A DNA stretch of 37,865 nt, taken from the NCBI GenBank assembly GCA_002792315.1, contig PFOB01000055.1, positions 1 through 37,865 of the forward strand, given 5' to 3'. Positions 1 to 37,865 of the stretch are shown here, one piece after another (within the stretch, counting starts at the first letter, position 1; each line of letters opens with the position of its first letter). The stretch is from Candidatus Roizmanbacteria bacterium CG_4_10_14_0_2_um_filter_39_13 (lineage in GTDB: Bacteria > Patescibacteriota > Microgenomatia > UBA1406 > GWC2-37-13). Under the pieces are notes generated by a model. The model had not been told where the DNA came from. It was given only the letters and a program-made list of their open reading frames with translations, and ran no database searches. The position numbers and the translations under genes are program-made.

Positions 1-52
1 GAAAAGTGTATACCATGTGCTGACCTCCCTACAGGGATCCATCCGTTACCCC

Positions 53-81
53 TTGACAAAAATACATATTGGGTATATACT
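53..81 (+). promoter_or_regulatory. sigma70-like promoter for the first CDS
   Basis: TTGACA (53-58), 17-nt spacer, TATACT (76-81); predicts a ~200-nt leader before ATG 289. Confidence 0.6.
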
Positions 82-288
82 ATAGGATACTTTTCTTACC
101 TCGTCTCTCGAATGCTTGAGAAATACGAGAACAAGATAAAGTCGCACGTTTACAATACGGCAGGAAAATTATCAGTCCAGCTCGCGTACTTGTACGCTTG
201 AGCGGACTGTGTTTCTATAGAACTACTACTTGTTTTTTTGTTTCATCTCACGGGCGGGCACGCCCATACTACCCACGGAGGTAAAATT

Positions 289-1629
289 ATGCAAAAATCG
301 AACAGAAGTACCGCTTTTGTGATCGCCAGTTTGGTCCTCGGGCTGTTGTTGGGGATTATTGTCTCAGTCAGTACCGGGACGGTGAAAGCCGCTCCCACCT
401 GGGACCCGCCCACGAATTGTGACCTGGCTATTGATTTGCTGGTTTGGGATCGGTACGATCTTCCTGATGGCTATTCGATCACTTGTCAGGAGTTAATTGA
501 CGACCAACAGTTTCTGGTTCAGGTCTATCCAAAAGGGATTATTGTCATTGAATTCTGGCACCCTGGAATGCTGAAGTCTGGATGGCCGAGTCAATTGGAT
601 TACTGGGTCGGCCATGCCGAACCTGAGAATCCAGGCGACTGCGACGTCACCACTCAAGGCGAAACCCGTCGAGTAGTGTGTGCCCACCAGGGCGCAACGA
701 TCATGACGGATGGCGTAACCTTTTGGGTGAAATCACCTCTGGTGACGGAGCCCATCCCGACGGACACGGCTTTGCCGTGCCCACCCATCCTTTGTGATAC
801 GCCCACGGTCACCGCGACAGTCACTCTTACCCCGACGGTGACACCGAGTGTTACGCCGACGGCAAGCGCGACGCCAACACCTACTAACTCTCCTGAGCCA
901 ACGGCGACGCCGACCGCAAGCCCGACTGTAGAGCCGATTGAACCGTACTATGAATTGATCCCGTGGGGAGAGCAGGGCGACAAGGTTGCCTTGTTTTTTG
1001 ATCCGGGGACAACGAATGAGTACCCGTTCGATTCCTCCACAAAAGTCATGTTTTCCACTTGGGATTTCCCATCGGTCATCATTACGACCGACGAGACCCC
1101 CTGTTGGGAGATCGGCTTGTGTGGATTTTCGTGGACTCCGGCCGAAAATGCTCAGTACGATGGAGGCATTCTTCAAGGCCTTCGGATTCCGGATGCCACG
1201 TATCCATTGACCACCACCCTTCCGGGGTGGCGCGTCGACGGGCAGTGGTTCTTGCGGGGCGACCTGCAGAATCCGGACAACCCGAGCGGTACAATCAGCA
1301 TTGAGGCGCCCGATTCGGTCATCCAAGGCGATCAAAGTACAGTCACCTTCCGTTGGGTCGGACAACCCAATGAAATCGAAGGTTACCGGCTTTGTGGGCA
1401 GATTGGCGCTTGGGGTCACGATCCCAAATGCACCATCTCACCACTCCAAGCCGAAATGACCGTCCAGGATACCCTTGACTACCAGGCACCTGGCGAATAC
1501 CAATTGCTTGTTTGGATAGAAAAATTGGTAGGTCGCCAATGGGTATTCTACAAACCCACCGGCACAGAGAGTAAACAGGTCACATTCCATTGGGCGAATG
1601 AGATTTTTATTCCCCAAGTCCAGCGGTAG
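289..1629 (+). CDS. secreted/anchored protein with N-terminal hydrophobic segment and Pro/Thr-rich linker
   Basis: ATG at 289 preceded by GGAGG; hydrophobic N-terminus (VIASLVLGLLLGIIVSVSTGTVKA); TPTVTATVTLTPTVTPSVTPTASATPTPT linker. The ORF-track start (TTG 238) looks too early. Confidence 0.75.
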   Translation: MQKSNRSTAFVIASLVLGLLLGIIVSVSTGTVKAAPTWDPPTNCDLAIDLLVWDRYDLPDGYSITCQELIDDQQFLVQVYPKGIIVIEFWHPGMLKSGWPSQLDYWVGHAEPENPGDCDVTTQGETRRVVCAHQGATIMTDGVTFWVKSPLVTEPIPTDTALPCPPILCDTPTVTATVTLTPTVTPSVTPTASATPTPTNSPEPTATPTASPTVEPIEPYYELIPWGEQGDKVALFFDPGTTNEYPFDSSTKVMFSTWDFPSVIITTDETPCWEIGLCGFSWTPAENAQYDGGILQGLRIPDATYPLTTTLPGWRVDGQWFLRGDLQNPDNPSGTISIEAPDSVIQGDQSTVTFRWVGQPNEIEGYRLCGQIGAWGHDPKCTISPLQAEMTVQDTLDYQAPGEYQLLVWIEKLVGRQWVFYKPTGTESKQVTFHWANEIFIPQVQR

Positions 1630-1635
1630 TTCTCA

Positions 1636-1684
1636 GCGCGCCGGGGCGGCATCGCCTCGAGTCCTTTGCGCCAAACCGGCGCGC
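1636..1684 (+). terminator. hairpin downstream of first CDS
   Basis: AGCGCGCCGG (1636-1645) and CCGGCGCGCT (1675-1684), perfect 10-bp arms, T-run shortly after; a second CCTCCTGCGG/CCGCAGGAGG hairpin follows at ~1719-1753. Confidence 0.6.
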
Positions 1685-1847
1685 TGTAGAGAGAGTTTTT
1701 TCCTGTCGTATTTAGGCCTCCTGCGGGCAGCTTCAAAACTGACCGCAGGAGGAAACTCTTTTAAATATACTTATAGCTTTTGTTTAATCTCATAATTAAA
1801 CTCAAACTATAGAAATATTTACTATCTTATAGTATAATTCCCCTTAT

Positions 1848-3281
1848 ATGAGCGAATTCCTTTCAAGACGTCAATTATTAGTCGGTGGAGGCGCCGCACT
1901 CACAGCAGCTGCCTTAGCACCTTTTATACCTGCAGCAACTGCGTTCGGTGCTGGTATACCTGCAGAGGCCGCACCAGTCGAAGCTGCGAAACCCCATGAA
2001 AATATTGGTGTAGAACAATTTGTTGAGCATTTTGTTAATCTTGCATTTCGAAATATGGATGGGGAAAAAGCAAGGCTCCTTTGTGAGGGTATGACATTCG
2101 GAAACCTTCATTTGTATGATGCAGACATGCAAGACGTCCTGTTTCGCTCGATGCTCAAAACAGCTGAAGTAATTTTTAAACTAAAAAAGGAATTTGATCT
2201 TTCGGATGATATTCATGGAGAGTATTCTCAAGGACTGAACATCAATGTATTCAAAGCAGAAGACGTAGGACATGTCGGAGGAGCGTATTCCCCATCAGAA
2301 AATGCACTTGATATATACTCGAGCTCAAAAGATGTGTTGGCCACCATTGCATCAAATGAAATGACTCATGTACTTCTGCATGAAAACGAAGGAAATCCCC
2401 TGATTCCAAATTGCTGGAAAAGAATCATGCTTGAGGCGCAAAGTGATATTCTGACTTCAGTAGTACTCAATAATGCTCATCGGGGTGATCCGAGATGGAC
2501 ATTTTACCCCTCAGCAGAGGAGATTTGGTCGTGGCAAGAAATGATTGATAATAAAGGGTATAACGAATTTGTTCCTGCTCAAAATATCAAGCCATTTGTC
2601 TACCATATTCAAGAATTTGATAATGGAGATATGAGTATGTTGTACCTCAGAGAACATCTTGCAAAAGTCGCAGCAGTAAAGGTGCTGGATAATTGGAAGG
2701 GAAATCGATCACTTGCAGATGTAATGAGCGTATTTACTGAAGCCAAATCAAACAATCAACTCTATCGGGCTATGTTTGATATGGCACAAGATGGAATCAT
2801 TCCACATATGAATGAGAGCGAACCTCTCCAAGAGGGTAAAACGGCTTCTATTATCACCTATGACCCATACCAAAGTCCCGACTGGCCGATTGCTCGTATC
2901 ATGACTTTGCACAATGATAATGGTGAAATAAAATCTGTGCCACAGATAATGAATGGGAATGGAAGATTTAAAGCAATAATAATGCGTGGAGATACCATTC
3001 TGGCAGATCCGCCCTTTTGGACGAACCCTGTTTACGAAGGAAATATTTTTCCCGAACTTGATTTCGCCCTCGGATCTGGTGAGAACCGACCCCCTGTAGA
3101 AACGGGAGATACAATGCAGATTCTCTGGACCAATGTCATTACTGGTAAACAAGAAGGTTTTACGGTACCTATTCATGTTAAGCCTCCTTATGATTCACCT
3201 GGTCAAACTATGAGAATGGATCCATCGACTGCCATTTCAAATATACGTATCAATCGATCACAACAAACAGGAATAGTTTAA
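1848..3281 (+). CDS. Tat-signal exported protein with degenerate zincin-like motif (NExxH)
   Basis: MSEFLSRRQLLVGGGAALTAAALAPF twin-arginine signal; TATAAT at 1833-1838; ASNEMTHVLLHE motif. Confidence 0.7.
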   Translation: MSEFLSRRQLLVGGGAALTAAALAPFIPAATAFGAGIPAEAAPVEAAKPHENIGVEQFVEHFVNLAFRNMDGEKARLLCEGMTFGNLHLYDADMQDVLFRSMLKTAEVIFKLKKEFDLSDDIHGEYSQGLNINVFKAEDVGHVGGAYSPSENALDIYSSSKDVLATIASNEMTHVLLHENEGNPLIPNCWKRIMLEAQSDILTSVVLNNAHRGDPRWTFYPSAEEIWSWQEMIDNKGYNEFVPAQNIKPFVYHIQEFDNGDMSMLYLREHLAKVAAVKVLDNWKGNRSLADVMSVFTEAKSNNQLYRAMFDMAQDGIIPHMNESEPLQEGKTASIITYDPYQSPDWPIARIMTLHNDNGEIKSVPQIMNGNGRFKAIIMRGDTILADPPFWTNPVYEGNIFPELDFALGSGENRPPVETGDTMQILWTNVITGKQEGFTVPIHVKPPYDSPGQTMRMDPSTAISNIRINRSQQTGIV

Positions 3282-3294
3282 TGAAAATCCCCGC

Positions 3295-3323
3295 TTGACA
3301 TGAGTTTGCTCGTATCCTATTCT
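3295..3323 (+). promoter_or_regulatory. sigma70-like promoter
   Basis: TTGACA (3295-3300) N17 TATTCT (3318-3323), upstream of the 3395 CDS. Confidence 0.55.
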
Positions 3324-3394
3324 TAGCTCGAATGAAACGCATACTTTTCAACCTCCCCCATCACAAATTGTGTATGCCGATTGCTCTCTAACCT

Positions 3395-4156
3395 ATGGCA
3401 ATAGATGGTCCACTTGGAAACCAGCGATTTGTCAGCAATTATCTCAACCAATTTCCTCCGTCAGCACTGTATGGAGCAGTACCTCAGTACGCTCCTCAAT
3501 CACGATTGTACACTGTCGGTACATCGTGTACCCCAGCATTTCGCACATCTCGTCAGACGCTTATGAGTACTCTTCTTGAAGGAAATCCAAAACACTCGAT
3601 GGCAGAGGCATTCTTATCTGAATATCTCATTCATATTGCCCTGCAACCAGTTCTTGAAAATACGAGTTTTTGCACACAACTTGCACCTCAATCATTGGAG
3701 AGGAGTTCAACTAATCATCAAGGCGTTGATTTGCTCATCTCAGATGAAGAAAATACATTGTGGCTCGGCATTGATGCCAAGCTCCGCTCAGGAAAATCGC
3801 CTTTTGAAAGGGATGGGTATGGATGGAATCCAGAAATATTGACACCATATATGTATCTCTCGCTTGGCAACTGGAACGGTGCCCTCAAAGAAATGGAGCT
3901 TCCGGTCAGACAGTGGATGACAACGCATGTTGTCGGTGGAGTCAATGAATCAAAATCCATCCCAGGGTTTGGTCGATTTCGACAGTATCTCGTTGAACGA
4001 ATTGAAAGAAGTCTTGCAGTTTGTCGTGAAAGGGTCATCGATCATGACGAGCGACCGATGTATGGTGCGCCAGAATCCAAAGAGGAACTTGATATTTTCG
4101 GGGATAAAATCCACATGATGCACGGATTATTTACTGAATTGAGATTGAACTTATAA
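3395..4156 (+). CDS. hypothetical protein, possible PD-(D/E)XK nuclease-like fold
   Basis: ORF of 253 aa; GVDLLISDEENTLWLGIDAKLR resembles the D-(X)n-(D/E)XK motif. Confidence 0.6.
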   Translation: MAIDGPLGNQRFVSNYLNQFPPSALYGAVPQYAPQSRLYTVGTSCTPAFRTSRQTLMSTLLEGNPKHSMAEAFLSEYLIHIALQPVLENTSFCTQLAPQSLERSSTNHQGVDLLISDEENTLWLGIDAKLRSGKSPFERDGYGWNPEILTPYMYLSLGNWNGALKEMELPVRQWMTTHVVGGVNESKSIPGFGRFRQYLVERIERSLAVCRERVIDHDERPMYGAPESKEELDIFGDKIHMMHGLFTELRLNL

Positions 4157-4204
4157 GCTCGAAGCCTCCTAGACTTCTATAGTAACCTATAGTATAATAT
4201 CCTC

Positions 4205-6415
4205 ATGTCAGAGACAGCTCGGCCAACACATCCAGATTTAGAAACTATTCGTGCTACAATTTCAGAAGCTCGTGCTCTGGGTGATCTTGGGCTATTGGAA
4301 GACCTTCTTTCGGACGCATTGACTCATCCTTCTCTCATATCTCTTCCTCCAAAAGATCAGAGTTCGTTTGTACAAGAATTGATTTCCCCAACGGAAAATG
4401 TTGATTTTCAAGTCGAACAATCTCATGTCACCACCCAAGATCTTGAAGAAAGCATTACTGGTGAAATGACCCCGGAACAGGAAATAATTCTTGAAACGCA
4501 TAGGGCATTTGACCAATTTGAACAACTCCCCACAAGAACAAAAGACCAAAAGAACGCTAAAAAGCAGTTTTTTGGTCGCTTTTTGCTTCGCTCAATCCAA
4601 AATCCAACTGCACTTCGACTTTCTTGGTCTGTCTGGCAAGGTCGCATGAGCCAGAACATCGATGACGAAAGAATTCTCGCACTTCAACGCGGGTCAGCGT
4701 TTGATTCCATAACTGGGATTACCAGACGCGAGTGGCAAACAGTCAGCTCAGAACAACTTCAATCTCTTCTTCGACTCTCCTCCATCGACGGGATCGGTTC
4801 AGATATTGCAGATGCAGCTTTGCGTGGATATTTTCAAGGTCCAAAAACAAAATCAGATACCATACAAGCTCGATCTCGATATGCTCATGCGGTGCTCGAT
4901 CTTGCTCTTGAACCACAAGTTCTCGAGCGCGCACTTCTTATTGGAAACTGCGAAACCGAGATCCTTGCTCGTGACTCTGACTTTAACATGAATATATATT
5001 CAGTAATCCGAGCGCACGCATTTGATGCTCCAAAATTGTCTGTTGTCAATCGAGCTGCGGAGCTACAATCATGGAAAGACGATATTGATATACAGTTTGG
5101 AGAAGCAATTGCGGCAGATATGGTTCTTATAAATATGATGCGACTCACCCGACTCCCTACGCAAGAAATTCTAAAAAGAAATGAGGGATTTTTCAGCTCT
5201 CAAAAATGGCTCGATAATATGGTAGCCGAAGGAAGGCGCATGACGCCACTTATCCCTGCGCATGAATATATTCGGAAACTAGATACACTCCATAAGTTCT
5301 ATTCTCAATCGAGCGAAATATCATTTACGCCCGCAACATTTGAAAAGGCTGTTTCACAATGGCCCCTAAGTGCATTTTCAAATAATGATTTATATAAAAA
5401 ATACCTTGAAACTGCTGGCCCGCTCCTCTCTTCCGATCAACTCAAGACTACGTTTCTCAATATTTTCAAAGAAGAGTACCCTCAGTATACAAATCCACAA
5501 TTTTTTACATTCACCGATTCAGAAGGTCACGTGCTTGAATTTTGTATTCCAACCCCTGACTTGATGTCCCAAATTCCTGAAATTATGCAAGCCATCACAG
5601 AAACACAATCGGGTGAAATCGTCCAAACAGCAGACACCGAATCATATGGGGCGCATGCACATTCATTTGTTGCATTGCATTATGTTGATTTCCAAGATCA
5701 TCCGATAGAGTTTTGGTATCGAACTCAATCTCCGCTAGAAAACCCGCATCCTGTGGATTCGCTACAACTTTATGGACTTCCAGAGCCAAACATTCCTGAG
5801 GGCTCAACGCCATATACTGAGTCACGAAGATTATCTAGAGAAATCATGGAAAATCAACGTCGCTTTTTGTTTGAGCGCGGCGTACAAATTCCATTGGATA
5901 TTCCAGAGTTGGAGTCGCGAGGCTACGAGCACATCGTCTTTCGCAAAGATGGTGAGCGAATAGCCGTCGAGTTAAAAATGAGACATATTCAAAACCCATT
6001 CTCACTGCACTTTTCGACAGATTTTCAGCTTGATCTTGAAGGAAAAACCCTAAGTAATCCCGAATATGGAGACCTTCTCCTATTGACATTTCTTCGAATC
6101 TTGCGACCAATTCTCTGCGACGAACCAGAGGAAAACAATGAAAATCTTGGTATTCTCACTGGAGAAATGCTTGCGCGATGTGGACATTTCCGCAACCTTC
6201 CATCGGCAAATCATCATTTTTCTTCATATGCAGCCAGCAATTATTTTCTTGAACAAGGGCGAGATCTTGCAGCTATAGATCAACAAAAAAGATCAACTCA
6301 TCCGGAAGGCCGAGGCGTTACCTACGTTCGAAAACTCTTCAGAGATGGTGCAGAAAATTTGCCACCCATCAAGCTTCCCTTTCCAAACGATGCACTGGAG
6401 TACCCGCAACGATAG
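4205..6415 (+). CDS. large hypothetical protein (736 aa)
   Basis: Long ORF; TATAGTATAAT box at 4188-4198 just upstream of ATG; no family recognised. Confidence 0.75.
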   Translation: MSETARPTHPDLETIRATISEARALGDLGLLEDLLSDALTHPSLISLPPKDQSSFVQELISPTENVDFQVEQSHVTTQDLEESITGEMTPEQEIILETHRAFDQFEQLPTRTKDQKNAKKQFFGRFLLRSIQNPTALRLSWSVWQGRMSQNIDDERILALQRGSAFDSITGITRREWQTVSSEQLQSLLRLSSIDGIGSDIADAALRGYFQGPKTKSDTIQARSRYAHAVLDLALEPQVLERALLIGNCETEILARDSDFNMNIYSVIRAHAFDAPKLSVVNRAAELQSWKDDIDIQFGEAIAADMVLINMMRLTRLPTQEILKRNEGFFSSQKWLDNMVAEGRRMTPLIPAHEYIRKLDTLHKFYSQSSEISFTPATFEKAVSQWPLSAFSNNDLYKKYLETAGPLLSSDQLKTTFLNIFKEEYPQYTNPQFFTFTDSEGHVLEFCIPTPDLMSQIPEIMQAITETQSGEIVQTADTESYGAHAHSFVALHYVDFQDHPIEFWYRTQSPLENPHPVDSLQLYGLPEPNIPEGSTPYTESRRLSREIMENQRRFLFERGVQIPLDIPELESRGYEHIVFRKDGERIAVELKMRHIQNPFSLHFSTDFQLDLEGKTLSNPEYGDLLLLTFLRILRPILCDEPEENNENLGILTGEMLARCGHFRNLPSANHHFSSYAASNYFLEQGRDLAAIDQQKRSTHPEGRGVTYVRKLFRDGAENLPPIKLPFPNDALEYPQR

Positions 6416-6451
6416 ATTTCTTGAGGAATATAATTCCTGTATAATAAATCC

Positions 6452-8623
6452 ATGCCGACACTTTCCCACCTTCAAATTCGCAATCCAAAAGATGATGAAA
6501 CCGCACCAGAAGCAGCGACACAGATTTTTTCTTCACTTTTGTCGAATAAGCACAGCGTTTTTGTCCGCCTTTTCAAAGAAGTAGACTGTTTTTCATTTGA
6601 ACTTTTCCTCACCGGCCAATCAATTTACTATTATGTGACCGTTCCCACTCCGCGAGAATCATTGGTCCACAGCTTGATTTCAGCTTCATATCCCCAATCA
6701 TTTATACAAAGAACGAGCGATCCGATGGAAATGGTTTTGCAAAATCCCTATCAAGCCGTTGCTGATCTCAGGTTGCAATACTCATATAAACTTCCCATCA
6801 AAACGTATACCGAATTTACTGATGTTGACCCGCTCTCGTCCCTCATTGGGCTCCTTTCAAAACAAAAACCATGGTATCGACTGGCTATTCAAATACTCGT
6901 CACTTCCCCATCTTTTTACTGGCAAGGAGACACGTTGAGTTCTCGAGAAAAAGAAAAAGTTGATCCGATGACCGGTGAGTCAAAAACTGAAAAATCGAGT
7001 GACAATAGCTCATACTTAGCCAAAAAAGTATTGTTTCAAGGCGGGCGCACGGCAATTCGGATTCTTGCGGCATCAAAAGAAAAAGCACAGAGTCCAAAAG
7101 CACTTCTTCAAAATGTCGGTGGCACCTTTGGAGCGTTTTCACTGGGAGAAGGAAATAAATTTGATCTTCGGATTAAGCTGTTTGGCGTGAATGACTATAT
7201 TGATCGCATGAAGCGTCGTTCGCTTACCTGGCTTGAACATCGAACACAGATCTTAAACGCGCAAGAGCTTGCAACACTCTGGCACCCCCCCGGATTACAA
7301 CTCAAAGGAATCAAAAATATTGCGTGGGGAAAAACGCTCGCCGGCGAACCACCCGAAAATCTCCCCACCACTGACAACGTCAGCGAGGATGAGAAAAATG
7401 ATGTTAATTTTTTTGGGAAAGCCGAATACAAAAATAAAGATTCAATTTTTGGTATAAAGTCGGCCGACCGTCGCAAACACATTTATATCATCGGAAAAAC
7501 GGGAGCCGGAAAATCGACCCTTATTGCCAATATGGCAATCGATGACATCAGACGTGGTCGCGGCGTCGGAATCATCGATCCTCATGGAGATCTTTCTGAA
7601 GCAATCTTGGACTATATTCCCAAGCGTCGCATGAATGATGTCGTGTATCTTGAGCCATTTGATACTGAGCGCCCATTTGCATTAAACGTCCTTGAGATCA
7701 AAGATCAGACTCATCGGGACCTTGTGGCATCGGGAATTGTTGGTATTTTTTATAAAATCTACGGCGATTCTTGGGGGCCACGACTTGAATATATTTTGAG
7801 AAATACGATATTGACCCTTTTGGAAATACCAAATTCGACCCTCGCTGACGCACTTCCCCTTCTTGCGGATCCAAAGTATCGAAAAGCAAACATGCATCAT
7901 GTCAAAGATCAAGTTCTTTCAAACTTCTGGACCCGAGAATTTGATATGATGACCGATCGACTTCGTGTCGAGGCGATCTCTCCTATTCAAAACAAGGTCG
8001 GACAGTTTGTCTCTAGTAAAATGATTCGAAATATTATTGGTCATCCCAAGTCCACGATAGATCTTGAAGACATCATGAATTCAGGGAAAATTTTGATCAT
8101 GAATCTCTCACAAGGAAAGCTGGGAGAAGATAACGCAGCACTTCTCGGCGCTATGATCATCACTCAGATCCAACTTGCCGCGATGAACCGTTCATTTCAA
8201 AAAGAGAAAGACCGCCGAGATTTTTTCCTGTATGTAGATGAGTTTCAAAATTTCGCAACGTCCTCTTTTATAAAAATCCTATCTGAAGCACGGAAATATC
8301 GACTCGCGCTTACTCTTGCCAATCAATACATTGAACAGATTGAAGAAGATGTGATGACGGCTATTTTTGGTAATGTCGGCAGTCTTATCTCATTTGTCGT
8401 AGGAGCGCGCGATGCCGAATTTTTGAGCAAAGAGTATTCGGAAATGTATTCTCAAAACGATTTGGTAACGCTTGGAAAATATGAAACGGTTATAAAAATG
8501 TCTATTGATGAGATGACCTCGCTCCCCTTTCCCGCAAAAACACTGCCACCTCCTGCGCTCAAGAACTCAAATAGAGAGAAAATCATCCGCCTTTCAAAAG
8601 AGCGGTATGGACGGAAGATGTAA
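6452..8623 (+). CDS. type IV secretion/HerA-TraG-like ATPase (DUF87/TraM-recognition type)
   Basis: Walker A GKTGAGKST, IIDPHGDL, FFLYVDEFQNFATSSFIKILSEARKYRL Walker B and downstream motif. Confidence 0.85.
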   Translation: MPTLSHLQIRNPKDDETAPEAATQIFSSLLSNKHSVFVRLFKEVDCFSFELFLTGQSIYYYVTVPTPRESLVHSLISASYPQSFIQRTSDPMEMVLQNPYQAVADLRLQYSYKLPIKTYTEFTDVDPLSSLIGLLSKQKPWYRLAIQILVTSPSFYWQGDTLSSREKEKVDPMTGESKTEKSSDNSSYLAKKVLFQGGRTAIRILAASKEKAQSPKALLQNVGGTFGAFSLGEGNKFDLRIKLFGVNDYIDRMKRRSLTWLEHRTQILNAQELATLWHPPGLQLKGIKNIAWGKTLAGEPPENLPTTDNVSEDEKNDVNFFGKAEYKNKDSIFGIKSADRRKHIYIIGKTGAGKSTLIANMAIDDIRRGRGVGIIDPHGDLSEAILDYIPKRRMNDVVYLEPFDTERPFALNVLEIKDQTHRDLVASGIVGIFYKIYGDSWGPRLEYILRNTILTLLEIPNSTLADALPLLADPKYRKANMHHVKDQVLSNFWTREFDMMTDRLRVEAISPIQNKVGQFVSSKMIRNIIGHPKSTIDLEDIMNSGKILIMNLSQGKLGEDNAALLGAMIITQIQLAAMNRSFQKEKDRRDFFLYVDEFQNFATSSFIKILSEARKYRLALTLANQYIEQIEEDVMTAIFGNVGSLISFVVGARDAEFLSKEYSEMYSQNDLVTLGKYETVIKMSIDEMTSLPFPAKTLPPPALKNSNREKIIRLSKERYGRKM

Positions 8624-8640
8624 ATCCGACTTGCAAAAGA

Positions 8641-9462
8641 TTAGTGAGACGTATCAAATGACTGAACCTGTTGTATTATCCAATCTGGATAAACAGTCTG
8701 CATTGTTCCATGATATATTTCAAGCACGTCAACAACAAAATCTGATGAAAGTTGTGGTCGACCTTGAATATGCAATCCAAATCGCTCTTTCCCTAAGTTT
8801 GATCTCCTATTTTGCTCTCGTTTCATTGGATTTGTACCAATCCCTTCGTATGATGCAAGATATCGTATCAAATCATCCGCACAATGCATAAACCACGGAG
8901 GAGCTTGTAAAAATATGTGTGCATTTGATTGACAGAGAGAAATCGAATTCCCGAGTACTTCAGCAAACAATCGTGCGCTTAAGTCTGGCCGCTCTTTCCT
9001 GATCGTTATCCATCCATTATATGCCCTGAGGAATATACAATTAAATCCATCTCCAGCAGCATCATTGATCTCATCCCATGTATGTTCCTGTCTCAAATCT
9101 CCAGAGATGTGTGCAAGATTTTGTGGTAAATTATCAGCTCCGTATGAAGTAAGACCCACAGAGAGTCCCCTTTCAAATGAGCAGCCATTTGGAAACTGCC
9201 TCTGAGAAAGGTCTCGAATCATTCCTGTTCCAGCCATAAGGTCCAATACAGCAAGTGGTCTTTGAATCTCAGCAAGAGCAACTGATGGTGGCACTTCACA
9301 ACTGCCAAAATGTGCATCATAGTTGCTAATCGAATCATCATAAACTGGCCATCCACGCACCGACTCACAAGAGACAATATTGTGCGTAAATTCTGTTATA
9401 GGATATTTACCTGAGACTGATAAAAGAGCAACATCGTGTGGTTTAATATTTTCTATAGCCAT
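8641..9462 (-). CDS. class I SAM-dependent methyltransferase-like protein
   Basis: VLDLMAGTGMIRDL motif I; continuous ORF of 273 aa. Confidence 0.65.
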   Translation of the reverse strand: MAIENIKPHDVALLSVSGKYPITEFTHNIVSCESVRGWPVYDDSISNYDAHFGSCEVPPSVALAEIQRPLAVLDLMAGTGMIRDLSQRQFPNGCSFERGLSVGLTSYGADNLPQNLAHISGDLRQEHTWDEINDAAGDGFNCIFLRAYNGWITIRKERPDLSARLFAEVLGNSISLCQSNAHIFLQAPPWFMHCADDLIRYLASYEGIGTNPMKREQNRRSNLGKERFGLHIQGRPQLSSDFVVDVLEIYHGTMQTVYPDWIIQQVQSFDTSH

Positions 9463-9580
9463 ATTTCAGAAATCATAAGAGCAAATACAAATTACTATAT
9501 TATAATCTCTGGTATGGATTCCCACAAATGAGCATCATATGAGAGCATATTCGAGAGAGAGATAGATAGAAGATATCGCG

Positions 9581-9829
9581 TCAGTTGTCTTTGCTAAACC
9601 GATCTTTCATTTTTTTAAACATTATCGATAGCAATGGTATACCCACTGACCCCATGAAGATTGCTGCTTTTGATTCGACAATTTCAGCGATCTTTCCTTC
9701 AATTTTTTGAGGAATTGAGCGTGCGGTGTCGTACAACTTCCAGAGTACTGCAATCGCAACAACAAAAAATATTATTCCCAATGAAAGCATAACAATCGCA
9801 AAGAGATAAAAAATGTTTTGTAAATCCAT
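9581..9829 (-). CDS. small single-TM membrane protein
   Basis: MDLQNIFYLFAIVMLSLGIIFFVVAIAVLWKLYD...; adjacent and co-directional with YtxH-like gene. Confidence 0.6.
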   Translation of the reverse strand: MDLQNIFYLFAIVMLSLGIIFFVVAIAVLWKLYDTARSIPQKIEGKIAEIVESKAAIFMGSVGIPLLSIMFKKMKDRFSKDN

Positions 9830-9860
9830 ATGATATTGATTGAATACATTAACTGTATTG

Positions 9861-9898
9861 ATTCAGGATTTATGATTCACGAATCGTGAATCCTGAAT
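9861..9898. repeat. palindromic hairpin between ytxH-like gene and the small membrane protein gene
   Basis: ATTCAGGATT...AATCCTGAAT arms with nested CACG-AAT-CGTG. Confidence 0.6.
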
Positions 9899-10365
9899 TA
9901 TTTCTTTGCTGGCTTCTTTTTTGCCGGTGCTTTTGCCTTCTTCAGATCTTTCTTTCCTTCTTCTGAGACATACTCCCATCGAGATTTCAAAAAGTCAGTA
10001 AGATCGGTTAAACGATCTTTTGTCGCTTCTTTTTCTTCTTTCAAGCGACCAACGACATCATTGACAACTCCCATATATTTTCCTTTGTCGATATCGGGAT
10101 ATTTTTCTTTCAGCTGATCAAGACGGGTGTTCATCTCTTTTTGAGCAATATCATAGAGCTTTTTTCCCTCTTTTGAAGCGGTGCCAAATATTTCTTTCAC
10201 AATCTCTTCTTTGCTTTTTGTTTTGAGAGCAAGATGAAGTTCGGCCCACTTCTTTTTTGCAAGTTCACGATTTTCTTTGCCTGATTTTGGCGTAAGAAAA
10301 AATGCTGCTGCACCTCCGAGAAGTGCCCCAAGTGCGAGTGTCAATCCAAATTTAGATTTTCCCAT
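9898..10365 (-). CDS. YtxH-domain-like protein
   Basis: N-terminal GLTLALGALLGGAAAFFLTPKSGKENR; Lys/Ala-rich C-terminal tail. Confidence 0.75.
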   Translation of the reverse strand: MGKSKFGLTLALGALLGGAAAFFLTPKSGKENRELAKKKWAELHLALKTKSKEEIVKEIFGTASKEGKKLYDIAQKEMNTRLDQLKEKYPDIDKGKYMGVVNDVVGRLKEEKEATKDRLTDLTDFLKSRWEYVSEEGKKDLKKAKAPAKKKPAKK

Positions 10366-10494
10366 ATGTTGTTAATTAATTAATAATCAATCCATTATAC
10401 CCCAATACCACTCTTGCTTCTACTTATTCTTTCAAACATGTCCAATATATCGATAAACTTCTTCTTGAATTTAGTATGTATAGTATAATACATC

Positions 10495-11067
10495 ATGGCA
10501 AAGCATCAACTTAAACTCTACTTCACCGGCTCAATAGCCGCTCCTCAGAGCAATCAGAAAAACTACCTGAATATCGTTCAATTGGTAAAAGATAACGGAC
10601 ATACCATTATCGCAGATCATATATTGAGTGTTTCTGAAAAAGAAGTAAGTCTCAAAACGCGCGAAGAACGACTCAAATTTCATACACAAATTGAGCAGTG
10701 GATCCACTCAAGTGATGCGCTTATCGCAGAAACATCATTCCCCAGTATCAGCGTTGGGTACGAGATCTCCCTTGCTCTTCGGGTGGGAAAACCGGTACTC
10801 GTCCTGTACAAAGATGGCGAACCCCCCAGTCTTCTCGCGCATCACCGAGATGAAAAACTTCTCTGTGAAAAATATACTCCACAAACCCTTCCACACATTC
10901 TTCAGGATTTTATTGGGTATATTGATTCGAAAACTGACCTCAGATTTACTTTTTTCATCACCCCGAAAATCGCCTCGTTTCTGGATACAATCGCCAAAAA
11001 GGAAAAACTCCCCAAGTCAGTGTATCTCAGAAAACTTATTGAAGAAGACATGGCAAAACGAGCTTAG
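10495..11067 (+). CDS. nucleoside 2-deoxyribosyltransferase/RCL-like domain with possible RHH-type C-terminus
   Basis: LYFTGSIA..., DALIAETSFPSISVGYEISLALRVGKPVLVLY; C-term LRFTFFITPKIASFLDTIAKKEKLPKSVYLRKLIEEDM; TATAGTATAAT box 5 nt upstream of ATG. Confidence 0.65.
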   Translation: MAKHQLKLYFTGSIAAPQSNQKNYLNIVQLVKDNGHTIIADHILSVSEKEVSLKTREERLKFHTQIEQWIHSSDALIAETSFPSISVGYEISLALRVGKPVLVLYKDGEPPSLLAHHRDEKLLCEKYTPQTLPHILQDFIGYIDSKTDLRFTFFITPKIASFLDTIAKKEKLPKSVYLRKLIEEDMAKRA

Positions 11068-11227
11068 AGCCTGCTTGAAAAGTCTCGAGAGAATTATTTT
11101 TGAGGAATTTTTTCTATTATCAAGGCATGAAGAGCGATTTTAGCAATAGCTAAATGAGCGATGAATAACGACGATAAGAAGAAAAATAACCAAAAAGAAA
11201 CTTTTGAGATCTTTTCAAACAGGCTCT
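11066..11227. mobile_element. MITE-like element with terminal inverted repeats
   Basis: AGAGCCTGCTTGAAAAGTCTC at 11066-11086 versus GAGATCTTTTCAAACAGGCTCT at 11206-11227 (near-perfect inverted); no coding capacity. Confidence 0.6.
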
Positions 11228-11246
11228 GATATGTAACAGATGCATC

Positions 11247-11274
11247 TTGATACTTCACACTTCAGTACTATAAT
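11247..11274 (+). promoter_or_regulatory. sigma70-like promoter of the antiporter gene
   Basis: TTGATA (11247-11252) N16 TATAAT (11269-11274). Confidence 0.55.
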
Positions 11275-11283
11275 TGAATGTAC

Positions 11284-11306
11284 ATCCCGAGGTGGGATTT
11301 TTTTTA
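11284..11306 (+). terminator. short intrinsic-terminator-like hairpin in the antiporter leader
   Basis: ATCCC-GAGGT-GGGAT followed by TTTTTTT. Confidence 0.55.
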
Positions 11307-11342
11307 TTTGTTAGAAAGCCTCAAATAGATTTTTATCACCGA

Positions 11343-12857
11343 ATGGAAACACCCACAACACCGTTTAGCTATTTACTTGATACCTTTAAACCGGAAGTAT
11401 TCAAACGAAGATTTCCGATTGTAATGTTTCTCCTTCAAAGATCGTGGGGTGCGTGGTTTGCATTTTCGGCATTTGTATTTTTCTATGCAACGCATGAATA
11501 TACCTTTGCCGGGCTATTCATAATCGTCACAGCTGTTATGGCAATGAATGGACTTGCCAAAACTGATCTCGTACTTGCCCATCGCACACCAGTATGGTGG
11601 AAGAAACACCCAACGTTGAAAGTCCTTCATTTCATCAATTCTGAAGGAGAGATGGCTGGTATATTTGTCGGCGTTCTCACACTGATTGTCGTCGGACTCA
11701 CCCATAGCTCAGATCTTGAACATATTCACTGGCCGATTGGAGAGGCGTTCACGCTCTATGGCATCATGTCATTTGCCAACTGGACAGTGCATCACATGGT
11801 GACGGTTATGACCGTTGTTGAAAAATTTACCGGTAAATTTGGGGTTGTATTTTTTGGATCTCTTCTCTCTGCAGTGACTGGCGAACCTGCCGCTGCCGTA
11901 TTTCTTTCTGAATATTTGGTTAATCGTGTTACACCGGAAAATCGACCAAAACTTGCAACCGCAATCGCTGGATCAATCGGTTCAGGAGGCGGATGGCTTC
12001 CGTTTGCCGCACCACCAATTCTCATCATTTGGAGTATTCTTTCCAATGATTTTGGGTGGAGTATTGTGAATCTCATGATGTTTATCGGATTCGGTTGCAT
12101 CAGCCATGCGCTCGTCGTTTCCCTTTTTGCAACAAAATACATCAAAGATCCTGATGAAGAGCTTACCACCTCTCATCTTCCCACTGCCATGATGACTTTT
12201 GGATTTCTGGCGCTATTGGTACTCGCTCATATTTTTATTCATGGACCCTATTTGTGGCTTATTGATGCAATCATCGGACTCAACGTATCATTTACTTTGG
12301 CAAGCTTGTACGGCGATAAACTAACCCATCTGGTGAAAAGTAAAAAACTAAAAACAGATGAAGAACGACGAAGTAATCCAGAATATGAACACCTGTCTGA
12401 AAAAGCGTTTTCAGCGACGTTTCAGCCGATGCTTCTTTCCTTCTTGCTTCTTGCACTCGAAGTCATTGGTCACGTCGCCGAACCCTTTATTGAAATAATC
12501 GCGGAATCAATCCCAGAAAGCTGGCCACTGCTTCTGACGGCAGTCTTCCTCTTTTATATCACGGCTGTGGTATCACATTTTGCAGATAACGCACTTGCTT
12601 CACGCGTATTTATCGTCGTCGCACTTTCTTTCATGAGCACCATGGGCGAAGCTGCGGCAAACTTGCTCGCAATTGCAGTCGTATATGGCGCACTTTACGG
12701 AGGATTCCTCATGATTCCCGCAAACCTCCCCAACTTTGCAATCTCTCGCGCTTTCCATGTTGACTCAGGAAAATGGATGAAAAATGCATTTGGGATCTAT
12801 TGGACCGGTATTGTTTATGCAGCGGCACTCTTCGTGTGGAGTGTGTTTTTGAAGTAG
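11343..12857 (+). CDS. putative Na+/H+ antiporter (polytopic)
   Basis: Multiple TM segments; TGEPAAAVFLSEYLVNRVTPENRPKLATAIAGSIGSGGGWLPFAAPPILIIW resembles the putative Na+/H+ antiporter family; ATG at 11343 preferred over ORF-track start 11274. Confidence 0.75.
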   Translation: METPTTPFSYLLDTFKPEVFKRRFPIVMFLLQRSWGAWFAFSAFVFFYATHEYTFAGLFIIVTAVMAMNGLAKTDLVLAHRTPVWWKKHPTLKVLHFINSEGEMAGIFVGVLTLIVVGLTHSSDLEHIHWPIGEAFTLYGIMSFANWTVHHMVTVMTVVEKFTGKFGVVFFGSLLSAVTGEPAAAVFLSEYLVNRVTPENRPKLATAIAGSIGSGGGWLPFAAPPILIIWSILSNDFGWSIVNLMMFIGFGCISHALVVSLFATKYIKDPDEELTTSHLPTAMMTFGFLALLVLAHIFIHGPYLWLIDAIIGLNVSFTLASLYGDKLTHLVKSKKLKTDEERRSNPEYEHLSEKAFSATFQPMLLSFLLLALEVIGHVAEPFIEIIAESIPESWPLLLTAVFLFYITAVVSHFADNALASRVFIVVALSFMSTMGEAAANLLAIAVVYGALYGGFLMIPANLPNFAISRAFHVDSGKWMKNAFGIYWTGIVYAAALFVWSVFLK

Positions 12858-12948
12858 AGCAGTTATAAACACTAAACAAAAATACCTTTCACTAACTACA
12901 AATACTGTTTGGTAAAATACCTATATATAGTTTAATTGTATTTTCCCT

Positions 12949-13836
12949 ATGAGAGAAAGACTTCGAACAATTCAAGGTGGTCTCAGATATCAATTTCAGG
13001 AAACCCGTGATGCCTTTCAAAGAGAAATGTTTTACAGAACCCCGGGTGAACTTTCACCTGCGAATCTTCTGCATGTTATTGATCCCCATCTTGAGTCTGC
13101 ACTCTCCCCTACTGGCTTAGAAATGATTCGGCAGGCAATTGGTGATATTGATTTAGCGGTTGATTATGGCGCGGCAAGAAATCCATTGCGAGCACTCGTC
13201 TTCGGAAATGCGCGTCGTATTGTGGCCGTTGATCCTGCCTATAAATACTACAATCACGAGGATTTTCAAATGAATCCAGATCCAGAGCTTTACGGAGTAT
13301 TTGGAGGTAAAGCCGAATGGGAAGAAATGAAAAAACTTATGCAGTGGTCGATGAAAAAAATCAAATATCCAGATATGAGTAGTCATCAAGCGAGCTATAC
13401 CATTGCCGGAATGAGGAGTGGTACCCAGAGAAAAATCGAACTTATTCCTCAGAAAGGAGAAAGTTGGCTTCAAGATATACATGATAAAGCACAGCTTGCG
13501 GTTGTTTGGAGAGCATTTCCCACTGCAGAAACCTGGGGTCACATAATAGAGAGACTTCCTATTGACGGAGTCCTCATTACTACTGGATATGGAAGTACTG
13601 TAAGTTCTTTCCATCCTCAAGATGCTCCAGACTATGATTGTCTCACGTGTGGAATAGATGTTGACAATACTGCTCTCCCAAGAAATGGAAATTTTGATGC
13701 TATTGGCATGGTACCGCTCGTTGATCCGTATCAATTATTCGCAGAGGAAGAAACTCAGCAGAGCATGTATTTTTATAGAAAAAGAGGATCACTCACTGCA
13801 GTTGATATTTCAGAAGCACTCCGGCAGAATATATAA
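12949..13836 (+). CDS. hypothetical protein, possibly Rossmann/methyltransferase-like
   Basis: DLAVDYGAARNPLRALVFGNARRIVAVDPAYKYY; 295 aa ORF. Confidence 0.6.
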   Translation: MRERLRTIQGGLRYQFQETRDAFQREMFYRTPGELSPANLLHVIDPHLESALSPTGLEMIRQAIGDIDLAVDYGAARNPLRALVFGNARRIVAVDPAYKYYNHEDFQMNPDPELYGVFGGKAEWEEMKKLMQWSMKKIKYPDMSSHQASYTIAGMRSGTQRKIELIPQKGESWLQDIHDKAQLAVVWRAFPTAETWGHIIERLPIDGVLITTGYGSTVSSFHPQDAPDYDCLTCGIDVDNTALPRNGNFDAIGMVPLVDPYQLFAEEETQQSMYFYRKRGSLTAVDISEALRQNI

Positions 13837-13927
13837 ATTTGATTTTTATATTTAATACTGGTCCGTATCAGGCATTATTGGGAAAAATTTCCATGAAAAA
13901 AACCCCGCCGAATCCGCCAACCGGTTG

Positions 13928-14593
13928 TTATTCAACCGAATCTTTTGATAGCTCTTTTGCAAGATCCATATAGAATACTCGCAGCTCTTCAAGAGTGAGT
14001 GGTTTAATCATACGCGGAAGTGCGGTAAAATCATCAATGCGCAATAGATCTGAGGAAAATAATGTTGGGTGAAATTCCTGCCGAAATTTTCGATTAAAGC
14101 CATAACTGATTGTCCAGATGTTCCATTTTCGAAGGAGATAATAAAAATCGACAAAGTCTTTTACATCACTTCGTTGCTGGATACACAGCATCTTGTTTGT
14201 TGCGATGTCACGCTCGGAGTTTATTTCAAATCCTTCATAAATCTTATTTTTTTGCACCAACTCGTAAGGATAATACCCAAAATCAACTTTGAGTCTTGAT
14301 TTGTTTTGAAAGGTAAAATAATAGACACTAGTCACTTCTCGTATTTCTTCCTCGAAGAGGATACCAAGTTCTTTACTGAGTTCATAAATGAATGAGTGTA
14401 TTTTATCCCGCTCCAATAGATTCTGAGTAAAAAAATCCAAATCGTCCGAGTATCGATGTTGTAGATAACAAACACTAAGTGCGGTGCCTCCGGTGAAGTA
14501 AAACGTATCTCGAAAGTACCGTTCGTTTGTTATAGCAGTGAATATGGCTCTCTGTTCTTCAGTGAAGCCTGGTGTGTTTTTATTTTTCCCCAT
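13928..14593 (-). CDS. nucleotidyltransferase, AbiEii/AbiGii toxin family
   Basis: YFTGGTALSVCYLQHRYSDDLDFFT motif; overlaps a small upstream partner ORF. Confidence 0.85.
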   Translation of the reverse strand: MGKNKNTPGFTEEQRAIFTAITNERYFRDTFYFTGGTALSVCYLQHRYSDDLDFFTQNLLERDKIHSFIYELSKELGILFEEEIREVTSVYYFTFQNKSRLKVDFGYYPYELVQKNKIYEGFEINSERDIATNKMLCIQQRSDVKDFVDFYYLLRKWNIWTISYGFNRKFRQEFHPTLFSSDLLRIDDFTALPRMIKPLTLEELRVFYMDLAKELSKDSVE

Positions 14594-14784
14594 ATGAGTA
14601 ATTCCATTAACTGCTTTGGACGAAAGTAGAGACGCATGTTATCCCAATACTTCTTTACCTTTGCAAGGGGTATCTTTTCCCCCTTTTCAGGACCATAATT
14701 GATCATACGCTCAAGGATTTTGATACGTCCGCTCTCGGTCTTTTCAAGCTCTGCACGGTCATAATCCCACAAATATCTACTCAT
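14530..14784 (-). CDS. small partner protein of the AbiEii-type gene (putative antitoxin)
   Basis: MSRYLWDYDRAELEKTESGRIKILERMINYG...; overlaps downstream toxin-like ORF; TATGAT box close upstream. Confidence 0.65.
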   Translation of the reverse strand: MSRYLWDYDRAELEKTESGRIKILERMINYGPEKGEKIPLAKVKKYWDNMRLYFRPKQLMELLIWGKIKTHQASLKNREPYSLL

Positions 14785-14813
14785 GTATATATGGTATCAT
14801 ATTTTTCCCATGA

Positions 14814-14866
14814 AAAAACCCCGACCCCATCTCTGTTTAATATGCCAAGAGGGAGGGGTGATTCCT
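14814..14866 (-). terminator. terminator-like hairpin between hicBA and abiE-type genes
   Basis: Minus strand CACCCCTCCC...GGGGTCGGGGTTTTTTCATGGGAAAAAT. Confidence 0.6.
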
Positions 14867-14878
14867 ATTATTTAACTG

Positions 14879-15103
14879 TTATTTTATTGATAATGAATGA
14901 ATGTCTATTTCGGATTGTCGAAGTATTGACTTCAAAGTTTTCTTTTTGAGTTCTTTATTGTGCATTGGTAAAGTAACACGCAGCACTGTGTTCGTCTTAT
15001 GCTTTAGAACGATATGGCTTCCTTTTTGATGGTGAATATAAAATCCTTGTTTTAGTAGGTATTTAAGAAGCTTTTTTTGTCTCCAAGCTGGCGTAGTTGT
15101 CAT
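14879..15103 (-). CDS. hicA: HicA-type toxin (YcfA-like dsRBD fold)
   Basis: LLKYLLKQGFYIHHQKGSHIVLKHKTNTVLRVTLPMHNKELKKKTLKSILRQSEI. Confidence 0.9.
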   Translation of the reverse strand: MTTTPAWRQKKLLKYLLKQGFYIHHQKGSHIVLKHKTNTVLRVTLPMHNKELKKKTLKSILRQSEIDIHSLSIK

Positions 15104-15105
15104 CT

Positions 15106-15366
15106 TTATATCGTTTTTGGATATGGGATATCCACTCTCCCTATCATAGTATTTCCTGTTGATTCAAAGGTATCTTTGATTTCATCTTTTTCGAGACTTT
15201 CTAAGTAGGCAGTAATGGCCTCTTGAATATTTGTCTTTACTTCTTCAAAACTGTCTCCCTCAGATATACACCCAGGTAAAGTTGGTACATAGGCGCTATA
15301 TCCGCCCTCTTCCGCTTCTTCAAAAATAACGTCATATTGGAGAATCCGAACATTTTTCTGTGCCAT
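15106..15366 (-). CDS. hicB: HicB-type antitoxin
   Basis: YDVIFEEAEEGGYSAYVPTLPGCISEGDSFEEVKTNIQEAITAYLESLEKDE; start at MAQKN (15366); TATAAT 6 nt upstream. Confidence 0.9.
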   Translation of the reverse strand: MAQKNVRILQYDVIFEEAEEGGYSAYVPTLPGCISEGDSFEEVKTNIQEAITAYLESLEKDEIKDTFESTGNTMIGRVDIPYPKTI

Positions 15367-15394
15367 AAGCAAATTATATCATGATTTTTTTCCA

Positions 15395-15441
15395 TGAAAA
15401 AGCCCCGCCCTCCACTTTTAAAGTGGCTGACGGGGCAATTT
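15395..15441 (-). terminator. strong intrinsic terminator
   Basis: Minus strand GCCCCGTCAGCCACTTTAAAAGTGGAGGGCGGGGCTTTTTCATGG. Confidence 0.75.
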
Positions 15442-15447
15442 TATTCG

Positions 15448-15620
15448 GTTGTCGTGTGAGGGGACATCGTTGTCCTCTCACACACTCAGGTTGGCGCTCG
15501 GACACTTTTCCTTACTTCTCCCACAGCCATTGTGGGAATGGAAAAGAGGATCGTACTATCGTAGTACGACCGCGCCTGGGAACTATCTCAATAAACCAAT
15601 CCCAGTAACAATGTGATGCA
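15448..15620. ncRNA. candidate structured RNA/multi-hairpin region downstream of the transporter
   Basis: GTGTGAGGGGACA-tcgt-TGTCCTCTCACAC; TTTTCC..TCCCACA-gcca-TTGTGGGA..TGGAAAA; CGTACTA-tcg-TAGTACG; outer GGCGC/GCGCC closing. Confidence 0.5.
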
Positions 15621-15650
15621 GTAAATATCACAGACATGTTGCGGTTCCAT

Positions 15651-16832
15651 TCATCTTTGCAACCAAACCAAACCCTTTGCAAAGATGTCGAAGTAATTTC
15701 CGATAAACATGAATACTGCAAGACCAATCGTTAATGGAATCATTAGAAGTGTGTACGCTTCTGCCTCTTGTGCGAATCCTCTTTTTGTTATCCATGGTAA
15801 TCGTTGCATCCAACGAGGCAGATCACTGAAAGCAAGCTGCTCCTTGAACACTACAATTGCCACCAGCGAAGAAGACACAAACAAGGGGGCCCCCAACATT
15901 ATCCATGAAAGATTTACATAGAATTGGTGAGGATTATTTGCTCCTGGGATCATGGCACCTGCAAATGGCGACGACACTGCTGCAAGGACCAAAATCCACG
16001 GTCCCTGAACATGCGCTGCAACCCACTCCTCAGTTCCAGGAATCTGCTGGATGATGAGTGCCGCAAGGATCAAGCCGAGCGCAGCAGCCGCACCTTCCTG
16101 GATTTCGTGCAACCCATTACGCATCAGTATTTGCGTCTTGCCATGAACTGCACTGTAGAGAAGGAGCAATCCCATACATAAGAATGGACTATGTGTCCAT
16201 ATCAAAAGCACGAGAAACGTTGCAAATTCAATAGCTTTTATCAGCTGTTCACGATCAAATTTTACAGGTTCGACTTTGATCGGAAAAGATCGGGCTGCAT
16301 ATAAAGAAGTTAAAATGCAGTACGGCGTCAACACAAGTAGCAAGGGCAGTCCACTTACTGGAAAGTCAAAACCACTTGAGATGTAGTATGGGAGCCCCCA
16401 CAACTCTCCAAGATAAAAGGCGCCCCCTACAGTCAAAGCGTTGAATGCAGCAACAGATTTCACCGAGAATGCGTTGTATGCTGGGCTCTTACTCCTTGAC
16501 AAAGATGTGAAAACCAATGTCGAAAAGAGCAAAATAACAGCGAACGAATCAAAAAAAAGGCTGATATGACCCGCCACAAAACACAGGGTAAATATCGCCA
16601 ATCGCGGCCGCTTTGTGAACAGAGTAGGATACGAAAATTCTACGTAACCTACAAGAAACGTTAAGTAGAAAGCTGTCCACAACGTTTCTTCAACCGCAGA
16701 GTGTAAGAGATGTTGTTCTGTGAAGAATGCCCATCCGGCATAACCGGTGAGCAATCCGCCCAGCAAAATACCTAATACAACTGCCTCTGTGTTCACAAAA
16801 GATCTTTGAACTCCATTTTCATGACTACTCAT
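15651..16832 (-). CDS. polytopic membrane protein, putative ion transporter
   Basis: Many TM helices; start at MSSHENG (16832) preceded by GGGAGG; the 5' extension to 17072 is translated leader/repeat. Confidence 0.7.
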   Translation of the reverse strand: MSSHENGVQRSFVNTEAVVLGILLGGLLTGYAGWAFFTEQHLLHSAVEETLWTAFYLTFLVGYVEFSYPTLFTKRPRLAIFTLCFVAGHISLFFDSFAVILLFSTLVFTSLSRSKSPAYNAFSVKSVAAFNALTVGGAFYLGELWGLPYYISSGFDFPVSGLPLLLVLTPYCILTSLYAARSFPIKVEPVKFDREQLIKAIEFATFLVLLIWTHSPFLCMGLLLLYSAVHGKTQILMRNGLHEIQEGAAAALGLILAALIIQQIPGTEEWVAAHVQGPWILVLAAVSSPFAGAMIPGANNPHQFYVNLSWIMLGAPLFVSSSLVAIVVFKEQLAFSDLPRWMQRLPWITKRGFAQEAEAYTLLMIPLTIGLAVFMFIGNYFDIFAKGLVWLQR

Positions 16833-17093
16833 CTCATCCTCCCAAGGATCGGAATTCTGGCAAGCTCCAAAAATAGAGCTCGCCACGGTAGTCGCATTTC
16901 CCCTGCGACACAAGGGCCCCTTTATAACGTCGGGGAGACGGTGATTTTCCAATTCTCCCATTGGTCTGGGCGTCCCTTTAAGATCCTCCTTTCTGTGTGA
17001 TAGGGACGAAACAAGAGACTGAGACATGGATCCCCGCCTTCGCGAGGATGACAATTGTATCGAATCCTTCAATCCCCTCTTACGTCCCTATCA
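16833..17093 (-). promoter_or_regulatory. structured 5' leader, riboswitch-like candidate
   Basis: Mutually exclusive helices: TGATAGGGACG/CGTCCCTATCA and CGTCCCT/AGGGACG; hairpins CCAAT/ATTGG, GTCGCA/TGCGAC, GGC(G/A)AGCTC; SD inside ATCCT-TGGG-AGGAT. Confidence 0.45.
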
Positions 17094-17379
17094 TTTTCAA
17101 ACAACCGAATATGTCAAAGTGCGATCATTCACTTATCATTCAAATGCTGTTTTGAACGGATATGAATGTCACCGAAAATAGTATTCCAAAATACATGGCA
17201 AATGCTTCTATTGCCCCATTCTGAAATAGGCAACAATTATAGGTCTTACAAATGAATGACTCAATGCATAGTGAGTATGTCTATAGGAATATCGCTCTTA
17301 GTAGGTTTCTATTTTGTAGGTAGTTTAGTATACTATCTTTTCATGTTTTATACTATTATAGGATGATTTTCCGCCGGAA

Positions 17380-17761
17380 TTTCGTATATCAAAAATACCA
17401 TCAACCCAGTTCAAAAGAAGGCTGCTCGTTTGGCTAAAAAATATCCCTTTGGAGCACTCGTTGCGATACTTGGCCTTTTGGGATTGTTGTCACCAATGCA
17501 ATTGTGGTTGTTGCTAAAATAAACTCAAAGAATCAATTCTTGATGCCGCAGGAAGTAGACTTGAGCCAGTACTTCTGACTTCATTAACGACCATTTTTGG
17601 GCTCCTTCCCATAACTCTGTCCGACCCATTGTGGCGTGGATTGGGAGGTGCAATTATCTCTGGGTTGTTCTTTTCAGGTATGATAAAGCTCTTTTTTTAT
17701 TCCTGTGGTGTACTATATGTGGTTTTCTTCCACCCCCTCTTTGCCTCAAAAAAAACAATAG
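17380..17761 (+). pseudogene. degraded RND-family efflux transporter, C-terminal remnant
   Basis: Frame-shifted reading: PFGALVAILGLL / GIVVTNAIVVVAKINSK / SILDAAGSRLEPVLLTSLTTIFGLLPITLSDPLWRGLGGAIISGLFFSGMIKLFFIPVVYYMWF. Confidence 0.75.
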
Positions 17762-18935
17762 ATACAAGAAGCATCAGAGCCTGAAGAACAAACACATATT
17801 TTCCGATAACTGCGTAAAACCACGTAGCAATGAGTGGTGCGATGGCAGCAGATGCTGAGGAGAACGATTCATCTATCCCCATGATCTCACCTTGTTTACT
17901 TTTATCAACTGCTTTTGAGATCAGAGACTTAAATGTCGGCATCGAGACTGATATTCCAAAATTATTTAAATAAATAAGAGGCAAAAATAGAATAAAGTTT
18001 GATACAAAAACGAAAAGTAATTGTGATACAACAAGAGCCATTTGCCCCAGAACGAATGTTTTTAGATCGCCAATGCGCTTTGAAAGCCAGCTCGTGACAA
18101 GCGTCTGATTGATGATCAAGAATACGCCAATAACTACAAACAACAAGCCGACTTTTGCTGAATCAAAAGCAAATGTATCGATCAGAAATAATACAAATAT
18201 TGAAGAAAACGAATTTAAGACAAACAAAAACATACCTCGAAGAAAAAAGAGGTATTTAATCTGACGATTCTTGCTATATTTCTTTATCTTCGGAAGAAAT
18301 TGCAGTTCTTTGATCCAACTCATTTTGACAAAAGAAGCTCTTTTTTCTACAGGAAGTGATTCGGGTAAATATTTCACCATTATGATCAATGTCGCAATAG
18401 AAATTGCCAAAGTGAGAAGTATTGGTGCCAAATAGCCAAGTGACGAAGACATCGTAAGCCCACCGATCACGGGACCAACAATGAGTCCCAAACCGACCAC
18501 TCCACCCATCAAGCCAAATGTTTTTGTCTTTTCCTCATGTGTTGTGATATCAGAAAGATATGCATTTGCTACTGCGTTATTGCCACCAGTAATACCATCT
18601 GCGATACGTGCAAGCATAATTACCACTACAGGAATTGAGATCATTCCAATAGTAATGTGCGGAACAAAATAGGACAAAGCAAATATCACCCAACTCAACA
18701 TTGTACCTGTTTGTGAGATCAGCAATATTGGCCGTCTCCCGTATCGATCACTCAATGTTCCGAGAATCGGCGCTGCAAAGAATTGAAAAAACGGATATGT
18801 TGAAAGAATCACCCCATACATGACGGTGCCTCCGCCATAAGCTTTAATAATAAAGGGCAAGATAGGAATCAGGATTGAAAAATTGAGCGTATTTACAAAC
18901 GTCAAAAGCAATAATGGAATAAATTCGCGTTTCAT
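17697..18935 (-). CDS. MFS transporter (TetA/multidrug-like)
   Basis: ILGTLSDRYGRRPILLISQ motif, 12-TM pattern; likely start MKREF at 18935. Confidence 0.85.
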   Translation of the reverse strand: MKREFIPLLLLTFVNTLNFSILIPILPFIIKAYGGGTVMYGVILSTYPFFQFFAAPILGTLSDRYGRRPILLISQTGTMLSWVIFALSYFVPHITIGMISIPVVVIMLARIADGITGGNNAVANAYLSDITTHEEKTKTFGLMGGVVGLGLIVGPVIGGLTMSSSLGYLAPILLTLAISIATLIIMVKYLPESLPVEKRASFVKMSWIKELQFLPKIKKYSKNRQIKYLFFLRGMFLFVLNSFSSIFVLFLIDTFAFDSAKVGLLFVVIGVFLIINQTLVTSWLSKRIGDLKTFVLGQMALVVSQLLFVFVSNFILFLPLIYLNNFGISVSMPTFKSLISKAVDKSKQGEIMGIDESFSSASAAIAPLIATWFYAVIGKYVFVLQALMLLVSIVFFEAKRGWKKTTYSTPQE

Positions 18936-18973
18936 AGAAATGTTTATTGTATCATTCTTTTCATCTTTCTGTC

Positions 18974-20441
18974 CTGTCAGTCCAAAATAGAAATGTCCCC
19001 CCATCAAACTGTATCAAGTGATAGGTTTGACTTGTCAGAGATGGATGTATTCCATGGATGATTAGCAGGGGCATTCCAGTTGAGCTTGTGACTGGTTAAA
19101 ATGACTGGATAGGTTTTCATTTTTTGTGGTCTTTCGGGTAATGGAAAGACGGAGAGATCATATTCTCTTAAGTTGAAATGTAATGTTCCATCAATCCATT
19201 CTTCAACGGTGAGATGTTCTTTTGGACGTACCGTGGTAGGTTGAATTTCTTTGAGCTGATACCACTTGGTCTTAAACTGTACCGTGAAGTCGTTGTTAAT
19301 GGCTCGTTCTGATTGTACAGAAAATATACGATTGAGATTCTGTATATCTTGTTTGGTAAGTTCTCTGTGGGCATCACCCTCTTTAGCCGGTATGACCGTA
19401 AATCTCTCGTTAAACTTTGGAATGAATACTTCTTGAAGAAAGGTATTTGCCTCGTCAGGAGTTTTGATATTTACCAGTCTCATTTCTTTGATGAGACGAT
19501 CTTGTAAGGTTTGAAACAAACGTTCAATACGACCTTTTGCTTGGGGAGAGTTGGCAGGAATCGGATTAACACCCAACTGCCTCATGGCACGCTGAAACTG
19601 TGTGAGGAGTTCTTGGTTATCAACTGCTTCCTTGTGATTGATCTTGTAGGTTGAGAATTTATCGAGGTAAATACAGACTGGTTTCCCCTTGAGAATGACA
19701 TATGTTTTCCAGAACTGGAATACGGATATCACACCTTCATGTGGAGCAAAGTATGCTTTGGTAATCTTTCCTGTTGCATCGTCAATTGCTGCCAGTAAAC
19801 ACATCTCAATCGGATTCCCTTCAGAATCATTGTATCGGTCTTCAAGCCAGAAGTGGTATGATCCATCAAACTGCTCCATCTCTCCGTAACATTCTTTCCG
19901 TGCTCTCCAACTATGATGTTGTCCTGTTTTCTTGTGGCTACGTGCCTTCCACTGATTGTCCTCTATCATCCACAATCTCAATGTCTCTGGATGTACCGAT
20001 ACACCATCGCGTTCTGCTAACTTCTCAGAAGCAAACGTTGGTTTAAAATCGTGATATTTTTCTTTGATCAATGTGAGGGCTCTTTCTTTTGTTAAAGGCT
20101 CAATTTGATGGTTTCCCATCCGCCCCTTGAGACCGTGAATTACCGCCTTTATTCCTTCTGTCTTTACTTTGCTCTTCAACCGTTTCACTTGTCTCACACT
20201 GATCTCTAATTGTTTGGCTGCCACATCATTCGTGATCTTTTTCTCCAACACTAACTTGATAACTCTACCCTTTGTTTCTTCCTCACTGGTGAGGTTGATT
20301 TTATGTGCCATGTGGTTAATACTGTGACTAATGAATAGTCCACAGTATCAGTGCTTTTTTACCCATTCCTATGAAATCTTTTGAAACAGGGGTGACGTTT
20401 CTATTTTGGTAGAGGGGGACATTTCTATTTTGGTGTAACAG
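18974..20441 (-). mobile_element. ISNCY-like insertion sequence
   Basis: 28-bp TIRs CTGTcAgtCCAAAATAGAAATGTCCCCC (18974-19001) and the inverted copy at 20414-20441; transposase inside. Confidence 0.8.
19004..20311 (-). CDS. DDE transposase with rve-type catalytic core (ISNCY-like)
   Basis: N-terminal HTH (NDVAAKQLEISVRQVKRLK); EQFDGSYHFW, YLDKFSTYK, SPQAKGRIERLFQT. Confidence 0.88.
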   Translation of the reverse strand: MAHKINLTSEEETKGRVIKLVLEKKITNDVAAKQLEISVRQVKRLKSKVKTEGIKAVIHGLKGRMGNHQIEPLTKERALTLIKEKYHDFKPTFASEKLAERDGVSVHPETLRLWMIEDNQWKARSHKKTGQHHSWRARKECYGEMEQFDGSYHFWLEDRYNDSEGNPIEMCLLAAIDDATGKITKAYFAPHEGVISVFQFWKTYVILKGKPVCIYLDKFSTYKINHKEAVDNQELLTQFQRAMRQLGVNPIPANSPQAKGRIERLFQTLQDRLIKEMRLVNIKTPDEANTFLQEVFIPKFNERFTVIPAKEGDAHRELTKQDIQNLNRIFSVQSERAINNDFTVQFKTKWYQLKEIQPTTVRPKEHLTVEEWIDGTLHFNLREYDLSVFPLPERPQKMKTYPVILTSHKLNWNAPANHPWNTSISDKSNLSLDTV

Positions 20442-20455
20442 AGAATAAACACGAC

Positions 20456-20485
20456 TTGACAAATGAATCTGAGGAGGTGTATATT
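20456..20485 (+). promoter_or_regulatory. strong sigma70-like promoter of the 6S-like RNA
   Basis: TTGACA (20456-20461) N18 TATATT (20480-20485). Confidence 0.65.
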
Positions 20486-20491
20486 GATCTT

Positions 20492-20668
20492 AATCCTCCA
20501 AATGAAATATCTAAATAATATCTTTTTTGAACACTCATATTTTTAGGGCCTTGAGAGGATCAAGGAAAAAGTGACGTTCGGATAAGCCGAGGCTTATAAG
20601 ACGCACCTACCCGTTAGACTAGAAAAAAAGATTTTAGAATGAATTTCATACGGAGGATTATTTTTTTT
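20492..20668 (+). ncRNA. ssrS: 6S-RNA-like ncRNA
   Basis: ~177 nt; closing helix AATCCTCC/GGAGGATT, ATGAAAT/ATTTCAT, CTAAA/TTTAG, ATCTTTTTT/AAAAAAGAT; central bubble; apical ATAAGC-CGAG-GCTTAT; terminal U8. Confidence 0.68.
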
Positions 20669-20912
20669 CTAAAGACCACCCAATTGTTCTCGATTAATTC
20701 TGCATAACTTTGGTGAATATCAATCTTTATCAAACTCAATTTCGTAAATAAATATTCTCAATTGATGTCCATAGATTTTATACGATTATTTATAGAGTTA
20801 TAAAATTTTTTGCAATTATTGAAAGATACGGTATAATAACAGTAGTTTGTACCACATCTATCCCTAAGACCTTCGACTTTTTCCAGAATTTATTACAAAT
20901 TATTTAGTATGT

Positions 20913-22238
20913 ATGCCAGCTTCAGATAAGAACGACTCACTCAGTGAGCAAGATACTTCCTTTGACGTATCTTCGATGTTAGAAACCTATGAGGAAAAAC
21001 CTATTGAAAAGGTAGGAGATTCCCAACTGCGATCTCCAGAAAAAAAACCAGCAGCTCCTTCACCAATGAGCAATCCAAAATCTCGCGCAGAAGTTATCAG
21101 CCCAAAACTCAAAGAGGATTTAAAATCAAGCTATGAAGCAGAGGGAATTTTAGACATAACCTATGGTGGGTATGGGTTTTTACGACAAAATTACACGGTG
21201 AGTCCGGATGATGATATTTATGTGTCAACATCACAAATACGAAGATTTTGGCTTCGCAAAGGCGATGAGGTAAAGGGTCTTGCTCGGCCTCCAAAAGATG
21301 GAGAGCGCTTTCATAGTCTTTTATTGATTAAAGAAGTGAACGGACGTGCAATGACTGAGGAAGAAAGTAGAAAACGCAATAAATTTGACCAACTTACCTC
21401 ACTTCATCCTGAAAAACAAATTATTTTAGAAACAGATAAGGATATTCTTTCAACTCGCATCATTGATTTGGTGGCACCAATCGGATTTGGTCAGAGAGCT
21501 CTTATCGTTTCTCAGCCGAAAGCGGGAAAGACGACATTTTTGAAAGATATAGCTGAGGCAATAGCCATAAATCATCCAGAAGCACATATGATCGCAATAT
21601 TGATCGGGGAGCGACCAGAGGAAGTGACCGAAATAAAACGATCTATTAAGGGTGAAGTCGCCGCTTCACATTTCGATGAAACACCGAAACAACAAACCAA
21701 AGTTGCAAGCCTTGCGCTTGAAAGAGCTCGGCGACTCGTCGAGACAGGCAAGGATGTCGTTATACTTTTGGATTCAATCACGCGACTCGCACGGGCGTTC
21801 AATTTATCTATAAGTAATTCCGGACGTACATTATCTGGAGGATTTGATCCCCAAGCCCTATACCCTGCAAAAAAATTCCTTGGCGCAGCTCGAAACTGTG
21901 AAGAGGGTGGAAGTCTGACGATTATCGGTACCGCCCTTGTTGGTACAGAGTCTCGCATGGATGACCTGATTTATGAGGAATTGAAAGGTACGGGGAATAT
22001 GGAGATTCATCTTGATAGAAAATTTGCGGAGAAGCGCATATATCCTGCAGTGAATATCACCATGTCAGGTACTCGACATGAAGAGCTCTTGTTTGACGAA
22101 GAAACGCTGAAACGAGTTACGACGCTTCGTCGAATGATGTCTTTACGGACACCAGAAGAGAGTTTGATGGCCATGCTTGATAAGCTTCCAAAAACAAAAA
22201 ACAACAAAGAATTTTTGGAACAACTTCACAAGGGGTAA
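20913..22238 (+). CDS. rho: transcription termination factor Rho
   Basis: APIGFGQRALIVSQPKAGKTTFLKDIA; VILLDSITRLARAFN; GGFDPQALYPAKKFLGAARN; GTGNMEIHLDRK. Confidence 0.97.
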   Translation: MPASDKNDSLSEQDTSFDVSSMLETYEEKPIEKVGDSQLRSPEKKPAAPSPMSNPKSRAEVISPKLKEDLKSSYEAEGILDITYGGYGFLRQNYTVSPDDDIYVSTSQIRRFWLRKGDEVKGLARPPKDGERFHSLLLIKEVNGRAMTEEESRKRNKFDQLTSLHPEKQIILETDKDILSTRIIDLVAPIGFGQRALIVSQPKAGKTTFLKDIAEAIAINHPEAHMIAILIGERPEEVTEIKRSIKGEVAASHFDETPKQQTKVASLALERARRLVETGKDVVILLDSITRLARAFNLSISNSGRTLSGGFDPQALYPAKKFLGAARNCEEGGSLTIIGTALVGTESRMDDLIYEELKGTGNMEIHLDRKFAEKRIYPAVNITMSGTRHEELLFDEETLKRVTTLRRMMSLRTPEESLMAMLDKLPKTKNNKEFLEQLHKG

Positions 22239-22299
22239 GGATAAATACTTAAAAAGTACTATTCTATACATTGTCTCGATTCTCTTGTATCATACATAT

Positions 22300-22536
22300 A
22301 TGACATCAACGACACTGGACCGACGAGTAAGCAGAATACTCGGACAACTTCGAGGTATCCAGAAAATGGTTGCTGAGGAGCGGAACCAAGTAGAAATACT
22401 CCAACAAATATCGGCAATTAAAAAAGCTATTAATGGTCTTTCCAAAGAGATAGTGTTGCAATATTTTGAAAAGAAGGTGCCAGAGGAAAAAAAGAAAGAA
22501 GTTGAAACGGTCATTCAACGAATCATAGACTTGTAA
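22300..22536 (+). CDS. CsoR/RcnR-like (DUF156) regulator
   Basis: DRRVSRILGQLRGIQKMVAEERNQVEILQQISAIKKAINGLSKEIVLQYF; ATG 22300 with TATCAT box just upstream. Confidence 0.8.
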   Translation: MTSTTLDRRVSRILGQLRGIQKMVAEERNQVEILQQISAIKKAINGLSKEIVLQYFEKKVPEEKKKEVETVIQRIIDL

Positions 22537-22679
22537 TCACCTCTTCAAAAATAATACGAGTTGCATTTGTACTTGTATGATACTATCATAAATTAACGGT
22601 CACTTTGTCAACTACCAGATCGTCATATTCATTGGATATGGTATAGTGTAGTTTCTGGTTACCAATTGGATGTAATATT

Positions 22680-23672
22680 ATGAACGGTCAAAATATGATT
22701 GGGATTATTGGCGGTGGACCAGCAGGCTTAAGTACTGCAATATATACCGCTCGTGCAGGACTCACACCAATGGTATTTGCGGGATCTCCTCCCGGAGGAC
22801 AATTGATGCTTACCTCTGAAGTCGAAAACTTTCCTGGATATCAAAAAATTATGGGATCTGACCTTGTTGCCTCATTACGAAAACAAGCAGAAGCCTTTGG
22901 AACCAAGATAATCGATGATAATATTACGTCAGTAGATTTTTCAAATGAGCCCAGTGTAACTACATCAAAACAGACGTACATATTTCGTTCAATTGTCATT
23001 GCAACAGGCGCTCAAGCATTATGGTTGGGATTGGATTCAGAGACGCGATTACGGGGAAAAGGAGTGTCTGCATGTGCCACCTGTGATGGGTTCTTTTTTC
23101 GAGACAAGAAAGTGGCTGTGGTAGGGGGAGGGGATACTGCGATGGAAGAAGCGCAGACGCTGACGAAGTTTGCTAAAAAAGTAATTGTCATTCATCGTCG
23201 AGATAGCTTTAGAGCCTCAAAAATTATGCAGGAGCGGGTATTGAATAATCCTAAAACTGAAGTAATGTGGAACACTTCGGTCATTGAAATTCTCGGTGAA
23301 CAAAAGGTTGAGGGAATTACCATAAAAATCCAAAATCCAACATCTAAAATCAAAAATCTAACGCTCGATGGTGTGTTTATGGCTATCGGTCATAAGCCAG
23401 ATACTGAGGTATTTAAAAATGCTGTTGCAACAGATGAAAAGGGATATATCCTCACGAGTTCCATTGCGGCAGTGTTCAAAATCCAAAATCCTAAATCCAA
23501 AATAGATATAGATTTGTTTGATATGAAGTATCAAAATATGACGTCTGTTCATGGGGTATTTGCTGCGGGAGACTGTGTTGATCATACGTATCGTCAAGCA
23601 GGGACTGCTGCGGGAATGGGTATAGCGGCAGCACTTGATGCAGAGAGATGGCTCGAAAGGGGGGAAAAATGA
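22680..23672 (+). CDS. trxB: thioredoxin reductase
   Basis: GIIGGGPAGLSTAIYTARAG, CATCDG redox motif, VAVVGGGDTAMEEA, GVFAAGDC. Confidence 0.93.
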   Translation: MNGQNMIGIIGGGPAGLSTAIYTARAGLTPMVFAGSPPGGQLMLTSEVENFPGYQKIMGSDLVASLRKQAEAFGTKIIDDNITSVDFSNEPSVTTSKQTYIFRSIVIATGAQALWLGLDSETRLRGKGVSACATCDGFFFRDKKVAVVGGGDTAMEEAQTLTKFAKKVIVIHRRDSFRASKIMQERVLNNPKTEVMWNTSVIEILGEQKVEGITIKIQNPTSKIKNLTLDGVFMAIGHKPDTEVFKNAVATDEKGYILTSSIAAVFKIQNPKSKIDIDLFDMKYQNMTSVHGVFAAGDCVDHTYRQAGTAAGMGIAAALDAERWLERGEK

Positions 23673-24940
23673 ACAATCCAGGAAAAGAAATGCTTGAGTC
23701 TGCACAAAATCTTATTCGAACCGTCGGTGAAAAAATGGGATATGACAAAAGTAAAATTGACCAACTGATTACTGCAGAGATGATTTATGAGTTTGCGCTT
23801 CCTATTGATAAAGACGATGGCACTTCAGAAATGTTTATTGGATTTCGCGCACAACACAGTAGTGTTCGTGGCCCCTATAAAGGTGGGATTCGTTTCCATC
23901 AAGATACGACTCGTGAAGAAGTTCAAGCACTTGCAACATTGATGAGTATCAAAACTGCTGTTGCAAATATTCCCATGGGGGGAGGAAAAGGAGGGATCCG
24001 AGTGAACCCAAAAGAACTGTCAGAATCAGAGCTCAAGCAGTTGAGTAAAAAATTTGCTGCAAAACTTGCACACGTGATTGGACAAGATATTGACATTCCA
24101 GCGCCTGACGTCAATACAAATCCAACCATCATGAAATGGATGCTCGAAGAATATGAACAAATACATGGTAAAAAAGAGCCAGCAGCATTTACTGGTAAAT
24201 CAGTTTTGAATGGGGGAAGCTTGGGACGCACTGAAGCCACGGGGTATGGAGGTGTTATCGCTCTACAGGAGTTACTAAAGAGGATGTACCCCGATAAGCA
24301 GTCAAAAATGACCATTGCTATCCAAGGATTTGGAAATGTTGGATATTACTTTGCTGAAGCCGCAGTCGCTGAAGGGCACAAAATAGTTGCTGTATCAGAT
24401 TCAAAAGGTGGTATTACGGGAAATGAATCCGCAGATAGTTTGGATATTCCTTTGGTTTTGGAATGTAAGAAAAAACAAGGCTCAATCTCTGGGTGTTATT
24501 GTGCAGGTGGTGTTTGCGACACATCAAAAGGTAAGATAATATCAAATGGAGATCTTCTCGAACTTCCTGTTGATGTATTGGTGCCTGCAGCTCTTGAGAA
24601 CGTGATCAACGAAAAAAACATGAAAAATATCAAAGCAAAGATTATTGTAGAAATGGCAAATGGTCCAATCACCGAGACTGCCCGTCAATATTTGAGTTCA
24701 AAAGACATTGTCATCATCCCAGATGTGCTCGCAAATGCCGGAGGCGTGATCGTTTCATATCTTGAATGGGTACAAGGAAGACAAGGCATATGGTGGTCTC
24801 AAAAGGATGTGATGGATAGACTTACTGATATTATGAGCACATCATTTGCTGATATTTGGAATCATTCAAAGAAAGAGTCACTTGATCTGAAAACTGCAGC
24901 GTTTGAAGTCGCCATACAGCGTCTTATTTCTGCAATGTAA
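23669..24940 (+). CDS. Glu/Leu/Phe/Val dehydrogenase
   Basis: GPYKGGIRFH, PMGGGKGGI, IPAPDVNTN, QGFGNVG; start overlaps trxB stop (ATGA) with SD GGGGGG. Confidence 0.92.
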   Translation: MNNPGKEMLESAQNLIRTVGEKMGYDKSKIDQLITAEMIYEFALPIDKDDGTSEMFIGFRAQHSSVRGPYKGGIRFHQDTTREEVQALATLMSIKTAVANIPMGGGKGGIRVNPKELSESELKQLSKKFAAKLAHVIGQDIDIPAPDVNTNPTIMKWMLEEYEQIHGKKEPAAFTGKSVLNGGSLGRTEATGYGGVIALQELLKRMYPDKQSKMTIAIQGFGNVGYYFAEAAVAEGHKIVAVSDSKGGITGNESADSLDIPLVLECKKKQGSISGCYCAGGVCDTSKGKIISNGDLLELPVDVLVPAALENVINEKNMKNIKAKIIVEMANGPITETARQYLSSKDIVIIPDVLANAGGVIVSYLEWVQGRQGIWWSQKDVMDRLTDIMSTSFADIWNHSKKESLDLKTAAFEVAIQRLISAM

Positions 24941-24999
24941 GCTCCATACAGAATTATTTCAAATCAGGTAAAATGAGATTGTACAATATTTGATTTTTT

Positions 25000-26064
25000 A
25001 TGAAAGATATACTGTCTTTTGTTTTATTTCTCAAAAAATATTCACTTTCACGAGCATTTTATTACGGACACAAGTTTGAACGTATGAAAGATGTGGTTGT
25101 TGCTTTGTTGGTCGTAAAACGGGGAAAGTATTCGAGCTCATTTCTTAACTCTTCATTTTTTTTGCTTATTGTAACCGTCTTGGTTGCTGGTCCTGCGATA
25201 GCAGAGAATAATCCATTTGATGACTCAATTGATAATCCTCCGCGATATTTTCAAAGTACCTCTCTTTCCTTTGATCCGTTTGAGAACCCCGTGACAACTA
25301 TTGTCTCTGCAAAGCCACGCAGTGGAATTGAAATATACACCGTTCGTGAAGGGGAAACACTTGCATCGATTGGAGAGCGATTTCAAATATCGGTTGATAC
25401 TATAAAATGGGCGAACGATCTAAAATCAGATATTATCAAGTCAGGACAAACTTTAAACATTCCTCCAGTGACAGGAACGGTGCATGAGGTTGCAGCGGGA
25501 GACAATATTTATACGATCGCAAAAAAATACAAAGTTGACGCTCAAAATATTGTAAATTTTCCGTTCAACGACTTTTCAGATCCTGATACGTTTCAGTTGA
25601 CTCCTGGTCAAAATCTATATGTTCCAAATGGAGTAATTGAAGAAAAGAAACCCCAACAAGGCGGCCAACAATTCTATGCAAAGATTCAAGCCGGTGTTCA
25701 AGGCACATCAAATTTCATTTGGCCATCCTCAGGAAATATTACCACTTATCCCGTTTGGTATCATATGGCATTGGATATCGCCAATAGAGCAGCTCCTCCT
25801 ATTATTGCTGCAGACACCGGCACGGTGACATATACCGGGTGTTTGGAATATGGATATGGGTGTCACATCATTATTGATCACGCGAATGGATTTCAGACCT
25901 TGTATGGTCATTTATCATCTATTGAGGTTAGTGCGGGTCAAGCGGTTACAAAAGGGCAGAGAATTGGTGTCATGGGCTCGACCGGAAGATCAACCGGAAC
26001 GCATCTTCATTTTGAAGTGCGATCAGGAGGATCCCTTACCAACCCTCTCAACTATTTGCAGTAA
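25000..26064 (+). CDS. LysM-domain M23 family metallopeptidase
   Basis: Two LysM-like repeats ([18 protein letters not shown]..., [16 protein letters not shown]...), [15 protein letters not shown]. Confidence 0.9.
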
Positions 26065-26076
26065 AAAAGACAGCTG

Positions 26077-26670
26077 ATGGACTATCAGATTGCGTCAAAA
26101 AACGTAATATTCACGATTGTACTTCTTTCACAACTATACATTATTGGGGTATTTCTTTATAAAAATGTTTCCAATAATCAAACGGTTACGCTTTGTTCAA
26201 ATGGTCAGCAACTTACCGCAGTATTTCATCTGAGAGAGGAGGTAACGGTTCTTATTCCTGCATCGTCCGTAAAGGATACGCTTGACTGTTTACGGAGGGG
26301 AATGAGTTTCAATGACCGGACAATTGAGTATGTGATTGCGAAAGATACCTCGAGCGCCCTTATTGAAGTGTTACATGCTCGATATGCGGTCAATGAAGAG
26401 CAAGATGAGCTAGAGCTTGCATTGACGATACCAGTCCGTTTATCAGGAGACACCGTTGAAATAGGGGGAGCATCATCGATAGCAGTATTTTTGAAAGAAA
26501 TTTCAAATCCCTTTAAATTTATCGAATATGTTGCAGAGAAAAATTCTCCTACCGTTATCGTCCCAGAAATAAATGAGGTAATTGCACGTCTCATTGAAAA
26601 AAATATCATAGACTCAAATATAATCATAACTGAGCTACGGGAGGGTGAATATGCTACGATTGATCTCTGA
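26077..26670 (+). CDS. membrane-anchored hypothetical protein
   Basis: N-terminal TM (VIFTIVLLSQLYIIGVFLY); 12 nt after the M23 gene. Confidence 0.6.
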   Translation: MDYQIASKNVIFTIVLLSQLYIIGVFLYKNVSNNQTVTLCSNGQQLTAVFHLREEVTVLIPASSVKDTLDCLRRGMSFNDRTIEYVIAKDTSSALIEVLHARYAVNEEQDELELALTIPVRLSGDTVEIGGASSIAVFLKEISNPFKFIEYVAEKNSPTVIVPEINEVIARLIEKNIIDSNIIITELREGEYATIDL

Positions 26671-26672
26671 AA

Positions 26673-27416
26673 TTATTGGAGGAGTATGTTCTTTATTTCA
26701 CGAAAGAGTGTTATTGCCTCAAAACCAATCCACGAATCGCCAATGAGCTCTTTTGGAAGGCCAGGATCCGTTTTGAGAATGGTAATGTATGATGAAATGA
26801 CTGCTTTCATTTTTGACATTTTATCTTTATCTGTAGATAGTTCTTGATGCCAATTCTTAAAAAGTGATCGATACTCCTTTTCACGATTGGTTTTTCCCCA
26901 GACTTTTTCTATTAATTCTTCACGTGCGCCAAAAACATGATCAGCTTCAAATGCTTGTACATACTGTTGCTCTTCTGTATCCTTGATAAGATCTTTCAAA
27001 GAATCAATAATAGGATGAGGTGTTAACCAAAATGACCGATGCCACGGGCCAAGTCCCCAGCTTGCAACCTCACGACGAAGTTTGTCTCTCAGTTCGCGCT
27101 TTTTCTCAGGAATTTCATATGAAAGAATTCTCCATTTTCCATCCCATTTTTCTTGAGTAAACCGAAAGACGGGAAACGTGAGCACGATATCGTAAAAACC
27201 CTTTGCCGTAAGCTTATACGTACCAGGGTCAGATCCGGGAATATGATCGAGAAGCTCATCTTTTGTAAGTTGAGAAAGTGTTGACAGAGTCTTTCTGTTC
27301 ATGGTCAAATCAAATACCGCGCATACAGTTGGGGTAAAAACCACCTCTTTAAATGAGTCATCCGACAAGAGAAGTAAGGTCATTAATATTTTCGTTCGTC
27401 TATCTTTGATTCCCAT
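26673..27416 (-). CDS. PaaX-like regulator with Cas2-like central domain
   Basis: WDGKWRILSYEIPEKKRELRDKLRREVASWGLGPWHRSFWLTPHP. Confidence 0.72.
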   Translation of the reverse strand: MGIKDRRTKILMTLLLLSDDSFKEVVFTPTVCAVFDLTMNRKTLSTLSQLTKDELLDHIPGSDPGTYKLTAKGFYDIVLTFPVFRFTQEKWDGKWRILSYEIPEKKRELRDKLRREVASWGLGPWHRSFWLTPHPIIDSLKDLIKDTEEQQYVQAFEADHVFGAREELIEKVWGKTNREKEYRSLFKNWHQELSTDKDKMSKMKAVISSYITILKTDPGLPKELIGDSWIGFEAITLFREIKNILLQ

Positions 27417-27419
27417 GGA

Positions 27420-28128
27420 TATAAATTATCAGAAAAAATAACGCTTGTCAATAGTTGATATATATGGACCTTTAGAGCAACATTAAGAACATCTTATTCA
27501 GCATGATGAATCTTCAAGTGCTAAAAAGAAATGGATCATACGGAGAACATATTGAAAGGTCAAAAAATTATGTACTACTAAAGTTCTATCAGACGTACAA
27601 AATTAAGAGAAAAATAAATCAATATAAATATGCCAAAAATACGCAAATAATATCGAAAATAACTAATAATAGAAATATACAACTTTATAAGTTAATATAT
27701 GTAAAATATATCCATTTGTAAATAAATTATAGATAGGCTTTGATAAAGCCTCATAATTATATGCGTTAATAAAATTCATGAGAAGTAATGTGAAATATAA
27801 GATATAAAATAATATAAAATAAGCGTATCGTGCTGAGGTTGGCTCCTATTTTTGATACACAATTCTTTAAATAATAAATATCCGTCAGAGCAGAATATGA
27901 ACATTAAGGCTATTAAACAGTATATAGCGGTTAATTAAGACTTCTGATTAATTTATATTTTTTTGTTAATATTCATTGATGGGTATTTATATTATTATAG
28001 CAGGCTAAACTGAATGAACTACGACAGATATTTATATATACACAGGGCTTTAAAGAAGTCTAAAACATTAAATCATTCCACGTGAATCATGACTTTAATT
28101 TAACAAAAAAATCTATTACAATGCAACT
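27420..28128. other. extremely AT-rich intergenic region
   Basis: Visually AT-dominated, no credible ORF; AGGCTTT-GAT-AAAGCCT hairpin at ~27735-27751. Confidence 0.6.
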
Positions 28129-29751
28129 ATGAAAGATGAATTATTTTCTCAATCGGTGATAGATGAGTACCTTGAAAAAATTAGAAGGGCCTCAACGCTC
28201 GAGCTCTTGCATGATTATTTTGCAAAATCAAAAGAATGGCTTGACTGGCTTTTGTCTCATGGTTCAATCACACAAAGGTCGTACAAGCAATTGAAGCGTC
28301 AATTGGTTCTTCATGTCGAGAGTCGCTCTAAGCAATTGCAGAATTCTCCAAAAATCAAAGTGGAGATGAAAGGAGTATTTTTCGTTATCTTAATGATTAT
28401 TATATCTCTAGTTTTTTATTTTGTTTTTTTTCTTATCGACTGGCCTCGTATATTTCAAGTTTCTGAAGATACTTTTTCAAATCAACCTTCTGACAAACGC
28501 GTTCTGCCATTTCGTGGCATATTAAAAAATGCGGAAGGAACTGCCATTGATACAAAGCAAGATGTGTATTTTGCTCTTTACAACAGTCAATTTGAGGGAA
28601 CACCACTATTCACTGGTTTTTGTGTCGGCGAAGGGGGGATCACACCGGAATATAACGGAAGTTTTACCGTAACACTGGGAACAGACTGTGGAATGAAACC
28701 AATTTCAAAGTCCCTCTTTGATGAAAATAAAGCCCTCTATTTGGGGGTGCGAATTGGAAATGATAATGAAATTCAACCAAGGTATAAAATATCTACGTCC
28801 GGTTATTCTCAGGACACTGCCCTTTTGGGAGGCCTTCCGGCAGGAAAGATGAACTCGAGTATTCCGTATATTGATGAAAGAGGTGCAATAGTAATTGATT
28901 CAGAGACTCCAAGTATACAATCTACGGACGGAATTTTTAAAATAGAAGGGAAATCATTATCTATTCAAACGCTCGAAGATGGAGGAGGAGATATTATGTT
29001 TCAACCAGGAATTGGTGGGAATTCAATTGTTACGTCTGGAAATTTTGGTATAGGTGACTTAATTCCTCCGACTCGTCTTTCTGTTGTTGGGGTCGAGCCG
29101 TATTCAGCTATTGCAACATTTAAAAATATAGCACTTATTGACGAGGATCAAACATCAGTGCTTAATTTAGGCCTTGCAACAGATATTAATGGATCAAATG
29201 CAACCTACGTTAATTTTTATGCAAATGCTACAAAAGATACGACCGGAGAATTAGTTGGTTCTATTCGTTTAAACAAAAATCATGTGGTGTACGAAACATC
29301 AGGGGCAGATATTGCAGAATATTTTTCAGTAAAAGAAGACCGATCGTTTAAACCGGGGATGGTTATGACTCTTTCATCAAACGGCATTCATGCTGGAATG
29401 AAGGGAGAACCTGTAATTGGTGTCGTGACGGACACAGCGGGATATATTGGAAATGTCACTCGTGACAAAAATAATATATTAATTGGACTCATTGGCCAAA
29501 TAGAAGTGTTTGTTTCAGACATCAATGGAGCAATTCGAGCAGGGGATCGTGTGGGGTTGAGCTTGATTCCTGGTTATGGAGCAAAAGCGATCAGCGATCC
29601 TGAAACGGTTGGATATTTTCTTGAAGATATGAATGTTGACGCGTTAATTTTTTCAAATAATTTTTGTCCAATCGAGTATAAAAATGTCGTAACTATTTCA
29701 GGTTCATTAGTTCGTTGTGGCAGGCTTCATATACTTCTTCGCCCAAAATAG
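28129..29751 (+). CDS. membrane-anchored surface protein with peptidase-G2/IMC-like region
   Basis: TM (FFVILMIIISLVFYFVFFLI); SGADIAEYFSVKEDRSFKPGMVMTLSSNG...EPVIGVVTDTAGYIGN; TACAAT box 6 nt before ATG. Confidence 0.65.
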   Translation: MKDELFSQSVIDEYLEKIRRASTLELLHDYFAKSKEWLDWLLSHGSITQRSYKQLKRQLVLHVESRSKQLQNSPKIKVEMKGVFFVILMIIISLVFYFVFFLIDWPRIFQVSEDTFSNQPSDKRVLPFRGILKNAEGTAIDTKQDVYFALYNSQFEGTPLFTGFCVGEGGITPEYNGSFTVTLGTDCGMKPISKSLFDENKALYLGVRIGNDNEIQPRYKISTSGYSQDTALLGGLPAGKMNSSIPYIDERGAIVIDSETPSIQSTDGIFKIEGKSLSIQTLEDGGGDIMFQPGIGGNSIVTSGNFGIGDLIPPTRLSVVGVEPYSAIATFKNIALIDEDQTSVLNLGLATDINGSNATYVNFYANATKDTTGELVGSIRLNKNHVVYETSGADIAEYFSVKEDRSFKPGMVMTLSSNGIHAGMKGEPVIGVVTDTAGYIGNVTRDKNNILIGLIGQIEVFVSDINGAIRAGDRVGLSLIPGYGAKAISDPETVGYFLEDMNVDALIFSNNFCPIEYKNVVTISGSLVRCGRLHILLRPK

Positions 29752-29789
29752 CTCATGACATTCTATATATGTATTATTAAATGTATTTC

Positions 29790-30060
29790 AAAAATGAGAT
29801 CCCTCCATCCCCGTTACGGGGGGTCGGGATGACAATAAGCCTGTCATCTCGAGCGTTAGTCGAGAGATCCCTCCGCTTCGGTCCCTCCTTCGCCTATGGC
29901 TACGGGCGGGCACAGCGGGATGACAGATGAGACATGGATTCCCGATCAGGTCGGGAATGACAAAAGTGTATTGTCATCCTCGTCCCGATATTCATCGGGA
30001 TAAACTCCTGCGGGGATCCAGAAAAGACATGGATTCCCGATCAGATCGGGAATGACAAAG
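29790..30060. repeat. cluster of dispersed palindromic repeats
   Basis: TGGATTCCCGATCAGGTCGGGAATGACA x2 and TGTCATCCTCGTCCCGATATTCATCGGGATAAACTCCTGCGGGGATCCAG. Confidence 0.8.
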
Positions 30061-30137
30061 ATACCTCTTAGCCTGTTGGGAAGAGGAACAAAAAAATGCA
30101 ATTGACAAGAGTTGTTTCAGATTCTAGAATCAAAACT

Positions 30138-32201
30138 ATGAGTAACCAATCTAAAATTTTAAACACCATCACGCAATATTTTGTGTATGGATTAGTCTTT
30201 TTATTTCCACTTTTCTTTCTTCCCATAACACGGGACTTTCTCGTTTATAGCAAGTTTTATTTTCTTGCCGCCGTGTTGTTTATTGTTTTATTACTTTCAC
30301 TCGGAAAGTTTTTACTCACCAAGAAATTTACGTGGGTTCACAATCTGGCAACCCAATCTTTGATACTCATATTGTTGTCATACGTGCTTTCCATCGTTTT
30401 AATGTCGCCAAATAAATTGCAGGCAGTTTTTAATCCACAATATGGGTTGATTCTGTTGACATCGATGGTTCTTCTCTATTTATATGCATCACATGCATTT
30501 GCACGAGCAAAAATATCTCCCATTTTACCAATTGCAGTATCTGGCTTGCTCGTTTCAGTACTTGCACTCATTGTCATGGTAGATCCATTTCAAGGCACCG
30601 AGCTGCCGGCATATTGGTCATTTCTTTCAAATACGACTTTTAATACTATTGGATCAAGTGTTCATTTCATTGCATTTTTAGTCTTTACTTTAGTTGGATC
30701 GTCCTTGTACATGTGGAGAACGTATGCTCGTTCCCGAGTGGTAAATGAAGCAAATAGAACCATGCTCATCATGCTTGGAGTCATTGTTCTCTTCACATTA
30801 CTTGCATTGATATTTCATGTGTTTATCGTTTCTCAGCAAATTCTTACCGAAGGTGCTCAAATTATTATTCCTCCCTTTTCACTTTCGTGGTTTGCAGCGG
30901 TCGAGGTATTGAAAAATCCGATGACTGCAATCTTTGGTGTTGGTGTAGACAATTTTTCATCTCTCTTTACGCAAGTTCGTACAGTCAATTACAATCTCTC
31001 AGATCTTTGGCAGGTGAATTCATTCAACACGTCTCGATCAACATTCCTTCATATTTTTACCGAACAAGGAATTTTAGGAGTCATTGGATTCAGCTTACTC
31101 ATTTCACTGTTTTTGAAAAATATGAAACATGTGAAGCTTGAGACTGCGGGAATGTTTATCACATCTCTTATTATCTTGGCAATACTTCCCCCAACTGGCA
31201 TTACCTTTTTCCTTTTCTTTGTCGCACTTGCGATGATGGCTGCAGACTTTCACAAGAGAAAAGAGCAGGAGGAGTATGTGATTGATCTTTCAACCCTTAC
31301 CCCAATATTTATCGGGATGATCGTAATCATTGCGCTCATTCTTGGTGGATCGGGATATTTCATGGGACGACATTTCATGGCAGAGTATTATTTCAAGCTG
31401 TCCCTCGATGCAGTCGCAGATAATAGTCTTCAGAAGCTGTATGAAAATCAAGCAAAAGCTTTACAGTACAATAACAATAGCGAAGAGTTTCATCGTCAGT
31501 TTGCTCAAACCAATTTGTTGGTCGCAAACAATATGGCATCGGTTGAGGCTGACAAGTTGACAGATCAAGATAGGGAGACCATTACACAGGCGATCCAAGC
31601 TGCTATCGTTGAAGCAAAGGCGGCAACTGCACTGAATCCACAAAAGGTAACAAATTGGCAGGCACTTGCAGGAGTGTATCGACAGATCATCAATGTTGCA
31701 GAAAATGCGCCGGTATGGGCAGTATCAGCATATCAACAAGCGATCGTGTTAGATCCTCGAAATCCACTTTTGAGACTTGACCTCGGTGGCGTATATTATC
31801 TCTTTGAAAATTACGATGAGGCACAAAAACTGTTTGAACAAGCAGTTTCACTTAAGCCTGACTGGTCAAATGCACATTACAATCTTGCCTGGACGTACTA
31901 TCAGAAAAAAATATATGGCTCTGCAGTAGACCAGATGCAAATTGTGGTCGGACTTCTTGATGCGGGTACGCAACCAGAAGACTATAAAGCAGCTCAAAAG
32001 AATCTTGATGAATTTAAAAAGACCTATGAAGAGGAGCTTGCTAAGATTGAACAAGAACAGGCAGCTCAAGGTGGTGATCAAGGGCAGCAGGGTTTAGCGC
32101 CAGCAGGTGAATTAAACTTACCCGTTGCTCCCGCCACTCAACTTGAAAAGAAAATTGAGCTTCCTGAAGAAGCATCTCCCGGAGCGGCAGTGGGTCAATA
32201 A
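30138..32201 (+). CDS. O-antigen ligase/Wzy-like polytopic protein with C-terminal TPR repeats
   Basis: ~10 TM helices; GVGVDNFSSLFTQVRTVNYN; TPR motifs (DPRNPLLRLDLGGVYYLFENYDEAQKLFEQAVSLKPDWSNAHYNLAWTYYQ). Confidence 0.78.
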   Translation: MSNQSKILNTITQYFVYGLVFLFPLFFLPITRDFLVYSKFYFLAAVLFIVLLLSLGKFLLTKKFTWVHNLATQSLILILLSYVLSIVLMSPNKLQAVFNPQYGLILLTSMVLLYLYASHAFARAKISPILPIAVSGLLVSVLALIVMVDPFQGTELPAYWSFLSNTTFNTIGSSVHFIAFLVFTLVGSSLYMWRTYARSRVVNEANRTMLIMLGVIVLFTLLALIFHVFIVSQQILTEGAQIIIPPFSLSWFAAVEVLKNPMTAIFGVGVDNFSSLFTQVRTVNYNLSDLWQVNSFNTSRSTFLHIFTEQGILGVIGFSLLISLFLKNMKHVKLETAGMFITSLIILAILPPTGITFFLFFVALAMMAADFHKRKEQEEYVIDLSTLTPIFIGMIVIIALILGGSGYFMGRHFMAEYYFKLSLDAVADNSLQKLYENQAKALQYNNNSEEFHRQFAQTNLLVANNMASVEADKLTDQDRETITQAIQAAIVEAKAATALNPQKVTNWQALAGVYRQIINVAENAPVWAVSAYQQAIVLDPRNPLLRLDLGGVYYLFENYDEAQKLFEQAVSLKPDWSNAHYNLAWTYYQKKIYGSAVDQMQIVVGLLDAGTQPEDYKAAQKNLDEFKKTYEEELAKIEQEQAAQGGDQGQQGLAPAGELNLPVAPATQLEKKIELPEEASPGAAVGQ

Positions 32202-32295
32202 GTGAGTAAATGTAGTATTGAGTATGTGGTATTTAGTATACTTTTTTCATTTTTTCTCATTGACTCCTTAAGTGAATTCATGGTTTAATGAGAGT

Positions 32296-33120
32296 ATGAA
32301 TCTTCGAATACTAATTGCTTTATTCTTATCATGCATATTCGCGAGCATGCTGTTTGTTCCTAAAGCCTCTGCCTCAAACCTCATACCCATATCTCTGTCA
32401 TTTTCTTTAGAGAAGAAACCTTCAATCGGAGCGATTGTTTCACGTGACCAAGATGGATTTAGACTTACAAACGTCAAATATGACACGCAACTTACTGGGG
32501 TAGTGGTTGAAACATCGGATTTGATCATGAAATATGAGGAGGATGTACCGGGAGTCTTTACTGATAGGTATATTGTTTATGGAGGCGAAGCCAAAGTATT
32601 GGTAAACGACACTAATGGAATCGTCAAAAAAGGCGACTATATAACCGCATCAGATAGGCCTGGAGAAGGAATGAAGGCAGATCGAGATGGGATTGTGCTC
32701 GGAATTGCTGTTGAAGACATGGTGATTAATGAAGGGAGTGCAACCACGATGGTTCTCGTTGCAATAGACCCACGATTTTCGACACTTGATAAATCACTTA
32801 TTGCAGAAGATCTCATTTTGAAATATGGTATCTTTGGACCGATTATTAAAGCGATACTTGATATTTTTCAGGTTGCTCCAGAAAAGCTTGCGCAGACTCC
32901 GCCGATTTTTCGATACACTTTGTCGATTCTTCTTCTGATTGTCACAATACTGTTTGGATTTGTCTTATTTGGACGAGTTGCGCTGAGAGGTATCGAATCT
33001 CTGGGAAGAAATCCTCTAGCTCGTTGGACAATACTTTCAGGAATCGTCATTAATATCACCTTTGTTACTATCATGATCGCATTTGCATTATTTCTCTCAT
33101 ATATTATCTTGACCATATAA
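32296..33120 (+). CDS. exported membrane protein with surface-protein-like beta domain
   Basis: Signal peptide MNLRILIALFLSCIFASMLFVPKASA; C-terminal TMs; shares GDxI..S..PG.G.KA..-type segment with the 28129 CDS. Confidence 0.65.
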   Translation: MNLRILIALFLSCIFASMLFVPKASASNLIPISLSFSLEKKPSIGAIVSRDQDGFRLTNVKYDTQLTGVVVETSDLIMKYEEDVPGVFTDRYIVYGGEAKVLVNDTNGIVKKGDYITASDRPGEGMKADRDGIVLGIAVEDMVINEGSATTMVLVAIDPRFSTLDKSLIAEDLILKYGIFGPIIKAILDIFQVAPEKLAQTPPIFRYTLSILLLIVTILFGFVLFGRVALRGIESLGRNPLARWTILSGIVINITFVTIMIAFALFLSYIILTI

Positions 33121-33247
33121 ATAAAATCTTCAGAAGTATGGATTGTTTTATGTTGATACAACAAGATATGATAAGCTATATTTTTAAAGAAAGTTTAAAA
33201 TGAGCAATCAGTATTGAAACGATCGTTTCAACTTCATTTCTTTACAC

Positions 33248-33580
33248 GGTGTCATCCGCCAGTTGGCGGATCCATGTCTATACTGGATCCCCGCAGGAGT
33301 TTATTCCGATGAATATCGGGACGAGGATGACAATATGCTTGTGTCATTCCCAGCTTGACTGGGAATCCATTCTTTATACTATGTCAACAGCATGGTTCCC
33401 CTCCGGAGCCTGTCCTCGATCTTCGTCGGGGAAGGGGATGATAATTCATCTCCAGTGTGTGGTTTGATGAAAATCATTCTTGCCTTACACAGTGTCATTC
33501 TCAGATTCTGCTTGGGAATCCAAGTCTTATCTGGATCCCCGTCTTCACGGGGATGACAATATGCTTGTGTCATTCCCATA
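33248..33580. repeat. second cluster of dispersed palindromic repeats
   Basis: ATCCGCC-AGTT-GGCGGAT; 50-bp inverted copy of the 29972-30021 unit; GGATGACAATATGCTTGTGTCATTCCCA twice. Confidence 0.8.
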
Positions 33581-33715
33581 AAACCAGAAATCAAGACGAG
33601 AAATATATAGTACTAAATCTGTAAATAAACTTGTTATGCATTGTCACATCAATATATTTTAAGTTCAAATAATATACTCAATATAGACTTATAATATGAA
33701 AAATAGACATCAATC

Positions 33716-33776
33716 GTGTATTTTGGCTCTATTGAGCCAAAATACACTTGACATGCAAGGTTGTTTTATGTTTATA
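33716..33776 (+). promoter_or_regulatory. promoter with upstream perfect palindrome
   Basis: GTGTATTTTGGCTC-TATT-GAGCCAAAATACAC (14-bp arms) abutting TTGACA (33748-33753) N17 TTTATA (33771-33776). Confidence 0.65.
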
Positions 33777-33810
33777 TGAAGGTATACGACAATGTTTTGA
33801 TACCGTGATC

Positions 33811-36702
33811 ATGAAAAAAAAATACACCCTATCACCAAAAGAGTTTGCAAAGAGAGTTGGAGTGTCTTCTTCTACCGTTCGGAGATGGGAGAAAGAAAAG
33901 ATTATAGGATCTACACGAAATTCTTCAGGGTATCGCCTGTTTGCTGCATCAGATATAGAGGTTGCTAAACAGCATAGCAACAACCTATTTAAGGAAAAAG
34001 TCAATAGAGGCAAAGATCAATTGGTCACAAAAGAAGATGCAGATGTTTTGGGAATTACGGGAACAAGAATTCCGTGGACCAAAACTCATTATATTACTGC
34101 TGCAACAATATGTGTCATACTTTCATTGATCGTCATTAAGTCAGGTTTTCTTTTCAATACAACAAAATCTGATGCAGAACAGGTATCAGACGCATCTCAC
34201 CATACGAATCAATATATAGGGAGTGAATCTTTTGGAAAGAGAACATCTCTTTCAAACGTGCTTGCTGCAGAGTCAGATGCCTTACGAAAAAAAATCCTGA
34301 GTAATGTTGCATGGGAGTTTCGGGGTTCTTTAGACAATCCTGCAATTACCGTATTTGGAAGCTCCGAGTTTATAGGAGATATAAACGCAGATGGGTACAA
34401 TGTGAACCTTGGAACGGGAAGGTTGACTGCTTCAAATGTAGTCTATTCGATTACCGCAGGTGATGGGCTTGCTCTGACAGGAACTCAGGACGTCGTTCTT
34501 GAAAACAAGGGAGTTTTGTCCCTTGGTGACTTGACGGGAAACGTAGAGTTTGAGGCAGGAAGCAATGTCTCAATCTCAGCGACAGGCAATAAAATCACTA
34601 TAAATAGCTCCTACACAGATACGAAATTTACTGCTGGAACAGATCTTGACCTTTCAGACACGGTGTTTTCTCTCGAAACAACAATAGATTCGGTTACTGC
34701 TATCAATTTTCCTACAGGTGCAGTGATAACCGGAACAGACACAACGATCAATCTTTCATACTTTGATGTTGCCTCAGATGGCTCAACGACGATTGGCAGC
34801 ACTCTTCATGTGAGTGGGAACGTGGGCATTGGGACGACAAACTCACGTGCTTCGCTGGATATATCTGGCACCGATGGGGCGATCATCCCCGTAGGTACCA
34901 CGGCACAAAGACCAAGTATTCCGTATACAGGGACGATTCGTTACAATAGCACAACCAGTCAATTTGAAGGGTATAGTGCCAGTAGTTGGGGCTCTCTGGG
35001 GGGCTTAATTGATGTAGATCAAGATACGTATATCATTGCCGAAAACAGTGCAGGAGCTGACAATGATCAACTCAGGTTTTATACTGCAGGATTTGAAAGA
35101 ATGGCAATTGGGGCTACTGGATATGTCGGAATCGGAGGCACGGCTCCACTAACTGCTTCATTTTTGTATGTCGGGACAAACGGATTTGTCGGCATCGGAA
35201 CAACAGATCCAACATACAAACTTGATGTCATCGGAACCGCCAGAGTGACGTCCACTCTGAATCTTTCATCTCTTACTGCAAGCAGACTTTTATCTACTGA
35301 CGGATCAAGTAACGCTGCAGTAGTATCTGACCTCACCAGTTGGATCGCAGGAACAAGTAATCAAATCACCGCAACCAGTGACGGAGATGGGACGCTTACC
35401 TTATCTCTTCCCCAAAATATTCACAGTGGAGCATCTCCTACATTTACCGGACTTACGCTCTCGGGACTGGGGATAGGAGTCGTACAAAGTAATGTGAGCG
35501 GTGTACTTTCAAATAACCTTGGAACATTAAACTATCTCACCAAATGGGATGCAAACGGAATCACCAATTCAAATGTATATGACAATGCAGGAAGTGTAGG
35601 CATAGGTGGAACAGCGCCAGCCACAGCCCCAAGGCTTTATGTCGGAGCAAATGGGAATGTTGGAATAGGGACGACTGCGCCAGGGGCGAAGCTTGAACTT
35701 GCTGGAAACCTTTTGTCATCAGGAGTATTTCAATTTGGTGGAGGAAGTAGTGTTTTGGGATATTCACGCATAGGAATCGGTTCCACTGCCCCATCAACCG
35801 GAGCAGATGCGGGAAGTCTGATCGACTCATCAGAAGATTTATATATAGCAGGAAATTTACACGTAGCAGGATCATTCAAAACTCCCTACGCACAAATAAT
35901 CACGGTCGCAAAAAGTGGAGGAGACTTTACAACTATAAATGCAGCTTATACCTATGCAAAAACACTCACGCCAAGTGCAACAAATCAAATCCTTATTAAG
36001 GTTATGCCGGGGGTTTATAGCGAACGTTTAACTCTGGATACTTCGTACATCTCGCTATCCGGCGATACTAGGGATACAACAAAGATGACGTATACAGCTG
36101 ACAATTCGACCAATGCAACGATATATTCAGCAAGTGCAATTATAGGTGTAACTATTTCAAATATGACTGTTGAAACAACGACGAATGGGTATGCGGTAAA
36201 CCTTACCAATGCGAATCCGACAATATATCTTCAGAACAATAAACTAATTGATGCAACAGCATTTTTTGGTATTCAAAATAACAGCTCAAATGCCTATTTC
36301 ATAAACAATATTATTTATGGTCAACGAATTCAGTCAAGTGCTGGAACATATAAAGATAATGATTTTCAGGGTGGAGCATATGGTATACAGGCATCGGGAG
36401 GTACCTTTATTGGGAATAAGATATCTAGTTTGGGGAATACTGGTGGAGTCTATATTGATAATTACATTTCGTTTGTAGACAATATTAACGGCGCTTCTAC
36501 GTTTAGAAATAATTATTTTGCTGGTAATGTGAGAGTAAGTAATACATCTGGAACAGTAGTGTTCAATGGGGATAGAATTAATGGCCACTTGTACACGACA
36601 AATGCATCCTCGATTGCATATCTTGCTAATGCTACAGTGAATGGAAGTGTCACCTCGTATTCTGGTGGAGCCTCAGATGCAGGGACTATTTTATCTATCT
36701 AA
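33811..36702 (+). CDS. MerR-type HTH, TM helix and extracellular tail-fibre-like/beta-helix adhesin
   Basis: MKKKYTLSPKEFAKRVGVSSSTVRRWEKEKII...GYRLFAASDIE; TM YITAATICVILSLIVIKSGFLF; GNVGIGTT repeats; right-handed beta-helix-like segment. Confidence 0.8.
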   Translation: MKKKYTLSPKEFAKRVGVSSSTVRRWEKEKIIGSTRNSSGYRLFAASDIEVAKQHSNNLFKEKVNRGKDQLVTKEDADVLGITGTRIPWTKTHYITAATICVILSLIVIKSGFLFNTTKSDAEQVSDASHHTNQYIGSESFGKRTSLSNVLAAESDALRKKILSNVAWEFRGSLDNPAITVFGSSEFIGDINADGYNVNLGTGRLTASNVVYSITAGDGLALTGTQDVVLENKGVLSLGDLTGNVEFEAGSNVSISATGNKITINSSYTDTKFTAGTDLDLSDTVFSLETTIDSVTAINFPTGAVITGTDTTINLSYFDVASDGSTTIGSTLHVSGNVGIGTTNSRASLDISGTDGAIIPVGTTAQRPSIPYTGTIRYNSTTSQFEGYSASSWGSLGGLIDVDQDTYIIAENSAGADNDQLRFYTAGFERMAIGATGYVGIGGTAPLTASFLYVGTNGFVGIGTTDPTYKLDVIGTARVTSTLNLSSLTASRLLSTDGSSNAAVVSDLTSWIAGTSNQITATSDGDGTLTLSLPQNIHSGASPTFTGLTLSGLGIGVVQSNVSGVLSNNLGTLNYLTKWDANGITNSNVYDNAGSVGIGGTAPATAPRLYVGANGNVGIGTTAPGAKLELAGNLLSSGVFQFGGGSSVLGYSRIGIGSTAPSTGADAGSLIDSSEDLYIAGNLHVAGSFKTPYAQIITVAKSGGDFTTINAAYTYAKTLTPSATNQILIKVMPGVYSERLTLDTSYISLSGDTRDTTKMTYTADNSTNATIYSASAIIGVTISNMTVETTTNGYAVNLTNANPTIYLQNNKLIDATAFFGIQNNSSNAYFINNIIYGQRIQSSAGTYKDNDFQGGAYGIQASGGTFIGNKISSLGNTGGVYIDNYISFVDNINGASTFRNNYFAGNVRVSNTSGTVVFNGDRINGHLYTTNASSIAYLANATVNGSVTSYSGGASDAGTILSI

Positions 36703-37865
36703 TACGAGTATCACTGGTTCTATTAGTTCATATCTAACAGTTAATGATGCAAGCAATACTTATTCTGACATTGCGTCGAGATCGACAATCTACAATAATT
36801 CTGCAAGTACATCATTAAATGTTTATCAATCCGGAGTTGGTGACATTCTCAATCTTTTTGACGGTACGACAGAGATATTTAGCGTTCTTGATGGTGGAAA
36901 TGTAGGGATAGGAAATACAACCCCTTCCTATAAACTAGATGTTTCCGGAACAGGAAGGTTCACGGGAGATCTCAGGCTCACTGGAGCACTGTATGATTCA
37001 ACAAGTGGTGCAGGATCAACAGGATATGTCCTTACCAGTACCGGAACCGGAACCAGCTGGAATACCTTAGCTTCAGCTGGAATAGTCTCAGGAACAGGCA
37101 CAGACAATTATCTGTCCCGTTGGAATACTTTAGGAACAGGAATAGAAAATGGGACGCTCGTAGACAATGCAACGGTCGGAACCTCACTCAATATTGATTC
37201 TTCAAACAATGTCGGTATAGGAGGAACCGCAGCAAGTACCAGACCAAGTCTGTATATTGGGGCAAATGGGAATGTGGGTATCGGGACCACGGCTCCGACA
37301 GAGAAATTAGATATTGCTGGTGGCAGCATAAATATTGCTCAAACAGCTAATTATGGTTTGAAATGGGGCAGTCTCTATAATGCATTTGTTATGGACCCTG
37401 TTGATTTAACTCCGCTCTACATCACAGGTGGTAATGCACACGTTATAATTGACTCCAATAACAACACTACTGATGGCTATTTCTCAATTAGGAAAGACAA
37501 TACATCAAGAGCCACTTCAGCGGAATTGTTTAGGGTTCAAGAAAACGGCAACGTCGGCATCGGGATCACAAATCCTACCTCAAAACTTCATGTCTCCGGA
37601 GACATCAGAGTAACCGGTGCATATTATGATAGTACCAATGCAGCAGGATCAACAGGATATGTCCTTACTTCAACCGGAACTGGAACATCATGGAATACCT
37701 TAGCATCAGCAGGTATCATCTCAGGATCAGGAACAGATAATTATCTTGCACGATTTAACTCCTTAGGAACAGGGATAGAAAATAGGACGCTCGTAGACAA
37801 TGCAACAGTCGGAACATCACTCAATATTGATTCTTCAAACAATGTGGGAATCGGTGGAACCGCAG
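36690..37865 (+). pseudogene. out-of-frame continuation of the fibre protein, running off the window
   Basis: Open +1 frame FYLSNTSITGSISSYLTVNDASNTYSDIASRSTIYNNSAS...VGIGTTAPTEKLDIAGG; no stop to window end. Confidence 0.65.
37008..37865 (+). repeat. two diverged ~230-bp coding repeats
   Basis: AGSTGYVLTSTGTGTSWNTLASAGI(V/I)SG.GTDNYL.R.N.LGTGIEN.TLVDNATVGTSLNIDSSNNVGIGGTA at 37008-37234 and ~37631-37865. Confidence 0.85.

Follow-up and report, generated by a model that had tools for sequence, protein, structure and literature searches.

The window (the whole stretch of 37,865 nucleotides analysed here) encodes a small RNA that stands alone and is probably highly expressed; we take it to be of the 6S kind (probability about 0.78), although it is very divergent from known 6S RNAs. 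6S RNA is a near-universal bacterial regulator, an RNA decoy that ties up RNA polymerase. The standard 6S model matches none of the window's class, and the covariance models described below (R1 to R3) supply a candidate 6S RNA for this class. This candidate has a distinct apical structure and a pRNA start that can be predicted, and in one clade it is linked to rho. With it, the presence of 6S RNA in very small genomes becomes directly testable, and RNA-family annotation would be extended to a large uncultured group.

Promoter and extent of the RNA

The features of the locus, all on the plus strand, are:

20456-20485, +, sigma-70/A-type promoter TTGACA-N18-TATATT, 11 of 12 consensus positions
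20492-20668, +, RNA of 177 nt including the U8 tail (fold; homologues by DNA search and covariance models)
20492-20507, +, closing arm, 5' strand: AAUCCUCC (H1) and AUGAAA (H2), partner 20644-20659 (covariation)
20520-20528, +, P2 (downstream duplex), 5' strand AUCUUUUUU, partner 20624-20632
20529-20545, +, central bubble, 5' strand, the putative template strand (conserved AC; bubble motif)
20546-20548, +, GGG clamp on the apical side of the bubble, partner CCC at 20610-20612
20549-20565, +, extra small hairpin CCUUGA-gagga-UCAAGG directly after the clamp (fold; compensatory changes)
20571-20606, +, apical arm: GUG...CAC and hairpin AUAAGCC-GA-GGCUUAU (fold; core covariation)
20610-20623, +, CCC clamp and 3' strand of the central bubble (GUUAGACUAGA) (covariation)
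20624-20632, +, P2, 3' strand AAAAAAGAU (covariation; native versus swapped duplexes)
20644-20659, +, closing arm, 3' strand: UUUCAU (H2) and GGAGGAUU (H1) (covariation)
20660-20668, +, intrinsic-terminator-like end with the U8 tail (few relatives only)
20810-20837, +, promoter-like site for rho, TTGCAA-N16-TATAAT (equivalents at three loci of relatives)
20913-22238, +, rho, downstream neighbour, separate from the RNA (NCBIfam Rho; synteny)

A first-pass annotation of this stretch had proposed the promoter and, downstream of it, an RNA of about 177 nt with paired ends and a terminal U8, and both were found at this locus: the promoter boxes are TTGACA (20456-20461) and TATATT (20480-20485) with a spacer of 18 nt, the -10 box is followed by 6 nt and then by the first RNA nucleotide, A20492, and the 3' end of the RNA is the U8 at 20661-20668. 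When promoters were counted in 58 homologues, with spacers of 16-18 nt and 5-9 nt from the end of the -10 box to the RNA, 52 agreed with the consensus at 10 or more of 12 positions, compared with 1% for shuffled upstream sequence; among distant copies of the RNA, 19 of 20 have at least 9 of 12. The strand on which the covariance models find the RNA is also the promoter strand. The presence of a near-consensus promoter across homologues indicates that the RNA is transcribed independently and, judged from the promoter sequences, its expression is likely to be high. The U8 terminator that had been part of the same proposal is present at the window locus, but it is confined to a few relatives, and most homologues have no U8.

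Fold and covariation

The window RNA folds into a rod with its 5' and 3' ends paired. Its minimum free energy is -47.8 kcal/mol, compared with -30.7 ± 3.6 kcal/mol for 200 shuffled sequences, none of which folded as well (z = -4.7). Covariation upholds the end-to-end pairing: among 21 relatives, 19 of the 31 pairs show two-sided changes with pairing kept, a count that was not reached in any of 500 shuffles, and the covariation score is 0.334 versus 0.203 for shuffled alignments (21 sequences, 31 pairs), a signal that is lost when the partners are slid. The same is seen in the core of 43 sequences, with 239 cells of two-sided changes (96 in shuffles) and a covariation score of 0.371 (0.188 shuffled).

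P2 is paired in 95% of cells and has two-sided changes in 8 of its 10 pairs (21 sequences); its strands pair far better within their own species than when swapped between species (P = 6e-9). The GGG:CCC clamp is invariant in the RNA family, with pairing in 99.2% of the cells of 43 sequences. Across homologues, the median length of the bubble strands is 16 nt (13-17) on the 5' side and 10 nt (8-12) on the 3' side. Of the central bubble and single apical hairpin that had been described initially, the bubble is present, but the apical part consists of two hairpins (20549-20565 and about 20582-20597).

Distribution

By DNA search, the RNA element was identified in one further genus of the family and, within the genus, in five genomes besides the window's. 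Covariance model R1, built from six copies, matches 22 of 73 genomes of the family; R2, built from 21 copies, matches nearly all sampled family members and also members of other families. R3, the core model from 43 copies, matches 91 of 382 genomes of the class from at least 11 families, as a rule with one full-length match each, and many of the matched genomes belong to families outside the model-building set. About three quarters of the sampled class genomes have no R3 match under strict filters.

In a sample of 382 genomes from the phylum, R3 has seven matches, all within the window's class, and the model is therefore specific. The Rfam 6S model (RF00013) matches 32 genomes of this sample, five of them over the cut-off and none in the window's class: RF00013 and R3 never match the same class.

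Relation to known 6S RNAs

The window has no match to any Rfam family at gathering score, 6S (RF00013) included, and at E values up to 10 only chance matches are found at the RNA (eukaryotic families and other RNAs). The Infernal search with the Rfam 6S model that had been suggested as a check was thus negative: RF00013 has no match at the RNA locus at E ≤ 10, neither in the window nor in any of 38 carrier genomes, and its single, sub-threshold match across these 38 genomes is at a different locus. R2 and R3, in turn, were run against 20 canonical 6S loci and matched none of them significantly. Because RF00013 does not recognise the RNA and binding and pRNA synthesis are predictions, we do not file the RNA under RF00013 and claim no membership of that family. 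A literature search, mostly outside subscription journals, found no paper that links 6S RNA with the window's lineage.

The likeness is one of architecture. The RF00013 consensus consists of the 5' bubble strand, GGG, apical arm, CCC and 3' bubble strand, and the window RNA family has the same order: P2, 5' bubble strand, GGG:CCC and 3' bubble strand. As in 6S RNAs (RF00013, including the copies from the phylum), the molecule is a rod of about 160-200 nt with closing arm, central bubble and apical arm, here backed by covariation; the bubble is of 6S dimensions and adjoins the same GGG:CCC clamp as in the 6S consensus, and the position of the predicted start site is alike too. The similarity to 6S RNAs of the phylum's other classes extends to the repertoire of apical loops, as CCGUGG is the commonest loop and CCUUGG the next in both the window RNA family and canonical 6S. 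It also includes a bubble motif that the window RNA family and the 20 canonical loci have in common, in the same position (for example UUUCCUCUACACCUUCAUUUAU-GGG at locus L066 compared with UUUUCCUCUACAACUUUUCCGAUU-GGG at locus L109). A windowed score of this motif, with near-duplicates removed, gave P = 0.003 against column-shuffled motifs and P = 0.0005 against shuffled segments, but as this test was run after a cruder best-hit test that had been weak (P = 0.07 after composition control), the evidence is partly post hoc and the motif supports the likeness, short of proof. The original proposal of a 6S-like RNA that fits in size and topology and is divergent in sequence is thus favoured by the comparison, which shows a single-copy, strongly promoted rod found across the class, with 6S-sized bubble, clamp, a conserved putative pRNA start and shared apical loops.

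There are also differences. The window RNA has no significant RF00013 score. Unlike the canonical 6S RNAs examined, its family has the clamp followed on the 5' side by an additional hairpin, so that the apical arm is branched, whereas the 3'-bubble hairpin of canonical 6S RNAs of the phylum (ACCUGG...CCAGG) is missing. Its P2 is U-rich, and in one clade the RNA is linked to rho.

Alternatively, the RNA could be a new rod-shaped housekeeping RNA with another protein partner, similar to 6S by convergence. The absence of an Rfam match, the failure of RF00013 and R2/R3 to reach each other's family and the branched apical arm would all agree with such an origin, but it would require that bubble size, clamp, start position, bubble motif and loops arose by chance and that the mutually exclusive distribution with RF00013 is chance too, and we consider it unlikely. 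It is likewise improbable that the RNA is a class-wide polymerase-binding RNA with branched apical arm that is an open-promoter mimic of independent origin or of the core-binding (Ms1-like) type, coupled to rho in one clade and setting polymerase sequestration and Rho supply together there.

Predicted pRNA start and mode of action

At the junction of P2 and bubble, the dinucleotide AC directly follows P2 in 39 of 43 homologues. Its near-invariant C is nucleotide 41 of the window RNA (C20532) and lies between nucleotides 38 and 48 in most other homologues. From its position in the sequence, C20532 is predicted to be the template for the first pRNA nucleotide, and the pRNA would be 5'-GUUCAAAAAAGAU; predicted pRNAs of the RNA family mostly begin with GUU, GUA or GUC. 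The pRNA of B. subtilis 6S starts at nucleotide 40 (PMC8876501), next to the predicted 41 of the window RNA, and known pRNAs are GUUCGG in B. subtilis and GUAGGC in A. aeolicus (PMC12005410); the B. subtilis 6S-1 product and the predicted GUUC... of the window are both G-initiated, whereas the sequences of the two RNAs are very different. Some genera of the RNA family have a strong collapse-type helix, in which the far end of the 5' bubble strand pairs with P2 on its 3' strand, a possible counterpart of the B. subtilis 6S-1 collapse helix; with an overall P of 0.38 it was rejected as a general feature.

A fold of this kind is by itself not specific to 6S. Ms1 RNA, which was originally a computational 6S candidate with a 6S-like bubble and was first taken for 6S, was later shown to bind core polymerase (PMC9130861), and this history is a warning against assigning 6S identity too readily. 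An RNA of the Ms1 type would bind core RNA polymerase without sigma and serve as a store of the enzyme or control its level, and the 6S-like fold with central bubble alone fits both Ms1 and 6S. However, Ms1 is about 300 nt long, has extra hairpins at its ends and is reported from Actinobacteria (PMC9130861), whereas the window RNA, at about 177 nt, is closed by pairing between its own two ends. A templating bubble is also suggested by the putative pRNA start, which is conserved, and by the clamp in common with the 6S RNAs of the phylum, and we regard an Ms1-type RNA as quite unlikely.

Overall, a 6S-type RNA that is highly diverged and acts as an open-promoter mimic agrees best with the evidence; it is predicted to be a new structural variant of 6S that binds polymerase and templates a pRNA. 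As such, the rod would mimic an open promoter and bind the sigma-70-type RNA polymerase holoenzyme: the closing arm and P2 would stand for the downstream DNA, the 5' bubble strand for the template strand and the apical arm for the upstream DNA. The polymerase would start a short pRNA opposite C20532, giving 5'-GU... (here GUUCAAAAAAGAU), and the unwinding of P2 would release the polymerase. In some genera, the far end of the 5' bubble strand may pair with the 3' strand of P2, as in the collapse helix of B. subtilis 6S-1.

Linkage to rho and genome neighbourhood

In the window's order and in family f25 the RNA immediately precedes rho and has the same strand; within families f1, f2, f3 and f25 this is true for every examined copy whose contig reaches far enough. 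This perfect synteny in one clade looks cis-regulatory and counts against the 6S reading: like rho leader regions, with which it shares the position just upstream of rho, the RNA could be a structured 5' UTR that controls rho, for example by autoregulation. Consistent with this, the gap between RNA and rho is only 21, 28 or 38 nt in some genomes, too short for a second promoter, so that co-transcription with rho is likely there, and a genome that has no rho (G016) has no RNA either. Co-transcription with the downstream gene is nevertheless compatible with a 6S role, and E. coli ssrS-ygfA is a precedent; moreover, rho has a promoter of its own in the window, as it does in several relatives. In other families of the class, unlike a rho leader, the RNA also occurs away from rho: it is 38 kb from rho in family f31 (G119), with no RNA upstream of rho itself, and 167 kb from rho in family f9 (G054), and rho is found at none of the 20 distant RNA loci. 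The RNA is therefore a standalone RNA, a rho leader is excluded as its general role, and we consider the leader explanation very unlikely.

In the distant families, the RNA is mostly located beside tRNA genes, which suggests an older shared location. The neighbouring tRNA at these loci (L173-L192) often has the anticodon-loop sequence UUUGUAAA.

On the upstream side, an ISNCY-family insertion sequence (18982-20434, with a transposase at 19004-20311 on the minus strand and inverted ends of about 21 nt) comes with its right end to within about 20 nt of the RNA promoter, but an origin of the RNA by chance or as part of this element is refuted by the homologues, as promoter and RNA are retained in relatives that lack the insertion and the RNA pairs covary, and its probability is negligible. 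In relatives, a fmt-like gene is found on the upstream side of the RNA, and this gene is absent from this place in the window. The insertion sequence adjoins an MFS efflux transporter (17697-19007) that resembles the tetracycline Tet(A)-type group, far below curated cut-offs.

Further observations concern the genomes as a whole. The genome from which the window comes (assembly 95% complete) has no tmRNA over the Rfam cut-off, only weak short matches. Ribosomal protein bL9 is absent in 15 of 15 relatives and present in 10 of 10 bacterial control genomes; since loss of bL9 is linked with the Patescibacteria/CPR, this absence and the genome size together suggest that the genomes belong there, probably to the Microgenomates group. 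In eight genomes of other classes that have canonical 6S, rho was undetected with the window Rho protein as query; most checked genomes of the window's class have rho.

The end of rho in the window is overlapped by a gene for a small protein (22177-22536) whose domain, PF02583, is that of metal-sensitive transcriptional repressors. Near rho, seven loci from further families of the class have a conserved RNA-like element of another kind. This second element, which has no Rfam match, consists of two hairpins, AAAGAGCATTACTACCGC...GCAATGCCCTTT and TAGGGCAGGC, and could be a small RNA encoded on the opposite strand and ending in a terminator.

Follow-up and report, generated by a model that had tools for sequence, protein, structure and literature searches.

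Two groups of regulators provide the closest comparison for the DNA-binding part of the protein described here. BldC and RacA are small, soluble MerR-like helix-turn-helix (HTH) proteins, and the BldC operator consists of tandem direct repeats. Membrane-bound regulators of the ToxR/CadC type combine a cytoplasmic N-terminal DNA-binding domain, one transmembrane (TM) helix and a domain outside the cell, and MerR is not named as a family in the text of the paper on this type (PMC10269533). For the associated genes, the nearest described systems are the F1-like X0 ATPases of mycoplasmas (Types 2 and 3), in which the normal ATP synthase is accompanied by a second F1-like operon, a proton path is lacking, and a membrane protein with a signal peptide, an ectodomain and two C-terminal TM segments occurs together with linkage to surface proteins (PMC3369863, PMC12994834). 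The same papers report no equivalent elsewhere (PMC3369863, PMC12994834), and in 2026 the F1-like X0 ATPase was still called mycoplasma-specific (PMC12994834).

The stretch of DNA analysed here (the window) comprises all 37,865 nucleotides of contig PFOB01000055.1 of Candidatus Roizmanbacteria bacterium CG_4_10_14_0_2_um_filter_39_13, a member of the class Microgenomatia of the Patescibacteriota. The parts of its locus have known relatives in ToxR/CadC-type regulators, BldC/RacA HTHs and mycoplasma X0 ATPases; their combination is undescribed in the open-access papers searched, in which no account of an HTH-bearing fibre together with an F1-like ATPase was found, including for CPR. The favoured reading, to which we assign a likelihood slightly better than even, is that a membrane-tethered autoregulator is itself the fibre of a surface machine and co-controls F1-like ATPase genes.

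A single open reading frame (ORF), 33748-36702 on the forward strand, encodes a MerR-type HTH, a TM helix and a fibre. Its first codon, TTG 33748, coincides with the -35 hexamer TTGACA of the promoter, so the true protein start is ATG 33811, the first sensible start of the gene and one kept in relatives; by the ORF list and orthologues, the first frame thus covers 33811-36702 (+, 963 codons). The reading frame shifts at approximately 36.65-36.70 kb, and the fibre resumes in the other frame, in ORF 36641-37865 (+), up to the contig end; because the contig terminates within the gene, the fibre C-terminus is not recoverable. The frame change may reflect assembly error, decay, phase variation or a programmed frameshift. 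In the G061 orthologue, which lies on a 940-kb contig, the frame also changes, elsewhere in the gene (L013:3075-3139, as compared with 36640-36702 in the window).

At the N-terminus, residues 5-46 (33823-33948, +) form a winged HTH identified by Pfam, AlphaFold, Foldseek and phmmer against the PDB. It passes the Pfam cut-offs for both MerR (PF00376, 38-40 bits against a cut-off of 28) and MerR_1 (PF13411), is modelled at pLDDT 97, and by these scores and its MerR fold belongs to the MerR family. Foldseek matches include SoxR, RacA-DNA, NmlR, CadR, GlnR and BldC, and RacA is the closest solved sequence (E 6e-5). One TM helix follows at residues 91-116 (34081-34158, +; hydropathy, and an AlphaFold helix at pLDDT 89), so that a DNA-binding domain and a TM helix stand in one chain, as in transmembrane regulators; this is also the outcome of the AlphaFold topology check that the sequence-only reading had proposed. 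Beyond the membrane, comparison of relatives delineates a conserved neck domain (34258-34620, +), which starts with VLAAES and continues to LTASNVVYSITAGDGLALTG; it is succeeded by VGIGTT-type fibre repeats (34800-35860, +), recognised in the sequence and by PHROGs virion and tail-fibre families. The final stretch (35863-36699, +) is pectinesterase-like in a weak phmmer match (3uw0_A, E 1e-4) and gives no hit in Pfam; as pectinesterases are a right-handed beta-helix family, a beta-helix is probable here. The HTH, TM helix and VGIGTT repeats that the sequence-only reading had placed in one polypeptide are accordingly upheld, and its beta-helix has this weak match in its favour. Within the neck, a VL[A/G] motif (34258-34275 in the window) lies 30-60 residues past the TM helix in nearly every one of these fibres, whether or not they bear the HTH, and is a possible processing site.

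Of six other species in the genus, three have an orthologue of the fibre, and a search with the neck matched 39 of 281 genomes of the class Microgenomatia. The survey for HTH-TM-fibre proteins that had been suggested from the sequence was carried out on this basis: 30 of 50 neck-sharing fibres of the class, taken from those genomes and related ones, start with a MerR HTH. The other 20 include one that is cut short N-terminally and two with a different HTH-like N-terminus (judged by eye), and since 20 of 50 lack the MerR HTH, the fibre can work without it. Among aligned HTH-fibre members PF00376 matches all 23, and residues T22, R24, R25, W26 and R42 are invariant, which answers the earlier question of whether HTH residues are conserved. 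Mean entropy in this alignment is 1.3 bits in the HTH versus 2.5-2.9 in the linker, TM and post-TM regions, and, when the window is compared with G062, dN is 0.71 for the TM helix as opposed to 0.15 for the HTH; these sequence comparisons support purifying selection on the HTH. In each examined genome with several fibres (the window's own, G061, G234 and G320), only one fibre was seen with an HTH. A recent, genus-specific HTH fusion, suggested by family-level searches, was overturned by the class-wide neck search, and a contig scan of genomes with query A2 returned no architecture beyond known relatives. In another genus, L015:1-2849 encodes two HTH domains and a TM helix together with a collagen-like GPTG fibre, and a gene resembling prepilin peptidase lies nearby.

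Immediately upstream of the fibre lies a partner gene (32272-33120, +; ATG at 32296), whose family recurs beside these fibres and whose product consists of a signal peptide, an extracellular beta domain and a C-terminal hairpin of two TM helices. The N-terminal beta domain resembles phage decoration proteins and is also found within giant fibre ORFs. The hairpin carries a GRNPLA loop, of which GRNP is invariant in the family; it has the two-TM form with an RNP/RQP polar loop that marks subunit c of ATP synthases, and its sequence is homologous as well. Matches to PF00137 are weak and mostly full-length, in about 10 genomes; profile-profile comparison links the family to the canonical c of the same genomes (hhalign 96.5%); all nine of nine PDB profile matches are c subunits; and the model superposes on a c subunit with a TM-score of 0.88 and an rmsd of 1.3 over 67 columns. 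The ion-binding carboxylate in TM2 is absent in 31 of 31 sequences. Sequence and model evidence together point to a diverged subunit c, and an alternative role as a tail-fibre chaperone was dropped once the c-subunit homology emerged. Family matches, some of them to the ectodomain alone, occur in 190 of 379 genomes of the phylum. Further upstream are a membrane protein with TPR repeats (30096-32201, +; Pfam, synteny), a syntenic and genus-specific neighbour, and, in the same region, a 540-aa protein with a Peptidase_G2 domain of the phage pre-neck appendage type (28129-29751). The VGIGTT repeats and the decoration-protein-like c ectodomain recall phage tail fibres and capsid decoration proteins; unlike these, the genes are chromosomal, conserved in synteny across the phylum and membrane-anchored, and a prophage origin was rejected on the phylum-wide chromosomal synteny.

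Most loci have an operon that begins with the c-like gene and runs c-like, b, delta, alpha, gamma, beta, epsilon. In a single operon taken as an example, Pfam confirmed alpha, beta, gamma, delta and epsilon, and Walker A is retained in nearly all alpha and beta subunits of these F1-like (type-B) operons. Subunit a was found in none of the operons examined, and, of 32 genomes checked, 11 gave no PF00119 match; elsewhere in the genome there may be a subunit a that has diverged very strongly. Given that no subunit a was found and that the c-like protein lacks the ion-binding acid, the type-B ATPase would not be able to act as a proton-driven synthase. In most of the 32 genomes the canonical ATP synthase, including a and c, occupies a separate locus, the type-B and canonical beta subunits fall into distinct groups with 100/100 support, and in 10 of the 32 the only gamma gene is of the diverged non-pumping type, usually beside a surface fibre. 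The complex therefore resembles F1Fo ATP synthase in its Pfam-assigned alpha, beta, gamma, delta and epsilon subunits and in gene order, and departs from it in the missing subunit a and c carboxylate, the ectodomain on c and the separate clade. With the mycoplasma X0 ATPases, whose X0 sectors are compared here by published description, the Patescibacterial operon shares the features listed above; it differs in having a recognisable c homologue as membrane subunit, in retaining b and delta, and in the attachment of an HTH fibre. Second, diverged F1-like operons are present at L106, L109, L151-L153, L168 and other loci, and at L106:6627-7577 a protein with a Fic domain and an HTH lies between fibre and ATPase operon, an arrangement seen in several f18 genomes.

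This operon is linked to the HTH fibres. Among 29 loci identified by searching only for the fibre or HTH, drawn from related genomes and hence not fully independent, the c-like gene adjoins the HTH fibre in 19 and lies within two genes of it in 25; in 27, c-like or F1 genes are at most three genes away. A phylum-wide c-like search located HTH fibres beside the operon outside Microgenomatia too. In the window genus, the HTH fibre and c-like pair stands apart from F1 genes, beside the TPR membrane protein, and the copies linked to the operon are paralogues whose fibre has no HTH (L168 of G061; contigs C37 and C13 of the window's own genome).

Upstream of HTH fibres, the motif AAACTTGGACA is strongly enriched, often as 10-bp direct repeats at the transcription start. 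TTGGACA occurs 32 times in 38 such regions, which again come from related genomes, against a shuffle mean of 1.7 (maximum 6 of 200), and 0 times in the upstream regions of 15 HTH-less fibres; upstream of c-like genes the figures are 22 versus 2.5. Same-strand copies at 10-bp spacing number 11, against 0.02 in shuffles, and AAAC flanks of the motif emerged unasked. Sites are present in at least five families and in approximately 45% of HTH-fibre upstream regions; many fall downstream of the -10 and ahead of the start codon, a position in which a bound protein would obstruct transcription. The motif is missing from the window's own promoter and from the window genus, and the HTH-bearing loci L104, L105, L107, L153 and L159 have no copy near the start. 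The enrichment supports real DNA binding and autoregulation in the relatives, and we infer from it that an HTH of this family would bind AAACTTGGACA, although the sites could serve another regulator. Autoregulation, which had been raised as a possibility for this gene, thus gains sequence-level backing for the family through the AAACTTGGACA repeats and none from the window promoter, where the motif is absent.

The window promoter itself, TTGACA-N18-TTATAT (33748-33777, +; -35 at 33748-33753, -10-like hexamer at 33772-33777), is conserved in four species. A perfect palindrome with 14-bp arms, GTGTATTTTGGCTC-TATT-GAGCCAAAATACAC (33716-33747, no strand assigned), directly abuts the -35, exactly as had been noticed from the letters, and is the sole perfect hairpin in the window with arms of at least 11 bp and a loop of 3-12. 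Its suggested role as an operator did not survive comparison: the left arm is missing from three orthologous promoters (G061, G062 and G064) even though the promoter is kept there, and the genome holds no second copy, allowing up to three mismatches. A family-wide operator is thereby ruled out, and, as the palindrome is not conserved, it is probably not the operator. It is restricted to the window's species and partly present in G062, where the hairpin loop reads AATA, the reverse complement of TATT, as after loop inversion or template switch. A conserved leader block (AARGNATAYACCAAACTTT-like; 33778-33799, +), defined from orthologous promoters, sits just after the -10 and, by position only, is the candidate operator of the window genus. 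The classical MerR arrangement, an operator within a 19-20 bp spacer, is not seen here; the spacer measures 18 bp and the relatives' sites follow the -10. In the 5' intergenic region, 33240-33600 is an interspersed repeat-like stretch (gtcattcc...ggatcc), and G062 and G064 have similar stretches upstream of their fibre.

The mechanism favoured here builds on the architecture, conservation, gene linkage, motif enrichment and carboxylate loss established above at the level of sequence. The protein would span the membrane once and have its N-terminus on the inner side, the BldC/RacA-like MerR HTH lying in the cytoplasm and the long fibre outside. It would share the layout of ToxR/CadC-type regulators and differ from them in its MerR-type rather than OmpR-type HTH, its giant external repeat fibre and its F1-like ATPase linkage; with BldC, RacA and other small MerR-like HTH proteins it would share fold, sequence and a candidate tandem direct-repeat operator, with the difference that the HTH is here tied to a membrane fibre. 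The fibre may be a component of a Patescibacterial surface machine that also includes the c-like, ectodomain-bearing membrane subunit and, for the majority of lineages, an F1-like ATPase (b, delta, alpha, gamma, beta and epsilon), fibre and ATPase presumably forming one machine. As a built-in autoregulator, the HTH would bind tandem AAACTTGGACA sites at the transcription start and repress both the fibre gene itself and the divergently oriented ATPase operon, with expression then following the amount or state of membrane-inserted fibre; repression, fibre feedback and the sign of the response are all putative. Gene content further invites a more tentative proposal, possible rather than probable, of a phylum-wide ATP-driven rotary surface machine, in which F1 would turn a non-pumping, ectodomain-bearing c-like ring, thereby moving or working the fibre, and the DNA-binding domain of the fibre would report machine state to its own promoter.

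Several other readings share part of this evidence. The surface-contact sensor of the sequence-only reading, in which fibre tension or ligand binding would alter DNA binding by the HTH and switch a wider regulon, draws on the fact that a single membrane-crossing chain carries both HTH and fibre, and on the operator-like sites of relatives; the linker and TM helix are poorly conserved, however, and signal transfer from fibre to HTH is putative, which leaves this reading unlikely, if worth keeping in view. Rather doubtful is a variant in which the fibre is cut at VL[A/G] and regulation is left to the HTH-TM stub by itself, perhaps once intramembrane proteolysis has taken place. In the 23 aligned sequences V150 is kept in over 90%, L151 in all, and A or G follows in nearly all; the motif, which resembles the (-3,-1) motif of signal peptidase, is present in HTH-less fibres too, but its position some 30-60 residues beyond the TM helix is unusually far for signal peptidase I.

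Roles other than transcriptional control fare less well. RacA, being the closest solved sequence and also high in the fold search, brings to mind a DNA tether, with the HTH anchoring the chromosome or a locus at the fibre site; the clustering of the motif at -10/+1 of the fibre's own promoter and its absence upstream of HTH-less fibres are repressor-like and render such a tether improbable. RodZ, an HTH-TM protein whose HTH is used for MreB, offers a precedent for a structural anchor that binds protein rather than DNA, yet the invariance of DNA-contact-type arginines and of the wing, together with the existence of a matching DNA motif, makes this explanation very improbable. The membrane-tethered autoregulator remains the reading preferred here.

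Hardly any Patescibacteria are cultured, and their attachment to hosts is largely obscure. It is an open question what makes CPR genomes retain ATP-synthase genes when they have no respiratory chain (discussed in PMC8080830); that the only F1 gamma gene in 10 of 32 genomes is of the non-pumping type would offer a direct answer in these lineages. A fibre with its own repressor would represent a new way of tying gene expression to the assembly of surface structures, and with the predicted operator the model can be tested in vitro without culturing the organism.
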